64,000 bases of DNA from Alphaproteobacteria bacterium (lineage in GTDB: Bacteria; Pseudomonadota; Alphaproteobacteria; Rhodobacterales; Rhodobacteraceae). Below are positions 1 through 64,000 of the stretch, piece after piece; within the stretch, counting starts at the first letter, position 1; each line of letters starts with the position of its first letter. Below the pieces are notes generated by a model. The model worked only from the letters and a program-made list of their open reading frames with translations, was not told the origin of the DNA and did no database searches. The stretch covers positions 1 through 64,000 of the forward strand of contig JAUIHM010000005.1 in NCBI GenBank assembly GCA_030432315.1, given 5' to 3'. The position numbers and the translations under genes are program-made.

Positions 1-867
1 CTCGACTATGCCAACCGGCTCCGCGAAATCGTGCCACTCTACGAAAAGGAACTGCTGATCGTGATGCGGGTGTATTTCGAGAAACCACGCACGGTCGTCG
101 GATGGAAGGGGCTGATCAACGATCCCGATTTGGACGGCAGCTATGAGATCAACAAGGGGCTGCGATTAGCGCGAAAATTGATGAGCGATGTCACCGATCT
201 CGGGCTACCCATAGCCACGGAGTTTCTCGATACAACCCTCGGTCAGTATTATGCCGACCTCGTTTCGTGGGGTGCGATCGGGGCCCGCACCGTGGAAAGC
301 CAGGTGCACCGCGAGCTTTCCTCGGGCGTGTCCTGTCCGGTCGGGTTCAAGAACGGCACCTCCGGCGACGTGAAAATCGCGGCCGATGCGGTGATGTCGG
401 CGTCGCATCCGCATCATTTCCTGGCTGTGACCAAGGACGGTCGGGCGGCGATCGCGCATACCACCGGCAATGAGGATTGCCACATCATTCTGCGTGGCGG
501 AACGAACGGCACCAATTACGATGCGGCGTCGGTGGACGATGCCTGCAGGGTGGCGGAAAAATCCGGCGGGCGCGGTGTGGTCATGGTCGACACCAGTCAT
601 GCCAACTCGCTGAAAAAGCCGGAAAACCAGCCGGCGGTGGCGGCCGATATCGCCGGCCAGATCCGCGGGGGAGAAACGCGGATCATCGGGGTGATGATCG
701 AGAGCAATCTGGTTGCCGGCAACCAGTCGGCCGACAGCGTGCCTTTGGTTTACGGCAAGTCGATTACCGATGGCTGCATTGACTGGGACACATCGGTGGA
801 CGTGCTCCGCAACCTGTCGGACGCGGTTGCCGCTCGGCGCCATGCGGCGGATCGGCTGGCAAGCTGA
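1..867 (+). CDS. 3-deoxy-7-phosphoheptulonate synthase (class I DAHP synthase), 5' truncated by window edge
   Basis: ORF with ELLIVMRVYFEKPRTVVGWKGLINDP, GARTVESQVHRELSSG, PVGFKNGT and VMVDTSHANS motifs typical of AroF/G/H; frame open upstream to base 1. Confidence 0.95.
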   Translation, partial: LDYANRLREIVPLYEKELLIVMRVYFEKPRTVVGWKGLINDPDLDGSYEINKGLRLARKLMSDVTDLGLPIATEFLDTTLGQYYADLVSWGAIGARTVESQVHRELSSGVSCPVGFKNGTSGDVKIAADAVMSASHPHHFLAVTKDGRAAIAHTTGNEDCHIILRGGTNGTNYDAASVDDACRVAEKSGGRGVVMVDTSHANSLKKPENQPAVAADIAGQIRGGETRIIGVMIESNLVAGNQSADSVPLVYGKSITDGCIDWDTSVDVLRNLSDAVAARRHAADRLAS

Positions 868-872
868 GGTCT

Positions 873-900
873 GCCGGGCCGGGTTTCGATCCGGCCCGGC
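873..900. terminator. Bidirectional hairpin between convergent genes
   Basis: Perfect 10-bp stem GCCGGGCCGG-gtttcgat-CCGGCCCGGC between convergent CDSs; no T-tract. Confidence 0.6.
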
Positions 901-924
901 CACCGCCCGCGGGCGTCAATCGGC

Positions 925-1482
925 TCAGGTGTCTTTCCGGGCGTAGCGCAGCAGGACGCCCCCCGATGTGAACGGGCGGATTTCGACCGGTGTAAATTCC
1001 GTGCGCGTGTGATCGGCCCTGAACAGGGGAGTGCCGCTGCCGAGAATCACCGGGACGAGGCAGAGCCGGATTTCATCCACGGCGCCGGTTCGCAGAAGCG
1101 TGGCTGTCAGGTCGGCGCTGCCGAAGACGAAAATGTCCTTCCGGTCGGAGTCGGCTTTGAGCGCGGCAATGTGATCGGAGATGTCCCCCCGCAGAACCCG
1201 GGTGTTGGACCAGTCTTCGGGGGTTCCGAGACGCGTTGCCACCAGTTTCTCAATCGAATTCATCCGCTCGGCAATGGCGCCGGTTTCCGCGGACCAGTGG
1301 CGGGCCATGCCGTCGAAGGTGCGCCGCCCGAACAGAAGGGTTCCGGCCTCGTCGAGTTGCCGCAGGGAAAACGCTTCCAGGTCTTCGCCCCACACCAGGG
1401 TGTGGAAGTCCAGCGACCAGGGGGTGGTGCCCTCGAAAAAGCCGTCGAGGGTCATCAGGTTCCAGGTAATCAGCCTGCGCAT
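925..1482 (-). CDS. Dihydrofolate reductase family protein (RibD C-terminal-like)
   Basis: MRRLITWNLMTLDGFFEGTTPWSLDF... and LLFGRRTFDGMARHW; internal ATG chosen over the longer ORF. Confidence 0.85.
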   Translation of the reverse strand: MRRLITWNLMTLDGFFEGTTPWSLDFHTLVWGEDLEAFSLRQLDEAGTLLFGRRTFDGMARHWSAETGAIAERMNSIEKLVATRLGTPEDWSNTRVLRGDISDHIAALKADSDRKDIFVFGSADLTATLLRTGAVDEIRLCLVPVILGSGTPLFRADHTRTEFTPVEIRPFTSGGVLLRYARKDT

Positions 1483-1513
1483 GCTGCCGCTCCGTGATGC
1501 GGGTTTCAGGGGC

Positions 1514-2008
1514 TCAGCCCGCCGCGACATGGGCCGAGAGTTTCGCGAGGGTCTGGACGCCGTATTCGACCGCGCCAAAGCCGATGACGATGGCGCGGCG
1601 CTCCGGCGTCGGGTGCATCTGGCGCAGGGTGACGACGGTCCTGCCGTTGTCCTGGGCATCGAAGGTCACCAGCATCCGGAAGCGGTCCGGGTCGCTGTCG
1701 GCATCGGTACCGTGGCTGACCTCGATCAGGTTCGGTGCCGCGATGCGCAGGAATTCCATGCGGTTGGAAAAACGCGTGCCGTCCGGCGCCACCATGTCGA
1801 ACCGCCATACCCCGCCGGTGCGGATGTCGATTTCGTGGGTCTCGATACGGAATCCGTCCGGTCCGAACCACTGCACGATCTGCTCCGGGTCTGTCCATGC
1901 CTTAAACGCAGTGGTGAGGTCCGCGTCAACGACCCGGGCAAGGACGACTTCGCGCTCCAGCGGCCAGGATGCCCATTCGGAGATCTGGGTGCTGCCGTAT
2001 TCACTCAT
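1514..2008 (-). CDS. SRPBCC / AHSA1-like domain protein
   Basis: FKAWTDPEQIVQWFGPDGFRIETHEIDIRTGGVWRFDM pattern; located downstream of an ArsR gene. Confidence 0.85.
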   Translation of the reverse strand: MSEYGSTQISEWASWPLEREVVLARVVDADLTTAFKAWTDPEQIVQWFGPDGFRIETHEIDIRTGGVWRFDMVAPDGTRFSNRMEFLRIAAPNLIEVSHGTDADSDPDRFRMLVTFDAQDNGRTVVTLRQMHPTPERRAIVIGFGAVEYGVQTLAKLSAHVAAG

Positions 2009-2345
2009 CCCCGTTTTCCTCCTTTACCTGCGCCAGATGCGCCTCGAACCGGTCAAGGCGCGCTTCCCATTGTCGCCGGTGGCAGGCCAGCCAGTCTTCC
2101 GCGTCCTGCAGGGCCTTCGGGTTCAGCGAACAGACCCGCGTCCTGCCTTCGCGCCGTGAGACGATCAGTCCAGCGCTTTCCAGAACCCCCAGATGCTGGG
2201 TAAACGAAGGCAGCGCCATGGAGAAGGGACCGGCCAGTTGGGAGACCGTTGCCGGCCCGGCGCTGAGCGCCTGAACCACCGCGCGCCGCGTCGGATCGGA
2301 AAGTGCGTTGAATGTGGTTTCGATGGTCTGGTTTTGATTAGGCAT
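2001..2345 (-). CDS. ArsR-family winged-helix transcriptional regulator
   Basis: FNALSDPTRRAVVQALSAGPATVSQLAGPFSMALPSFTQHLGVLESAGLI. Confidence 0.9.
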   Translation of the reverse strand: MPNQNQTIETTFNALSDPTRRAVVQALSAGPATVSQLAGPFSMALPSFTQHLGVLESAGLIVSRREGRTRVCSLNPKALQDAEDWLACHRRQWEARLDRFEAHLAQVKEENGDE

Positions 2346-2531
2346 GCGCCTAAGTAAACCCGGGTGACATTCAGGTCAATGCCTAAGTGTCAGATGGTCG
2401 GCCTGCCCCGCCGAAACCCGCCGGGGCTGATGGACTTTCGCCGCACCTCCGTGCCGAAGAAACCACGGTGCCGGTGGCGACCGATCCGGCTATGATGACA
2501 TCGGATGGTCTGTCAGGCAGGGGGCGTGGAG

Positions 2532-3173
2532 ATGCTGACGGTATGGGGCCGGGCGGATTCGTCGAATGTGCAGGCGCTGATGTGGTGCATCGGCGAGTTG
2601 GATCTGGAACATGTGCGCCTCGACGCCGGCCACAGGTTCGGCGGGACCGACACGGCGGATTTTATCGCCATGAACCCGAACCGTACCGTGCCGGTGATGC
2701 GGGACGGCGACGGAGACCCGGTCTGGGAGACCGCGGCGATGATCCGCTATCTGGCGGCACGCTACGGGTCCGACAGGTTTTGGCCGAAGGATCCCGCGGC
2801 GCGGGTCCAGGTCGACAAATGGGCGGAATGGGCGAAGCTGAACGTGACGCTGGCGTTTACAGTGCCGGTGTTCTGGAAGGTCGAGCGGACCGCGCCGCGG
2901 GACCGTGACCCGGAGGCGATCCGGGCGGGCATCGTGGCGCTGGAGCGGCTGCTGCTGATTGCCGACCGGCAGATCGGCGTTGGAGGTTTTCTTGCCGGGT
3001 CGGATCTGACGGTTGCCGACATTCATCTGGGCAGCGTGCTCTACCGGTACTATGAGATGGAAATTCCGCGTGCACAGCTGGCGAACCTGGCGGCGTATTA
3101 CCGCCGCCTGACGGAACGGCCGGCCTATCGGACGCATGTGATGGTGTCCTGGGATGCGCTGCGGGTAACGTGA
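2532..3173 (+). CDS. Glutathione S-transferase family protein
   Basis: MLTVWGRADSSNVQALMWCIGELDL...; GST N-terminal MNPNRTVPVMRDGD...VWETAAMIRYLAARY. Confidence 0.9.
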   Translation: MLTVWGRADSSNVQALMWCIGELDLEHVRLDAGHRFGGTDTADFIAMNPNRTVPVMRDGDGDPVWETAAMIRYLAARYGSDRFWPKDPAARVQVDKWAEWAKLNVTLAFTVPVFWKVERTAPRDRDPEAIRAGIVALERLLLIADRQIGVGGFLAGSDLTVADIHLGSVLYRYYEMEIPRAQLANLAAYYRRLTERPAYRTHVMVSWDALRVT

Positions 3174-3200
3174 CGCGACCGACCGGCGTGGCAGGAGGTG

Positions 3201-3782
3201 TCAGTCGTCTTCCCGGTAGTAGCCGATCACGTCGCCGTCCGTCGTGCAGCCGAGACCGTTCAGCAGGCGGTTGGAATAGTTGAAATAGGCGCAGACCTGG
3301 TTGACCTCGAGAATTTCTCCGTCGTCGCAGCCGGCGATTTTCAGCGCCTCGAAGTCGGATCTGACCATCTTGCCGACATCCGTGGTCAGTTTGCCGGCAT
3401 AGCGCAGCAGGGCGAGGTTCTTGCCCTCGAACACCTCCTCGGGCCGGTGTGCCTTCAGGGCAGTGAAAATGCGGTCTGCGCGTGGCTGGTCGCGCAGCAG
3501 GTTGCGAACGTTCATGAAATGGTGGGTCAGGGAATAGGTGCAGTCGTTGAGGATCGAGGTCCAGCTCGCCACCACCTCCAGAAACCAGAACGGCAGGGTA
3601 TTGTCGGTTCCATGCAGCACCGAACGGTAGAGGGTGACGTGCCCGTGCATGGTTTCGGGCCGCAGCGAATGCACCCGCATCACCGTATCGACGGTGCCGT
3701 GCGGCGTGCGGGCGGCGTCAAGCAGTTCAGCGAGGCGCGGCCCGGCGTCTTCGTCGGCGGTCATCTCGATCCAGGCTGTCAT
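3201..3782 (-). CDS. Carboxymuconolactone decarboxylase / AhpD-like family protein
   Basis: Helical AhpD-like pattern (VNQVCAYFNYSNRLLNGLG; MRVHSLRPETMHGHVTLYRSVLHG). Confidence 0.75.
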   Translation of the reverse strand: MTAWIEMTADEDAGPRLAELLDAARTPHGTVDTVMRVHSLRPETMHGHVTLYRSVLHGTDNTLPFWFLEVVASWTSILNDCTYSLTHHFMNVRNLLRDQPRADRIFTALKAHRPEEVFEGKNLALLRYAGKLTTDVGKMVRSDFEALKIAGCDDGEILEVNQVCAYFNYSNRLLNGLGCTTDGDVIGYYREDD

Positions 3783-3983
3783 AAATGCGGTCCCCGGGCT
3801 GGAAAGGTCAGACCATCATCGGCAGGTGCCGGACGCTTGTCGAGGCGATTGCGGGGTTTTTGCAAAAGTGCGGTTTTGGGGCGCTGTGGCCTCGTTTGCG
3901 CAAAACCGACAGGGGCAAGGCCAGAACGGCGAAGCTGCGGAAGTCCTGCGCCGTTGGAATGCGGGGGCGGTTTGATGCAGGCT

Positions 3984-4730
3984 TCAGGTCGATGGCAGTC
4001 CGGAGTGTGCGAAGGGCGAATCCGGTCCGGAGAACATGTCCTGGATGATGCGCCGTTCCTGCGGCGTCGGACCGGCGGGATCCGCGAGATGGGCACGGAT
4101 ACTTCGCGTCAGATCCTCAGGGCTCCAGCGGGCGCCGACCTCCAGAACCGGTACGTTGGCCTGGCGCAGGGCATGCCGCTTTAACCGGTCGCGGGTGACC
4201 ATGCGGCGCGGAGCTTCCCCGCCGCCGACAAACTCCAAGGCGAGCACCGGCAGGCCGGACCGGTCGACAATGGCATAATCGACGCTCCTCGCTCTGATTG
4301 AGGCGAGCGCCTTCTCGCGCAGGTGATCGGTGCCCTCACTGGCACAGGGTTGGATCAGGTCTCCAAGACTGGTCTGTGTCAGAACGCTGTGACCGCGGTC
4401 GAGATCAAACACGATCCGCTCAAGCACCGGCAGCAGGCTGTATTCCGGCCGCTGCAGAATCCGGCGACGTTCGAAGCCGAGTACCGGCAGGGAATCCGCC
4501 GTATCGGCGGCGGTGCCTGGTCTGATACCCTGCAGTTCGGGAGGTGTGAGATTTGGCGGAAGTGAAACGTGGACCCGCCTGGTATCGTCTTCGACCGCGG
4601 CGAGTAGTCGCAGTTTCCCGTAACGGGAATGGGACAGCCAGGCAAACCATGCGAGTAACGCCATGACAGGGACAAGACCCGGGAACCCGTTGGTAATGAT
4701 CTGGTTAAGAAATTCCGCTTGCGTGCTCAT
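3984..4730 (-). CDS. DUF2726-like protein with N-terminal TM segment (restriction-endonuclease-like fold)
   Basis: LLPVLERIVFDL...REKALASIRARSVDYAIVDRSGLPVLALEFVGG. Confidence 0.65.
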   Translation of the reverse strand: MSTQAEFLNQIITNGFPGLVPVMALLAWFAWLSHSRYGKLRLLAAVEDDTRRVHVSLPPNLTPPELQGIRPGTAADTADSLPVLGFERRRILQRPEYSLLPVLERIVFDLDRGHSVLTQTSLGDLIQPCASEGTDHLREKALASIRARSVDYAIVDRSGLPVLALEFVGGGEAPRRMVTRDRLKRHALRQANVPVLEVGARWSPEDLTRSIRAHLADPAGPTPQERRIIQDMFSGPDSPFAHSGLPST

Positions 4731-5036
4731 GTAATGATCTAGAGTACATCCGGATTGTCTGATGCAACGGCTACGGCCTGACTTGGTTTACACGCGCAGT
4801 GCATGATATGGGGTGGAATCTGGCGGTGAAACCTCTCCATCCGGTTAACGGGCGTGCGAACCCGCCTGAAAATGCCGAACTTACAGTAATTTGTGCAGAC
4901 CCGTCGGTCGACGGCCCGGGACCCGCGGCCGGCGCCAGGGTCGCGCACCGCCGTTTACCCTGTTGTGTATATTGCCGATTTTCCTGTCCTGACACGATCC
5001 GCTTGACGGAGGTATCGGGTACATTATGTCGGGATC

Positions 5037-5711
5037 ATGATCGGACAGGGCCGCAGATTCGCGCGAACGGACGCAGGACGAACCGGCCTTTGGGTCGAGT
5101 TCCTCGGGCTTTATCTCGTTGCGCCGGTGTTGATGGCGCTGGCCGTGCCGCCGGAGCGGATGTTTCCGGCGCTGTTCGCGGTTACGGTTGTCGGAGTGGT
5201 TCTGCTCACGCGCACGCCGGGGTTTTCGTGGGCTGAACTGCGGCGGCAGGAGAGCCGGTTCGACTGGCGGCTGATCGGGCTGATCGGTCTTGCGACGCTG
5301 GTGACCGGTGTCGTGGTGTTGTGGCTGACGGAGCCCGGGGCGCTGTTTTTCCTTCTGCGGCAGCAGCCGGGGCTGTTGCTGCTGATTCTGTGTCTTTATC
5401 CGCTGCTCTCGGCCCTGCCGCAGGAACTGGTGTTTCGGGCGCTGTTTTTCCGGCGCTATGCGCCGATTCTGCCCCGGGGGAAAGCGGCGCTGTGGCTCAA
5501 TGCAGCAGTGTTTTCGTTCGCGCATCTGATGTACTGGAACCTGCTGGTCGCCGGAATGACCTTCGCCGGAGGACTGGTTTTTGCCCATGTCTACGCCCGC
5601 CAAGGCAATTTTCCGCTGGCGGTCGCCCTGCACGCGGTGGCGGGGAACGTGGTCTTTCTGGTCGGGCTCGGAGTGTTTTTCTACTCCGGCAACGTGGTGC
5701 GGCCGTTCTGA
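5037..5711 (+). CDS. CPBP-family intramembrane protease-like protein
   Basis: Multi-TM; PQELVFRALFFRRY plus FSFAHLMYWN and HAVAGN motifs of CPBP/Abi proteins. Confidence 0.8.
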   Translation: MIGQGRRFARTDAGRTGLWVEFLGLYLVAPVLMALAVPPERMFPALFAVTVVGVVLLTRTPGFSWAELRRQESRFDWRLIGLIGLATLVTGVVVLWLTEPGALFFLLRQQPGLLLLILCLYPLLSALPQELVFRALFFRRYAPILPRGKAALWLNAAVFSFAHLMYWNLLVAGMTFAGGLVFAHVYARQGNFPLAVALHAVAGNVVFLVGLGVFFYSGNVVRPF

Positions 5712-6052
5712 GCGGCGGATTCGCTCCAGCTGTCCCAGGCTCGGAGCGCCTTGGCGGAGAAGGCGTAGGACGGGCCGCCGCCCATGTAGGTCGCCATGGC
5801 GAGGGCTTCGCAGAGTTCGGGGCGGGTGACCTTCAGGCGGATCAGGGCGCGGATGTGAAAGCCGATGCAGCTGTCGCAGCGGGTGGCGATGGCAATTCCG
5901 AGGGCCATGAATTCCTTGGTGCGTTCATCCAGCGCCCCGTTGGTTTTCGCCGCCCGGCCCATGGCGCCGAAGGCATGGGCGGTGTCGGGGATCTCGCGGG
6001 CGAGGGTGGCGATATTGGCCTCGGTCTCGGCCATGAAGTCGTTCCAGTCCAT
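5681..6052 (-). CDS. Carboxymuconolactone decarboxylase family protein (AhpD-like)
   Basis: LDERTKEFMALGIAIATRCDSCIGFHIRALIRLKVTRPELCEALAMATYMGGGP with CxxC. Confidence 0.9.
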   Translation of the reverse strand: MDWNDFMAETEANIATLAREIPDTAHAFGAMGRAAKTNGALDERTKEFMALGIAIATRCDSCIGFHIRALIRLKVTRPELCEALAMATYMGGGPSYAFSAKALRAWDSWSESAAQNGRTTLPE

Positions 6053-6081
6053 TCAGGTCTCCGGGAGCTATGGGGTCAGGA

Positions 6082-6591
6082 TCAGAAGTGGAAGCCGCGG
6101 GGATAGGCGTGATGGCCGTCGAAATCGCCCTTGCCGATGTCGAGGCCCTGGGACCGCAGCACGGCGTAGGCCATGCAGACATGGAAGAAGAAGTTGGGCA
6201 GGGCGTAGAGCGTCGTGAAATCGACGGCGGCCTGTTCGAGATCGGCCTGACCGGCGAGGTGGCGGATCCGCCGGGTCGTTGCGCCGGCGAAATCGGCCGG
6301 AGTGATACCGGCGAGAAAGCCGCGAATCTCGGCGCTGCGCTCCCACAGGGCTTCGGGGTCGGTTTCCTCGGTTGAGAGTTCGGGGGCGGCAACGCCGGTC
6401 AGCGGACAGATCGTGCGCAGGATGTACCCCTGGGCGGTCCGCAAGTTTTCACCGGCGCTGAGCATATGTGGTGCGAGGCGCTTTTCGAGCAGCAGCCGGG
6501 CGCCGGGTCGGGTTGCCAGCGCGTCGATGCGGTCGAGATAGTGGCGGAAGACCGGGACAGTGGCCTGATGGAGGGAGTCGTCGTTCATCAA
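6082..6591 (-). CDS. DUF1993 domain-containing protein
   Basis: Pattern LHQATVPVFRHYLDRIDALATRPGARLLLEKRLAPHMLSAGENLRTA; YALPNFFFHVCMAYAVLRSQGLDIGKGDFDG. Confidence 0.85.
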   Translation of the reverse strand: MMNDDSLHQATVPVFRHYLDRIDALATRPGARLLLEKRLAPHMLSAGENLRTAQGYILRTICPLTGVAAPELSTEETDPEALWERSAEIRGFLAGITPADFAGATTRRIRHLAGQADLEQAAVDFTTLYALPNFFFHVCMAYAVLRSQGLDIGKGDFDGHHAYPRGFHF

Positions 6592-6599
6592 GCGGGCTT

Positions 6600-7361
6600 T
6601 CAGAAACTGCCGGCGCGCAGGTCGGTGCGCCAGGCGGTGGGGGTGGTACCGGAAAAGTCGCGGAAGGCGGCGTTGAAGGCCGAGAGAGAGGAATAGCCGA
6701 CACCAAGGGCGATTTCGGTGATCTGGGCATCGGTGCCGGCGAGATCCTCGCAGGCGCGAATCATTCGCATCCGCCGCAGCGCCTGGCCCCAGGTCATGCC
6801 GGTCTCGGACTGAAAACGGCGGGCAAGCGACCGCGGCGTGGTGGCCACGGCAGCCGCGACATCGACAAAGCCAATCGGCTGATCGAGACGCTCGGCGGTC
6901 CAGGCCAGCGCAGCGCGGACCGGCGCCGAAGACCCCATGGGCATGAATGCGCGACCTGGGGTGGCTGAAAGATCCCAGGTGACGGCGGCAAGGGTCCGGA
7001 ACAGGGTTGAGGCGAGGGGCGGCTGCGGGTCGGTTTCGCCCCAGAAACGGCAGGCCAGTACCAGTTCGCGGGCCAGGGGGCTGATGTCGAACACACTAAG
7101 TCGTTCGGGCGGCGGCGGATAGGCGCTGGCACAGAACAGCACCGAACAGGCGCTGAGCGACCGGGAGAGGGTGACGTGGATCGGTGTGCCGGCGGCGATC
7201 AGCGCGGCGCGGGCGGGCGGCAGCGACCATTGCCGGTTGCCATGTTCGAGCCGCATGGTGCCGGCCCGGGCGTAGAGGAGGTAATGCCGCGCCACCTGGA
7301 AAGCGGTGCGCGGCATCGCCGGGAAATCCCGGTGCAGGGTATAGGCGTCGGGCGGCGTCAT
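6600..7361 (-). CDS. AraC-family transcriptional regulator
   Basis: C-terminal double HTH: TPRSLARRFQSETGMTWGQALRRMRMIRACEDLAGTDAQITEIALGVGYSSLSAFNAAFRDFSGTTPTAWR. Confidence 0.9.
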   Translation of the reverse strand: MTPPDAYTLHRDFPAMPRTAFQVARHYLLYARAGTMRLEHGNRQWSLPPARAALIAAGTPIHVTLSRSLSACSVLFCASAYPPPPERLSVFDISPLARELVLACRFWGETDPQPPLASTLFRTLAAVTWDLSATPGRAFMPMGSSAPVRAALAWTAERLDQPIGFVDVAAAVATTPRSLARRFQSETGMTWGQALRRMRMIRACEDLAGTDAQITEIALGVGYSSLSAFNAAFRDFSGTTPTAWRTDLRAGSF

Positions 7362-7377
7362 GCGCCGCAGCCTGACG

Positions 7378-7680
7378 TCATTTTTCCGGGGCGTAAAGCC
7401 GGGTCTCAAATCGGCGGCTGACCGGTGGGGTGGTCATCATCGGCCTGAGTGTCGCACTGACTGCGGCGAAGGTGTCAGAGTCGAGCCAGGCCTCGAAGGA
7501 CTGCGGGCTGTCCCATTCGTGCAGCACCGCCACATGGGTCGGGTCGCCGGTATTGGCGAAGGCGCGGAAGCCGAGATTTCCGGGTTCGGCCCGGGCGGCG
7601 GGACCCGTCGTGGCTAGGAAACTGAGGGCGCGGACCTGGTCGGCGGCGGAGACGGTGAAATCGACGATGGCGAGAATCAT
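7378..7680 (-). CDS. Antibiotic biosynthesis monooxygenase-domain protein (putative quinol monooxygenase)
   Basis: MILAIVDFTVSAADQVRALSFLATTGPAARAEPGNLGFRAFANTGDPTHVAVLHEWDS. Confidence 0.8.
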   Translation of the reverse strand: MILAIVDFTVSAADQVRALSFLATTGPAARAEPGNLGFRAFANTGDPTHVAVLHEWDSPQSFEAWLDSDTFAAVSATLRPMMTTPPVSRRFETRLYAPEK

Positions 7681-7803
7681 TTTTCCGGTTCCTGACTGGC
7701 TGACGGTGGTGAGTGGTTTTGTGACAGACTCGGCACTGTCATTCACGCGCTGAAATGACAAAAATAGGCTTAAAACGGACAGATTTCCTGAGTTTGTCGT
7801 AAA

Positions 7804-7819
7804 TGTTTCACGGGAAACA
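7804..7819 (+). promoter_or_regulatory. parS-like ParB binding site (15/16 match to TGTTTCACGTGAAACA)
   Basis: TGTTTCACGGGAAACA, intergenic; one central substitution from the bacterial parS consensus. Confidence 0.5.
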
Positions 7820-7856
7820 GACGAAAAGCGGCTTGGGTCACTCAGATATTTCAGTT

Positions 7857-7866
7857 ATTCATGAAT
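7857..7866. promoter_or_regulatory. Candidate ArsR operator palindrome ATTCATGAAT adjacent to the arsR-arsC start codon
   Basis: Perfect 10-bp palindrome ending 1 bp before the ATG at 7868. Confidence 0.4.
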
Positions 7867-7867
7867 T

Positions 7868-8698
7868 ATGGAAACAGAGCTTACGGAACGTTTTGCAACC
7901 CTCAGCCACCCGCAGCGGCTCGGCATTTTTCGCCTGCTGATGCGGCGCTACCCGGATTCATTGTCCGCCGGAGAAATCGCGGAAGTGCTGAGGCTGAAGG
8001 CCAGCACTGCATCGGTCTATCTCTCGGCGTTGACCCAGGCGGGACTGATCCTGCAGCGGCGGGAGGCGACCCGGATGCTCTACCGGGTCAGCCTCGACGG
8101 GGCGCGGGACGTGGTGACGGGGCTGTTTGAAGATTGTTGCCGCGGACGGGCGGATCTCTGCCCGCCGTCGATGGCCGAACCGGCAGGAAGTGGGGAAATG
8201 ATGTCTGACGGAAAGTTCAACGTGCTGTTTGTCTGTACCGGCAATTCGGCGCGGTCAATTTTTGCCGAAACACTGCTGCGCGACCTGGCGGGCGACCGGT
8301 TCAATGCTTTTTCCGCTGGAACGGCGGCGCGGTCGGAACTGAACCCGACGGCTGTCGAGGTCCTGCGCAGCAACGGCCATGATCTTGCGCATCTGCGGTC
8401 GAAGAACGTGTCGGAGTTCCAGCAGGCGGATGCGCCGCAAATGGATTTTGTCTTTACCGTCTGCGACCGCGCGGCCAACGAGGATTGCCCGCCGTGGCCG
8501 GGCCAGCCGGTATCGGGGCATTGGGGCATGGTCGATCCGGTGAAAGCTACCGGGACCGAAGCTGAACGGCACCTCGCCTTTCGTCAGGCCTATGGCGTGC
8601 TGCGCCACAGGATCACGGCATTTGCCGCCCTCCCGCTCGCGGCACTGGACCGGGCGTCGCTACAGCGGCGGATCGACGGGATCGGAGCCGAAGCGTGA
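7868..8698 (+). CDS. ArsR-family regulator fused to thioredoxin-type arsenate reductase (LMW-PTP-like ArsC)
   Basis: N-terminal wHTH ([32 protein letters not shown]...) followed by [22 protein letters not shown]-loop of ArsC/LMW-PTP. Confidence 0.93.
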
Positions 8699-9693
8699 CC
8701 GTCTTTGCCGTGAACGGCCTTGGGCGGATGGGCAAACTGGCGCTGCGGCCGCTGCTGGCGCGCGGTGCGGAAATTGCCTTCGTCAACGATGCCGCCGGCG
8801 ATCCGGCGATGCATGCGCATCTGCTGGAATTCGACAGTGTGCATGGGCGCTGGGACGCGGAATTCTCCAGCGACGATACGTCGGTGACCATTGACGGGGT
8901 CCGGCTGCCGGTATTTGGCGCGCGGCGGATCGAGGACCTTGATCTGGCAGGGGTCGACGTGGTGATCGACTGCACCGGAGCATTCAAAACGGCTGCGACG
9001 CTGGAGCCCTACTTTGCGGCCGGGGTGAAGAAGGTGGTGGTGTCGGCACCGGTAAAGGATGGCGACAGTGTCAACCTGGTCTACGGGGTGAATGACGCGG
9101 CCTATGATCCGGCGCGGCACCGGATTGTCACGGCGGCGAGCTGCACCACCAACTGTCTGGCGCCGGTGGTCAAGGTGCTGTTGGAAGGGATCGGGATTCG
9201 GCATGGCTCGATCACCACCCTGCACGACGTCACCAATACCCAGACTATCGTCGACCGGCCGGCGAAGGATCTGCGGCGGGCGCGCTCGGCGCTGACCAAC
9301 CTCATTCCCACCACCACTGGCTCGGCAACGGCGATCACGCTGATCTACCCGGAGCTTGCGGGCCGGCTGAACGGCCACGCGGTGCGCGTGCCGTTGCTGA
9401 ACGCTTCGATCACCGACTGCGTGTTCGAGATGGCACGCGAGACTTCGGTGGCGGAGGTCAACGGGCTGTTCGAGGCGGCGGCGAACGGGCCGCTCAGGGG
9501 AATATTGGGTTATGAGACGCGACCGCTGGTGTCGTCGGACTACACCAACGATCCGCGTTCGGGGATCGTCGATGCGCCCTCGACCATGGTGGTCAACGGA
9601 ACCCAGGTGAAGGTCTATGTCTGGTATGACAACGAGTTCGGTTATGCCCACCGGCTCGTCGACGTGGCGCTGATGGTGGGGGGAAGGCTGTGA
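8695..9693 (+). CDS. ArsJ-associated glyceraldehyde-3-phosphate dehydrogenase
   Basis: GAPDH motifs: [46 protein letters not shown]; adjacent to arsJ. Confidence 0.95.
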
Positions 9694-9721
9694 AGGCGGG
9701 TGCCCTCCAGGCGGTGCGGCC

Positions 9722-10972
9722 ATGACCCAGGCTGAGACGCGGCCGGCGGGTTTTGCCGCCTACATGACGGTGACGGCGGCCTACTGGGCGTTCATGCTGA
9801 CCGACGGTGCGCTTCGGATGCTGGTGCTGCTGCATTTCAATACGCTCGGCTTTTCGCCGGTGCAGCTGGCCTGGCTGTTTGTGTTCTATGAGATCGCCGG
9901 TATTTTTACCAACCTCTCGGCAGGCTGGATTGCCGCCCGGTTCGGGTTGACCTCGACTCTCTATGTGGGGCTGGGCCTTCAGGTTGTGGCACTGATTGCT
10001 TTGGCGCAGCTCGACCCGGCCTGGAGCATCGGTCTGTCGGTGCTGTTCGTGATGCTGGTGCAGGGGGCGTCGGGTGTCGCCAAGGATCTGGCGAAGATGA
10101 GCTCGAAATCGGCGGTGAAGATCCTCGCCCCTGACAGCCAGGGCGGACTGTTCCGCTGGGTCGCAGTGCTGACCGGCTCGAAGAACGCGGTGAAGGGGTT
10201 TGGGTTTCTGCTCGGCGCGGTGCTGCTGGGACTGGTCGGGTTCGTCCCTTCCGTGCTCGGCATGGCGGCGGTGCTGGCGGCGATCCTCGGGGCAGTGGTG
10301 CTGCTGATGCCCGCGGGCCTGCCGACCGGGCGCAAGGGCGCGAAATTCAGTGAGGTGTTTTCCAAGAACCGCAACATCAACTGGCTGAGCGCGGCGCGGG
10401 TGTTTCTGTTCGGGGCGCGGGATGTTTGGTTCGTGGTCGGCATCCCGATCTATTTCCATGCGGTGCTGTCCGACGGGTCGGCAGAGGGCAACCGGGCGGC
10501 GTTCTTCATCATCGGCAGCTTCATGGCCGTGTGGACCATCCTTTACGGCATCGTCCAGGGATGGGCGCCGCGGCTGCTTGGTGCGCGGACCCGGTCGGCG
10601 TCGGAGATCATCGCCGGGGCCAGGCAGTGGGTTGCGGTGCTGGCGCTGGTTCCGGCAATGCTGGCGCTGCTGGTCTGGTGGGCGGGGGCGCCCTCCGGCT
10701 GGTTGACCGCCGCGCTGATTGTCGGGCTGCTGGTGTTCGGCGGGCTGTTTGCGGTCAATTCGTCGCTGCATTCCTATATGATCCTCGCCTTCACCGACGC
10801 GAGGCGGGTGACGATGGACGTGGGCTTCTACTACATGGCCAATGCAGCCGGGCGGCTTTTGGGGACGGTTCTGTCGGGACTGACCTATCAGACCGGCGGC
10901 CTGCCGCTCTGCCTCGGTACAGCGGCGATCATGCTGGGGTTGAGTTGGTGCACGGTACGGCAGTTGCACTGA
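9722..10972 (+). CDS. arsJ: Organoarsenical efflux MFS transporter ArsJ
   Basis: AAYWAFMLTDGALRMLVLLHFNTLGFSPVQLAWLFVFYEIAGIFTNLSAGWIAARFGL; directly after GAPDH in an ars operon. Confidence 0.92.
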   Translation: MTQAETRPAGFAAYMTVTAAYWAFMLTDGALRMLVLLHFNTLGFSPVQLAWLFVFYEIAGIFTNLSAGWIAARFGLTSTLYVGLGLQVVALIALAQLDPAWSIGLSVLFVMLVQGASGVAKDLAKMSSKSAVKILAPDSQGGLFRWVAVLTGSKNAVKGFGFLLGAVLLGLVGFVPSVLGMAAVLAAILGAVVLLMPAGLPTGRKGAKFSEVFSKNRNINWLSAARVFLFGARDVWFVVGIPIYFHAVLSDGSAEGNRAAFFIIGSFMAVWTILYGIVQGWAPRLLGARTRSASEIIAGARQWVAVLALVPAMLALLVWWAGAPSGWLTAALIVGLLVFGGLFAVNSSLHSYMILAFTDARRVTMDVGFYYMANAAGRLLGTVLSGLTYQTGGLPLCLGTAAIMLGLSWCTVRQLH

Positions 10973-11139
10973 GACGGCCGCTGTCAGGCCTGCGCGGGGT
11001 GGCTGAACTGCCCTGATCCCTGCAGAAAATGACTGGATTTCAGTCAAATACATTGAAAACCGGCGGATTTACGCCGCTCTTCGCGCAAAGAGCGGCGGGC
11101 GGTGGCATTGCTCACGGCAACGTGAGACATGGTGAATCC

Positions 11140-11592
11140 ATGTGCGCAAACCGACAATTCAGCTCTCGACGGACGGTGATTCTCGTCATCGTTGTCCTGC
11201 CGGTCTTGCTGCTGTCGATGGTGCCGCGCGGCTACATGCCGGCGCTGACGGCCTTTGGACCTGGCTTGGTCTGGTGTGGCGGGCAAGGGCCGACAGTGGT
11301 TCCGATTGCCCCCGGACATCAGGGCCACGGCGACCCCCCGTCCGCCGCGCATATGGACCGGCACCGAATTGCCGCCGAACCGGTCGGGCCGATCACCGAT
11401 CCGGCCGGAGCGGCGCGGGATCTTTGCCTGTGGTCGCTGCACATGCATGCGCGGGGCGACCTCGCGCCGCCGCCCGACGCGGCGATCCGAGGGGTCCGGC
11501 GCGTTCCCGGGGCCGCGCCCGCGCCGGTGCGCAGATACGCGCAGGTCGCCAAGCTGTCCCGGACGGCCAGGGCGCCGCCGGCATTCGCCTGA
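11140..11592 (+). CDS. Hypothetical protein, possibly DUF2946-like
   Basis: N-terminal TM followed by MVPRGYMPALTAFGPGLVWCGGQGP; just upstream of a PepSY protein. Confidence 0.5.
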   Translation: MCANRQFSSRRTVILVIVVLPVLLLSMVPRGYMPALTAFGPGLVWCGGQGPTVVPIAPGHQGHGDPPSAAHMDRHRIAAEPVGPITDPAGAARDLCLWSLHMHARGDLAPPPDAAIRGVRRVPGAAPAPVRRYAQVAKLSRTARAPPAFA

Positions 11593-11634
11593 CGCAACCC
11601 CCAATCCAACTCGAACTCTGAAAAGGAGAGGCCC

Positions 11635-13044
11635 GTGGTCTCAATAAGCCCCGAACGGGTAGCGGCGGAGTCTGCCGTCGAGAAACCCGTTAACAAGTTC
11701 TATTTTGCGGCGTGGCGATGGCATTTTTATGCCGGGCTCTATGTCATTCCCTTTCTGATCATGCTCGCCGTCACCGGCCTGACAATGCTTTGGATCAGCG
11801 TAATTTCCGGCAGGGATGGAGAATGGATCGCCGTCGAGCCGACTGGCGCACCGCTTGCGGTTGCTGAACAGTCGCGGGCGGCGGTGGAAGCGGTTCCGGG
11901 TGGCGCGCTAGTCCAGTATATCGCGCCGCGCTCCGAGTCACTGGCGGCGATATTCCGCGTGGATGCAGATGGGGATGCGGTCATGGTTGCCGTGAATCCC
12001 TATACAGCGGAGGTGTTGAAGGAGATGCCGCGCCGGGGAGGCTGGTATGACTTCGTAAGCGAAATTCATGGCACGATCATGCTTGGCGTCACCGGTGACC
12101 GAATGATCGAAATTGCGGCATCGCTGACGATGGTGCTGATCGCCACCGGGCTCTATCTCTGGTGGCCGGGTGGTGGAGGGCTCCGCGCCGCGCTTTTGCC
12201 GCGTTTTTCCAGCAACGGACGGGCATTGTGGAAGTCGTTGCATTCGACCGTCGGTATCTGGATTTCGGTGCTGCTGGTCGCCTATCTCCTGTCGGGCCTG
12301 TCCTGGTCCGGTATCTGGGGCGAAAAATTCGTCCAGGCCTGGAGCACGCTGCCTGCCGAAAAATACGCGGCACCACCCTCCGACAGTCTGCACGCCAGCA
12401 TGAATCATGCGAACACAAAAGAAGTCCCATGGGCGCTGGAACAGACTCCCATGCCGGCGTCGGGATCGGATGCCGGGACGTCGGGCCTCACGGAGGGGAT
12501 GGCGCCGACGCTCACGAGCGTTACCGATTTTGCCAGGGAAATCGGCTTCGACGGCCGGTATCAGCTCAATCTGCCAATGGGGAAAGAGGGCGTCTGGACG
12601 ATTTCGCGTGATTCCATGAGCAACGACAGCGCCAATCCCATGAGCGACAGGACCGTACATATCGACCGGTACAGCGGCAAGGTTCTCGCCGATCTGCGGT
12701 TTTCCGACTATTCGGTCTATGGCAAAGGCATGGCGGTTGGAATTGCCCTGCATGAAGGAGACATGGGCGTGGCGAATGTTGCGGTCAGTACCGTTTTCTG
12801 TCTTTCGGTGATCTTTCTCAGTGTCAGTGGCATGGTGATGTGGTGGAAACGCCGTCCGGCAGGCGCGCTGCGCCTGGCCGCACCGCCGATGCCGCGCGAC
12901 CTGCCTCTTTGGCAGGGCGCGGTGCTGGTTGGACTGGCGGTCTCGATCGCCTTTCCGATGGCAGGGATCACCCTGCTGGCGGTTCTGGCGCTGGATACGC
13001 TGCTGCTTTCGCGGCTTCCGGCCGTTCGGCGCGCGCTGTCCTGA
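11635..13044 (+). CDS. PepSY-associated TM helix domain protein (PiuB-like)
   Basis: FYFAAWRWHFYAGLYVIPFLIMLAVTGLTMLW; HGTIMLGVTGDRMIEIAASLTMVLIATGLYLWWP. Confidence 0.9.
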   Translation: MVSISPERVAAESAVEKPVNKFYFAAWRWHFYAGLYVIPFLIMLAVTGLTMLWISVISGRDGEWIAVEPTGAPLAVAEQSRAAVEAVPGGALVQYIAPRSESLAAIFRVDADGDAVMVAVNPYTAEVLKEMPRRGGWYDFVSEIHGTIMLGVTGDRMIEIAASLTMVLIATGLYLWWPGGGGLRAALLPRFSSNGRALWKSLHSTVGIWISVLLVAYLLSGLSWSGIWGEKFVQAWSTLPAEKYAAPPSDSLHASMNHANTKEVPWALEQTPMPASGSDAGTSGLTEGMAPTLTSVTDFAREIGFDGRYQLNLPMGKEGVWTISRDSMSNDSANPMSDRTVHIDRYSGKVLADLRFSDYSVYGKGMAVGIALHEGDMGVANVAVSTVFCLSVIFLSVSGMVMWWKRRPAGALRLAAPPMPRDLPLWQGAVLVGLAVSIAFPMAGITLLAVLALDTLLLSRLPAVRRALS

Positions 13045-13081
13045 GCCTGCCGGACAGGGGTGTCCAGAGGGTTCGCGCGAG

Positions 13082-13249
13082 TCAGACGCGCGGACCCCGA
13101 CCGCGCATCACCAGCGCGGCGATGAACAGGATCAGGAAGATCACAAACAGAATCTGCGCGATCCCGGCGGAGGCGGATGCAATGCCTCCAAATCCGAAGA
13201 TTGCGGCGATGATCGCAATGACGAGAAATGTCAGGGCCCATCCAAGCAT
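13082..13249 (-). CDS. DUF1328 family small membrane protein
   Basis: [57 protein letters not shown] upstream of this internal ATG. Confidence 0.92.
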
Positions 13250-13284
13250 TTTGGTGTCCTCCATTTTGCATGATGTTCCAGTGT

Positions 13285-13309
13285 AACGTCGCCGGGAGCC
13301 TGCGGTTCC
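13285..13309 (-). promoter_or_regulatory. EcfG-type promoter GGAAC-N16-CGTT upstream of DUF1328 gene
   Basis: Minus strand reads GGAAC CGCAGGCTCCCGGCGA CGTT; exact consensus match. Confidence 0.8.
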
Positions 13310-13357
13310 GCGCCCTCGTCTGCACGGCGGTACCGAGGAAACCCCTGCCAGAGGCGG

Positions 13358-13858
13358 TCAGAGCGGTGCCATGTCGTGTTCCAGCGCGATGCGCAGGTGT
13401 TCCCGGGCGCGGCTGACCCGGCTCTTGACCGTACCTACCGAGCAGTGTGCCGCCCGTGCGGCATCGGCGTAGGACATGGATTCGACGCCGATCATGATAA
13501 GTACGTCGCTTTGGCTCTTGGGCAGACGGAATATTTCCCGCATGATCTCGCGCAGGAACATGGCGGGTTCCTGGCCGCCGGAGACGGCGCGACTTTCGAC
13601 ATCCACCTCACCGCTGACGTCCCGCCAGCGCTTCTTGCGGCGAATGTCGGACAGGAAACAGTTGCGAAGAATTGTGTTCATCCACGCTGCCTGATTGGTG
13701 CCCGGCGTGAAGCTGCCGCGGTTCGCCCAGGCCCGGAGCAGGGTTTCCTGCACAAGGTCGTCGGCAAGGGTTACATCGCGTGCGAGTTTTCTCGCCATCC
13801 GCCGCAACATAGGTGTAAGTTCAACGAGTTTCTGCGTAAATCCGTCAGTATCGTTCAT
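13358..13858 (-). CDS. ECF sigma factor, EcfG-like (general stress response)
   Basis: ADDLVQETLLRAWANRGSFTPGTNQAAWMNTILRNCFLSDIRRKKR ... YADAARAAHCSVGTVKSRVSRAREHL; SD AGGAGGA. Confidence 0.88.
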   Translation of the reverse strand: MNDTDGFTQKLVELTPMLRRMARKLARDVTLADDLVQETLLRAWANRGSFTPGTNQAAWMNTILRNCFLSDIRRKKRWRDVSGEVDVESRAVSGGQEPAMFLREIMREIFRLPKSQSDVLIMIGVESMSYADAARAAHCSVGTVKSRVSRAREHLRIALEHDMAPL

Positions 13859-13939
13859 GTTGACTTCCTCCTGAGTGTTTCAGACTGGTGTCGCGGACAT
13901 CACGTATGGTCGGCGACCGGTCCGTTCCAATGCCATCAT

Positions 13940-13965
13940 GGAACCAGGCGGGGGTTCGCCGCATT
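13940..13965 (+). promoter_or_regulatory. Near-consensus EcfG promoter GGAAC-N17-CATT upstream of Crp/Fnr gene
   Basis: GGAAC at 13940-13944, CATT at 13962-13965, about 18 nt before ATG 13983. Confidence 0.4.
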
Positions 13966-13982
13966 AAACTGGGACATACGAA

Positions 13983-14735
13983 ATGAACAAATCCACGGGA
14001 CCCGCCATGCGTGTGCGCTGCAGCGCCTGTCCCCTCCGAAAGCTTTCGTGCTTCGCAGAGTTCAGCGACGCCGAAGAGGCGTTCATGAGTTCGTTCAAGT
14101 CAGGGGAGCTTGATGTCGACCGCGGGTCGCCCATCGTCATGGAGGGCTCAAACAGCCCGCACCTGTTCACGGTACTGGAGGGAATGGGCATAAGATACAA
14201 GACGTTGGAGGATGGCCGGCGGCAGGTGATCGGCTTCATCATGCCGGGGGATTTCGTCGGTCTCCAGGCCGGTGTGATGGACGAAATGCAGCATTCGGTG
14301 GAAGCCTCGACGAAGATGCTGCTCTGCGTTTTCAGGCGGACGGACTTTCACCAACTGTTCCGCGATCTGCCGCAGCGCGGCTATGACGTCAGTTGGCTCG
14401 CCGCGCGCGAGGAGCATTTTCTCGGCGATTATCTGCTGAGTGTCGGCCGACGCAGCGCGATGGAGCGGGTTGCGTTCGCCCTCTGGTCACTGCACCGGCG
14501 GGCATTCGACCTCGGTCTGGCCAAGGCCACGTCGATGGACATGCCCTTTACCCAGCTTGAACTCGCGGATGCAGTGGGGCTTTCGCTCGTACATACCAGC
14601 AAGACGCTGAAGAAACTCCGCGAGCGTGGCGTGGCGGACTGGTCGGACCGCAAGGTCATGATCAGCGACCCCGACCGGTTGCTGGAGATTGCCGGCGTCG
14701 ACCAGCCGGCGCCGAGGCTGCGTCCCCTGATCTGA
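13983..14735 (+). CDS. Crp/Fnr-family transcriptional regulator with N-terminal cysteine cluster
   Basis: CSACPLRKLSC N-terminus, cNMP-binding-like barrel (GSPIVMEGSNSPHLFTVLEGMGIRYKTLEDGRRQVIGFIMPGDFVGLQ), C-terminal HTH. Confidence 0.9.
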   Translation: MNKSTGPAMRVRCSACPLRKLSCFAEFSDAEEAFMSSFKSGELDVDRGSPIVMEGSNSPHLFTVLEGMGIRYKTLEDGRRQVIGFIMPGDFVGLQAGVMDEMQHSVEASTKMLLCVFRRTDFHQLFRDLPQRGYDVSWLAAREEHFLGDYLLSVGRRSAMERVAFALWSLHRRAFDLGLAKATSMDMPFTQLELADAVGLSLVHTSKTLKKLRERGVADWSDRKVMISDPDRLLEIAGVDQPAPRLRPLI

Positions 14736-14791
14736 CCGGGGACCGGGCGGCCCGGCCGGATGTTCCCGCCCCGCCCTGGCCGAACGGCAAC

Positions 14792-14821
14792 GGGGCGCCG
14801 CGACGGTTGTCGCGACGCCCC
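14792..14821. terminator. Hairpin between convergent Crp/Fnr and CsbD genes
   Basis: GGGGCGCCGCGAC-ggtt-GTCGCGACGCCCC, 13-bp stem with one mismatch. Confidence 0.6.
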
Positions 14822-14842
14822 GGTTCGGCATGTCAGCAGGGG

Positions 14843-15040
14843 TCAGAGACTTCTGGACCAGTCGTCGACTTCGCGTTCGGCTTCTTCCTTGGCGAGGCCG
14901 TATTTTTCCTGGACCTTGCCGACCAGCATTTCGCGGTTTCCCTCGATCTGGTCGACTTCGTCATCGGTCAGTTCGCCCCATTTCGCGCGCACCGAGCCTT
15001 TGGCCTGACTCCACTTTCCCTTGATCTGATCCCAGTTCAT
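14843..15040 (-). CDS. CsbD-family stress protein
   Basis: MNWDQIKGKWSQAKGSVRAKWGELTDDEVDQIEGNREMLVGKVQEKYG; SD AGGAGGT. Confidence 0.95.
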   Translation of the reverse strand: MNWDQIKGKWSQAKGSVRAKWGELTDDEVDQIEGNREMLVGKVQEKYGLAKEEAEREVDDWSRSL

Positions 15041-15081
15041 TGCGTTCGTACCTCCTGAATTTGTGTCTGTAGCAACTGGTA

Positions 15082-15106
15082 AACGCGGGGAGTCGGCGGT
15101 GGTTCC
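15082..15106 (-). promoter_or_regulatory. EcfG-type promoter GGAAC-N16-CGTT upstream of csbD
   Basis: Plus strand AACG (15082-15085), 16 nt, GTTCC (15102-15106); exact consensus on minus strand. Confidence 0.8.
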
Positions 15107-15244
15107 GTTGCACCAAGAGCCCGCATGTGTCGGCAGCAATCCACCGATCTCCGCAGGGTTCGCGCAGCGGCCTGACCGGTTGGTTGCCTGAAATCGGTAA
15201 AGGTCAGGTGGTGCCGCCAGGCCGCGGGTATCGGTTTGGGGGCC

Positions 15245-16072
15245 TTAACCGCGCTCGTCGGAGCCCATTTTTCGTTCCAGCCAGCGCACGAAGGTGCTGA
15301 TGGCGAGCACCAGCACGAGATACTCAAGGATCAGCAGCGTGTAGATTTCCAGCGGCCGGTACTCCGTCACCACCAGTTCGTTGGCGCGGCGGGTCAGTTC
15401 CTGCATGCCGATCACCGAGGCGAAGGCGGACATCTTGACGATGTAGATGAACTGGTTGGCCAATGGCGGCAGGATGCGGCGGATTGCCTGGGGCAGGATC
15501 ACGTAGCGCATGGTCTGGATGTAGTTCAGGCCGACGGTCTGCGCCGCTTCGGTCTGGCCCCTGGCGATCGACTGGATGCCGGCGCGGTAAATCTCGGCGG
15601 TGAAGGCGCTGTCGGAAATGGCCAGGGTGATGATCGCGCCCCAGAACGGATCGATCGGGAAACTGATGCCCATGGATTTCAGAACGATCGGCAGGCCGTA
15701 AAAGACCCAGAACAGCATCGGCAGCAGCGGGATCGAGCGGACGAATTCGACGTAGATTCGCGACGGTAGACGGATCCAGCGGTTGGCCGAAAGCCCGGGC
15801 AGCGCCACGATCAGGCCAAGGAAGATGGAAATGGCTGCGGCGATGGCGGAAACGAGGATGGTGGCGCCCATGCCGCTGATGAGAAATTTGACATTTGTCC
15901 AGCCGTTCGGGGTCATCGGGTTGATGACATACCATCCCCAGGAGGTGTTCGAGGCGCAGCCGCCGAGCAGCAGGCAGAGCGAAACCGGCAGCAGCAGGCG
16001 CCGCGGATTGCGCGCCCGGCCGCCTGCCGGGTCAGGGATTTCCCTCGGATCGGAACGCGGGTGTTGCGGCAT
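15245..16072 (-). CDS. Polar amino acid ABC transporter permease
   Basis: LEFVRSIPLLPMLFWVFYGL-type EAA loop; RAGIQSIARGQTEAAQTVGLNYIQTMRYVILPQAIRRILPPLANQFI. Confidence 0.92.
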   Translation of the reverse strand: MPQHPRSDPREIPDPAGGRARNPRRLLLPVSLCLLLGGCASNTSWGWYVINPMTPNGWTNVKFLISGMGATILVSAIAAAISIFLGLIVALPGLSANRWIRLPSRIYVEFVRSIPLLPMLFWVFYGLPIVLKSMGISFPIDPFWGAIITLAISDSAFTAEIYRAGIQSIARGQTEAAQTVGLNYIQTMRYVILPQAIRRILPPLANQFIYIVKMSAFASVIGMQELTRRANELVVTEYRPLEIYTLLILEYLVLVLAISTFVRWLERKMGSDERG

Positions 16073-16080
16073 GGACCTGC

Positions 16081-16821
16081 TCAATGATGAAGGATCTGGG
16101 AAAGGAACTTCCGGCAGCGGTCCGAGCGTGGTGCGCTGAAGAAAATTTCCGGCGGGCCGGTTTCGACGATCTCACCGGCGTCCATGAAGATCATGCTGTC
16201 GGCAACCCTTCGGGCGAAGCCCATTTCATGGGTGACGACCACCATGGTCATACCGTCCCGGGCGAGGCCCGTCATCACCTCGAGCACCTCGGAGATCATT
16301 TCCGGGTCGAGCGCCGAAGTCGGTTCGTCGAACAGCATCACCTTCGGTTCCATGCACAGCGAGCGGGCGATGGCGACCCGCTGCTGCTGGCCGCCGGAAA
16401 GTTGACCCGGGCGTTTGTCGGCCTGTTCGGGAATGCGCACCCGGTCGAGATAGTGACGGGCGCGCGCCTCGGCCTCCCTGCGCCCCAAACCGCGCGCCTT
16501 TACCGGACCGAGCATCAGGTTTTCGAGCACGGTCAGATGCGGAAAGAGATTGAACTGCTGAAACACCATGCCGACTTCCGAGCGGATCGCCCGGATCGAG
16601 GCGGCGCTGTCGGTCAGTTCGATGCCGTCGACGCGAATCGTTCCCGTTTGATGAGCTTCCAGACGGTTGATGCAGCGGACCACGGTTGATTTTCCGGATC
16701 CGGAGGGCCCGCAGATCACCACCTTTTCGCCCTGACCGACCGTGAGGCTGATGTCCCTGAGGACGTGAAAGTCGCCGAACCATTTGTTGACGCCTGCCAT
16801 TTCAATCGCGGGGCCGGTCAT
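16081..16821 (-). CDS. Amino acid ABC transporter ATP-binding protein
   Basis: Walker [25 protein letters not shown], Walker [15 protein letters not shown]. Confidence 0.95.
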
Positions 16822-16953
16822 GGGATGCCTTTCTGCCGCGCGGCGGGGGCCGGGACGAATTTGCTTGAGGTTACCTTTGGTTTGAACTCTCATTCAAGGC
16901 GCAACCGGCCTGCGGCATGGACACGGCCGGATCCCAACAGGAAGAGGTCGGAA

Positions 16954-17724
16954 ATGAAGCATATCCTCACCACCGCTGCAGCTGCCGTGATCGGGTTCGG
17001 GCTGGCGACCGGGGCCATGGCGCAGTCGGCGCTGAATGCGATTCTCGACGCCGGCGTGCTCAAGGTCGGCACGACGGGGGACTGGAACCCGATGAGTCTG
17101 CGCGATCCGGCGACCAACAGCTACAAGGGGTTCGACATCGACGTGATGACCGAACTGGCGAAGGATCTCGGGGTCGAGGTGGAATTCGTTCCGACCGACT
17201 GGAAGACCCTCGTCAACGGCGTGGTGGCCGGGAACTATGACATCACCGGATCGGCCTCGATCTCACCGGCACGGATGAAGGTGGCGGGTTTTTCCGACAG
17301 TTACCTCGCGGTGGAGATCTATCCGTTCACCACCGAGGACAAGGTGGAAATGTTCGACGGTTACGAGTCGATCAACCAGCCCGGCGTTAAGGTTGCCACG
17401 ACGCTCGGCACCACCTTCGAAGGTTTCACCAAGGCCTGGTTCCCGAATGCGGAGATTACCGTCGTCGAAGCCCCGGCCCGCGGCTTTCAGGAGGTGATTG
17501 CCGGCCGGGCCGATGTATTTGTGACCTCGAACATTGAAGGAGCGACCCTCACCGACAAGTTCCCGATCGTCCGGGTGCCGGGGGCCGAGCCGCGCGCGCC
17601 TTCACCGATTGCCATGCTGATGCCGCAGGACGATCAGGTGTGGATCAACTACGTCAACAACTGGATCAAGGTGAAGGAGGCGGAAGGCTTCTTTGACAGG
17701 GTCCGGGCGGACTGGGGGCTTTAG
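16954..17724 (+). CDS. Transporter substrate-binding protein (SBP_bac_3-like)
   Basis: Signal peptide MKHILTTAAAAVIGFGLATGAMAQS; GVLKVGTTGDWNPMSLRDPATNSYKGFDIDVMTELAKDLGVEVEFVPTDW. Confidence 0.92.
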   Translation: MKHILTTAAAAVIGFGLATGAMAQSALNAILDAGVLKVGTTGDWNPMSLRDPATNSYKGFDIDVMTELAKDLGVEVEFVPTDWKTLVNGVVAGNYDITGSASISPARMKVAGFSDSYLAVEIYPFTTEDKVEMFDGYESINQPGVKVATTLGTTFEGFTKAWFPNAEITVVEAPARGFQEVIAGRADVFVTSNIEGATLTDKFPIVRVPGAEPRAPSPIAMLMPQDDQVWINYVNNWIKVKEAEGFFDRVRADWGL

Positions 17725-17856
17725 GCCCGACCGCCGGTCGGAGCGGTGCTTTGACCGGCATGAACTCCGGCGGCGGTTCTCGACACGCGGCAAACGGTGA
17801 GAGATAAGGCAGGCAAAGCGGCAGACCGGTTCGCGGGAGCCTGGCGCCTGGAAACA

Positions 17857-18615
17857 ATGGAGCTTTGCGTGACACAACCGGTGCAGCTGGCGCATCTTTC
17901 TTGGCTGGAAGTGGAGGCGTATCTTACTGAAAACCAAGGGATTCTGCTGCCTGCGGGATCTACCGAACAGCACGGCCCCATGGGTCTGGCCGGCACTGAC
18001 ACGATATGCTCCGAAACGGTGGCGGTCGCGGCGGCTGAACTTTGCGGCGGGCTGGTCGCGCCGGCTCTCGCCTATACGCCCGCACCGTTCAACACCGGCT
18101 TTCCCGGTACGCTGTCGCTCTCGGGGCCGGTGTTCGAGGCGATGGCGGCGGAGATCATGGCAGGCCTGTTCAACCAGGGGTTTCAGCGGATCTATGTGGT
18201 CAACGGTCACGGCGCGAACATCGAGCCTTTGACCCGGGTAGCGGCCGAGTTGCTGCCCGAGGGTGCGTTCCATCTGCGCAACTGGTGGGATTTTGAGGCG
18301 GTGCAGGGGCTGCGCGACCGGCTCTACGGTGCCTGGGAAGGCATGCACGCCACCCCGTCCGAAGTTGCGATCACCCAGCACACACACCGGATCCTGAACC
18401 CTGGGCGGGCGACGACACCGCCCGGGCGGCTGTCGCCCGAGTATGTTGCCGCGCATTCCGGGGATCGGCACGGCAGCCCGGAGGAGCATCGGCGCGATTT
18501 CCCCGACGGGCGGGTCGGATCGCATTCGGCGTTGGCACGGCCTGAACACGGAATGCAGTTCCTTTCGCTTGCCGCGCGGGCGGTGGCCGATGAATTTCAG
18601 CACTTCGCCGCCTGA
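17857..18615 (+). CDS. Creatininase-family amidohydrolase
   Basis: LLPAGSTEQHGPMGLAGTDT, VVNGHGANI, HATPSEVAITQ motifs. Confidence 0.92.
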   Translation: MELCVTQPVQLAHLSWLEVEAYLTENQGILLPAGSTEQHGPMGLAGTDTICSETVAVAAAELCGGLVAPALAYTPAPFNTGFPGTLSLSGPVFEAMAAEIMAGLFNQGFQRIYVVNGHGANIEPLTRVAAELLPEGAFHLRNWWDFEAVQGLRDRLYGAWEGMHATPSEVAITQHTHRILNPGRATTPPGRLSPEYVAAHSGDRHGSPEEHRRDFPDGRVGSHSALARPEHGMQFLSLAARAVADEFQHFAA

Positions 18616-18627
18616 GGAGGGGATTGG

Positions 18628-19587
18628 ATGCAGGTTCTGACCCCGATCACCCAGGCGCTTGAAGACGGCGCGCTGACCCGGCGGGAACTCAAGGCGCTGA
18701 TGGCGCGATCCGACCGTCCGGCGCTGATGCGGCTGCTGGCCTGGGTGATGACGCTGGGGGTAACCGGCGGGCTGGTCTGGCTTGCGCAGGACTCGTGGCT
18801 GATCTGGCTGGCGATGCTGCTGCACGGCGTGGTACTGGTGCATCATTTTTCGCTGCAGCACGAATGCTGTCACTACACCGCGTTCCGAACCCGGTGGTTG
18901 AATGACGTGATCGGCAACATCTGCGGATTTGTCATTCTGCTGCCGAACCGGTTTTTCCGCTACGAACATTGCGATCACCACACCTGGACCCAGCTTCAGG
19001 GCAAGGATCCGGAGATGATCGAACTTCCGGTCGGACTTGGAAAATACCTTTGGTACCTGTCGTCGGTTCCCTACTGGAAGGCGAAGTTTTCCGAACTGTT
19101 CCGGCATGTCGCGGGTCGCCTGACGGAGGCGGAGCTCAGGTTTTTGCCGAAAGAGGAACATGCGACGGTGTTTTGGGAGGCGCGGCTGATGGCGGCGGCC
19201 TATCTGGCAATCTTCGGTTTTTGTTTCGCGACCGGCTGGTGGGGGCCGGTCTGGTACTGGTGGCTGCCGGTGGCGCTGGGCGAGCCGGTGATGCGGGCGA
19301 TCCGCATGACCGAACATGTGGGCCGGCCCCAGGTGCGTGACATGACCGAAAACACCCGCTCCAATCTGGTTTCCTGGCCGATGCGGTTTCTGTGCTGGAA
19401 CATGAACTACCATGCCGAGCATCATTATGCGTCGTCAGTGCCGTTTCATGCCCTGCCGAAGCTGCACGCGAAACTGAACGGCTATATTCATGTGGAGCCG
19501 CGCGGGTATTTCGGGGCCCATCTCGACATCCTGCGGCAGTTGACCGGGAGGGCTCCGCGCGCCGATGCGCAGGTGCCGCCGGCCTGA
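18628..19587 (+). CDS. Membrane di-iron fatty acid desaturase/hydroxylase family (MocD-like)
   Basis: Histidine boxes QHECCH, EHCDHHTW, NYHAEHHYASS plus TM segments. Confidence 0.88.
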   Translation: MQVLTPITQALEDGALTRRELKALMARSDRPALMRLLAWVMTLGVTGGLVWLAQDSWLIWLAMLLHGVVLVHHFSLQHECCHYTAFRTRWLNDVIGNICGFVILLPNRFFRYEHCDHHTWTQLQGKDPEMIELPVGLGKYLWYLSSVPYWKAKFSELFRHVAGRLTEAELRFLPKEEHATVFWEARLMAAAYLAIFGFCFATGWWGPVWYWWLPVALGEPVMRAIRMTEHVGRPQVRDMTENTRSNLVSWPMRFLCWNMNYHAEHHYASSVPFHALPKLHAKLNGYIHVEPRGYFGAHLDILRQLTGRAPRADAQVPPA

Positions 19588-19904
19588 TGATGCGGGAAAA
19601 GACCTGGCGCGACCTGATTGCCGTTGCTGATCTGGAACCCGGCGATGCGACGCCGGTGGCGTTGGAGGGCCGCGAGCTCGCGGTGTTTGACACGCGGGAC
19701 GGGATTTTCGTCGCCCATGCCCGCTGCACCCACGGAGCGGCCAATCTCTGCGACGGCTATTTCGACGGGCGGCGCATTGAATGTCCGCTGCACCAGGGTC
19801 TGTTCGATGCCCGCACCGGTGTTGCACTGGCGGCCCCGGCGCGGGTGCCGCTGCGGATGGTGGAGGCGCGGGTCAGGGACGGACTGGTGCAGGTTCTGCT
19901 CTGA
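19587..19904 (+). CDS. Rieske 2Fe-2S ferredoxin (MocE-like)
   Basis: ARCTHGAANLCDGYFDGRRIECPLHQGLFDARTG; translationally coupled to the desaturase. Confidence 0.92.
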   Translation: MMREKTWRDLIAVADLEPGDATPVALEGRELAVFDTRDGIFVAHARCTHGAANLCDGYFDGRRIECPLHQGLFDARTGVALAAPARVPLRMVEARVRDGLVQVLL

Positions 19905-21000
19905 CCCTGTCGAACCCGGGGAGGCCGATGTCGCGTGAGGGTTCGGCAAAGAGCGCGGCGGCGCAGGGATAGGCGCCAAGGATCGCCGAGCCACCGGGTA
20001 TCCGTCCGGGATGCAGGATGCCGCCCTGCCAGATTTCAATGCCGTCGACAATGACGGTCGGGTCGATCAAATTCACCGACACCGCTCCTGGGGTTGCTTC
20101 GCCGCAGGCATGAAAATGCAGCACCCGCGGATTTCCGAAGGCAGCTCCGCTCCAGCGCTGCCAGTCCGATTCCGCCGGATGCGGAAACGCACAGCCGGGG
20201 TGAATGCCCGTGTGCCAGGAATGCACCGTATTTGGATTGACGCCGCAGCGATCGGCAACCCTCGCGAAATGGTCGCGCACCTTCGCCACCGATCGGGGCG
20301 GGCCGGTAAATCCGATACCATGCCCGCGGTCGACATGCATCAGCACGGTTCCCTCGAACGTGCAGGCATAGGGCTCGTAATAGCGTGACCCGGTACCGAC
20401 CACGAAGCCCGGCAGGGCGATCTGACCGGAAAATCCGTCTGCCGCGACCGGCGCATGGATTGGCATCGGAAAGCGGCGGACTGATACGTCTGCCGGCGGA
20501 GTTCCGTTTGGCCGGGCGGCGCCGCGCATGTCGGTGCCGTGCGGACAGGTGAGGCGGATCTCGGTCGCGCCGCTGAACATTCGGTCGGCGGCTTGCGCCA
20601 ACAGATCGAAGGCGCGGTACTGCGCGGTTCCGAAACCGGAGCCGAGCATGCCGCCGTCGAGCGTATAGGCTACGGTTGCCCGACCTCCGCCGATCAGATC
20701 GCGAAACCGCATCTGGTCGCCGATGCGGGCGAAGAACACCGTTTGGTCGACCTCTGCCATTGCTTTGGCCAGGCCTGGCGGCAGGCTGCCGGGTTCCGGG
20801 TCAAACGGAACTTCCAGCAGCCGGACGGCAGCCCCGACCCTCCGGGCCGATCGGGTGGTCGCGGCCACCACTTCGGCGGCGTAATATTCGAGAGATGCCG
20901 GTTCGTGCACGATCAGCAGCCGGTCGCCGGCGCGGAGTCCGGCGCAGTTGACGAGCAGGTTGCAGGCGCCCTGATCGACAGGATTTTCACGGTATTTCAT
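19873..21000 (-). CDS. M29 aminopeptidase / 2,5-dihydroxypyridine dioxygenase (NicX)-like protein
   Basis: LLVNCAGLRAGDRLLIVHEPASLEYYAAEVV... with ILGAYPC at C-terminus; real start inferred at 21000 or 21015 inside an 857-aa open frame. Confidence 0.6.
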   Translation of the reverse strand: MKYRENPVDQGACNLLVNCAGLRAGDRLLIVHEPASLEYYAAEVVAATTRSARRVGAAVRLLEVPFDPEPGSLPPGLAKAMAEVDQTVFFARIGDQMRFRDLIGGGRATVAYTLDGGMLGSGFGTAQYRAFDLLAQAADRMFSGATEIRLTCPHGTDMRGAARPNGTPPADVSVRRFPMPIHAPVAADGFSGQIALPGFVVGTGSRYYEPYACTFEGTVLMHVDRGHGIGFTGPPRSVAKVRDHFARVADRCGVNPNTVHSWHTGIHPGCAFPHPAESDWQRWSGAAFGNPRVLHFHACGEATPGAVSVNLIDPTVIVDGIEIWQGGILHPGRIPGGSAILGAYPCAAALFAEPSRDIGLPGFDRVRAEPAPVRP

Positions 21001-21075
21001 CGCGGAGGCTGCCATTTTCCCTATGTTTAGCTTGACCGCGGGCAACAGGACCATTTGAGTCTCATTAACTGCACC

Positions 21076-21090
21076 ATTAGGTTGCCTAAT
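21076..21090. promoter_or_regulatory. Candidate LysR box ATTAGG-TTG-CCTAAT abutting the LysR start codon
   Basis: Perfect 6-bp arms, 3-bp spacer, fits T-N11-A dyad; ends 1 bp before ATG 21091. Confidence 0.5.
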
Positions 21091-22017
21091 ATGCTGCCAA
21101 CCCTGCCCTTCACCGCCCTGCGTGCCTTGGAGGCGGTGGTGCGGCTGCGCGGGTTCGGTCGCGCCGCGGAGGAGCTGGGCGTTACCCAAAGTTCGGTCAG
21201 CCAGCATGTGAAGGCGCTGGAGGAATGGATCGGCCGGCGTCTGCTGGTGCGCGGCAACCGTGGCGCGGAACCGACCGCGGAGGGACGGCTTCTCGCGGAG
21301 GCCGTTTCGGGGGGCCTCGGTCAGATCGCCGAGGTCTGCGATTCCCTTCGGTCGCAAACCCCGCGCGAGAAACGCATCGTTGTCTCCTGCCCGCCGGGCT
21401 TCGCCTTCAACTGGCTGTTCCCCCGGCTGATCCGGTTCGACCAGGCGCATCCGGAGATCCCGGTCTCGATCTCGACCGACCCGGAAACGGTCGATTTCAG
21501 CACCGGCAGCGCGACTGTGGCGATCCGCTACGGCATCGGCGGCTATCGCGGACTGCATGTGGAGCGGCTGATGGGCGAACGGGTGTTTCCGGTCTGCGCG
21601 CCGGTGCTGCTGGAAAAGGAACCAGGGCTGCGCCGGATCGCCGATCTCGCGTTCCACACCTTTCTGCTCGACGAACTGGCGGAAGGGGGTGGCAATCCGC
21701 CGACCTGGGAGTTCTGGGCCGAGGAGACCGGCGTCACCCTGCCGAAACCTGAACGGACGCGGCGGTTCGGCCAGGCCAACATGGTGGTTCAGGCGGCCGT
21801 CGAGGGCCTCGGCGTGGCGCTGGGGCGTGAGCCGATGGTGGTCGACGCGATGCGCCGCGGTGCGCTGGTGCGGCCGTTTCCCCAAATGGCGGTGTCGCAG
21901 TACAGCTACTGGCTGGTCTGCCCGAAAGCGGCGCTGCGTTCGGCGCGGATGCGGCGGTTCCGCGACTGGATCAGTGCCGAGGCGGCGCAGCCCGTGGATC
22001 TGACACCGCCGGCCTGA
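21091..22017 (+). CDS. LysR-family transcriptional regulator (GcvA-like)
   Basis: MLPTLPFTALRALEAVVRLRGFGRAAEELGVTQSSVSQHVKALEEWIGRRLLVRG. Confidence 0.95.
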   Translation: MLPTLPFTALRALEAVVRLRGFGRAAEELGVTQSSVSQHVKALEEWIGRRLLVRGNRGAEPTAEGRLLAEAVSGGLGQIAEVCDSLRSQTPREKRIVVSCPPGFAFNWLFPRLIRFDQAHPEIPVSISTDPETVDFSTGSATVAIRYGIGGYRGLHVERLMGERVFPVCAPVLLEKEPGLRRIADLAFHTFLLDELAEGGGNPPTWEFWAEETGVTLPKPERTRRFGQANMVVQAAVEGLGVALGREPMVVDAMRRGALVRPFPQMAVSQYSYWLVCPKAALRSARMRRFRDWISAEAAQPVDLTPPA

Positions 22018-22043
22018 CCGGCGCAGGCACCGGCAGCGGGCAG

Positions 22044-22427
22044 TCAGATCTTTCGGACGAAGAACAGCGCCAGCAGTGCGGGAACCGCCTGGACCCAGAG
22101 AATGTTCAGGGAAGCGGTGACGGCGCCAACAAGTCCCGCAACCAGAACGAACAGCAGAAAACAGGTCGCGATCCTGACTTTCCATGCCGCATCGTTGATA
22201 CGCAGCGACCAGAGCAGCCCTGCGGCAAGAAATCCGTTGTAGAGACCCTGGTTTGCGGCCATCACCCGCGTTGCCTTTACCGTGCCTTCGATCAGGTCTG
22301 GTGAGACGGAGTCTCCGAGGAGCTTCGGGCCGAGAGTGTTCCAGAGAAACATCTCCGCGCCGGCGATACCGAGGTGAAGCACCGCAATTGCTGCAACCAG
22401 CGTGGTGGCAATGCGTGACATGTCCAA
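22044..22427 (-). CDS. DUF1304 family membrane protein
   Basis: AIAVLHLGIAGAEMFLWNTLGPKLLG...NQGLYNGFLAAGLLW. Confidence 0.88.
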   Translation of the reverse strand: MDMSRIATTLVAAIAVLHLGIAGAEMFLWNTLGPKLLGDSVSPDLIEGTVKATRVMAANQGLYNGFLAAGLLWSLRINDAAWKVRIATCFLLFVLVAGLVGAVTASLNILWVQAVPALLALFFVRKI

Positions 22428-22598
22428 TTCCCCGAAAAATCCCCATTATACCACAGACTGCGACGACCGGTGAACCCGGGCTGGACCGTGTCGGTGCCTT
22501 TAGGCAGGGCTAATGTCAGGGTTTATTCCAGAGCGATTGCAGGTGCCGGGGCACGGGGCTAGGGTTGCCGCGAACGGAATGGCAATGGGGCGGCACAG

Positions 22599-23621
22599 GT
22601 GTTTCTTCGCAACGCGTGGTATGTGGCTGGCTGGAGCCGGGATTTCGGGCGTCAGCTGACGGCGGCAACCATTCTTGGGGAAGACATCGTGTTTTATCGT
22701 CGGGAGGACGGTACGCCGGTGGCGCTGGAAAACGCCTGCCCGCACCGCAAGCTGCCCCTCTCTTCGGGAAACCTGCGCGGCGACCGGGTGGAATGCGGCT
22801 ATCACGGGCTGACCTTCGACTGTACCGGCACCTGCGTCGTTGCGCCGACCCAGCGCGGCAGCATTCCGGCGCGGGCGCGGGTGCGGTCGTATCCTGTGGT
22901 TGACCGTTACCGGCTGCTGTGGATCTGGACCGGCGCTGCCGAGGATGCCGATCCGGACGACATCTTTGAAATAGAAAACTACGACGACCCGGCCTGGGGC
23001 TGCACCGACGGCGGGGCGATGGACCTCGACTGCAACTATCTGTGGATGGTCGACAACCTGCTCGACCCGAGCCATGTCGCCTGGGTGCATGTTGGTTCCT
23101 TTGCCGGAGCGGGCACAGATGACGGGACGCTCGACGTGACGCGCACCGACCGGGGTGTGGTGGTGTCGCGCTGGATTTACGACCGTCCGCCCTCGCCCTA
23201 TTACGCAGGCCTGGTGCGGTTTGACGGCAGCTGTGACCGTCTGCAGCATTACGAGATGTGTTTTCCGGCGATCGGGCTGAACAAATCCGTCTATGCGCCG
23301 GCGGGGAGCGGCGGGCCGGACAGGCCGCCGGTGCCGGAGACCTATGTCAACATTTCCTACAATTTCATGACGCCGGTTGATGAAAACCGTACCCGCTACT
23401 ACTGGTTCCAGCATCGCAACACCGACCCGGACGACCGGGAGATTTCCGAGAAGATGAATGCCGGCGCGCTGATGGCGTTCGAGGAGGATCGGGTGGTGCT
23501 GGAGCAGGTGCATCGCGGCATGGAAAATCCGGCCAGACCGCCGATCGATCTCGGCCTCGATGCGGGCGCGAAGCTGTTCCGCCTGCACCTGAGCCGTCGA
23601 ATCGAAGCGGAGCGGCAATGA
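22599..23621 (+). CDS. Rieske non-heme iron oxygenase (VanA-like aromatic ring-hydroxylating/demethylating family)
   Basis: GTG start; NAWYVAGWSRDF, ENACPHRKLPLSSGNLRGDRVECGYHGLTFDCTGTC, DNLLDPSHVAWVH. Confidence 0.92.
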   Translation: MFLRNAWYVAGWSRDFGRQLTAATILGEDIVFYRREDGTPVALENACPHRKLPLSSGNLRGDRVECGYHGLTFDCTGTCVVAPTQRGSIPARARVRSYPVVDRYRLLWIWTGAAEDADPDDIFEIENYDDPAWGCTDGGAMDLDCNYLWMVDNLLDPSHVAWVHVGSFAGAGTDDGTLDVTRTDRGVVVSRWIYDRPPSPYYAGLVRFDGSCDRLQHYEMCFPAIGLNKSVYAPAGSGGPDRPPVPETYVNISYNFMTPVDENRTRYYWFQHRNTDPDDREISEKMNAGALMAFEEDRVVLEQVHRGMENPARPPIDLGLDAGAKLFRLHLSRRIEAERQ

Positions 23622-25021
23622 ACCGTCCGGCCCCTCCCGGTCCGCCATCGCGCAGCCGCGATCTGACCACCGGGTCGATCCCCGGGCATCTGCGGGCGCT
23701 GGCGGTGCCCGCCGCCGTCGGCATGGTGTTCAGCACGCTCTATAACGTGGTCGACGTGTTTTTCGCCGGACTGGTGTCGAGCGAGGCCCAGGCGGGGCTG
23801 GCGATCTCGTTCATGGTGTTTTTTCTGGTGCTCTCGGTCGGCATCGGCACCGCCTCGGCGATGGGGGCGCTGGTCGGCGGGGCAATCGGTGCGAAAGACC
23901 AGGCCGGCGCGCGCAGGCTGGCGGTGCAGGGCCTGAGCTTTGGAACGCTTGCCGCAGCAACGCTGTTCGTGCTCGGACAGGCGGCTGCGCCTTCGCTGCT
24001 GGCCGTGGTTTCGGAACCTGGCGGCTACCGGGACGCCGCGGTGCAGTACATGCGCGTGCTGCTGTTCGCTTCACCCGGCTTTATCCTCGGTTTCGCCGCC
24101 AACGGCGTCCTGCAGGCCCAGGGCGACACCGTGTCGATGCAGCGGGCGATGATCGCCGCCTTTTTCGCCAACGTGATGCTCAACCCGCTGCTGGTGTTCG
24201 GCATCCCCGGCCTGATTGGCGGGATTGGCTTCAACGGCATCGCCGTGTCGACGGTCCTCAGCCAGACCGGCGTAATGGCCTATGTGGTCTGGAGGGTGAT
24301 TGCGACGGGTGTTGCCAAGGCCCCGTCTCTGAAGGAACTTCGGCCCTCCCGCGCCTGTTTTTCCAGGATCCTCGGCCAGATGTTTCCCGCGTCGTTCGCG
24401 ATGGTGGTGATGATCTCGGCAGGATTTATCGTGCAGTACAACCTCAAATTCTTCGGCGGTGCGGCGGTCGCCGCCTACGGCGTGGCGCTGAGGATCGAAC
24501 AGCTTGTGCTGCTTCCGGCCCTCGGCCTCACTTCGGCGCTGCTGCCGGTGACGGCGCAGAACCTCGGCGCCGGCCAGGGCGAGCGTGTGCGCGAGGCGCT
24601 GCATGCCTGCTGGAAATACGGGCTGATGTTCATGGCACTTGCCTGTCCCCTGCTGCTGGCATTCGCGCCGCAACTGATGTCGCTGTTTTCGGCGGATGCC
24701 GAAGTGGTGCGGATCGGTACCTCCTATCTGCGGGTCGACGGCGTGATCCTGCCCGCGTACCTGATGCTGTTTGCCCTCAATTCGCTGCTGGCGGGACTGA
24801 AAAAGCCGCTTTGGACCGTGTGGCTCGGCATCTATCGCCAACTGATCGGCGTCGCTATGTTCACCTGGCTCTATGTCGCGGTGCTGGACCTCGGCATTCC
24901 GGGGGTCTGGTACGGCGTCGCCACCAGCGTCGTCACCGGGCTGGCTTTGTCGCTGATCGTCGCCCACCGGGTGTCGCTGCCGCTGATCGGCGGCATACTG
25001 CTACGGCCGCGCCTGGCTTAG
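23618..25021 (+). CDS. MATE-family efflux transporter
   Basis: PAAVGMVFSTLYNVVDVFFAGL ... 12-TM pattern. Confidence 0.93.
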   Translation: MNRPAPPGPPSRSRDLTTGSIPGHLRALAVPAAVGMVFSTLYNVVDVFFAGLVSSEAQAGLAISFMVFFLVLSVGIGTASAMGALVGGAIGAKDQAGARRLAVQGLSFGTLAAATLFVLGQAAAPSLLAVVSEPGGYRDAAVQYMRVLLFASPGFILGFAANGVLQAQGDTVSMQRAMIAAFFANVMLNPLLVFGIPGLIGGIGFNGIAVSTVLSQTGVMAYVVWRVIATGVAKAPSLKELRPSRACFSRILGQMFPASFAMVVMISAGFIVQYNLKFFGGAAVAAYGVALRIEQLVLLPALGLTSALLPVTAQNLGAGQGERVREALHACWKYGLMFMALACPLLLAFAPQLMSLFSADAEVVRIGTSYLRVDGVILPAYLMLFALNSLLAGLKKPLWTVWLGIYRQLIGVAMFTWLYVAVLDLGIPGVWYGVATSVVTGLALSLIVAHRVSLPLIGGILLRPRLA

Positions 25022-25094
25022 CCATTGTGCCTCCCCGCAGGGGCGTTAATATTCCCGCCGTCTGCGGCAGCGTGTCGGCAGGGCGGGGGAGTGA

Positions 25095-25841
25095 ATGCTG
25101 GACCGGACACCGATTATCGATATCCGTGGCGTCAACAAGTTCTATGACGGCTTCCAGGCGCTGACGGATGTCAGTCTGTCGGTGTTTTCCGGCCAGCGCG
25201 TCGTCATCTGCGGCCCCTCCGGTTCGGGGAAATCGACGCTGATCCGCTGCATCAACCGGCTGGAGGAGCATTCCTCGGGGCAGCTGATCGTTGACGGCAC
25301 CGAACTGAACGACGAAACCCGCAACATCCGGGCGATCCGTCAGGAAGTCGGCATGGTGTTCCAGCAGTTCAACCTCTTTCCGCATCTGACCGTGCTTGAA
25401 AACCTGACCATTGGCCCGATGCGCGTGCGCAGGGCGTCCCGGCGCGACGCCGAAGCGACGGCGCGAAAGTACCTCGAACGGGTGCATATACCCGAACAGG
25501 CCGACAAATACCCAAGCCAGCTTTCCGGCGGCCAGCAGCAGCGTGTCGCCATCGCCCGGTCGCTTTGCATGGAAACCCGGGTGATGCTGTTCGACGAACC
25601 GACCTCGGCGCTCGATCCGGAAATGATCGGTGAGGTGCTCGAGGTAATGGTCGAACTGGCGGACTCCGGCATGACCATGATCGTCGTCACCCATGAGATG
25701 GGTTTCGCCCGCCGGGTCGCCGATCTGATGGTATTCATGGAAGCGGGGCGGATCGTCGAGACCGCACCGCCGGAGAAATTCTTCACCAACCCCGAGAGCG
25801 AACGCTGCCGCGTGTTTCTCGAACAGATCCTGTCCCATTGA
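25095..25841 (+). CDS. Amino acid ABC transporter ATP-binding protein
   Basis: [35 protein letters not shown]. Confidence 0.95.
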   Translation: MLDRTPIIDIRGVNKFYDGFQALTDVSLSVFSGQRVVICGPSGSGKSTLIRCINRLEEHSSGQLIVDGTELNDETRNIRAIRQEVGMVFQQFNLFPHLTVLENLTIGPMRVRRASRRDAEATARKYLERVHIPEQADKYPSQLSGGQQQRVAIARSLCMETRVMLFDEPTSALDPEMIGEVLEVMVELADSGMTMIVVTHEMGFARRVADLMVFMEAGRIVETAPPEKFFTNPESERCRVFLEQILSH

Positions 25842-26671
25842 GCGATTTTCCGGAAACCTTCGCGCCGCGCGCGCGCCAGTGGCCGTTGCGCCGGGTGCTG
25901 CGCTCCGCGCCCCTGTCGCTGGTGTTCTATCTGGCGATTGTCGGCGGCATCGTCTGGCTGGCCCTGCGCGGCTCGGCGTCGATGGGCTACAACTGGCAAT
26001 GGTACCGGATCCCGCAGTATTTCTATGAGATTACGGATCAGGGGTTTCAGTGGGGTGAGATTCCGATCGGTCTCGTGGCGACGATCGGCCTTTCGACCCT
26101 CGCCTTTGCACTTGCGTTGGTGCTGGGCCTGCTGGTGGCGCTGCTGCGGCTGTCGGACCTGGTGGTGGGCAATGCGGTGGCGGTCGGGTTCCTCGAACTG
26201 GTGCGCAACACGCCGCTGCTGGTGCTGCTCTATCTGTTCTATTACGTCCTCGGACCGATTTTCAGCCTCGACCGCTATTGGGCCAGTGTGCTCTGTCTCG
26301 CGGTGTTCCATGCGGCGTTGATCTCGGAGATTTTCCGCGCCGGCATCCTTGCGGTGCCGAAAGGACAGTGGGAGGCGGCGAAATCGATCGGCATGACCAC
26401 CGGCCAGGCCTACCGCTGGATCATCATTCCGCAGTCGATCCGCATGATGCTGCCGCCTCTGACCGGCGAGATGGTACACATGATCAAGAGTTCTGCCATC
26501 GTCAGCGTCATCGCGGTGGCGGAACTCACCACCATCGGCCGCAACATCATTTCCGACACCTACATGAGTTTCGAGATCTGGTTTACGATCGCAGCCGTAT
26601 ACATGGTCGTGACCCTGGCGCTTTCGGTACTGGTGTCACGCCTCGAACGAAGTTTTACCGTAAAACGATAA
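25838..26671 (+). CDS. Amino acid ABC transporter permease
   Basis: ELVRNTPLLVLLYLFYYVLGP; AGILAVPKGQWEAAKSIGMTTGQAYRWIIIPQSIRMMLPPL. Confidence 0.93.
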   Translation: MSDFPETFAPRARQWPLRRVLRSAPLSLVFYLAIVGGIVWLALRGSASMGYNWQWYRIPQYFYEITDQGFQWGEIPIGLVATIGLSTLAFALALVLGLLVALLRLSDLVVGNAVAVGFLELVRNTPLLVLLYLFYYVLGPIFSLDRYWASVLCLAVFHAALISEIFRAGILAVPKGQWEAAKSIGMTTGQAYRWIIIPQSIRMMLPPLTGEMVHMIKSSAIVSVIAVAELTTIGRNIISDTYMSFEIWFTIAAVYMVVTLALSVLVSRLERSFTVKR

Positions 26672-26699
26672 CAGTCCAACCCCGGCAAGGAGACCCACC

Positions 26700-27533
26700 A
26701 TGACCACCAAGCGACGTTTTCTGGGAACCGCCTTCGGCCTCGCGGCAGCAGCACTTCTGTCGTTTCCCGCCTTTGCCCAGAACGCCTCCCAGGCGCTGTC
26801 GAGCGAAAGCGTTATTGAGGCGATCAAACAGCGTGGGGCAATCAAGATCGGCCTGTCGCTGTTCACGCCGTGGTCGATGCGCGACAAGAACGGCGAGCTG
26901 ATCGGTTTTGAGCTGGATGTGGGCCGCAAGCTCGCGCAGGATATGGGCGTCGAGGCGGAATTCGTGCCGACCTCCTGGGACGGCATCATTCCCGCCCTGG
27001 TTTCCGGCAAGTTCGATGTGATCATTTCCGGCATGTCGATCACGCCGGAACGCAACCTGACGGTCAATTTCTCCGATCCCTACGCGTTTTCCGGTGTCAC
27101 CATTCTCGCCAACAAGGCGATGACCGAGGGCTTTTCCGAGGAGGATTTCAATTCGCCGGACGTGACCTTCGCCGCCCGCAGGGGCGCAACCCCCGCCTCG
27201 GTGATCGCCCAGCTGTTCCCGGATGCCGAACTGCTGCTGTTTGATGAGGACGGGGCCGCGACCCAGGAGGTTCTCAACGGCAATGCCCACGCTACCATGG
27301 CATCGGAGCCGACGCCTTCGGCCGAATTGCGCAAATATCCCGACGTGCTCTCGATCCCGTTCAACAAGACCTATCTCGCGACCGGCGAGGCCTTCGCCAT
27401 GCGCAAGGGCGATCCGGACGCGGAAAACTTCTTCAACAACTGGATTGCGGTAAACTGGGCCAACGGCTTTCTCGACCTGACCAACGACTACTGGTTCCAG
27501 AGCGATGAATGGGCGCCGCTGGTCGACCAGTAG
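26700..27533 (+). CDS. Transporter substrate-binding protein (SBP_bac_3-like)
   Basis: Signal peptide; RGAIKIGLSLFTPWSMRDKNGELIGFELDVGRKLAQDMGVEAEFVPTSWDGIIPAL. Confidence 0.93.
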   Translation: MTTKRRFLGTAFGLAAAALLSFPAFAQNASQALSSESVIEAIKQRGAIKIGLSLFTPWSMRDKNGELIGFELDVGRKLAQDMGVEAEFVPTSWDGIIPALVSGKFDVIISGMSITPERNLTVNFSDPYAFSGVTILANKAMTEGFSEEDFNSPDVTFAARRGATPASVIAQLFPDAELLLFDEDGAATQEVLNGNAHATMASEPTPSAELRKYPDVLSIPFNKTYLATGEAFAMRKGDPDAENFFNNWIAVNWANGFLDLTNDYWFQSDEWAPLVDQ

Positions 27534-27559
27534 CTCCAGACGCGGCGGGAGGCCGGAGA

Positions 27560-28438
27560 ATGCAGCGAAAACGCCGGCGCCTGCACTGGCTGGATTTTGT
27601 CATTGTCGGGGTTCTCGCCGCCTTCGTGTCCTTTGTGTGGTTTCGCATCGAGGGCACGCTGAACTACAGGTGGAACTGGGGGATCATCCCCAACTACATC
27701 CTGCGATATGATGCGGAGGATGGCCGGTGGGTGGCGAACCTGCTGCTGCAGGGGCTGATCACCACGGTGCGGGTCTCGATCTATGCCGGGATTCTGGCGT
27801 TGATCCTCGGCACCGTCCTCGGCATTGCCCGCTGCGCCACCAATCTGACGGTACGGATGCTGGCCCGCACCTATCTTGAGGTGCTGCGCAACATCCCGCC
27901 GGTGGTGGTGATTTTCATCTTCTATTTCTTTTTGTCCGAACAGCTTGTCGCCGCCTTCAACATCGAGGGCTGGGCCCGTGCCATCGCCCGCCAGGAAAAC
28001 AGCGGTGTCTGGGAGTTTTTCTTCGGTGACATGCGGCGGTTTCCGTCGATGATCTCCGGGGTGATCGTGCTGGCGCTGTTCGAAAGCGCCTTCGTCGGCG
28101 AAATCGTCCGCTCCGGCATTCAGTCGATCGAGCGCGGCCAGTCCGAAGCCGCCAGGTCTCTGGGCATGACCTGGGTCGACGAAATGCGTTTCATCATTCT
28201 GCCCCAGGCGCTGAAGCGGGTGGTGCCGCCGCTGGCGAACCAGTTCATTTCGCTGGTGAAGGACAGTTCGATCATCTCGCTGATCTCGGTTCAGGAACTT
28301 ACCTACAAGACGGTGGAACTCGTCGCCTCGACCCGGGCGATTTTCGAGGCCTGGATCACCACCGCAGGCCTCTATTTCGTGCTCTGTTTCAGCCTGTCGA
28401 TGCTGTTTCGCCGGCTGGAGCGCGACGCTTCCCGCTAG
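27560..28438 (+). CDS. Amino acid ABC transporter permease
   Basis: EVLRNIPPVVVIFIFYFFLSEQL; SGIQSIERGQSEAARSLGMTWVDEMRFIILPQALKRVVPPLANQFISLVKDSS. Confidence 0.93.
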   Translation: MQRKRRRLHWLDFVIVGVLAAFVSFVWFRIEGTLNYRWNWGIIPNYILRYDAEDGRWVANLLLQGLITTVRVSIYAGILALILGTVLGIARCATNLTVRMLARTYLEVLRNIPPVVVIFIFYFFLSEQLVAAFNIEGWARAIARQENSGVWEFFFGDMRRFPSMISGVIVLALFESAFVGEIVRSGIQSIERGQSEAARSLGMTWVDEMRFIILPQALKRVVPPLANQFISLVKDSSIISLISVQELTYKTVELVASTRAIFEAWITTAGLYFVLCFSLSMLFRRLERDASR

Positions 28439-29571
28439 CCGGCGAACGACCGCTCGAAGAGTTCGCGAAACCCTTCCTCGGTCATCTGGCGCGGATTGGT
28501 TGGCGTCGAATGGTCGGCCATTGCCGCCCTGCACATCGCCGGAATGATGTCGGGCGTGAGCCCCATTGCCGCAAGGCTCGCCGGCATGCCGATATCCCGG
28601 TTCAGCGCCTTGACCAGCGCCGCCAGATCGGCGGACGAATCGACACCCAGAGCCTTGCGGATACGGTCATATTTCGTGCCCGCGTGATCCTGGTTCCAGG
28701 TCAGAACGTGCGGCAGGATCACCGCATTGAGCGTGCCGTGATGCGGATTGACCGACTTCACCGAGCCCAGCGGATGCGACATCGAATGCACCGCCCCGAG
28801 CCCCTTCTGGAAGGTCAGCCCGCCCTGGAGCGATGCCATCATCATCTCGCTGCGCGCCACCCGGTCTGAGCCGTCCCTGACCGCGCGGCGGATATGCAGC
28901 CACCCCCGCACCAGCCCGTCGAGGGCAATTGCCTCGGCCACCGGATTGTCCTTCGGGCTCAGAAACGTCTCGAAACAGTGGGTCAGTGCGTCCATGCCGG
29001 TCGCGGCCGTCAGACCGGCGGGCAGGCCAAGGGTCAGTGCGGGGTCGCAGATCGCCCGGCGCGGGATCAGATGCGGGCTGATCAGCCCGAGCTTGCGCCC
29101 GTCCGCGACGGTCAGCAGCGATGCCCGGCCAACCTCGGCTCCGGTGCCCGAAGTGGTGGGAACGGCGATCACCGGCACCACCGCATCGGTGATCCGGGCA
29201 AGCCCGCCTTCGATCACCGCATATTGCGACAGCGGTCCCTCATGGGTTACGCGCAGTGCCACCGCCTTGCCGAGATCGATCGGCGAACCTCCGCCAAGCG
29301 CGACAATTCCGTCGCAGCCGCCGGCGCGGTAAACTTCTGCCGCCGCGTCGCAGGCGGCTTCGGTCGGGTTGGAGGGGGTGCCGTCAAACACCGCCGTATC
29401 CTTCGGCAGCCTGGCCAGCACCTGGTCCACAAGGCCGGTTGCCCGAAGTCCGGCATCGGTGACCAGCAGCGGCTGTTTGATGCCGGTCGCGGCCAGTTCC
29501 TCCGGCAATACGTCGACCGCGCCCTCGCCAAAGCGGATTGTCGTCAAATACTGGATCGTAGTGACACTCAT
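28435..29571 (-). CDS. Iron-containing alcohol dehydrogenase
   Basis: GCDGIVALGGGSPIDLGKAVAL, TAATGMDALTHCFETFLS, GAVHSMSHPLGSVKSVNPHHGTLNAVILPHVL. Confidence 0.94.
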   Translation of the reverse strand: MSVTTIQYLTTIRFGEGAVDVLPEELAATGIKQPLLVTDAGLRATGLVDQVLARLPKDTAVFDGTPSNPTEAACDAAAEVYRAGGCDGIVALGGGSPIDLGKAVALRVTHEGPLSQYAVIEGGLARITDAVVPVIAVPTTSGTGAEVGRASLLTVADGRKLGLISPHLIPRRAICDPALTLGLPAGLTAATGMDALTHCFETFLSPKDNPVAEAIALDGLVRGWLHIRRAVRDGSDRVARSEMMMASLQGGLTFQKGLGAVHSMSHPLGSVKSVNPHHGTLNAVILPHVLTWNQDHAGTKYDRIRKALGVDSSADLAALVKALNRDIGMPASLAAMGLTPDIIPAMCRAAMADHSTPTNPRQMTEEGFRELFERSFAG

Positions 29572-29702
29572 GGCGTTCATTCCCTGAAGGTTTTTGGCAG
29601 AAAGGCCGTACCGGCCGGTTTGGCGCGAGTATGGTCAAAACCGCAGCACTGGCAACCGCTTCCGCAAGCCTGTAGCCTGCCGCAGGCAAACGGAGTCGCG
29701 GC

Positions 29703-30974
29703 GTGATGGACGGACAGGACAGTGCGGGGTCTGCACCTTCGGTGACCGGCGGCAACACGAGGCCACTGCTGGCCAACGGCGCTGCCCGGGCCATATTCCT
29801 CGACCGCCATGCGCTGGCCGAAGCACCCACCGGCGCGGCGCGCGGTGCGGCGCTGCAGACGCTGATCGAGCGTATCGGCTTTGTACAGATCGACAGCATC
29901 AACACCGTCGCCCGCGCCCATCACATGATTCTCGCCGCCCGGCGGCAGAGCTACCGCCAGGAGGCCCTTTCCCCGCTGCTCGAGCGCGACCGCAGCCTGT
30001 TCGAACACTGGACCCACGACGCGGCGATGATCCCGATGCGGTTCTTTCCGCGCTGGCAGTTGCGTTTCGCCCGCAATGAGGCGCAGTTGGCCGACCGCTG
30101 GAAAACCTGGCGGCGGGAGGGATACGCGGACAGGTTCGAGGATGTGCTGCGGCATATTTCCGATCATGGTCCCGCCTGCTCGGCCGATGTGGGCGAAGAC
30201 GAGGAGCGCAGTTCCGGGGGCTGGTGGGACTGGCACCCGTCCAAAACCGCGCTCGAATTTCTCTGGCGCACCGGCGCGCTGTCCGTCACCCGCCGCGACG
30301 GTTTTCGCAAGGTCTATGACCTGACCGAACGGGTGATTCCAGCCGAGTACCTGACGCAGCAGCCGGATCCGGAGGAGACCATCGACTGGGCCTGCCGCAG
30401 CGGGCTGGCGCGGCTTGGCTTTGGCACTTCCGGGGAAATTGCCGCCTTTTGGGCGCTGGTCACCCCGCAGGAGGCGAAGACCTGGTGCCAGGAGGCGCTG
30501 CGGCGTGGCGAGATCATCGAAATTGACGTCGAATGCGCCAGTGGCCGCTGCAGGCGGGTTTTCGCGCTGCCGTCGGTTCTTGATGAGGTGCCACCTGTTC
30601 CGCCGGCGCGCGTGCGCATCCTCAGCCCGTTCGATCCGGCACTGCGCGACCGCAAACGGGCGGAGCACCTGTTCGGCTTTCACTACCGGATCGAGGTGTT
30701 CGTGCCGGAAGCCAAACGCCGGTACGGATACTACGTGTTCCCGGTGCTGGAGGGCGACCGGCTGATCGGCCGCATCGACATGAAATGCCGACGCGGCGAC
30801 GGCGCGCTGCATGTCCGCGCTTTCTGGGCGGAGCCGGGTGTGCGGATCGGCAAGGGCCGTTTGCAGCGGCTGCGGTCCGAACTTGACCGCATGGCCCGTT
30901 TTGCCGGATCGGACGGGACCACCTTCGAGGCCGACTGGCTGGATCGGGAGGTGCCGCCTTCGGTCGCCGGTTGA
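29703..30974 (+). CDS. Winged-helix protein of YcaQ/AlkZ (crosslink-repair DNA glycosylase) family
   Basis: IERIGFVQIDSINTVARAHHMILAARRQSY...LFEHWTHDAAMIP; RILSPFDPALRDRKRAEHLFGFHYRIEVFVP. Confidence 0.9.
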   Translation: MMDGQDSAGSAPSVTGGNTRPLLANGAARAIFLDRHALAEAPTGAARGAALQTLIERIGFVQIDSINTVARAHHMILAARRQSYRQEALSPLLERDRSLFEHWTHDAAMIPMRFFPRWQLRFARNEAQLADRWKTWRREGYADRFEDVLRHISDHGPACSADVGEDEERSSGGWWDWHPSKTALEFLWRTGALSVTRRDGFRKVYDLTERVIPAEYLTQQPDPEETIDWACRSGLARLGFGTSGEIAAFWALVTPQEAKTWCQEALRRGEIIEIDVECASGRCRRVFALPSVLDEVPPVPPARVRILSPFDPALRDRKRAEHLFGFHYRIEVFVPEAKRRYGYYVFPVLEGDRLIGRIDMKCRRGDGALHVRAFWAEPGVRIGKGRLQRLRSELDRMARFAGSDGTTFEADWLDREVPPSVAG

Positions 30975-31073
30975 GTGGCGCAAAATTGGGTGTAGGGTGC
31001 GTCAGGGCAGGAGACCGGACGCAAGCAGCACTCCCGCCGACAGCAAAACCAAAACCGGCGTGGAGGTGCCCCC

Positions 31074-32852
31074 ATGAAGATGACAACCGAAGAGGCGTTT
31101 GTAAAAGTTCTGCAAATGCACGGGATCGAACATGCGTTCGGCATCATCGGATCGGCTATGATGCCGATATCCGATCTGTTTCCGAAAGCCGGGATCACCT
31201 TCTGGGACTGTGCCCATGAGTGCAATGCCGGCATGATGGCCGACGGTTTTACCCGCACCACCGGGCAGATGTCGATGCTGGTGGCGCAGAACGGTCCGGG
31301 CATCACCAATTTTGTTACACCGGTCAAAACCGCCTACTGGAACCACACGCCGCTGCTGCTGGTCACGCCGCAGGCCGCCAACAAGACCATCGGCCAGGGC
31401 GGGTTCCAGGAAGTCGAACAGATGAAACTGTTCGAGGACATGGTCGCTTACCAGGAAGAGGTGCGCGATCCCTCCCGCATCGCCGAAACCCTCAACCGGG
31501 TCATCATGGAAGCCCACCGTGCCTCCGCCCCGGCGCAGATCAACGTGCCGCGCGATTTCTGGACCCAGGTTGTGGATATCGACCTTCCCGGCATCCTTGA
31601 ATTCGAACGGCCCTCCGGGGGCGAGCAGGCGATCGCGGCGGCGGCGGATCTGCTCAGCGACGCCAAATTCCCGGTCATTCTCAATGGTGCCGGTGTGGTG
31701 CTGTCGGGCGGCATCCCCGCCTCCGTCGCACTTGCCGAACGGCTCACGGCTCCGGTCTGCTGCGGCTACCAGCACAACGACGCCTTTCCCGGCAGTCATC
31801 CGCTGCATGCAGGCCCGCTTGGCTACAACGGATCCAAGGCGGGGATGGAACTGATTTCGAAGGCTGATGTGGTGCTTTGTCTCGGTACGCGGCTCAATCC
31901 GTTCTCCACCCTGCCCGGTTACGGCATAGACTACTGGCCGACGGACGCGAAAATCATCCAGGTCGACATCAATCCCGCCCGGATCGGACTGACCAAGAAG
32001 GTCACCGTCGGCATCGTCGGCGATGCCCGCAAGGTGGCCGATTCCATCCTCGCCCGACTCTCGGACACGGCTGGCGACGACGGCCGCGACGCGCGCAAAA
32101 ACCTGATCGCCCAGACCAAATCCGCCTGGGCCCAGGAACTCAGTTCGATGGATCACGAGGAGGACGACCCCGGCACCACCTGGAACGAACGTGTCCGCGC
32201 CCGCCAGCCCGACCATATGAGCCCGCGCAAGGTCTGGCGCGCGATCCAGGCTGCCCTGCCCGCCGATGCGATCATTTCATCGGATATCGGCAACAACTGT
32301 GCCATCGGCAACGCCTATCCGTCGTTCGAGAAGGGCCGGAAATATCTCGCCCCGGGCCTGTTTGGTCCGTGTGGCTACGGCTTCCCGTCGATCGTCGGCG
32401 CCAAGATCGGCAACCCGGATACGCCGGTGGTCGGTTTTGCCGGCGACGGTGCCTTCGGCATTTCGATGAACGAGATGACCGCCTGCGGCCGCGATCCCTG
32501 GCCGCCGATTACCATGGTGGTGTTCCGCAACTACCAGTGGGGCGCGGAAAAGCGCAACACGACGCTGTGGTTCGATGACAATTTCGTCGGCACCGAACTT
32601 AGCGAAGACGTGACATACGCCGGCATTGCCCAGGCCTGTGGCGTCGAGGGGGTTCAGGTGACGACCATGGACCAGGTGACCGACGCCCTGCACGCGGCGG
32701 TGAAACGGCAGATGGAGGACAAGAAGACCACGTTCATTGAGGTGGTGCTGAATCAGGAACTCGGCGAGCCGTTCCGCCGCGACGCGATGAAACGTCCGGT
32801 GTCGGTGGCGGGCATTGATCCCGCCGACATGCGCCCGCAGCGCCGCGCCTGA
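31074..32852 (+). CDS. xsc: Sulfoacetaldehyde acetyltransferase
   Basis: MTTEEAFVKVLQMHGIEHAFGIIGSAMMPISDLFPKAGITFWDCAHECNAGMMADGFTRTTGQMSMLVAQNGPGITNFVTPVKTAYWNHTPLLLVTPQAANKTIGQGGFQEVEQM; ThDP fold. Confidence 0.95.
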   Translation: MKMTTEEAFVKVLQMHGIEHAFGIIGSAMMPISDLFPKAGITFWDCAHECNAGMMADGFTRTTGQMSMLVAQNGPGITNFVTPVKTAYWNHTPLLLVTPQAANKTIGQGGFQEVEQMKLFEDMVAYQEEVRDPSRIAETLNRVIMEAHRASAPAQINVPRDFWTQVVDIDLPGILEFERPSGGEQAIAAAADLLSDAKFPVILNGAGVVLSGGIPASVALAERLTAPVCCGYQHNDAFPGSHPLHAGPLGYNGSKAGMELISKADVVLCLGTRLNPFSTLPGYGIDYWPTDAKIIQVDINPARIGLTKKVTVGIVGDARKVADSILARLSDTAGDDGRDARKNLIAQTKSAWAQELSSMDHEEDDPGTTWNERVRARQPDHMSPRKVWRAIQAALPADAIISSDIGNNCAIGNAYPSFEKGRKYLAPGLFGPCGYGFPSIVGAKIGNPDTPVVGFAGDGAFGISMNEMTACGRDPWPPITMVVFRNYQWGAEKRNTTLWFDDNFVGTELSEDVTYAGIAQACGVEGVQVTTMDQVTDALHAAVKRQMEDKKTTFIEVVLNQELGEPFRRDAMKRPVSVAGIDPADMRPQRRA

Positions 32853-32863
32853 ACCGGTCGCCG

Positions 32864-33910
32864 GTGAAGCCCGCGATGTTGCGAAGGATCGCAGGTCCGG
32901 AACCCGTCGCGGGCGTCACCCGGTTTGTCCGTGCCAACGGCTACGGGGTACTGGTTTCCCTGATCGTCGCGGCGGCGGCCCGATTTCTGTCCGAGCATTA
33001 CGGCGCGCCACCGATGCTGATGGCGCTGCTGCTCGGCATTGCCCTGCACTTCCTGGCCGAAGAGGGGCCCTGCGTCGAAGGGATCGCCTTTGCCTCCCGA
33101 ACCGTGCTGCGGATCGGGGTCGCGCTTCTCGGGGTGCGGATCAGTCTCGAACTGATGCTCGATCTCGGGGCGGAGTTGATCGCGACGGTGGTGGCGGCGG
33201 TGATCTGCACGATCCTGTTCGGTCTGCTTGGCGCACGTCTGTTGGGACGGGGCTGGCGGTTCGGGCTGTTGACCGGGGGAGCGGTGGCGATCTGCGGCGC
33301 CTCGGCGGCGATCGCGATTTCCGCGGTATTGCCGAAGAACGAACATTCCGAGCGCAACCTGATTTTCACCGTGCTGGCGATAACCGTGCTCAGTACCGTG
33401 GCGATGATCTGCTATCCGATCCTCGGCCGCAGCCTCGGTCTCGACGACCCCGGCATCGGCCTGTTTCTCGGCGGCACGATCCACGACGTGGCCCAGGTGG
33501 TCGGTGCGGGCTTCTCCGTCTCCGAGAGCGCCGGCGAGGTTGCCACGCTCGTCAAGCTGATCCGCGTGGCGATGCTGGCGCCCGTGGTGGTGGTGATTTC
33601 GCTGACCGTCCGCCGGCAGGCGGGTGCAGGCGCCGCGGGCGGACCCCGTCCTCCGCTGCTGCCGGGGTTCGTCGCCGGGTTCCTGGCACTTGCCGCCCTG
33701 AACTCCGCGGGCATGATCCCGACCCCCTTCCTGTCGGCGCTGGCGGGACTGTCCGGCTGGGCGCTGCTGACGGCGATCGCCGCAGTCGGGATGAGAACCT
33801 CGCTGCGCCGGATTGTCGATGTCGGCGGTCAGGCGATCGCGCTGCTGCTGGCGGAAAGCCTGTTCATAGCCGTGTTCGTGCTGGCGGGACTGGCATTGCT
33901 CGAGGGCTGA
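32864..33910 (+). CDS. YeiH-family putative sulfate exporter (UPF0324-like)
   Basis: GVALLGVRISLELMLDLGAE, GGAVAICGASAAIAISAVLP, GGTIHDVAQVVGAG. Confidence 0.9.
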   Translation: MKPAMLRRIAGPEPVAGVTRFVRANGYGVLVSLIVAAAARFLSEHYGAPPMLMALLLGIALHFLAEEGPCVEGIAFASRTVLRIGVALLGVRISLELMLDLGAELIATVVAAVICTILFGLLGARLLGRGWRFGLLTGGAVAICGASAAIAISAVLPKNEHSERNLIFTVLAITVLSTVAMICYPILGRSLGLDDPGIGLFLGGTIHDVAQVVGAGFSVSESAGEVATLVKLIRVAMLAPVVVVISLTVRRQAGAGAAGGPRPPLLPGFVAGFLALAALNSAGMIPTPFLSALAGLSGWALLTAIAAVGMRTSLRRIVDVGGQAIALLLAESLFIAVFVLAGLALLEG

Positions 33911-33921
33911 GTCTGCCCGGA

Positions 33922-34815
33922 TCAGTCCCACTGCACCGAGGCCAGCAGCGTCCGGCGTGCCGACTGCAGATGCACGTCGAACGCGGCCCGCGCCGCCGCA
34001 GGATTGCCCGCTTTCATCGCCGCGATCACAGCCAGATGTTCGCCGACGGCGGTATCGTTGCGGTCCTTTTCATCGGCCTTGTTCCAGCGGTAATGATAAT
34101 GGAAGATCACTGACACCAGCTTGAAGAAGTCGTCGACGAACCGGTTCTGCATCCGCGCGATCCAGACGTGGTGAAACCGCTCATCGAGCCGCGGGAACCG
34201 CAGGTATCCGCTCCCGATGTCGCTGCTGATCTGCCGGTGTTCCGCCTCAAGCAGCAGCACCTCACGCCAGGTCTCTCCGCCCGGCCCTTCCGCCAGCATT
34301 GCGTCGAAAGCGCGGGTCTCGAACATCTCGCGCACGTCGAACAGTTCAATGGCGAAATCGCGGGTGAAGCCCTTCAGCACCCAGTGCCGGTTCGGTTCCT
34401 TTTCGATCAGGCCAAAGCGTGAGAACCGGATCAGGAATTCACGCACCGCCGAGGTCGAGGTGCCGAATTCGCGGGCAAGGTCGCTCTCATGCAGAATTGT
34501 ATCCGGTGCCAGATCGCCGCCCAGCACGTACTCCATGAAGGCCTCTTCAACCCGCCGGGCCGCGGGCAGGGTTTCTTCGACAGAATAGTAATCCGTTGCG
34601 GTTGGCAGGCGCAGAACCGCCTTGGTCCGGCCCTTCCAGCGGATGATCCCCGAGCGGTCGAGATTTTCCAGCACCGCCCGCACGGTTGTGCGGGAGATCC
34701 CCCATTTTTCCGCAAACTCGGTTTCCGGCGGCAGGTTGCCGCGCGGACCCGCTTCCGCCAGCCAGTCGAGACAGCGGTTGTAGGTTTCCTTGTAGACGGC
34801 GTTTGATCTGGACAT
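33922..34815 (-). CDS. GntR-family regulator with two tandem N-terminal wHTH domains and a C-terminal FCD-like domain
   Basis: wHTH 1: LPPETEFAEKWGISRTTVRAVLENLDRSGIIRW; wHTH 2: LHESDLAREFGTSTSAVREFLIRFSRFGLIEKE; then FCD-like helices (DEKDRNDTAVGEHLAVIAAMKAGN). Confidence 0.85.
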   Translation of the reverse strand: MSRSNAVYKETYNRCLDWLAEAGPRGNLPPETEFAEKWGISRTTVRAVLENLDRSGIIRWKGRTKAVLRLPTATDYYSVEETLPAARRVEEAFMEYVLGGDLAPDTILHESDLAREFGTSTSAVREFLIRFSRFGLIEKEPNRHWVLKGFTRDFAIELFDVREMFETRAFDAMLAEGPGGETWREVLLLEAEHRQISSDIGSGYLRFPRLDERFHHVWIARMQNRFVDDFFKLVSVIFHYHYRWNKADEKDRNDTAVGEHLAVIAAMKAGNPAAARAAFDVHLQSARRTLLASVQWD

Positions 34816-34850
34816 CGCTCTTCCTGCCACCCGGACCGGGAGCGCGGGGA

Positions 34851-35876
34851 CTAACCCGCGGGCATTTCTATCATGACCTTGAAGGTCTCGCTGCGGTTGC
34901 GTTCCCACCAGTCAAACGACTGGTCGGCTTCGTTCCACGGGAACACCTGCGAAATCAGCCTTTCGCCGGTTTGCGGGTTTTGTTCGAGGAACCGGATCAC
35001 CGCCGCGAAATCCGCCCGGGTGGCGTTGCGCGAGCCGAACATGTCGAGCTCCTTGAGATTGAACAGCGCGGTGTTGTAGCTGACCTCGGATTTGGCGTAA
35101 CCCACGTAGACCACCCGTCCGGCAAAGCAGGCCATGTCGACCGCTGCCCGAAAGGTCTCCGGCAGTCCCACCGCCTCCAGCACCAGATCGGCGCCCTCGC
35201 CACCGGTCAGGGCGGTAACCGCTTCTCCGGCATCGCTTTCAGTCGGATCAATCACATGGGTTATGCCAAGTTCGAGCAGTTCGGCGTGTTTGGGCCGGCT
35301 CGGCTCCACCGCAATGACCGTCGCGCCGCGTTCCTTCGCTGCCAGCATCGCGCCGACACCGATCATGCCGCCGCCCAGCACGACAACCGTTTCACCCTCG
35401 GTCACCGAGCCGCGCGCCACCGCGTGAAACCCGACCGACAGTGGTTCGACCAGCGCCAGCAGCGGCGCGTCCAGCGTTTCGTTGACGATCAGCCGGTCGT
35501 GATGCACCACCAGGAAATCCGACATGCCGCCGTCCTGCTGCACGCCGAGGGTCGCGTTGTGACGGCAGGCATTCACCCGCCGTTTGCGGCAGGCGGAACA
35601 GGTGCCGCAGGTGGTATAGGGGATCACCACTGCGCGGGCGCCGGGGGCAAACTGCGGCGGGACACCACTGCCGGTCTGTTCGATTACGCCGCCGATTTCA
35701 TGTCCGGGAACGCGCGGCAGGCGGGCGAGCGGATTGGCGCCGCGCCAGGTGTTGAGATCGCTGCCGCACAGACCGACGTGGCGGACGCGCAGCTTCACAA
35801 GGCCCGGTCCGGTCACCGGATCGGGCACGTCCCGAAACTCGGTAGCCCCCACGTCGCTTATCACCAGTGCCTTCAT
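34851..35876 (-). CDS. Zinc-dependent alcohol/polyol dehydrogenase (MDR family)
   Basis: HVGLCGSDLNTWRG, PGHEIGGVIEQTGSGV, CGTCSACRKRRVNAC, GGGMIGVGAMLAA. Confidence 0.92.
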   Translation of the reverse strand: MKALVISDVGATEFRDVPDPVTGPGLVKLRVRHVGLCGSDLNTWRGANPLARLPRVPGHEIGGVIEQTGSGVPPQFAPGARAVVIPYTTCGTCSACRKRRVNACRHNATLGVQQDGGMSDFLVVHHDRLIVNETLDAPLLALVEPLSVGFHAVARGSVTEGETVVVLGGGMIGVGAMLAAKERGATVIAVEPSRPKHAELLELGITHVIDPTESDAGEAVTALTGGEGADLVLEAVGLPETFRAAVDMACFAGRVVYVGYAKSEVSYNTALFNLKELDMFGSRNATRADFAAVIRFLEQNPQTGERLISQVFPWNEADQSFDWWERNRSETFKVMIEMPAG

Positions 35877-36040
35877 CTGCCGCGTCCTTTTCCCATTTCC
35901 GCCGGTCATCGGCCTCGGTGCGGGATTGTCGGGCCGAACAGTGCGGTGCTAGAAGACCCTGAGGGGCGGGTCCACGTCGCGACCGGTCCAGACTGCGGGT
36001 CGGGCCCTGCCACGAGTCGCGTACCTACAAAAACGTGCAG

Positions 36041-36084
36041 TCCGCCGTCAATGTACTTTAAGGAAGAAGTACATTGACGGCGGA
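36041..36084. promoter_or_regulatory. 44-bp perfect inverted repeat (18-bp arms, 8-bp spacer) in a divergent promoter region
   Basis: TCCGCCGTCAATGTACTT-taaggaag-AAGTACATTGACGGCGGA. Confidence 0.7.
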
Positions 36085-36157
36085 ACACCGCCCAGCGATA
36101 CCGGCGGCCGGACCGAAACCGGGTTCAGCCAGCCGCATGACCAGCCGGAGACCGAAA

Positions 36158-37267
36158 ATGACCGCAGCCAAAACGCCGATCCTCCAGTTTGGTACCAGCC
36201 GTTTCCTTCAGGCCCATGCCGACCTTTTCATCGATGAGGCGCTCGCGGAAGGTTCCGCGCCAGGTCCCGTCACCGTGGTTCAGACCACAGGTGACGCCTC
36301 ACGGGCGGGCCGGGTCAAGGCGCTCGCAAATCCGAACGGCTACCCGGTGCGCATCCGCGGGCTGGAAAACGGCCAGCCGGTTGACAGGACACAGACCGTC
36401 CGCTCCATCCGCCGCGGGCTCAGCACCGCAACGGACTGGGATGTGGTCGTGGGCCTGATGTGTGGCGAGATAACCCATGTGATCTCCAATACCGGCGAGC
36501 GTGGTTTCGAGCCTCAGCCTGCCGATCTCGGCAGCCGGTTCGACCAGGCGATGTCCTATCCGGCGAAGCTCCAGCTTCTGCTGCGGGCCCGCTACCAGGC
36601 GGGGGAAAAGCCGTTGCAGATCTTTCCCACCGAACTGGTCGAACGTAACGGCGACGTGCTGCGGGCGCGGATTCTCGAACTGGCAGCTACCGGCGACGGC
36701 GCCTACACCACCTGGCTGAAAACCCGGGTGATCTGGGCGAATTCCCTTGTCGACCGCATCGTCTCCGAACCGGTTGAGCCCGCCGGGGCCGTCGCCGAGC
36801 CCTACGGCCTCTGGGCGATCGAGAAGGCACCTGGGCTGATCCCGCCCTGCACCCATCCGATGGTCCGGCTTTTCGACGATCTGAACAAGCCCCTGTCGCT
36901 GAAACTGTTCATTCTCAATCTCGGCCATACCTGTCTGGTGGACGCCTGGAAAAAGGAGTCGAGGGGTGTGGAAACCACCCGCGCCCTGATGGACATCGAC
37001 GAGGTGCGGGAAAACCTCATCGACCTACTAAAGACCGAAGTGCTTCCGGGTTTCGCCGCCGCCGGGATGGGCGACGATGCCGCCGCCTATCTTGAGACCA
37101 CCATTGAACGGATCCGAAATCCGTATCTCGACCATTATCTGCGGGACATCGCCGTCAATCACGACAAGAAGATCGAGTTCCGGATTCGGGCCTTCATCGC
37201 CTGGGCCGCGGCGGCCGGCGACACTACGCCCAAACCCCGCCTCGAAGCGATCCTGGCCGGACGGTGA
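36158..37267 (+). CDS. Mannitol dehydrogenase family protein (tagaturonate reductase/UxaB-like)
   Basis: ILQFGTSRFLQAHADLFIDEAL...VVGLMCGEITHVISNTGERGFEP; IEKAPGLIPPCTHPMVRLFDDL. Confidence 0.85.
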   Translation: MTAAKTPILQFGTSRFLQAHADLFIDEALAEGSAPGPVTVVQTTGDASRAGRVKALANPNGYPVRIRGLENGQPVDRTQTVRSIRRGLSTATDWDVVVGLMCGEITHVISNTGERGFEPQPADLGSRFDQAMSYPAKLQLLLRARYQAGEKPLQIFPTELVERNGDVLRARILELAATGDGAYTTWLKTRVIWANSLVDRIVSEPVEPAGAVAEPYGLWAIEKAPGLIPPCTHPMVRLFDDLNKPLSLKLFILNLGHTCLVDAWKKESRGVETTRALMDIDEVRENLIDLLKTEVLPGFAAAGMGDDAAAYLETTIERIRNPYLDHYLRDIAVNHDKKIEFRIRAFIAWAAAAGDTTPKPRLEAILAGR

Positions 37268-37288
37268 CCGGCCGGGCCTTGCGCCGGG

Positions 37289-38146
37289 TCAGGTGAATCC
37301 TTCCGTTTCGATCTGAAGCACCGTCCCGCAGTGCTTGCAGTGCACCGCGTCGGGATCGTGCAGGGTCAGGCCGCATTCCGGGCAGGGATGGCGCACCTTG
37401 GTCGGGCGGAACAGCACCTGCGCCAGCCGCAGGAACAGCGTCACCCCGAAGATCATCACCGCGACGGAGATCATCCGCCCGGGCGTGCCATCGAGGGTCA
37501 CGTCGCCGAAGCCGGTAGTGGTCAGGGTAGTGACGGTAAAGTAGAGCGCATCCGCATAGTTTTGGATGTCAGGGTTGATGCTGTGCTGCGTGAGGTAGAT
37601 CACGCCGGTCATGATGAAGAGAAAGACCATCAGGTTGATCGCCGCGATCACCACCTCCTCGTTCCGGCGAAAGAATTCGAAGTCCCGCCGCAGCTGCGCG
37701 ACCAACTGATAGGTGCGCAGCAACCGCAGCGTGCGGATGATCCGCAGGAACCCGACTCCTTCGCCAAACAGCGGCAGCAGAAACGATACGATCGCCGCAA
37801 TGTCGGCAAGCGTGAACGGACTGAGGAAATAGCGCGTCCGGTTCGGTGCGATCACCAGCCGCGCGGTGAAATCCGCCAGGATCACCAGGCCGAACACGAG
37901 GTCCAGGAACTCGATCACCATGCTCCTCGGCAGAAACGAGCTGACGATTACGAAAGCGACTGTGACACAATCGAAGATCAGCAGCGTGTAGCGGAACCGG
38001 TGTGCCCGGTCGCTTTCACCTTCGTAGAGTTCGCGCAGCCGCACGACCGCGCCGCCGGTCTTGCCGTTCTGAACGCGGGCGTCCGTCACAGTCCTTCCTC
38101 CCGTTCCTGCCGCGACCGGCAGCCGACGGCCTTTCATGCCCGACAC
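37289..38146 (-). CDS. Voltage-gated-like potassium/ion channel with C-terminal zinc-ribbon
   Basis: LYFTVTTLTTTGFGDVTLDG pore; LRIIRTLRLLRTYQLVAQLRRDFEFF S4-like; C-terminal HPCPECGLTLHDPDAVHCKHCGTVLQ. Confidence 0.88.
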   Translation of the reverse strand: MSGMKGRRLPVAAGTGGRTVTDARVQNGKTGGAVVRLRELYEGESDRAHRFRYTLLIFDCVTVAFVIVSSFLPRSMVIEFLDLVFGLVILADFTARLVIAPNRTRYFLSPFTLADIAAIVSFLLPLFGEGVGFLRIIRTLRLLRTYQLVAQLRRDFEFFRRNEEVVIAAINLMVFLFIMTGVIYLTQHSINPDIQNYADALYFTVTTLTTTGFGDVTLDGTPGRMISVAVMIFGVTLFLRLAQVLFRPTKVRHPCPECGLTLHDPDAVHCKHCGTVLQIETEGFT

Positions 38147-38188
38147 TCCCGGCAGTTCACACTGGAGCCGGGGTGCCCGCGCCGGCCG

Positions 38189-38434
38189 TTACTGGCTGAC
38201 GGGCAACGTCGCCGCCCGGCTCTGTTCCTCGTCGCTCAGGCGGTGCAGATGGGCGATGAAATACCGCATGTGGGCATTGTCCACCGTGCTTTGCGCCGCG
38301 GCCTTCCACGCATTGTAGGCCTTTTCGTAATTTGGGAAGATGCCCACCACGTCGATTTCCTCGACATTGCGAAACTCGTTGCGTGACGGATCCACCAGTT
38401 CACCGCCAAATACCAGATGCAGTCTGTGCGCCAT
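38189..38434 (-). CDS. DUF4170-like protein
   Basis: MAHRLHLVFGGELVDPSRNEFRNVEEIDVVGIFPNYEKAYNAWKAAAQSTVDNAHMRYFIAHLHRL. Confidence 0.8.
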   Translation of the reverse strand: MAHRLHLVFGGELVDPSRNEFRNVEEIDVVGIFPNYEKAYNAWKAAAQSTVDNAHMRYFIAHLHRLSDEEQSRAATLPVSQ

Positions 38435-38610
38435 GGGCTGTCTCCTGATTACCCGCTCCACATGCTCCCCCCATAGGACAATCGGCCCCGGCTGGCAAAG
38501 GTTCCGGGGGCGAAAATCCCAGGAAAACACTGCCTGCTCCGGGTTTGGCGTTCCAGGATGCGCTGATACGGCTATGGTGATGCAACCTTCATCACATTCA
38601 CAGGGTGCCA

Positions 38611-39807
38611 ATGTCCGTATTCTTTCGCCCCCAGGCCGCCAGAAGCCCTTCGGAACCCCATCGTGCCGCCACGCCGCTCGAACTTCTGTTTGATCTGGTG
38701 TCGGTGGTTGCCATCGCCGCCGCCGCCGCCGGGCTGCACCATGCGATTGCCGAAGCCCATGCGGTCGACGGCATCTTCGGCTTTCTGATGGCGTTTTTCG
38801 CCATCTGGTGGGCCTGGATGAACTACACTTGGTTCGCGTCGGCCTATGACAATGACGATACGCTGTTTCGGCTGCTGACGATGCTGATCATGGCGGGTTC
38901 GCTGACCATGGCGGCGGGGATCGGCGACATGTTCACCACCCATGATCTGACCATGCCGGTCGCAGGCTACATCATCATGCGGATCGGCATGACCGCGCTG
39001 TGGCTGCGGGCGGCGCGGCACGATCCTGGCCACCGGCAAACCGCGCTCCGCTACGCCGTTGGCATCGTCCTGGTACAGCTCTACTGGGTGGTGTTCCTGC
39101 TGGCCCAACCGCTGGGCAACGGCATGACCTACGGTCTGTTTTTCCTCGGCGCAGTTCTCGAAATGGCGGTGCCCGCCCTTGCCGAACGGCGGAGCACGAC
39201 CCCCTGGCACAGGCACCACATCATGGAACGCTACGGCCTGCTGACCATCATCGTCCTCGGAGAAACCCTGCTTGCCGTCTCGATGGCACTGCAGCAGTTC
39301 GATCTCGCCGCCAACGGTGCCGCGTTCCTGCGCATTTCGGTTTCCGCGCTGGTGATCGTGTTTTCCATGTGGTGGCTCTATTTCGCCCGCGAGGAACATC
39401 TGCCGACCAACGATCTCAACCGCGCCTTGACCTGGGGCTACGGCCATTTTGTGATTTTCGCTTCTGGCGCGGCGGTGGGCGCCGGGTTTGCGGTTGTGGT
39501 GGACATCGCCGCTCACCATGCGGAGGTATCAGTGCGGACCGGACATTATGCCGTCGCCGTTCCCGTCGCGCTGTTCATGACCGGCCTATGGCTGGTGCGC
39601 GACCGGTTCGGCCTCGCCGAGCCCGCCAGGCTCGTTCTGCCGGCGTTCGCGCTGATTCTGCTTGCGGTGCCGCTCACGCCGTTCGGTCTGGAAGGCACCG
39701 CGCTGATGACGTTGCTCGCGGTTCTGGTGCGCAGCAATCTCGCCCGGGCGGCGGCTGGCGCCGCGCCCGCTCAATCCTCGCTCCGCCATCCGTCGCCGCC
39801 GCAGTAA
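38611..39807 (+). CDS. Low temperature requirement protein A (LtrA) family membrane protein
   Basis: TPLELLFDLVSVVAIAAAAAGLHHAI; HIMERYGLLTIIVLGETLLAVSMAL. Confidence 0.9.
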   Translation: MSVFFRPQAARSPSEPHRAATPLELLFDLVSVVAIAAAAAGLHHAIAEAHAVDGIFGFLMAFFAIWWAWMNYTWFASAYDNDDTLFRLLTMLIMAGSLTMAAGIGDMFTTHDLTMPVAGYIIMRIGMTALWLRAARHDPGHRQTALRYAVGIVLVQLYWVVFLLAQPLGNGMTYGLFFLGAVLEMAVPALAERRSTTPWHRHHIMERYGLLTIIVLGETLLAVSMALQQFDLAANGAAFLRISVSALVIVFSMWWLYFAREEHLPTNDLNRALTWGYGHFVIFASGAAVGAGFAVVVDIAAHHAEVSVRTGHYAVAVPVALFMTGLWLVRDRFGLAEPARLVLPAFALILLAVPLTPFGLEGTALMTLLAVLVRSNLARAAAGAAPAQSSLRHPSPPQ

Positions 39808-40571
39808 TAGCGATACCGGGCCTGCTGCCGAAATCCCCCGGTGTCATCATCTGCGGCCATGCGCCGGATTTCAACACGGCCGCGCTCGATGTCGAGCATT
39901 GCAAAATCGTTCGGCTCGCCGCGTACCCGCGTCGAAAGCCCGGTGCCGCAGTGGACCTGCAGGGTCATCGACCTGTTCTTGCGGACCACGAACGGCTCGA
40001 CGGTCCAGAGATGCAGATGCCCCGACAGGATCACATGTGGACCGCAGTCGGACCAGCGGTCCAGCGCCGCGGCAGCGCCGATCATGATCTTCTTGGCTAT
40101 TTCCGGATGCTGGTGAAACGGATGATGCGCCACCACGATCACCGTCCTTTGACCGCTTTCCCGCTTCAGGATCTCCGCAACCCGCGAAACCTGCGCTGTG
40201 GTGATCCTGCCGCGCTGGTGATGCCAGCGCGACGTCGTATCGAGTGACACGATCCGTGCGTCCGGCAGGTGCCGATCCGGCTCGGTGTCGCCGTGGATCC
40301 AGCGCCGGTACGCCTCCCGCGGCCAGAGAACACGCGCCGGAAGATTGAACAGCGGTATGTCGTGGTTGCCGGGCACCGCGATCCAGTCCCGGTTCAGGGC
40401 GCGCAGAAAGTCCCTCGCCATGCGGAACTGCGCCGGCCGCGCCCGTTGTACAAAATCCCCGGCGATCACCACCAGGTCCGGGTCCTCCTCCGCGACCGCG
40501 TCGAGAAGCGGCTGGACCAAGTCGGGGCGGGCGCGGCCAAAATGCAGGTCTGTGAGAAGGGCCAGCCGCAT
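39771..40571 (-). CDS. Metallophosphoesterase
   Basis: RLALLTDLHFG, VIAGDFVQRA, VPGNHDIPLF, VAHHPFH, LSGHLH. Confidence 0.93.
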   Translation of the reverse strand: MRLALLTDLHFGRARPDLVQPLLDAVAEEDPDLVVIAGDFVQRARPAQFRMARDFLRALNRDWIAVPGNHDIPLFNLPARVLWPREAYRRWIHGDTEPDRHLPDARIVSLDTTSRWHHQRGRITTAQVSRVAEILKRESGQRTVIVVAHHPFHQHPEIAKKIMIGAAAALDRWSDCGPHVILSGHLHLWTVEPFVVRKNRSMTLQVHCGTGLSTRVRGEPNDFAMLDIERGRVEIRRMAADDDTGGFRQQARYRYYCGGDGWRSED

Positions 40572-41485
40572 CAGCCCGTCGTGCCGGCGGTGCGCCGGGG
40601 CACCTTGACCGTCACGGCATTGCTGCGGATGCAGAAGTGAAAAGGCCCGTCCATCGACTGTTTTTCCCCGTCACGGGCGACCAGTCTGCGCCCGCGTTTC
40701 GTTTCGATCAGAATGTCCCGGCCGACGAGCAGTCGATAGTCAACGTCCCGCCGTACACCGCCAAACAGGATCTTCACCGCCCGCCACAGCAGCATAATGC
40801 GACCCGAATCCGGAGCGAGGAACAGTGCGAGCTTGCCCTCGCGCACGGCATCGACCCCGTCAAACCCGTACTGTTCCAGCTGATAGGCGCTGCTCGCCAC
40901 GAACGCCATCGGCGAACGGACCTGGCAGGCTTCGCCGTCGACGGTGATCCGCATGCTGAGCGGACGGTAGATCGTCAGCATCGCCACGATCACCGACCAG
41001 TAGGCGGCGATCCGGCTGCGGCCCCAGCGGCGGTAGATGCCTTCGCGCACGCCGAGCACGGCGGCGTAGGCGCCCAGACTGGCGTTGTTGAGAAAGACGT
41101 GTCCGTTGACCTCTCCCACCGCCAGCGGCGCGTCTTCACCGTTAAGCGCCACGTCGATCGCCTCAGCCGGATCCTCCGGGATCCCGAGCCCGCGGGCGAG
41201 GAAGTTGAACGTCCCCATCGGCACGATCCCGAGTTTGACATCCGTCGACACCAGCGCCGACACTACCGCCCCCATCGTGCCGTCGCCCCCGGCGGCGACA
41301 ATGGTGCCAAAACCCTCACCGACCGCCTTCTCGACCTCCGCTGTCACGGCGGACGGACGCCTGGGAATGCGCAGATCCAGTCGCGGGTTCTCCCGCAGCA
41401 GTTGCTCCGCCCGCTTCGCTTCCGCAGTCTCACCCTTCTTGCCCGACGCCTGGTTGAAAATGACGCAGACGGACGCTTGGGTCAT
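40571..41485 (-). CDS. Diacylglycerol kinase family lipid kinase
   Basis: VIFNQASGKKGETAE, VAAGGDGTMGAVVSAL, IVPMGTFNFLARGLGIP. Confidence 0.92.
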   Translation of the reverse strand: MTQASVCVIFNQASGKKGETAEAKRAEQLLRENPRLDLRIPRRPSAVTAEVEKAVGEGFGTIVAAGGDGTMGAVVSALVSTDVKLGIVPMGTFNFLARGLGIPEDPAEAIDVALNGEDAPLAVGEVNGHVFLNNASLGAYAAVLGVREGIYRRWGRSRIAAYWSVIVAMLTIYRPLSMRITVDGEACQVRSPMAFVASSAYQLEQYGFDGVDAVREGKLALFLAPDSGRIMLLWRAVKILFGGVRRDVDYRLLVGRDILIETKRGRRLVARDGEKQSMDGPFHFCIRSNAVTVKVPRRTAGTTG

Positions 41486-41713
41486 GCCGGTATCTTTTGC
41501 CACAGGATCGCTCTCCAAAAAAGCCCGTAAACTCCGGGCGAACCGGACCGGTTCCACATCCGACATATTCTTCACCACCGCCCGGCCCGCAAGCCCCCCG
41601 AATTGGCGCGACCGGTCGCAACTGACAGTGTTTCGCTTTGCAGAACCCTCTCTCGCGGCTAGAGAGGGCAGTCAGGGCGCGGCTTGCGCCCGATGTCAGG
41701 AAAAGAGGCTGTG

Positions 41714-42055
41714 ATGTTCATTCGCTGCGCGTTCTTCAAAGGCAGGATCAAACCCGGGATGGATGAGGCTTTTCATGCCCACTGGCGCGAAAACCTGGTC
41801 CCGCTCTGGTCCGCGTTTCCCAAACTTCTCGAACTGAGGGTGCTGCGTGAAGTGGAAAGCGACGACCCTGAGAGCCCGTTTCCCCTGACGATGGCAATGA
41901 AGTTTGCCTCCCGGGCCGACATCGAAGAGGCGCTCGCCTCGCCGACCCGCTGGGCCAGCAGGGAAGCCTCAAAGAAGCTGTTCGAAATGTTCGACGGCCA
42001 TGTCATCCACACCGTGTTTGAAGCCGACGGGTTCGAGCCGAAACCTGCCGGCTGA
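41714..42055 (+). CDS. EthD/Dabb-like dimeric alpha-beta barrel protein
   Basis: MFIRCAFFKGRIKPGMDEAFHAHWRENLVPLWSAFPKLLELRVLREVESDDPESPFPLTMAMKFASRADIEEAL. Confidence 0.65.
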   Translation: MFIRCAFFKGRIKPGMDEAFHAHWRENLVPLWSAFPKLLELRVLREVESDDPESPFPLTMAMKFASRADIEEALASPTRWASREASKKLFEMFDGHVIHTVFEADGFEPKPAG

Positions 42056-42118
42056 GCGGAGCCTGTCCCGCGCGGGTCTGTCCCGGATGCCTGCTGCTGT
42101 GATTCCCGTGGCCGAGGG

Positions 42119-42643
42119 CTACCCCTGCCCTTCGGCGCTCCAGGCCTTTTCCTTCACCAGCCGCCGTGCCGCCTCTGCCACCACATCCTCGAACGATCCG
42201 GCAATGTCGACGCTGAACCCGTCTTCATCGGGCTCCAGCGGTTCCAGCGCTGCGAACTGGCTGTCGAGCAGGCTGACCGGCATGAAGTGTCCATCGCGTG
42301 CTGACATCCGCCCCTCGATCACCTCGCGCGATCCAGCCAGATGCAGAAACACCACCGGCCGGCCGGCGGCCTCGCGAATCCGGTCGCGGTACTTGCGCTT
42401 GAGCGCTGAGCACCCGACCAGAACCGGCATCGATGCATCGCGCAGGGCAACGCCGACCAGGTCGAGCCACGGCCAGCGGTCCTCGTCGGTCAGCGGCGTG
42501 CCTGCGGACATTTTCGCGATGTTTGCCGGCGGGTGCAGGTCGTCGCCGTCACGGTAGCGGGCGCCGACAATCTCGCCGACCCGGCGACCCACGGTCGATT
42601 TGCCGCATCCGGCTACCCCCATGACCACGCAGCACGGCATCAA
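42119..42643 (-). CDS. gntK: Gluconokinase
   Basis: VMGVAGCGKSTVGRRVGEIVGARYRDGDDLHPPANIAKMSAGTPLTDEDRWPWL. Confidence 0.95.
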   Translation of the reverse strand: MMPCCVVMGVAGCGKSTVGRRVGEIVGARYRDGDDLHPPANIAKMSAGTPLTDEDRWPWLDLVGVALRDASMPVLVGCSALKRKYRDRIREAAGRPVVFLHLAGSREVIEGRMSARDGHFMPVSLLDSQFAALEPLEPDEDGFSVDIAGSFEDVVAEAARRLVKEKAWSAEGQG

Positions 42644-43413
42644 AGCGACGCCGTGATGCCGCCGTCAACATAGAGCGTATGCCCGTTGACGAAGCTCGAT
42701 GCCGGTGCTGCCAGGAACACGCAGGCCCCGACCAGTTCATCGACATTGCCCCAGCGCCCGGCCGGGGTACGTTTTTCCAGCCAGGCAGTGAATTCCGGGT
42801 CTGCGACCAGCGCCGCGTTCAGTGGCGTGTCGAAATATCCCGGTGCGATCGCATTGCACTGCAGCCCGTGTTTCGCCCAGTCGGTCGCCATGCCCTTGGT
42901 GAGGTTCGCCACCGCGCCCTTGGTGGCGGTGTAGGGTGCGATGCCCGGTCGTGCCAGCAGGGTCTGCACGCTGGCGATGTTGATGATCTTGCCCGCGCCG
43001 CGGCCGATCATGTGCCGAGCCACCGCCTGACCGACATGAAATACCGAGGCGACGTTGGTCTGCAGCAGCCGTTCGAACGCATCGGCGGGGAAATCCTCCA
43101 GTGGGGTGCGGTGCTGCATCCCGGCATTGTTGACCAGAATGTCGATTGCACCGGTCTCGGTCTCGAACCCGTCCACCGCAGCCCGAACGCGCTCGTGGTC
43201 GGTGGCATCGAACCCGAGCACCGCCACCTCTGCGCCCTCGTCCCGCAGGATCTCCGCCGCGGCGTCGAGCTTGGCCGCGTCGCGTCCGTTGAGCACCACC
43301 GCCGCACCGGCTGCCGCAAGCCCGCGCGCAAGCGCGAGGCCGATCCCCTGGGACGACCCGGTCACCAGCGCCCGCCGCCCCGTCAGATCGAAGAGTTCCG
43401 TTCCCGTAGGCAT
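42640..43413 (-). CDS. SDR oxidoreductase, gluconate 5-dehydrogenase-like (IdnO-like)
   Basis: FDLTGRRALVTGSSQGIGLALARGLAAAGAAVVLNGRD; NNAGMQHRTPLEDFP; YTATKGAV. Confidence 0.92.
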   Translation of the reverse strand: MPTGTELFDLTGRRALVTGSSQGIGLALARGLAAAGAAVVLNGRDAAKLDAAAEILRDEGAEVAVLGFDATDHERVRAAVDGFETETGAIDILVNNAGMQHRTPLEDFPADAFERLLQTNVASVFHVGQAVARHMIGRGAGKIINIASVQTLLARPGIAPYTATKGAVANLTKGMATDWAKHGLQCNAIAPGYFDTPLNAALVADPEFTAWLEKRTPAGRWGNVDELVGACVFLAAPASSFVNGHTLYVDGGITASL

Positions 43414-43502
43414 GTTCCACCCCATATTGCGCTCGACATTTTGTTGCAGGTCTTATTTGGTCGTTGCAATAGCCTGTCAAGTCCCGCCCAACCGAGGTTG
43501 CC

Positions 43503-44534
43503 ATGAAGTCGATAGTGATTCACGCCGCAAAAGACCTTCGTATTGACGAGCGTGAAACCGGCGCGCTAGGTCCGGGTGAGGTGATGATCGCCATTGCCCG
43601 CGGCGGCATCTGCGGCTCCGACCTTCATTATTACAATCACGGCGGTTTCGGTGACGTGCGTATCCGCGAGCCGATGACGCTCGGTCACGAGGTGTCGGGT
43701 CACGTCATTGCACTTGGTGACGGTGTTACCGGCCTTGCGGTCGGACAGCTGGTGGCCGTCTCCCCGTCGCGCCCCTGCTACAGCTGCCGTTACTGCCGCG
43801 AGGGCCGGCACAATCACTGCCTCAACATGCGTTTTTACGGCAGCGCCATGCCGTTTCCGCACATTCAGGGCGCGTTTCGCGAAACCCTCGTGGCCGAAGC
43901 GTCCCAGTGCGTTTCCGCCGAGGGACTGACCCCCGGCGAGGCGGCGATGGGCGAACCGCTCGCGGTTTGTCTGCACGGTGTCCGCCAGGCCGGGGAACTG
44001 CTCGGCAAGCGTGTTCTGGTGACGGGATGCGGTCCGATCGGACTGCTCTGCATCCTTGCCGCCCGCCGCGCCGGCGCCGGCGAAATCGTTGCGACCGATC
44101 TCTCGGATTTCACCCTTGGCATGGCCGGAGCCGCCGGGGCGGACCGGACGGTCAACATGGCTGACGCGTCGGACGACCTTGCCGGTTACCACGCCGACAA
44201 GGGACATTTCGACATTCTGCTGGAATGCAGCGGTGCCGCCCCGGCCCTGCGCGCGGCAATTCCGGCTCTGCGGCCGGGTGGAATCATCGTTCAGCTGGGC
44301 CTTGGCGGCGACATGACCCTTCCGGTTCAGGCGATGACAGCCCGCGAGCTTCAACTGCGCGGATCGTTTCGGTTTCACCCCGAGTTCGCCACCGGACTGT
44401 CCCTGATGCAAAAGGGCCTGATCGACGTGAAACCGCTGATCACCCACACCTTTTCCCTGAACGAAGCCGTTGCTGCATTCGAGATGGCCGGCGACCGAAC
44501 TCAGGCGATGAAGGCCCAGATCGCCTTCAACTGA
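43503..44534 (+). CDS. idnD: L-idonate 5-dehydrogenase
   Basis: GGICGSDLHYYNHGGFGDVRIREPMTLGHEVSGHV; SRPCYSCRYCREGRHNHCLNMRFYGSAMPFPHIQGAFRE. Confidence 0.93.
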   Translation: MKSIVIHAAKDLRIDERETGALGPGEVMIAIARGGICGSDLHYYNHGGFGDVRIREPMTLGHEVSGHVIALGDGVTGLAVGQLVAVSPSRPCYSCRYCREGRHNHCLNMRFYGSAMPFPHIQGAFRETLVAEASQCVSAEGLTPGEAAMGEPLAVCLHGVRQAGELLGKRVLVTGCGPIGLLCILAARRAGAGEIVATDLSDFTLGMAGAAGADRTVNMADASDDLAGYHADKGHFDILLECSGAAPALRAAIPALRPGGIIVQLGLGGDMTLPVQAMTARELQLRGSFRFHPEFATGLSLMQKGLIDVKPLITHTFSLNEAVAAFEMAGDRTQAMKAQIAFN

Positions 44535-45191
44535 GCCCGCCCCAACGCGTCGCTTGCCCCGGCGACCGGCACCTCCCCCGGATGTGCCACCTGTCGGCTG
44601 GCAGACAATCGGGAATCACGCTTCCGTTTTGGAATATGGAAAGCGTTTTACTCTCCTCCAGGTGGAATACAACCATCGAGACTGGAGAAAGCCGACCATC
44701 AGTTACAGAATAGTTGCAGGTTTTTGCGGCTTTCCCTGCCACGGGTCCATGTTTCAGCGCCAAACGCCGGTGATTTCCGTTAACTTTGTATTGTGAAGAT
44801 TGTTGCCGTCAGTCGGTCCAACTATATAAGTTAACAGGTAGCGCAACCGCCCGTTGTACGACATTTGCGTGGTTTTGACTGAACGCCCTTTTTTTTGGCG
44901 GTATCATTCTCACGCGGAGCCGGTCTGAACATTGGTGTGATTGCCGAATCGTGCCGGGATGGAGGGGTCCTGCCGGTACGGGCTGCTTCCGGGGTCGCAT
45001 GGCGCCCGCCAGGTCCGGACAGGGACCGCGGCAGGGTCCATCCGGGCGCAGCACCACGAGGATGGGTCTGGCGAGGGGGTCCGGAAGTGCTGATGGTTGT
45101 TTCCCGTACAGACGCGAAAAGACGCGAAGGCGTACCGACTCGCGGTGCGCTTGAAGGCCGGTATGTTCCGTATTGGGGACCCGGAAGTTTT

Positions 45192-45216
45192 GGACAAAAT
45201 CTGTATGGTTTTGTCC
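45192..45216. other. Leader hairpin in 846-bp intergenic region upstream of glycan cassette
   Basis: GGACAAAA-tctgtatgg-TTTTGTCC, perfect 8-bp stem. Confidence 0.4.
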
Positions 45217-45380
45217 CCAAAAGACTGCCCGCGGAATTAACTGCGGATTAGCTGATCGTGGCGTAGGAGACCGCACCTGATCACACCGTCGCGGGCCTGG
45301 CCGTGCGAACGAACAGGGGCGGTATGACGCGGGATCGGTCCGGTAACAAGTAGGGGGTTGGCTCCCTTTGAGGATTTGTA

Positions 45381-46913
45381 ATGAAGACTGCTGAATCGAG
45401 CCTGTCGACCATCCGCCGCGAACTGCGGTCAGCGGCGCTGCGCGCTGACAGCGCGGAAACCTCCCTCAATCTGGCTGAAGCCTACGGCAGCCTGTGCTGG
45501 CAGAACAACGACGGATTTCTGTCCGACGATGCCCTCGAGGCCTCGCTGACCGGGAAGTTCGCCAGCACCCTGCGGGATCACAACACTCCGAAGACCTCGA
45601 AAAAAACCGTGCGTTGGCTGCATGTGCTCAGCCAGTCCTACTCCCATGGCGGCCACAGCCGGATGGCGCTGTCGCTGATGGCCGAACAGGCCAAGGCCGG
45701 CGAGAGCCTGGCCGTGATGCTGACCCGCGCCACCTGCAGCGATTTTGCCGAAGCCTGTGCCAACATGGGCGTGCCGCTGGAGGTCGTCGGCGGCAGTCTG
45801 CTGGACCGGGCCCGGGCGGTGTACCGCCGTGCCGTCCAGGCGGAAGTCCTCGTGCTCCACATTCATCCCGACGACATCGGTGCTGCCCTCGGTGCGCGGC
45901 TGGCCGGCGAAAACGGTACAAGGGTGCTGTTCATCAATCACGCCGATCACGTGTTTTCCTACGGGTCCGGCGCCGCGGGCGCGGTGATGGAAATCAGCGG
46001 CTACGGCTGGCGCCAGACGGTGCTTTACCGCAAGGCTCGGGCCCAGTGCTATCTCGGTATTCCGGTCGACGTCTTTCCCGCCGCCGATCCGGTGCCGGCA
46101 TCGGTCGAAACCGTCACGCGTACGGGCCCGGTGCTCTCGATCGGAAGCCCTGCAAAATACATGCCCGACGGCCGCAACGATTTCCCGGCGTTTGTCAGCA
46201 ACCTGCTCGACCGCTGTGACCGCAGCTTCGAATTCATCGGTCCGGACGGTACGGAGCCGTGGTGGCGCGCGGCGGTGTCACGGCACGGCGACCGGATCCG
46301 CTTCAACGGCTACATGCCCTATGCCGCGGCCAACGAACGGCTGCAGCAGGCCTCTGCCTATGTGGACAGCTTTCCAATCGCCGGCGGCACCGCGTTCCCG
46401 CAGGCGCTGCTGGCCGGGATACCGGTGTTCGGCCTTGCCGACCAGTCGAACGGCTACGGCCCGCTCGACAGTCTGCGCAGCCCGTCGACCGAGGTGCTGC
46501 TCGACGAACTTGTCCATTATCTCGATACCGGAACCGAAGATCCGACCGAGACCGCCATGCGCGAGAAACTGCGGAAGGAATCTTCGTCAGCGGCCTGCAA
46601 TGCGCGGCTGACCGACGCCGCGAACCGCATCCTCACGGACATTCCGCCAGAGATGGTACCGACCAGCCGCAATCAGGATTCCCACCGGCAAACCTGGCTG
46701 AGCGGCAACAGCATCTTCGTGCCGTATCCCGCACAGGCACCGCTCGCCCTGCGTGTGCGTTTCGCGCTGCGCAGTCTGACCAACTCCCGCCTCCAGGCCT
46801 CCATCGGCCGGCGCAAGATGGTCTCGTGGCTGTTCGGCGCCCAAGTCAAGGGCGACCTGGCGCCGTCCTGGAATTCGGGCGCGGCAGTCGGCTGGAAACC
46901 CCAGGTTTCCTGA
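45381..46913 (+). CDS. Glycosyltransferase (GT-B/GT4-like)
   Basis: SYSHGGHSRMALSLM; GPVLSIGSPAKYMPDGRNDFPAFVSNLL; RIRFNGYMPYAAANERLQQASAYVDSFPIAGGTAFPQALLAGIPVFGL. Confidence 0.75.
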   Translation: MKTAESSLSTIRRELRSAALRADSAETSLNLAEAYGSLCWQNNDGFLSDDALEASLTGKFASTLRDHNTPKTSKKTVRWLHVLSQSYSHGGHSRMALSLMAEQAKAGESLAVMLTRATCSDFAEACANMGVPLEVVGGSLLDRARAVYRRAVQAEVLVLHIHPDDIGAALGARLAGENGTRVLFINHADHVFSYGSGAAGAVMEISGYGWRQTVLYRKARAQCYLGIPVDVFPAADPVPASVETVTRTGPVLSIGSPAKYMPDGRNDFPAFVSNLLDRCDRSFEFIGPDGTEPWWRAAVSRHGDRIRFNGYMPYAAANERLQQASAYVDSFPIAGGTAFPQALLAGIPVFGLADQSNGYGPLDSLRSPSTEVLLDELVHYLDTGTEDPTETAMREKLRKESSSAACNARLTDAANRILTDIPPEMVPTSRNQDSHRQTWLSGNSIFVPYPAQAPLALRVRFALRSLTNSRLQASIGRRKMVSWLFGAQVKGDLAPSWNSGAAVGWKPQVS

Positions 46914-46945
46914 AAGCAAACGGTGCAGTGGAGTAGATATCAAAA

Positions 46946-47377
46946 GTGGGCCTTATTTTTGACAGCATCACTGGACACGGCCTCATTGAGCTGCCCGTAA
47001 TCTCCAGTCCGTTTGGCAAGCTGACCTTCTGCGAAAGCAATCGCCACATCCCGTTCGAGATTGCCCGCAGCTACCTCGTCTATGACGTGCCCGACAGTTC
47101 CGAACGCGGCGGCCACGCGCACCGCTACCAGATGAGCGTGATTTTTGCCATGCACGGCCGGTTTCGGGTTACGGTCAACGACGGGCGAAAGGCGACCAGC
47201 TACTGGCTCGATTCGCCGCATCAGGGGCTTTACATGGGCAAGATGCTCTGGCGCGACATCAACAGCTATTCGGGAAGCGCGGTCTGCGGCGGGCTCTCAT
47301 CCGGCCATTACGACGAGGGCGACTACATTCGCGACTGGGACAGTTTCGTCGCCGAGGTGAGGACCAGAAACGCATGA
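46946..47377 (+). CDS. Sugar 3,4-ketoisomerase-like protein (FdtA/QdtA, WxcM-like)
   Basis: GKLTFCESNRHIPFEIARSYLVYDVPDSSERGGHAHRY; GLYMGKMLWRDINSYSGSAVCGGLSSGHYDEGDYIRDWDSF. Confidence 0.9.
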   Translation: MGLIFDSITGHGLIELPVISSPFGKLTFCESNRHIPFEIARSYLVYDVPDSSERGGHAHRYQMSVIFAMHGRFRVTVNDGRKATSYWLDSPHQGLYMGKMLWRDINSYSGSAVCGGLSSGHYDEGDYIRDWDSFVAEVRTRNA

Positions 47378-48489
47378 CGCTGCAACCCGTCACGGTCCCG
47401 TTCCTCGACCTGCACGCGGCAACCGCGGAACTTGCCGGACCGATCGAACAGGCGGTGCTGCGCGTGACCCGTTCCGGCTACTACATCGGCGGGCCGGAAA
47501 CCGAGGCCTTTGAGGCGGAATTCGCCGAGTATACCGGCGCGGCCTGCTGCGTCGGCACCGGCAACGGTCTCGATGCGCTGGAACTGGCGCTGCGGGCGAT
47601 GGGGGTCGGACCCGGCGACGAAGTTATCGTGCCGTCAAACACCTATATCGCCACCTGGCTCGCGGTATCCGCCGTCGGCGCCCGTCCTGTGCCGGTAGAG
47701 CCGGATCCGGCCACCCACAACATCGACCCGGCCCGGATCGAAGCCGCCCTGTCGGCGCGCACGAGGGTGATCCTGCCGGTGCATCTCTACGGCCAGCCGG
47801 CCGACCTCGCACCGATCCTCGCGCTGGCGAAGCATCACGGTCTGCGGGTGCTGGAAGACGCGGCCCAGGCCCAGGGCGCCACCTGGCGCGGCCGCCGCAT
47901 CGGCAGCCACGGTGATGCCGTTTGCTGGAGTTTCTATCCGGGCAAGAACCTCGGTGCCCTCGGCGATGCCGGCGCGGTGACCACCAGCGACCCGGAGATC
48001 GCGGCCGAGATCCGCAGGCTGGGCAATTACGGCTCGTCGCGCAAGTACATCTGCGAAACGCGCGGCACCAACAGCCGTCTCGACCCGATCCAGGCCGCCG
48101 TGCTGCGGGTCAAGCTTGCCCATCTCGACGCCTGGAATGACCGCCGCCGCGCCGCCGCGGCAGTCTATCTCGCGGCGCTTCCGGGTCTCGGCCTCGGTCT
48201 GCCGTCGGTCCTTCCCGATGCCGATCCGGTCTGGCACCAGTTCGTCGTACGCAGCAGCCGGCGGGATGAACTGCAGCACCGTTTGGCGGGCGCCGGCATC
48301 GCCACGCTCATTCATTACCCCGTCGCCCCGCACATGCAGGAGGCCTATGCCGACCTCGGACTGGCGGCCGACGACCTGCCAATCGCCCGCGACCTGTCAC
48401 GCGAAGTGCTGAGCCTGCCGATCGGCCCGCACCTTACCCGCGAGATGCAGGACCGGGTGATTGATGCCCTGCTGCAGCAGACCGGCTGA
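47374..48489 (+). CDS. DegT/DnrJ/EryC1/StrS-family aminotransferase (FdtB/QdtB-like)
   Basis: PFLDLHAATAEL, GGPETEAFEAEFAEYTGAACCVGTGNGLDALELAL, VIVPSNTYIATWLAVSAVGA, SFYPGKNLGALGDAGAV. Confidence 0.93.
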   Translation: MTLQPVTVPFLDLHAATAELAGPIEQAVLRVTRSGYYIGGPETEAFEAEFAEYTGAACCVGTGNGLDALELALRAMGVGPGDEVIVPSNTYIATWLAVSAVGARPVPVEPDPATHNIDPARIEAALSARTRVILPVHLYGQPADLAPILALAKHHGLRVLEDAAQAQGATWRGRRIGSHGDAVCWSFYPGKNLGALGDAGAVTTSDPEIAAEIRRLGNYGSSRKYICETRGTNSRLDPIQAAVLRVKLAHLDAWNDRRRAAAAVYLAALPGLGLGLPSVLPDADPVWHQFVVRSSRRDELQHRLAGAGIATLIHYPVAPHMQEAYADLGLAADDLPIARDLSREVLSLPIGPHLTREMQDRVIDALLQQTG

Positions 48490-48584
48490 CACCGGCCTGC
48501 GAGATCCCGGGCGCCCCGACCGGGGTCAAGCGCCCGCTCTGCTTCGCCAATATCCGGCACCGCCACCCCAAGGGAGCCCCGCCG

Positions 48585-49553
48585 ATGAACATCCGACCCG
48601 CAGTCACTCCCGCCGCACCTGCCGCCGACGCGACACAGGCCCCGCGCGAGGAACACCTGATCCTGTTTAACACCCGCGCCTACAATGCCTTCAACCTGAC
48701 CGACGGCAGCCTCCGGTATCACCGCATCGACCACCTGGCCGACAAAGGCCGGCTGATCGGGTCGTTCTGCGGCGTCATCGATGGTGACTGCTTCACTTCC
48801 GGCTGGCGGGCGCCGTTCGGCGGACCGGATTTCATGCGCAGGTCCGAGACCGTCGAAAACGTTGCCGGGCTGATCGACCACGCCCTGGCCGACCTGCGGG
48901 CGCGCGGCATCCGCACCGTGCGGGTCCTGTGCAAGCCCGCATTTCACGGCCGGACGGAAATCTACATCACCCAGGCCCTGCTCCAGCGCGGCTTCGCCGT
49001 CGAAACACCGGAACTGAACTACCATATTGATCTTGCGCCAATTGCCTCGCCCGAAGCCTATCTCGCGGCGCTGGCGTCGCCGGCCCGCCGCGCCGTCAAC
49101 CATGCCCTGAAGGAGCCGTTCAGCTTCAGCGAGGCGATCAGCGACCGCGACATTGCCACCGCCTACAATCTGCTGTCCGCCAACCGGGCCCGCAAGAACC
49201 GCAGCCTGCGGCTGTCACTGGACTACCTCCGCAACATGCAGGCCGCCTTTCCCGGCAACATCCGCTGGTTTCTGCTGCATCACGACGCCACTCCCGTCGC
49301 GGCGGTGCTGCAGTACAACATCACTGACCAGCACGCGGTGATCGTTTACTGGGGCGATGATCACAATCTGAAACGTTCGCCAATGAACCTGCTGGCTTAC
49401 CGGGTGTTTGAACAGGCGATGGCGGACGGACTGGTCACCGTCGATGTCGGCATCTCCTCGGTCGATGGCGTGCCCGACCCCGGCCTGATCCATTTCAAAC
49501 AGAGCATCGGCTGCCGTCCTGAACTCCGCCTCAACCTGGCGGGAAGCCTCTGA
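48585..49553 (+). CDS. FemAB/GNAT-like acyltransferase
   Basis: ALASPARRAVNHALKEPFSFSEAISDRDIATAYNLLSANRARKNRSLRLSLDYL; FLLHHDATPVAAVLQYN; HFKQSIGCRPELRLNL. Confidence 0.7.
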   Translation: MNIRPAVTPAAPAADATQAPREEHLILFNTRAYNAFNLTDGSLRYHRIDHLADKGRLIGSFCGVIDGDCFTSGWRAPFGGPDFMRRSETVENVAGLIDHALADLRARGIRTVRVLCKPAFHGRTEIYITQALLQRGFAVETPELNYHIDLAPIASPEAYLAALASPARRAVNHALKEPFSFSEAISDRDIATAYNLLSANRARKNRSLRLSLDYLRNMQAAFPGNIRWFLLHHDATPVAAVLQYNITDQHAVIVYWGDDHNLKRSPMNLLAYRVFEQAMADGLVTVDVGISSVDGVPDPGLIHFKQSIGCRPELRLNLAGSL

Positions 49554-49651
49554 GGCCCGGCTTCGTATCGACAGCCCGAATTTCGAACGGCGGCCATGGC
49601 ATCCCGGCCGTAAACCGCCTATCTCTGCCGGGACACTCAGGGGGAAATGCC

Positions 49652-49978
49652 ATGTCCGATACCAAAGTTCTGCGCCATGTGGTGATGTTCGGCTTCCGGG
49701 AGACCGCGAGTCACGCCGAGATCGATGAAATCATCCGTCGCCTGGTCGCGCTGAAGGACCTGGTGCCGGGTATCGAATCTCTGGAATGGGGTGAAAACAA
49801 CAGTCCTGAAGGCAAGGCCAACGGGCTCAGCCACTGTTTTCTGCTGACATTCGCTTCGGAGGCCGCCCGCGACGCCTACCTGCCGCACCCCGACCACGCC
49901 GCCTTCTCAAGCTTTGCCCGCCCGTGGATCGACCGTGTCACCGTAATCGACTACTGGGCCGAGACCGGCGCGCCGTAG
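49652..49978 (+). CDS. Dabb (stress-responsive alpha/beta barrel) domain protein
   Basis: VLRHVVMFGFRETASHAEIDEIIRRLVALKDLVPGIESLEWGENNSPEGKANGLSHCFLLTFASEAARDAYLPHPDHAAF. Confidence 0.92.
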   Translation: MSDTKVLRHVVMFGFRETASHAEIDEIIRRLVALKDLVPGIESLEWGENNSPEGKANGLSHCFLLTFASEAARDAYLPHPDHAAFSSFARPWIDRVTVIDYWAETGAP

Positions 49979-49987
49979 CGCCCGCGC

Positions 49988-50758
49988 TCAGGCCCGGTCC
50001 TTGCGCCGCCGCAGCTCCGCGAACACCTCCGCATCAGTGGCCCTTTCGAGCCCGAGATCCCGGCGGATCGCCGCATCGCCGGCGCGCAGAAACGGATTGG
50101 TCGCCAGTTCTTCGGCGATCACCGTCGGCACCGTCGGTCGGGCCTCCGAGCGAAGCCGGTCGACCTCCGCCGCCTTGGCCCGAAGCGCCGCATTGCCGCC
50201 GTCGACACTCAGGGCAAAGCGCATGTTGGCCGCTGTATATTCGTGCGAGCAGTACACCACCGTTTCCGGCGGCAGCGCGGCCAGTTTCTGCAGGCTTGCC
50301 CACATCATCTCCGCATCGCCCTCGAACAGCCGCCCGCAGCCGGCGACGAACAGCGTGTCACCCGAGAACACGATCCCGTCGTCCGGCAGATGAAAGTTGA
50401 TCATGTCGAGCGTGTGCCCTGGCGTGTGCAGGATCGCGACACGGTGCCCGGCAAAGTCGAATTCATCACCCTCGCGTACCCGCTGATCGACACCGGGAAT
50501 CGCCGAGTCCCTGCCGTAACCTGGCCCGATCACCCTCGCGCCGGTACGTGCCTTGACCTCTTCGAGCCCCGCCACGTGGTCCCCGTGATGGTGGGTGATC
50601 CAGACCTGGCTCAGCGTCCAGCCGGTCTGCCCGAGTGCATCGAACACCGCCGCCGCATCGCCCGCATCGACACAGGCCGTCTCGCCGCTGTCTGCATCAT
50701 GCACGAGCACACCGTAATTGTCCGATCCGTAAAGGAACTGATGGATTTCCAGTGCCAC
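49988..50758 (-). CDS. gloB: Hydroxyacylglutathione hydrolase (glyoxalase II)
   Basis: VWITHHHGDHVAGLEEVKA, ILHTPGHTLDMINFHL, FSGDTLFVAGCGRLFEG, VYCSHEYTAANMRFAL; GTG start inferred. Confidence 0.95.
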   Translation of the reverse strand: MALEIHQFLYGSDNYGVLVHDADSGETACVDAGDAAAVFDALGQTGWTLSQVWITHHHGDHVAGLEEVKARTGARVIGPGYGRDSAIPGVDQRVREGDEFDFAGHRVAILHTPGHTLDMINFHLPDDGIVFSGDTLFVAGCGRLFEGDAEMMWASLQKLAALPPETVVYCSHEYTAANMRFALSVDGGNAALRAKAAEVDRLRSEARPTVPTVIAEELATNPFLRAGDAAIRRDLGLERATDAEVFAELRRRKDRA

Positions 50759-50838
50759 TTCCGCCTCCCGATCTGCGTTTCCCCAACCATAGCCCCTTGA
50801 CCGGGCAAACCTGAACCCCAATCCCGACGCGCCCGGCG

Positions 50839-51345
50839 TCAGATCACGTCCCAGTCGGGATCCCTGCCGTCCGGGTAGACCGCGGGCCCCTTCAGCTCCA
50901 GTTTGTTGCCGAACGGATCGAGCACGTAGAACGAATGCCCCATGCCGCGCGCGCCGCCGTGCATCGCCTCGTTGACGATCGCCACCCCGTGCCGCTGCAG
51001 ATGCCGCCGCATCGCGTCGTGGTCGAACGGGCTCAGGGCGATGCAGACGTGGTCGACGTTGCGCCCGCCCGCCACCGGCGGCACAAACCCCGCCGCCTTC
51101 GGGTCCGACATGTCGACCAGCACGATCAGCGCCGCCCCGCACCAGACCTGTTCCATGCCAAGCTGAGGATAGGAATTTCCCGGTACACAGCCCAGCACGT
51201 CACGGTAGAAGTCCATCGCCACCTGCATGTCGCCAACCAGAAACACCACATGGTCAATGCCCACCAGCGTGAACGGAATCCCTGCTGCCGGTTCCGTCCC
51301 GCCGTCTTCGCCGATTTCACTCATGCCCTGTCCCATCTGCCGCAA
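50839..51345 (-). CDS. VOC-family (glyoxalase I-like) protein
   Basis: LVGIDHVVFLVGDMQVAMDFYRDVLG ... SFYVLDPFGNKLELKGP. Confidence 0.92.
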   Translation of the reverse strand: MRQMGQGMSEIGEDGGTEPAAGIPFTLVGIDHVVFLVGDMQVAMDFYRDVLGCVPGNSYPQLGMEQVWCGAALIVLVDMSDPKAAGFVPPVAGGRNVDHVCIALSPFDHDAMRRHLQRHGVAIVNEAMHGGARGMGHSFYVLDPFGNKLELKGPAVYPDGRDPDWDVI

Positions 51346-51436
51346 CGCATGGCAAAGCTTTGCCGCATCGTGCGGCCGGCCTCAATGGCAAGGGGCAAAT
51401 TTCCCGGCCCCGCTGAGGCCAGGTCTGGCGTCGTGC

Positions 51437-51976
51437 CTAGCGGATCAGCTTCGACACGGTGCGGAACTCCGGAGTGCCGGCCTGCTCAAGCCACTCGAAC
51501 AGAACCATTTCGGTGGTCACCACTCCGGCTCCCTGGCTGCAGAGTCGCGTCATCGCCGTCCGGTGGCTCGCCTTCCGCCGCGATGCGGTGGCATCGGCGA
51601 CCACGAACACCTCGTAGCCTTCTTCCAGAAGATCCATCGCCGTCTGCAGAACGCAGACATGCGCCTCGATACCCGCCACCACCGCCTGCCGCCGCTTCAG
51701 ACCCTCGAATTCCTCCCGGATCGACGGATCACGAAGACAGGAAAAATGCACCTTCGGCAAAATCGGCCCCTCGGTTCCGCCCAGCACCTCGGGCACGCTC
51801 GGCCCCAGTCCTTTCGGATACTGTTCGCTGACCAGCACCGGCACCCCAAGCTCCCGCGCGGCGGTCATCAGCGTCACCAGGCGCTCCACTGCAGCCGGCC
51901 CGCCGGTCATCGCCGGCAGCAGACGCTCCTGCACGTCAACCACAAACAGAACCGAATCTTTCGACCGCATCAGCAT
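51437..51976 (-). CDS. Isochorismatase-family cysteine hydrolase
   Basis: [53 protein letters not shown]. Confidence 0.93.
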
Positions 51977-52122
51977 GGTTCACTCCGCAAACGCCGCGAA
52001 AGATTCTGCGGCGAGGTCGCAAAGATGTCAAACCTGTTCGCCATTTGCCTACACATCGGCGCGCCGGCAGGCCAGGCTGGGGAAAACCGGCCCCGACCGG
52101 TCAACATGCCGAGGAAACGCCC

Positions 52123-53802
52123 ATGTCCGCTCCCCTGTCCGACATTGAAATCGCCCGCCGGGCAGACAGCCGCCCGATCCAGGAGATCGGCGCCGCCCTC
52201 GGAATTCCCGCCGAACACCTGCTTCCCTACGGCCATGACAAGGCCAAGGTCTCCGAAGCCTTCGTCAAATCCCTCGCCGACCGCCCCGACGGCAACCTCG
52301 TTCTCGTCACTGCGATCAATCCCACGCCGGCGGGTGAGGGCAAGACTACAACCACCGTCGGTCTTGGCGACGGGCTGAACGCGATCGGCAGGAAAGCCGC
52401 CATCTGTATTCGCGAAGCCTCGCTCGGCCCCTGTTTCGGCATGAAGGGCGGCGCTGCCGGCGGCGGCCATGCCCAGGTGATTCCGATGGAGGAAATGAAC
52501 CTGCACTTCACCGGCGACTTTCACGCCATCACCAGCGCCCACAACCTGCTCTCCGCCATGCTCGACAACCAGATCTACTGGGGCAACGAGCTTGGCATCG
52601 ACATCCGCCGCATCACCTGGCGCCGGGTGATGGACATGAACGACCGCTCGCTCAGGCAGATCGTCTGCAGCCTCGGCGGCGTCGCCAACGGCTTTCCGCG
52701 TGAAGGCGGCTTCGACATTACCGTCGCCTCCGAGGTCATGGCGATCCTCTGTCTCGCCACCGACCTCGCCGATCTGGAACGACGTCTCGGTGACATCATC
52801 GTCGGCTACCGCCGCGACCGGACCGCAGTCTACGCCCGCGATCTGAAAGCCGACGGGGCGATGACGGTTCTGCTCCAGCAGGCGATGCAGCCCAATCTGG
52901 TGCAAACCCTCGAAAACAACCCCGCCTTCGTCCACGGCGGCCCCTTCGCCAACATCGCCCACGGGTGCAACTCGGTCATCGCCACCACCACCGCGCTGAA
53001 ACTGGCCGAGTATGTGGTGACCGAAGCCGGGTTCGGTGCCGATCTGGGCGCCGAGAAGTTCTTCAACATCAAGTGTCGCAAGGCCGGTCTGTCGCCCAAA
53101 GCCGTGGTGATCGTGGCCACGGTTCGGGCGCTGAAAATGAACGGTGGCGTCGCCAGGGCCGACCTGGCGGTCGAGAATACCGCTGCGGTCACCAAAGGCT
53201 GCGCCAATCTCGGCAGGCACATCGAAAACATCAAGCAGTTCGGTGTGCCCTCCGTGGTTGCCATCAACCACTTCGCCACCGACACCGACGCGGAAATCGA
53301 CGCGATCCGCGATTTCGTGCGGCGGCAGGGCGGAGAAGCGATCCTTTGCAAACACTGGGCCGAGGGCTCCTCCGGCATCACCGGCCTGGCAAAGAAGGTC
53401 GTGGAGCTGGTCGAAGGGCACAGCGCCCAGTTCGCGCCGCTCTACCCCGACGACATGCCGCTCTTCACCAAGATCGAGACCATCGCCAAGCGCATCTACC
53501 GCGCCGACGGAGTGCTGGCAGACAAGAGCATCCGCGACCAGCTGCACCGCTGGGAAGCCGACGGCTACGGGGCATTGCCGGTCTGCATGGCAAAGACCCA
53601 GTATTCCTTTTCGACCGATCCCAACCTGCGCGGTGCGCCCACCGGCCACGGCGTACCGATCCGAGAGGTGCGCCTGGCCGCCGGGGCGGGCTTCATCGTC
53701 GTCATCTGCGGTGAGATCATGACCATGCCCGGCCTTCCGGCCCGGCCCTCGGCCGAAACCATCCGCATCAACCAGGACGGCGCGATCGAGGGGCTGTTCT
53801 GA
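52123..53802 (+). CDS. fhs: Formate--tetrahydrofolate ligase
   Basis: [80 protein letters not shown]. Confidence 0.98.
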
Positions 53803-53842
53803 GCGTCGGCGGCTCCGCCCGAGCGGTTCCGAGTCGCGGGTT

Positions 53843-55057
53843 TCACCCCTGCAGCGTGCTTCTGCGCACCTGTGTCTCCGGGTGCCCCAGCAGCTCTTCC
53901 GACAGTTGCGTGCCCAGGCCCGGCCCCTCCATTGCGAAAGCCTGCCCGTTTTCAATTCGCGGCAAGGCGGTCACCAGCTGCCGGTAGATGCCCCTGTAAT
54001 AGGCCCGCACGCTTTCGAGCCACAGAGCATTGCTCATCGCCAGCGACATGTGCAGGTTGACCGCCCAGACCACCGGCCCGGTGCAGTCATGCGGCGCGAT
54101 CAGCCGGTTGTGCGCCGCCGCCAGATGCGCGACGCGCAACGCTTCGGAGATCCCGCCGATCCAGCCGATGTCATAGTGAATGTAGTCCACCGCCCCGGCC
54201 GCCAGCGCATCGCGCACCCAGGTCGCGGTCCCGTGGCTTTCCGACCCGGCGAAGGGCGTCGCCGAAGCCTGGCGCAGCTCCGCCAGTTCCCCGATCTCCG
54301 TCATGGAAATCAGATCCTCGTGCCAGAACGGTTCGTAGGCGTCGACTTCCAGCATGATCCGCCGCGCCGGCGCCGCCCGCCAAAGACCGTGATATTCCAT
54401 CAGCACGTCCATCCGGTCGCCAACAGCATCGCGGATCGCCTCGACTTTCGACAGTCCCGTCCGCAGGTCCTCGCCACTGATCCGCGCGCCGCCGGTCTTT
54501 TCCGCCGCCTCGTCGAACGGCCAGATCTTCATCGCCGTGATCCCCTCGTCCAGCAGCGACTGCGCGAGCGCCCCAGGGTCGTTGATCTGCAACGCGAGGT
54601 CGTCGGTGATTTCTCCCTCTCCGGCGCTGACGATCCGTGCCCGGTGCTGCCCGCCGGTCCAGTTGTAGCCCGGCCCGGCGCAGGTGTTGTAAATCGGAAT
54701 GCTCCCGCGCACCGGCCCGCCCAGCAGTTCCGCCAGCGGCACGCCCAAAGCCCGCGCCTTTATGTCCCAGAGCGCGATGTCCAGCGCCGAATTGGCCCGG
54801 ATCTCCACCGACCGCGTCGGATAGCCCAGAAACCGGTTGCCGCCTGAATTGAGCAGGGCATCCGCATGGGCATTCACCGGCCGCGGATCCCGCCCCAGCA
54901 GATACCCCGCCGCCTGGTCGTGTATGTATTCCGCGACCGGCCGTACATGGCGAAACGTCTCCCCCAACCCGGTGATCCCTTCATCGGTCTCGATGCGAAC
55001 CCAAAGGAAATTCGACCAGGTGGCGTTGGTCACGGTCTCGATGGCAATGATTTTCAT
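53843..55057 (-). CDS. Enolase superfamily, mandelate racemase/muconate lactonizing enzyme-type sugar-acid dehydratase
   Basis: DEGITGLGETF, ALDIALWDIKARALGVPLAELLGG, MEYHGLWRAAPARRI, GGISEALRVAHLAAAHNRLIAPHDCTGP. Confidence 0.92.
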   Translation of the reverse strand: MKIIAIETVTNATWSNFLWVRIETDEGITGLGETFRHVRPVAEYIHDQAAGYLLGRDPRPVNAHADALLNSGGNRFLGYPTRSVEIRANSALDIALWDIKARALGVPLAELLGGPVRGSIPIYNTCAGPGYNWTGGQHRARIVSAGEGEITDDLALQINDPGALAQSLLDEGITAMKIWPFDEAAEKTGGARISGEDLRTGLSKVEAIRDAVGDRMDVLMEYHGLWRAAPARRIMLEVDAYEPFWHEDLISMTEIGELAELRQASATPFAGSESHGTATWVRDALAAGAVDYIHYDIGWIGGISEALRVAHLAAAHNRLIAPHDCTGPVVWAVNLHMSLAMSNALWLESVRAYYRGIYRQLVTALPRIENGQAFAMEGPGLGTQLSEELLGHPETQVRRSTLQG

Positions 55058-55141
55058 GGTACAGGCGTTTCCTCATGAATGCCCTTCGCGGGCATGGTGC
55101 CGGACCGTTCTCCGGCCGTCAGCAATCCTCGCCGTTCGCGG

Positions 55142-55492
55142 TCAGGCCCCGAAGACGCGACCCGCATAGGTTTCCCGCGACATTTCATGGTCCTTGACGG
55201 TGATGCTGCCGACTTCGGGCATCGCCCTGTCGAGCGCCGCCAGCACGGTGCGGTTGATGTCCGCCCGCGTCGCCTCGTCGCGGCCCTTCATCAACATGAC
55301 GGTCGCGTGGACGAACGTCTGCGGCTCGCTGCCGATCCTGAAGAACTCGAACGGCGTCGCCCGGATCTTGATAACCGCCGGATTGTCGAAGGCCTCATGC
55401 GCCGCCAGTGCCGCGAACACCTCTTCGCAGACCGACTGCATGTCATGGGCCGCTTCGAGACCCTTCGAAAACTCAATTGCAACGTGGGGCAT
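55142..55492 (-). CDS. 5-carboxymethyl-2-hydroxymuconate isomerase family (tautomerase-like) protein
   Basis: MPHVAIEFSKGLE...IKIRATPFEFFRIGSEPQTFVHATVMLMKGRDEATRADINRTVLAALDRAMPEVGSITVKDHEM. Confidence 0.75.
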   Translation of the reverse strand: MPHVAIEFSKGLEAAHDMQSVCEEVFAALAAHEAFDNPAVIKIRATPFEFFRIGSEPQTFVHATVMLMKGRDEATRADINRTVLAALDRAMPEVGSITVKDHEMSRETYAGRVFGA

Positions 55493-55608
55493 GTGCTGTC
55501 TGCTTTCCTTGTAACTGCCGCAACCGGCCCCGCCGCCCGGGTTGTGGGCGACGGGGCCGAAATACTACGGGCGTGCCCGGAAGCCGGGTCTGGACGGCCT
55601 GGGTCTTC

Positions 55609-56544
55609 TCAGGCCTCCACCAGCCCGAATTCCTGCTCCGCCGCCAGAAGTGGCGCGACTGCGGCCCTGATCTCCGCCTGAACGTCATCCGCCACATGCG
55701 ACATGTGCGGTGTCAGCAGCCCCATGTCCGCCACTCCGGAATGTGTCACCGCGTCATGGATGATCTGGATCGGACCATGTTTGATCCGCAGGTTCTCCAG
55801 CGGCTGGATCGTCGTAACGAGACGCTTCGCTTCGGCAATGTCGCCGCCGAGGATCGCCTTGCGCACCGCCATCGCCCGCTTTGGCGCAATACAGACCGCA
55901 CCGGCGGTGAACCCTGCGAGGTCAAAGGTGCTGACATGCGGAATGGCGGCAATTTCGCCGATGCCGCTGACGATTTTTTCGCGTGGGACGACCTTGAGTA
56001 TGTCCTCAAGTCCGGGGTCCTTGGTGAAATCGCCGGTTTCCACCGCGTATTTCAGCGCCACCACCACGCCGTCCTCGACCAAAGAACCCATCTGATCCGC
56101 ATTCAGGTAGTCCGCCGCCCGCAGGTACAGGATCGCCGGAATACCCGACCGCTGCACGAAATCGCGGATCGCCTTCTCGGTACCCTTCTTGTCGCGCTGG
56201 GCCTGCATCGGCAGCAGCATCACCGCCGGGAACCTGGTGTTTCTGAGGATGTCGGCCTGTTCCAGCAGCTTGCCGTAATCCGGCCCGGCGGAAGGAATTG
56301 CCCAGGCATCTTCGGACACCCAGTCCGGGATCCCGTCGATCATTTCCCGGAACAGGCGGCTGGTCATGGCGTAAATGTTGGCATTGCCGCCCCAGAGCAC
56401 GGTGGAAACCCCACCGGCTTCGATGTGCCGGACGAGTTTGGCGTTCTCGTCGGCGCGCACCCTGCGTTCGCTGTCGAGCGAGAGCGGAGGCACCGACCAG
56501 ACGGAACGGGCGATGTCTTCCGATGTGACTGGTGTCGTCTTCAT
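55609..56544 (-). CDS. Dihydrodipicolinate synthase family aldolase/dehydratase
   Basis: GGVSTVLWGGNANIYAMT; VMLLPMQAQRDKKGTEKAIRDFVQRSGIPAILYLRAADYLNADQMGSLVEDGVVVALKYAVE. Confidence 0.85.
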   Translation of the reverse strand: MKTTPVTSEDIARSVWSVPPLSLDSERRVRADENAKLVRHIEAGGVSTVLWGGNANIYAMTSRLFREMIDGIPDWVSEDAWAIPSAGPDYGKLLEQADILRNTRFPAVMLLPMQAQRDKKGTEKAIRDFVQRSGIPAILYLRAADYLNADQMGSLVEDGVVVALKYAVETGDFTKDPGLEDILKVVPREKIVSGIGEIAAIPHVSTFDLAGFTAGAVCIAPKRAMAVRKAILGGDIAEAKRLVTTIQPLENLRIKHGPIQIIHDAVTHSGVADMGLLTPHMSHVADDVQAEIRAAVAPLLAAEQEFGLVEA

Positions 56545-57293
56545 TGTGCTGTTCCCATGGTTTTGCCGAACCCTTCGAAAACCCGGGCCCGGGCGTTTTC
56601 AATGTGCTGCCGCATCAGATGCCGCGCTTCTTCCGCATCCCGCCGTTCGATCGCCGCAACCAGTGCGTAATGTTCCTTCTGCACCAGTTCCAGCCGTGCG
56701 GTGGACGCGGCAAGCGTCAGCCGCCGCGCCAGATTCATTCCGATCAGGATCTGCGATTTCATCGACGCGCGGGCCGACACGTAATAGTGGTTGTCGGTTG
56801 CGGCGCAGATCGAGACGTGAAGTTCCTCGTCGGCATTCGCGCCGAGGGACCCCTCCTCGATACACCTGTCCAATTCCGCCAGCCCCTGTTTGATCGCCAC
56901 CATATCCTGCGCCGACCAGCGCCGTGCCGCCAGCGCCGCGGCGTCCGGCTCGATGGTGCTGCGGAACTCGAAGGTCCGCTGAATGTCGGCGATCGATCCG
57001 ACCGGGGCAAAGTTCAGCACCGCCCGGTCCGGCTGCTTCTGCACGAAGGAACCCGATCCCTGGCGCGAAATCACCACCCCGTCCTCACGCAGCCGTTTCA
57101 GCGCCTGGCGCAGGATCGGCCGGGACACGCCCAACTGCTCACTGAGCGAAACTTCCGTCGGCAGTCGGGTGCCCGGCGGAAACTCCCCTTCGATGATCAG
57201 CGTCAGCACCTGCTCGTAAGCCTGATCCGCCAGGGTCCAGCTGCGTGCCGTCCTGTCGATCTGGATCGAGCGGTCCCTGCGTGTGCCGATCAT
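56541..57293 (-). CDS. GntR-family (FadR/FCD) transcriptional regulator
   Basis: LADQAYEQVLTLIIEGEFPPGTRLPTEVSLSEQLGVSRPILRQALKRLREDGVVISRQGSGSFV; FCD domain; start inferred inside a longer frame. Confidence 0.92.
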   Translation of the reverse strand: MIGTRRDRSIQIDRTARSWTLADQAYEQVLTLIIEGEFPPGTRLPTEVSLSEQLGVSRPILRQALKRLREDGVVISRQGSGSFVQKQPDRAVLNFAPVGSIADIQRTFEFRSTIEPDAAALAARRWSAQDMVAIKQGLAELDRCIEEGSLGANADEELHVSICAATDNHYYVSARASMKSQILIGMNLARRLTLAASTARLELVQKEHYALVAAIERRDAEEARHLMRQHIENARARVFEGFGKTMGTAQ

Positions 57294-58021
57294 CGTCCCT
57301 GCTGCTGTCTCCATGCCTTGAATTCCACCAGGGTCTGCGGATCGGTCGGAGGATAGAGACCGAAGGTCGATGCCCCGCCCTTGACCCGTTCCATGACGAA
57401 ATCCTCGAACACCGTCATCTCGACCGCTTCGGTTGCGATCTCGTCGGCCAGATGCGCGGGAATACAGACCACCCCGTCCATGTCCCCGACCATGATGTCG
57501 CCCGGATAGACCGCGACACCGCCGCAGCCGATCGGCTCGTTGATCGCCACCGGATGATGTTTGGTCAGATTGGTCGGTGCCGAGGGCCGCACATGATAGG
57601 ACGGCATGTCCAGCAGGGTGAAATCTGCGCTGTCGCGGAACCCGCCGTCGGTGACAAACCCTGCGCAGCCGAGAAACTGCAGACGGTTGGCCAGAATTGC
57701 CCCCGCCGATGCCGCCGTCGCATCGCCGCGCGAATCGATCACGTAGACGGCGCCTTCCGGGCATTCGTGCACCGACTTGCGCTGGGCGTTTTCCGGATCC
57801 TTGAACAGATCCACCGTGTCGATGTCCTCCCGTGCCGGGATGCAGCGCAGGGTATAGGCCGGTCCGACCATGTTTTCGCCGGGGTTAACCCGCTGCGGGC
57901 CCTGCAAAAACGTGTTGTAGAATCCGCGTTTGAACAGGGCGGTGGTAAGGGTCGCGGTGCTGACGCCGGAAAGTTTGCGCCGCGTTTCTGCCGACAGTTC
58001 AGTCATGAGTTGAAAATCCAT
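57290..58021 (-). CDS. RraA-like / 4-hydroxy-4-methyl-2-oxoglutarate aldolase family protein
   Basis: LSGVSTATLTTALFKRGFYNTFLQG; VAINEPIGCGGVAVYPGDIMVGDMDGVVCIPAHLADEI. Confidence 0.9.
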   Translation of the reverse strand: MDFQLMTELSAETRRKLSGVSTATLTTALFKRGFYNTFLQGPQRVNPGENMVGPAYTLRCIPAREDIDTVDLFKDPENAQRKSVHECPEGAVYVIDSRGDATAASAGAILANRLQFLGCAGFVTDGGFRDSADFTLLDMPSYHVRPSAPTNLTKHHPVAINEPIGCGGVAVYPGDIMVGDMDGVVCIPAHLADEIATEAVEMTVFEDFVMERVKGGASTFGLYPPTDPQTLVEFKAWRQQQGR

Positions 58022-58096
58022 CTGATTGCGATTGCGCGGCGGTGTCCTGGGCCCGCCGTTGCCCGCTGTACCGCGCCTGACTAGGGCACCCAGGGA

Positions 58097-58142
58097 AATT
58101 TGTCAAACGAACTTTACAAATAAACATGACTTTTGACAAATT
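58097..58142. promoter_or_regulatory. Paired GntR-type operator boxes TTTGTCAAA and TTTGACAAA in a divergent promoter region
   Basis: 11-bp perfect inverted repeat AATTTGTCAAA (58097-58107) / TTTGACAAATT (58132-58142); box centres 33 bp apart. Confidence 0.55.
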
Positions 58143-58212
58143 GACGTGCAGGTGTTTAAGACCGTAGAACATTGACCCGTGGCCTGTCCCATCTGATGCC
58201 GGAGATCTTCCC

Positions 58213-59955
58213 TTGTCCAACAACGTGAAAAAGACCCCAGCCGATCTGCGTTCCGCCAGGTGGTTTGGCCATGACGACCTGCGCGGCTTCGGCCACCGGT
58301 CGCGCGCCATGCAGATGGGATGGACGCCGGAGGACTGGAAAGGCCGGCCGATGATTGCGGTGATCAACACCTGGTCGGAAATCAACCCGTGTCACATCCA
58401 CTTCCGTGACCGTGCCGAATGGGTTAAACGCGGCATTCTCCAGGCGGGAGGACAGCCGGTCGAACTTCCGGCAATCTCGCTTTCCGAAACCTACGTCAAA
58501 CCGACGACGATGCTCTACCGCAACCTGCTGGCGATGGAGACCGAGGAGCTGATCCGCTCGCATCCCATTGACGGCGCGGTGCTGCTTGGCGGCTGCGACA
58601 AGACGACGCCGGCGCTCATCATGGGGGCGATCTCGGCCGGGGTGCCGTTCATCTATCTGCCTGCCGGCCCGATGCTGCGCGGCAACTGGAAGGGCAATAC
58701 GCTCGGGTCGGGCTCGGACAGCTGGAAATTCTGGGACGAACGCCGCGCCGGCAACATTACCGACCGCGAATGGACCGACATCGAGGGTGGCATCGCCCGC
58801 TCCTACGGTCACTGCATGACCATGGGCACGGCCTCGACAATGACCGCCATCGCCGACACCCTCGGCCTGACCCTCCCCGGTGCTTCCTCGATCCCGGCCC
58901 CGGATGCCGGTCACCTGCGCATGTCGAAAACCTGTGGCACCCGTATCGTCGACATGGTCTGGGAAGACCTCACACCTGACAAGATCCTCACCCCCGCCGC
59001 CTTCACCAACGCGATCCGCGTCGCCATGGCGATGGGCTGCTCGACCAATGCGATCATCCACCTGATCGCCATGGGCCGCCGGGCGGGGGTCAACGTCACC
59101 CTTGAGGATTTCGACCGCGAAAGTCGCACGACCCCGGTCCTCGCCAACATCCGCCCCTCCGGCGACCGCTACCTGATGGAAGATTTCTTCTACGCCGGCG
59201 GTCTGCCGGGCCTCTGGATGCGGATGAAGGATCAGCTCGACCTCTCCTGCATCAATGTTACCGGCGAGCCGATGTCGGAAACCGTCAAACATGCCTGGGT
59301 GGTCAATGACGACGTGATCCGCCCGATGGACAACCCGATCTACGCCGAAGGCGCGCTCGCGGTGCTCAGGGGCAACATCGCCCCCGAAGGCGCGGTGATC
59401 AAACCGTCCGCCTGCGCGCCGCATCTGCAGCAGCACACCGGCATTGCCCTGGTCTACGACAGCTATGCCGAGCTGAAGAAGGACACCGACAATCCCGATC
59501 TCGACGTGACCGCCGACCACATCCTGGTGCTGCGCAATGCCGGCCCGGTCGGCGCGCCGGGAATGCCGGAATGGGGCATGCTGCCAATCCCGCTGAAACT
59601 GGTCAAACAGGGCGTGCGCGACATGCTGCGGCTCTCGGACGCCCGCATGTCCGGCACCAGCTACGGCGCCTGCATCCTGCACTGCTCGCCGGAATCCCAC
59701 ATCGGCGGCCCGCTCGCTCTTGTCAAAACCGGCGACACCATCACCGTCGACGTACCGAACCGCACGATCAACATGAACGTCAGCGACGAGGAACTGGCGA
59801 AACGCCGCGCCGACCTCAAACCCCGCGAGGCACCCTACGAACGCGGCTACGGCTGGATGTTCGCCAAACACATCCGCCAGGCCCATGAAGGCTGCGATCT
59901 CGATTACCTCGAAACCGGCTTCGGCGCTCCCGTGCGCGAACCCGACATATTCTGA
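58213..59955 (+). CDS. IlvD/Edd-family sugar-acid dehydratase (arabinonate dehydratase-like)
   Basis: SARWFGHDDLRGFGHRSRAMQMGWTPEDWKGRPMIAVINTWSEINPCHIHFRDRAEWVKRGILQAGGQPVELPAISLSE; GGCDKTTPALIMGA. Confidence 0.95.
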   Translation: MSNNVKKTPADLRSARWFGHDDLRGFGHRSRAMQMGWTPEDWKGRPMIAVINTWSEINPCHIHFRDRAEWVKRGILQAGGQPVELPAISLSETYVKPTTMLYRNLLAMETEELIRSHPIDGAVLLGGCDKTTPALIMGAISAGVPFIYLPAGPMLRGNWKGNTLGSGSDSWKFWDERRAGNITDREWTDIEGGIARSYGHCMTMGTASTMTAIADTLGLTLPGASSIPAPDAGHLRMSKTCGTRIVDMVWEDLTPDKILTPAAFTNAIRVAMAMGCSTNAIIHLIAMGRRAGVNVTLEDFDRESRTTPVLANIRPSGDRYLMEDFFYAGGLPGLWMRMKDQLDLSCINVTGEPMSETVKHAWVVNDDVIRPMDNPIYAEGALAVLRGNIAPEGAVIKPSACAPHLQQHTGIALVYDSYAELKKDTDNPDLDVTADHILVLRNAGPVGAPGMPEWGMLPIPLKLVKQGVRDMLRLSDARMSGTSYGACILHCSPESHIGGPLALVKTGDTITVDVPNRTINMNVSDEELAKRRADLKPREAPYERGYGWMFAKHIRQAHEGCDLDYLETGFGAPVREPDIF

Positions 59956-59977
59956 AGCCATTCTCCCGGAGCCCCCA

Positions 59978-60796
59978 ATGTCCCAAACCATTCTGCTGAC
60001 CGGCGCCAACGGCGGCGTCAGCCGCATGATCCGCCCGATGCTTCTTGAGCGTTACGGCAGCATCATCTGCTCCGCCCGCCGGCCGATGGACGATCTGGTC
60101 GAGGGCGAGAGCTTCCGCCTCGCCAATCTCGACAGCCCGGACGAGCTGCGCGCCGCCTGCCGGGGCGTCGACGGCATCATCCACATGGGCGGCCAGGCCA
60201 CCGAAGCCTCCTGGGAGGTTATCCGCGAGTCGAACATCGACGGCATGATGAACCTGTTCGAGGCCGCCCGCGCCGAAGGCGTCAAACGGGTGATCTTCGC
60301 CTCCTCCAACCACGCGGTCGGCATGTATCCCCGTACCCGCAAGGTCGGCACCGAGGCCCGGGTCCGCCCCGACAGCCGCTACGGCCTGTCCAAGGCGTTC
60401 GGCGAGGCGCTGGGCGCGATGTATGCCGACAAACACGGCATGCGCGTCCTCTCGATCCGCATCGGCAATGTCGGCCTGCAGCCGCTCGACATGCGCCGGA
60501 TGTCGATGTGGCTGCACCCCGAGGACCTGGTGCAGCTCTGCGCCATCGGCCTCGAACACCCCGACCTGCACCATGAAATCGTCTATGGCCTCTCCGACTG
60601 CATCCGCAGCTTCTGGGACAACGGCGCCGCCTACAGCCTCGGCTACCGGCCGAAGCACAAAGCCGAAGACCACCTCCAGGCGGCAATCGAAGGCCAGAAG
60701 AGCCAGGACGCCAACCCGATTGCCGATGCCTTCGTCGGCGGCGGTTTCGCCGGCACGGAGTTCGACGGCGACCTCGACCGCGCCCTCTGGAGCTGA
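59978..60796 (+). CDS. NAD-dependent epimerase/dehydratase family, uronate dehydrogenase-like
   Basis: ILLTGANGGVSRMIRPML; FASSNHAVGMYPRTRKVGTEARVRPDSRYGLSKAFGEALGAMYADKHG; MSMWLHPEDLVQL. Confidence 0.88.
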   Translation: MSQTILLTGANGGVSRMIRPMLLERYGSIICSARRPMDDLVEGESFRLANLDSPDELRAACRGVDGIIHMGGQATEASWEVIRESNIDGMMNLFEAARAEGVKRVIFASSNHAVGMYPRTRKVGTEARVRPDSRYGLSKAFGEALGAMYADKHGMRVLSIRIGNVGLQPLDMRRMSMWLHPEDLVQLCAIGLEHPDLHHEIVYGLSDCIRSFWDNGAAYSLGYRPKHKAEDHLQAAIEGQKSQDANPIADAFVGGGFAGTEFDGDLDRALWS

Positions 60797-60803
60797 GACC
60801 GCG

Positions 60804-61718
60804 ATGGAAAAGATCACCCTGACGCCGACCGGACCGGAATACGCGGAGTTCGAGGCCACCCTCGCCGCCATTCCCCAGCTGACGCTCGATCCGCTGACCA
60901 CGCCGATCGCCGAACTGCGGGCGGCGCTGATCGAACTGCGCCGGTCCGCCGATGTCGACATGGCGAAGTCGGTGATCTGCCGCCCGGTGGACGTCGAGGG
61001 TCTGAGCGGACTGGTGTTCCAGCCCGCGGTGGTCCGCCACGGCGCACCGATCCTCTATTTTCACGGCGGCGCCTTCACCCAGGGCGCGCCGGAAACCCAG
61101 AAGGTCTGCTGCTCCTGGATCGCTGAACTGACCGGCCGTACCGTCGTCTCGTCCCGCTACCGGCTGACCCCGGAAAATCCGTTTCCGGCCCAGAAAGAAG
61201 ACGCGGTCGCGGCACTGGCGGCACTGGTCGCAGGCCGGGTGCCAGCGGTCGGCAAACCCGCACATGTCATCCTCGCGGGGGAAAGCGCCGGCGCCGCCGT
61301 TGCCCTCTGGGCCGAACAGGGCGCCCCGGCGGATCTGCGTGCCAGGGTGTCGCACGTGTTTCCGATCTACGGCGCCTTCGGTGTCCGCGACAGCGGCAGC
61401 ATCCGTACCTTCGGCCCGGTGCACGCCACCCTGACGCCGGAACGCATCAGACGCATGTACGATGAACTCGGCCCCCAGGGCGACGCCGGGGCGGTGATCA
61501 ATTCCGCGCCGTCGAGCGGTCCGCAGATCAGCCTGCTGATCGCCACCGAGGATCCGCTGGCCGACGATTCGACGCTGCTGATCGACCGCCTCGCCAGCAG
61601 CGGCCGCATCACCCGGGCGGTTTTTGCCGAAAGGATGCCGCACGGCTTCATCCACTGCGCCGGTCGTTCCGCGTTCGCGCGCAACGTCATCGCCCGCTAC
61701 CTGTCCGAAATCGCCTGA
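60804..61718 (+). CDS. Alpha/beta hydrolase (HSL-like)
   Basis: ILYFHGGAFTQGAPETQK, SSRYRLTPENPFPAQKEDAVAAL, ILAGESAGAAVAL, HGFIH. Confidence 0.9.
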   Translation: MEKITLTPTGPEYAEFEATLAAIPQLTLDPLTTPIAELRAALIELRRSADVDMAKSVICRPVDVEGLSGLVFQPAVVRHGAPILYFHGGAFTQGAPETQKVCCSWIAELTGRTVVSSRYRLTPENPFPAQKEDAVAALAALVAGRVPAVGKPAHVILAGESAGAAVALWAEQGAPADLRARVSHVFPIYGAFGVRDSGSIRTFGPVHATLTPERIRRMYDELGPQGDAGAVINSAPSSGPQISLLIATEDPLADDSTLLIDRLASSGRITRAVFAERMPHGFIHCAGRSAFARNVIARYLSEIA

Positions 61719-61784
61719 TCCTCAGTGATGACCCGTCCGCCCGCGCGCCGGATCACCCGTCCCGTTCCCTGATTGAGGCCTGCC

Positions 61785-62669
61785 ATGTCCGATCCCAAAG
61801 TTGAAAAAGCCTTCGAAATCCGCGCCACCGTCGGCGAAGGCGCGTTCTGGTCCACGGCGCAGCAGGCGCTTTACTGGGTCGACATCCCGGCAGGCAGGAT
61901 CCACCGCCACGATCCCGCCGCCGGAGACAACAGCGTCTGGGAAATGGGCGAGCCCGTCGGCTGCATCGCTGAGACCTCCGACGGCAACATCGTGGCCGCC
62001 CTCACCTCCGGGTTCCAGCTGCTCGATCTGAACTCCGGCAGCCTGACCTTCCTGTCCGGACCGAAGCCGGGAAACCAGGGCTACCGCTTCAACGACGGCA
62101 GCGTCGATCCCCGGGGACGCTTTCTCGCCGGAACCATGGGGCTCGATCAGGATACGGTGATGAAGGGCGAAGGGGTTCTCTACTGCTATGAGGGCACCGG
62201 CGAGGCCCGCGAAATCATGGGTGGCTTCCGCACCCAGAACGGTCTCGCCTTTTCCCCCGACGGCACCATTGCCTACGTCTCCGACAGCAACCCTGCGATC
62301 CGCACCATCTGGGCGTATGACTACGACCTCGACACCGGCGACTGGTCCAACAAACGCGTCTATTTCGATACCAACGCCGTCCCCGGACGTCCCGACGGCG
62401 GCGCAATGGACACGGACGGCTGTTACTGGATGGCCGGTGTCTCCGGCAGCCAGCTGGTCCGCATTACTCCGGACGGCAAGGTCGACATGGAAATCCCCAT
62501 GCCCGTCACCCGCCCGTCGCGCATTGCCTTCGGCGGGTCCCGCCTCGACCAGCTCTATGTCACCTCGATCCAGGACGAAGGCCCCGGCACCGAACTTTCC
62601 GGCTACGTCCTGACCCTGCATGTTCCCGGGGTGACGGGGATGGAAATGCCCGTAATGACCCTTGGATAG
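61785..62669 (+). CDS. SMP-30/gluconolactonase family sugar lactonase
   Basis: VGEGAFWSTAQQALYWVDIPAGRIHRHDP; GYRFNDGSVDPRGRFLAGTMG; NGLAFSPDGTIAYVSDS; PDGGAMDTDGCYWMAG. Confidence 0.95.
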   Translation: MSDPKVEKAFEIRATVGEGAFWSTAQQALYWVDIPAGRIHRHDPAAGDNSVWEMGEPVGCIAETSDGNIVAALTSGFQLLDLNSGSLTFLSGPKPGNQGYRFNDGSVDPRGRFLAGTMGLDQDTVMKGEGVLYCYEGTGEAREIMGGFRTQNGLAFSPDGTIAYVSDSNPAIRTIWAYDYDLDTGDWSNKRVYFDTNAVPGRPDGGAMDTDGCYWMAGVSGSQLVRITPDGKVDMEIPMPVTRPSRIAFGGSRLDQLYVTSIQDEGPGTELSGYVLTLHVPGVTGMEMPVMTLG

Positions 62670-62764
62670 GACTTTCGCGCCACCTGCGGGAGAAACATCT
62701 CGCCGGGCGCGGACACAGGCCCTATCAAGGGGGCGTCACCCGGTTCCTGCGAAAGTAACGGCAC

Positions 62765-63451
62765 ATGAAATTCGTATTTCCACCTCTGCCACAGACCGTC
62801 ATCCCCGTTCGCGGTCAGGATGCGGTGTTTCCGGTCAACCGAATCTACTGCGTCGGGCGCAATTACGCCGCCCATGCGGTCGAAATGGGCCACGATCCGG
62901 ACCGGGACCCGCCGTTCTTCTTTCAGAAGAACCGCGACAATCTGCTGCCCGAAGGAACCGATTTTCCCTATCCGTCGATGACAGGTGACGTGCACCATGA
63001 AATCGAACTGATGGTCGCGCTCAAATCCGGCGGCACGTCGATTGCCGTCGCCGATGCGCTGGACTGCGTCTTCGGCTACGGCGTTGCCCTCGACATGACC
63101 CGCCGTGACCTGCAGGCGAAAATGAAGGACATGGGCCGCCCCTGGGAAGTGGCCAAGGCCTTCGAGCATTCCGCGCCCTGCGCCCCGCTGGTGCCCGCCG
63201 CCGAGATCGGCCACCCGTCCGAAGGCGCGATCCGCCTGAAGGTCAACGGTGAACTGCGCCAGCAGGGCGATCTGAACCAGATGATCTGGAAGGTTCCGGA
63301 AATGATCTCCTACCTGTCCGATCTCTTCGAGCTTCAGGCCGGCGACGTCATCCTCACCGGCACACCCTCCGGCGTAGCCGCCGTCCAGCGTGGCGACATC
63401 ATGGAAGGCGAAATCGATGGTATCGGCACCCTGCGCGTCGCCGTGGCCTGA
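62765..63451 (+). CDS. Fumarylacetoacetate hydrolase family protein
   Basis: NRIYCVGRNYAAHAVEMG, PFFFQKNRDNLLPEG, HHEIELMVAL, GYGVALDMTRRDLQ, GDVILTGTPSGVAAV. Confidence 0.95.
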   Translation: MKFVFPPLPQTVIPVRGQDAVFPVNRIYCVGRNYAAHAVEMGHDPDRDPPFFFQKNRDNLLPEGTDFPYPSMTGDVHHEIELMVALKSGGTSIAVADALDCVFGYGVALDMTRRDLQAKMKDMGRPWEVAKAFEHSAPCAPLVPAAEIGHPSEGAIRLKVNGELRQQGDLNQMIWKVPEMISYLSDLFELQAGDVILTGTPSGVAAVQRGDIMEGEIDGIGTLRVAVA

Positions 63452-63481
63452 GCCGGCGGCGACGTCGGCTGCTCCGATCCG

Positions 63482-64000
63482 TCAGTAGGTCGCCCGTCCG
63501 CCCGAAAGGTCGAACACGGCGCCGGTGGTGAAACTGTTTTCCGCCGAGGCCAGCCAGCAGATCATCGACGCGGCTTCTTCCAGTTCGAGGAACCGGCCGC
63601 GCGGGATTTTCGACAGCATGTAGTCGATGAATTCCTGTTTCAGCTGATCGAAGATCCGCGTCCGCGCCGCCGCCGGGGTGACGCAGTTGACGGCGATGTC
63701 ATGGCCGGCCAGTTCCTTGCCGAGCGATTTGGTGAAGCCGATCACCCCGGCCTTCGATGCAGAATAGGCCGAGGCATTCGGGTTGCCCTCCTTGCCGGCG
63801 ACCGAGGCAATGTTGACGATCCGGCCGTAATTCTGCGCGGTCATCGTCGGCACCACGACCTTGTTGACGAGGAAGGTGCCGGTCAGGTTGATCGCCAGAA
63901 CCTTCTCGAATTCCGCCACCGGATAATCGGCAACCGTCGCGTTTACCCCGGCGATGCCGGCGGAATTGACCAGAATGTCGACCCTGCCGTAAGCTTCCAT
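63482..64000 (-). CDS. SDR-family oxidoreductase, N-terminus beyond window edge
   Basis: VDILVNSAGIAGVNATVADYP, NIASVAGKEGNPNASAYSASKAGVIGFTKSLGKEL, C-terminal FTTGAVFDLSGGRATY. Confidence 0.93.
   Translation of the reverse strand: MEAYGRVDILVNSAGIAGVNATVADYPVAEFEKVLAINLTGTFLVNKVVVPTMTAQNYGRIVNIASVAGKEGNPNASAYSASKAGVIGFTKSLGKELAGHDIAVNCVTPAAARTRIFDQLKQEFIDYMLSKIPRGRFLELEEAASMICWLASAENSFTTGAVFDLSGGRATY

Follow-up and report, generated by a model that had tools for sequence, protein, structure and literature searches.

A 44-bp palindrome between divergent dehydrogenase genes contains the predicted operator of a double-wHTH GntR regulator

What does a long and perfect palindrome do between two divergently transcribed dehydrogenase genes, and which protein would read it? 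The question is raised by a locus in the 64-kb stretch of DNA that was analysed here (the window), with the following features:

36041-36084, no strand: perfect inverted repeat of 44 bp, with 18-bp arms and an 8-nt spacer
34851-35876, minus strand: Zn-dependent dehydrogenase gene (adh), leading the adh-gntR operon; its best NCBIfam match, PRK10083, is below the cut-off
33922-34815, minus strand: gene (gntR) for a double-wHTH, FCD-type GntR regulator of 297 aa (Pfam GntR and FCD), the likely reader of the operator O1 described below
36158-37267, plus strand: UxaB (tagaturonate reductase)-like gene (uxaB) of the mannitol dehydrogenase family, below the NCBIfam cut-off

The palindrome reads TCCGCCGTCAATGTACTT-taaggaag-AAGTACATTGACGGCGGA at 36041-36084. 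Its coordinates, letters, 18-bp arms and 8-nt loop had all been given exactly in an earlier, sequence-only reading, and the 281-bp divergent spacer described there is correct given the adh ATG at 35876 (minus strand) and the uxaB start at 36158. Alternatively, uxaB may start at an in-frame ATG at 36137. The 13-mer around it, CGCATGACCAGCC, is identical to the 13-mer around an ATG near the uxaB start of a related locus (L009), and the ribosome-binding site is better at 36158 than at 36137. Since both enzymes score below the NCBIfam cut-offs, a route from L-galactonate over tagaturonate to altronate, for instance, can be no more than a plausible assumption.

Several other genes were noted in the window. 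Convergent with the gntR operon lie a strong sulfoacetaldehyde acetyltransferase (Xsc) gene at 31074-32852 (TIGR03457, 930 bits, above the cut-off) and, next to it, a YeiH-like gene at 32864-33910, named by inspection only. An iron-containing 4-hydroxybutyrate dehydrogenase is encoded at 28435-29580 (NF058672, above the cut-off). Gluconokinase-like (by inspection), SDR and L-idonate 5-dehydrogenase-like genes at 42119-44534 may form a hexonate cluster, within which no match to the operator described below was found.

The palindrome had been called unusually long and perfect, and the simulations bear this out. It is the sole perfect stem of at least 13 bp (loop of at most 12 nt) in the window, while the longest stem in each of 60 first-order Markov simulations of the window measured 9-12 bp and never more; about 6.5e-5 stems of 18 bp are expected per window by chance. 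The draft assembly (189 contigs, 3.37 Mb, 86.6% complete) holds no further copy of the arm with up to 3 mismatches, and because the arm has no second copy in the draft genome the palindrome does not belong to a repeat family. A dispersed repeat of the REP or MITE kind, of which scattered copies would be expected in the sequence-only reading, was thus ruled out: the arm occupies a single locus at this threshold. A further small perfect stem, GGCGG-aaca-CCGCC (36079-36092), starts within the right arm and, if it is transcribed, might form in competition with the long one.

The regulator encoded by gntR passes the Pfam cut-offs for both GntR (55.3 bits, cut-off 27) and FCD (48.9 bits, cut-off 24.3). 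Alignment and an AF2 model (mean pLDDT 86) give it two complete wHTH units, at residues 6-67 and 85-147, so that it departs from the usual FCD architecture of one N-terminal wHTH per subunit and represents an architectural variant. Both recognition helices (R42 and R46; S120, R125 and E126) are conserved in 34 orthologues, and no characterised double-wHTH GntR protein was found in literature searches. The best structural match is VanR Atu1419 (PMC7797058; PDB 6z74, 6za3), likewise an FCD regulator, with a metal-binding effector domain and with sites that overlap promoter elements. Residues D211, H215, H260 and H282, also conserved in 34 orthologues, would be a metal or effector site by analogy with this protein, in which the ligands are Asn/His/His/His. 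The VanR Atu1419 tetramer can hold two operators (PMC7797058), but unlike the regulator here it has one wHTH per subunit and 10-bp operators (ATGTATACAT).

What this regulator may bind is indicated by its relatives. The comparison set consisted of 48 loci carrying orthologues of gntR. The divergent order of uxaB and adh-gntR is kept in four of them (L003, L009, L015, L028); in others gntR is divergent from an adh-uxaB pair, or sugar ABC transporter, short-chain dehydrogenase and RraA-like genes are found in the operon (L014). Across these differing neighbourhoods a 22-bp motif recurs, TGTTTTTTAT-nn-ATAAAAAACA, with 45 matches of at most 4 mismatches in the 48 loci, compared to a median of 1 and a maximum of 17 for permuted half-sites (n=60). 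The motif was first noticed by eye in the relatives, and a symmetric matrix (PWM) carrying 23.8 bits was trained afterwards on the orthologue loci, with the source genome left out. Sites of at least 15 bits occur in 14 of 27 held-out orthologue loci and in 0 of 25 unrelated GntR loci (maximum 10.2).

The motif usually occurs as a pair, although this is not universal and several relatives have a single site only. Among 33 close site pairs 26 are spaced by 39-41 bp, and the typical order is O1, 0-1 nt, TTGAC, about 12 nt, O2, from which it follows that O2 covers the -10 element. Both sites, at a spacing of 40 bp and on either side of TTTGAC, are also found with a same-genus orthologue that did not belong to the training set. 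Two Thalassospira loci have two operator pairs each, at 5847/5888 and 6947/6998 (L023) and at 5847/5888 and 6960/7011 (L025), one pair on either side of gntR, which suggests that control by the regulator extends there to the adjacent transcription unit downstream.

Applied to the window, the matrix places the first operator in the middle of the palindrome:

36052-36073, no strand: core of operator O1, TGTACTTTAAGGAAGAAGTACA, a member of the TGTTTTTTAT-nn-ATAAAAAACA family by the matrix built without this genome
36014-36035, minus strand: position of O2 according to the relatives, degenerate here, with only the first half GTTTTT kept

The core at 36052-36073 is the top site of the 64 kb with 17.8 bits, compared to 6.3 for the runner-up; 50 shuffled windows reached at most 13.0. 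When relatives with uxaB in the neighbourhood were also left out of the matrix, it scored 16.6 and the next site 5.3 bits. O1 scores lower here than most sites of the relatives, and its halves are unequal (11.9 vs 5.5 bits). A second copy about 40 bp downstream is missing: at offsets of 34-45 the PWM gave -14 to -42 bits. Elsewhere in the genome, three places resemble O1 at 3 mismatches; as this is fewer than a reversed control pattern gives, they are not evidence of further sites. We conclude that the core of the palindrome is very probably the operator O1 of the double-wHTH GntR regulator, with binding predicted from the motif.

Known GntR operators provide a context for this site. As in FadR/FCD divergons, a palindromic site lies between a structural gene and an operon containing the transcription factor gene, and in such divergons both operons are usually controlled from a single site (Suvorova et al., 2015; PMC4494728). 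The FadR-subfamily consensus is short, with GT/AC near the centre (NyGTM-N0-1-KACNy) (PMC4494728), whereas here TGT and ACA are 16 bp apart, 20 of the 22 positions are informative, and relatives of the regulator use site pairs about 40 bp apart. The centre of this operator family, TTATnnATAA, is similar to the operator of BioR, TTATMKATAA (cited in PMC4494728), and both regulators are of GntR type. However, the BioR site stops at this centre while the operator family described here adds TGTTT/AAACA outside, and the regulator carries an extra wHTH. In the site of this genome the TTATnnATAA centre is only partly present (TTAAGGAAGA).

The proposal that the double-wHTH regulator reads the palindrome therefore finds support for the 22-bp core, which fits the orthologue-linked motif, but not for the full 44 bp. 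All 44 bp could in principle be an extended operator with each double-wHTH monomer on an 18-bp arm, that is, four wHTH units spanning about four helical turns. The two intact and conserved wHTH units and the perfection of the arms over 18 bp would fit this, but the symmetry conserved in relatives is 22 bp long, the next 11 bp on each side match at only 0-7 of 11 positions, and the -35 box in the outer arm has its own reason for one-sided conservation. We consider the extended operator improbable. The doubled-length operator of the sequence-only reading has a different counterpart in the relatives, where doubling takes the form of a second 22-bp operator, separate from the first and about 40 bp away.

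This leaves the outer part of the arms, where two further features flank O1:

36046-36051, minus strand: TTGACG, putative -35 box of the adh-gntR promoter, directly next to O1 as it is in relatives
36074-36079, plus strand: mirrored TTGACG, putative -35 box of the uxaB promoter, found in no relative

Outward-facing TTGACG boxes had been noted in both arms, and they are indeed present (36074-36079 and 36051-36046), but the -10 candidates at 17 nt are poor on both sides: neither GATACC (36097-36102, uxaB side) nor GTAGGT (adh side) is a good consensus. A sigma70 consensus scan found no promoter. Promoters of Alphaproteobacteria commonly lack the -7 T (PMC8407463). The adh-facing box occupies the position of the conserved -35 box of the relatives, and the mirror extension that faces the UxaB-like gene, TTGACG(GCGGA), is private to this genome. 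The 11 outer positions beyond the core are symmetric at 11 of 11 here and at 0-7 of 11 in 85 other sites; the chance of a complete match is about 5e-7 per site. In the same 85 sites TTGAC flanks the operator on the right only in 26, on the left only in 7, on neither side in 52 and on both sides in none, and none of 396 other genomes from the same bacterial family has the symmetric pattern TTGAC-O1-TTGAC.

Whether the mirrored box is used bears on how uxaB is transcribed. The distance from O1 to uxaB is 84 nt here and 16-43 nt in four relatives with O1 beside uxaB. In three relatives the uxaB start is only 16-21 nt away, so that O1 must overlap the uxaB promoter there. The 84-nt distance leaves room for a promoter beginning at the mirrored TTGACG, and we lean slightly towards the mirrored -35 box being in use and facing uxaB. 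It is also possible, if less probable, that template switching perfected the dyad of the same operator without consequence, so that the mirrored TTGACG is unused and the uxaB promoter lies elsewhere in the spacer. Of the 11 mirrored bases the -35 box accounts for no more than 5-6, GCGGA being mirrored too; the -10 candidate facing uxaB is poor; and homogenisation of arms is documented in yeast, where a perfect arm went from 5 bp to 16 bp (PMC8604942). Against such an idle mirror stand the greater distance of uxaB from O1, with its space for a promoter from the mirrored box, and a spacer in which no better promoter was found.

A mirror copy by template switching over the operator dyad is given about even chances as the origin of the outer, uxaB-facing arm. 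Quasipalindrome template-switch mutation makes longer, perfect arms out of inverted repeats that are short and imperfect (PMC8604942; PMC7202029); the difference is that the outcome here would be a regulatory element. A DNA search with the spacer in 60 relatives gave no orthologous spacer and one stray 25-bp match. In comparison with the closest relative (L003), an 11-bp insertion was matched equally well by 392 of 3000 shuffles; this is not significant, and the template-switch origin therefore stays a proposal.

The sequence-only reading had offered an RNA hairpin or attenuator as its alternative, and a stem-loop in the uxaB or adh leader (attenuator, terminator or mRNA stabiliser) would be in line with a very stable predicted fold (-32.6 kcal/mol, z -10.7). 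Such stability is expected of any perfect palindrome, however, and there is neither a T-run or terminator-like site nor an Rfam family at gathering score. Furthermore, the relatives conserve the operator and not the stem. Transcripts from the putative -35-driven starts should both begin downstream of the palindrome and so lack it, and it seems very unlikely that the palindrome acts as RNA.

The operator reading can be put together as follows. A single O1 is probably shared by back-to-back adh-gntR and uxaB promoters and bound by the GntR repressor, as predicted from the motif. A regulator dimer would bind the 22-bp core at 36052-36073, and the TTGACG boxes on its two sides would fire to adh-gntR and to uxaB, respectively. 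Because these -35 boxes abut O1 on both sides, the bound repressor would stop RNA polymerase both ways. A sugar acid acting as effector in the FCD domain may release both promoters, and with them gntR itself, which would then be autoregulated. The arrangement resembles the bidirectional promoters of E. coli in that pseudo-symmetric DNA fires both ways (PMC12825309), but here the promoters are predicted to be back to back with the repressor site between the -35 boxes. The adh-facing half is ancestral, because relatives share the O1-TTGAC order. The outer 11 bp facing uxaB may have been copied in a replication template switch across the dyad of the operator itself, and a promoter box that worked in one direction would thereby have come to work in both.

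The element is a GntR operator in a divergon and as such of a known kind (PMC4494728). It is unusual in its two-wHTH regulator, the long 22-bp operator, the paired sites in relatives and the private mirrored -35 box. A broader proposal, which we hold only tentatively and consider rather unlikely as a whole, is that of a new GntR sub-family in which the two wHTH units of each subunit read the 10-bp half-sites of paired 22-bp operators, spaced by about 40 bp around the promoter, and in which a template switch here copied the -35 box, so that a two-way promoter was born in a single event. For the double-headed GntR family this gives a predicted operator together with a promoter architecture and a candidate regulon, and exact sequences are supplied with which to test how the two wHTH domains of each subunit share 22 bp of DNA. 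An origin of the mirror by template switching would make it a concrete case of operator symmetry generating a divergent promoter.
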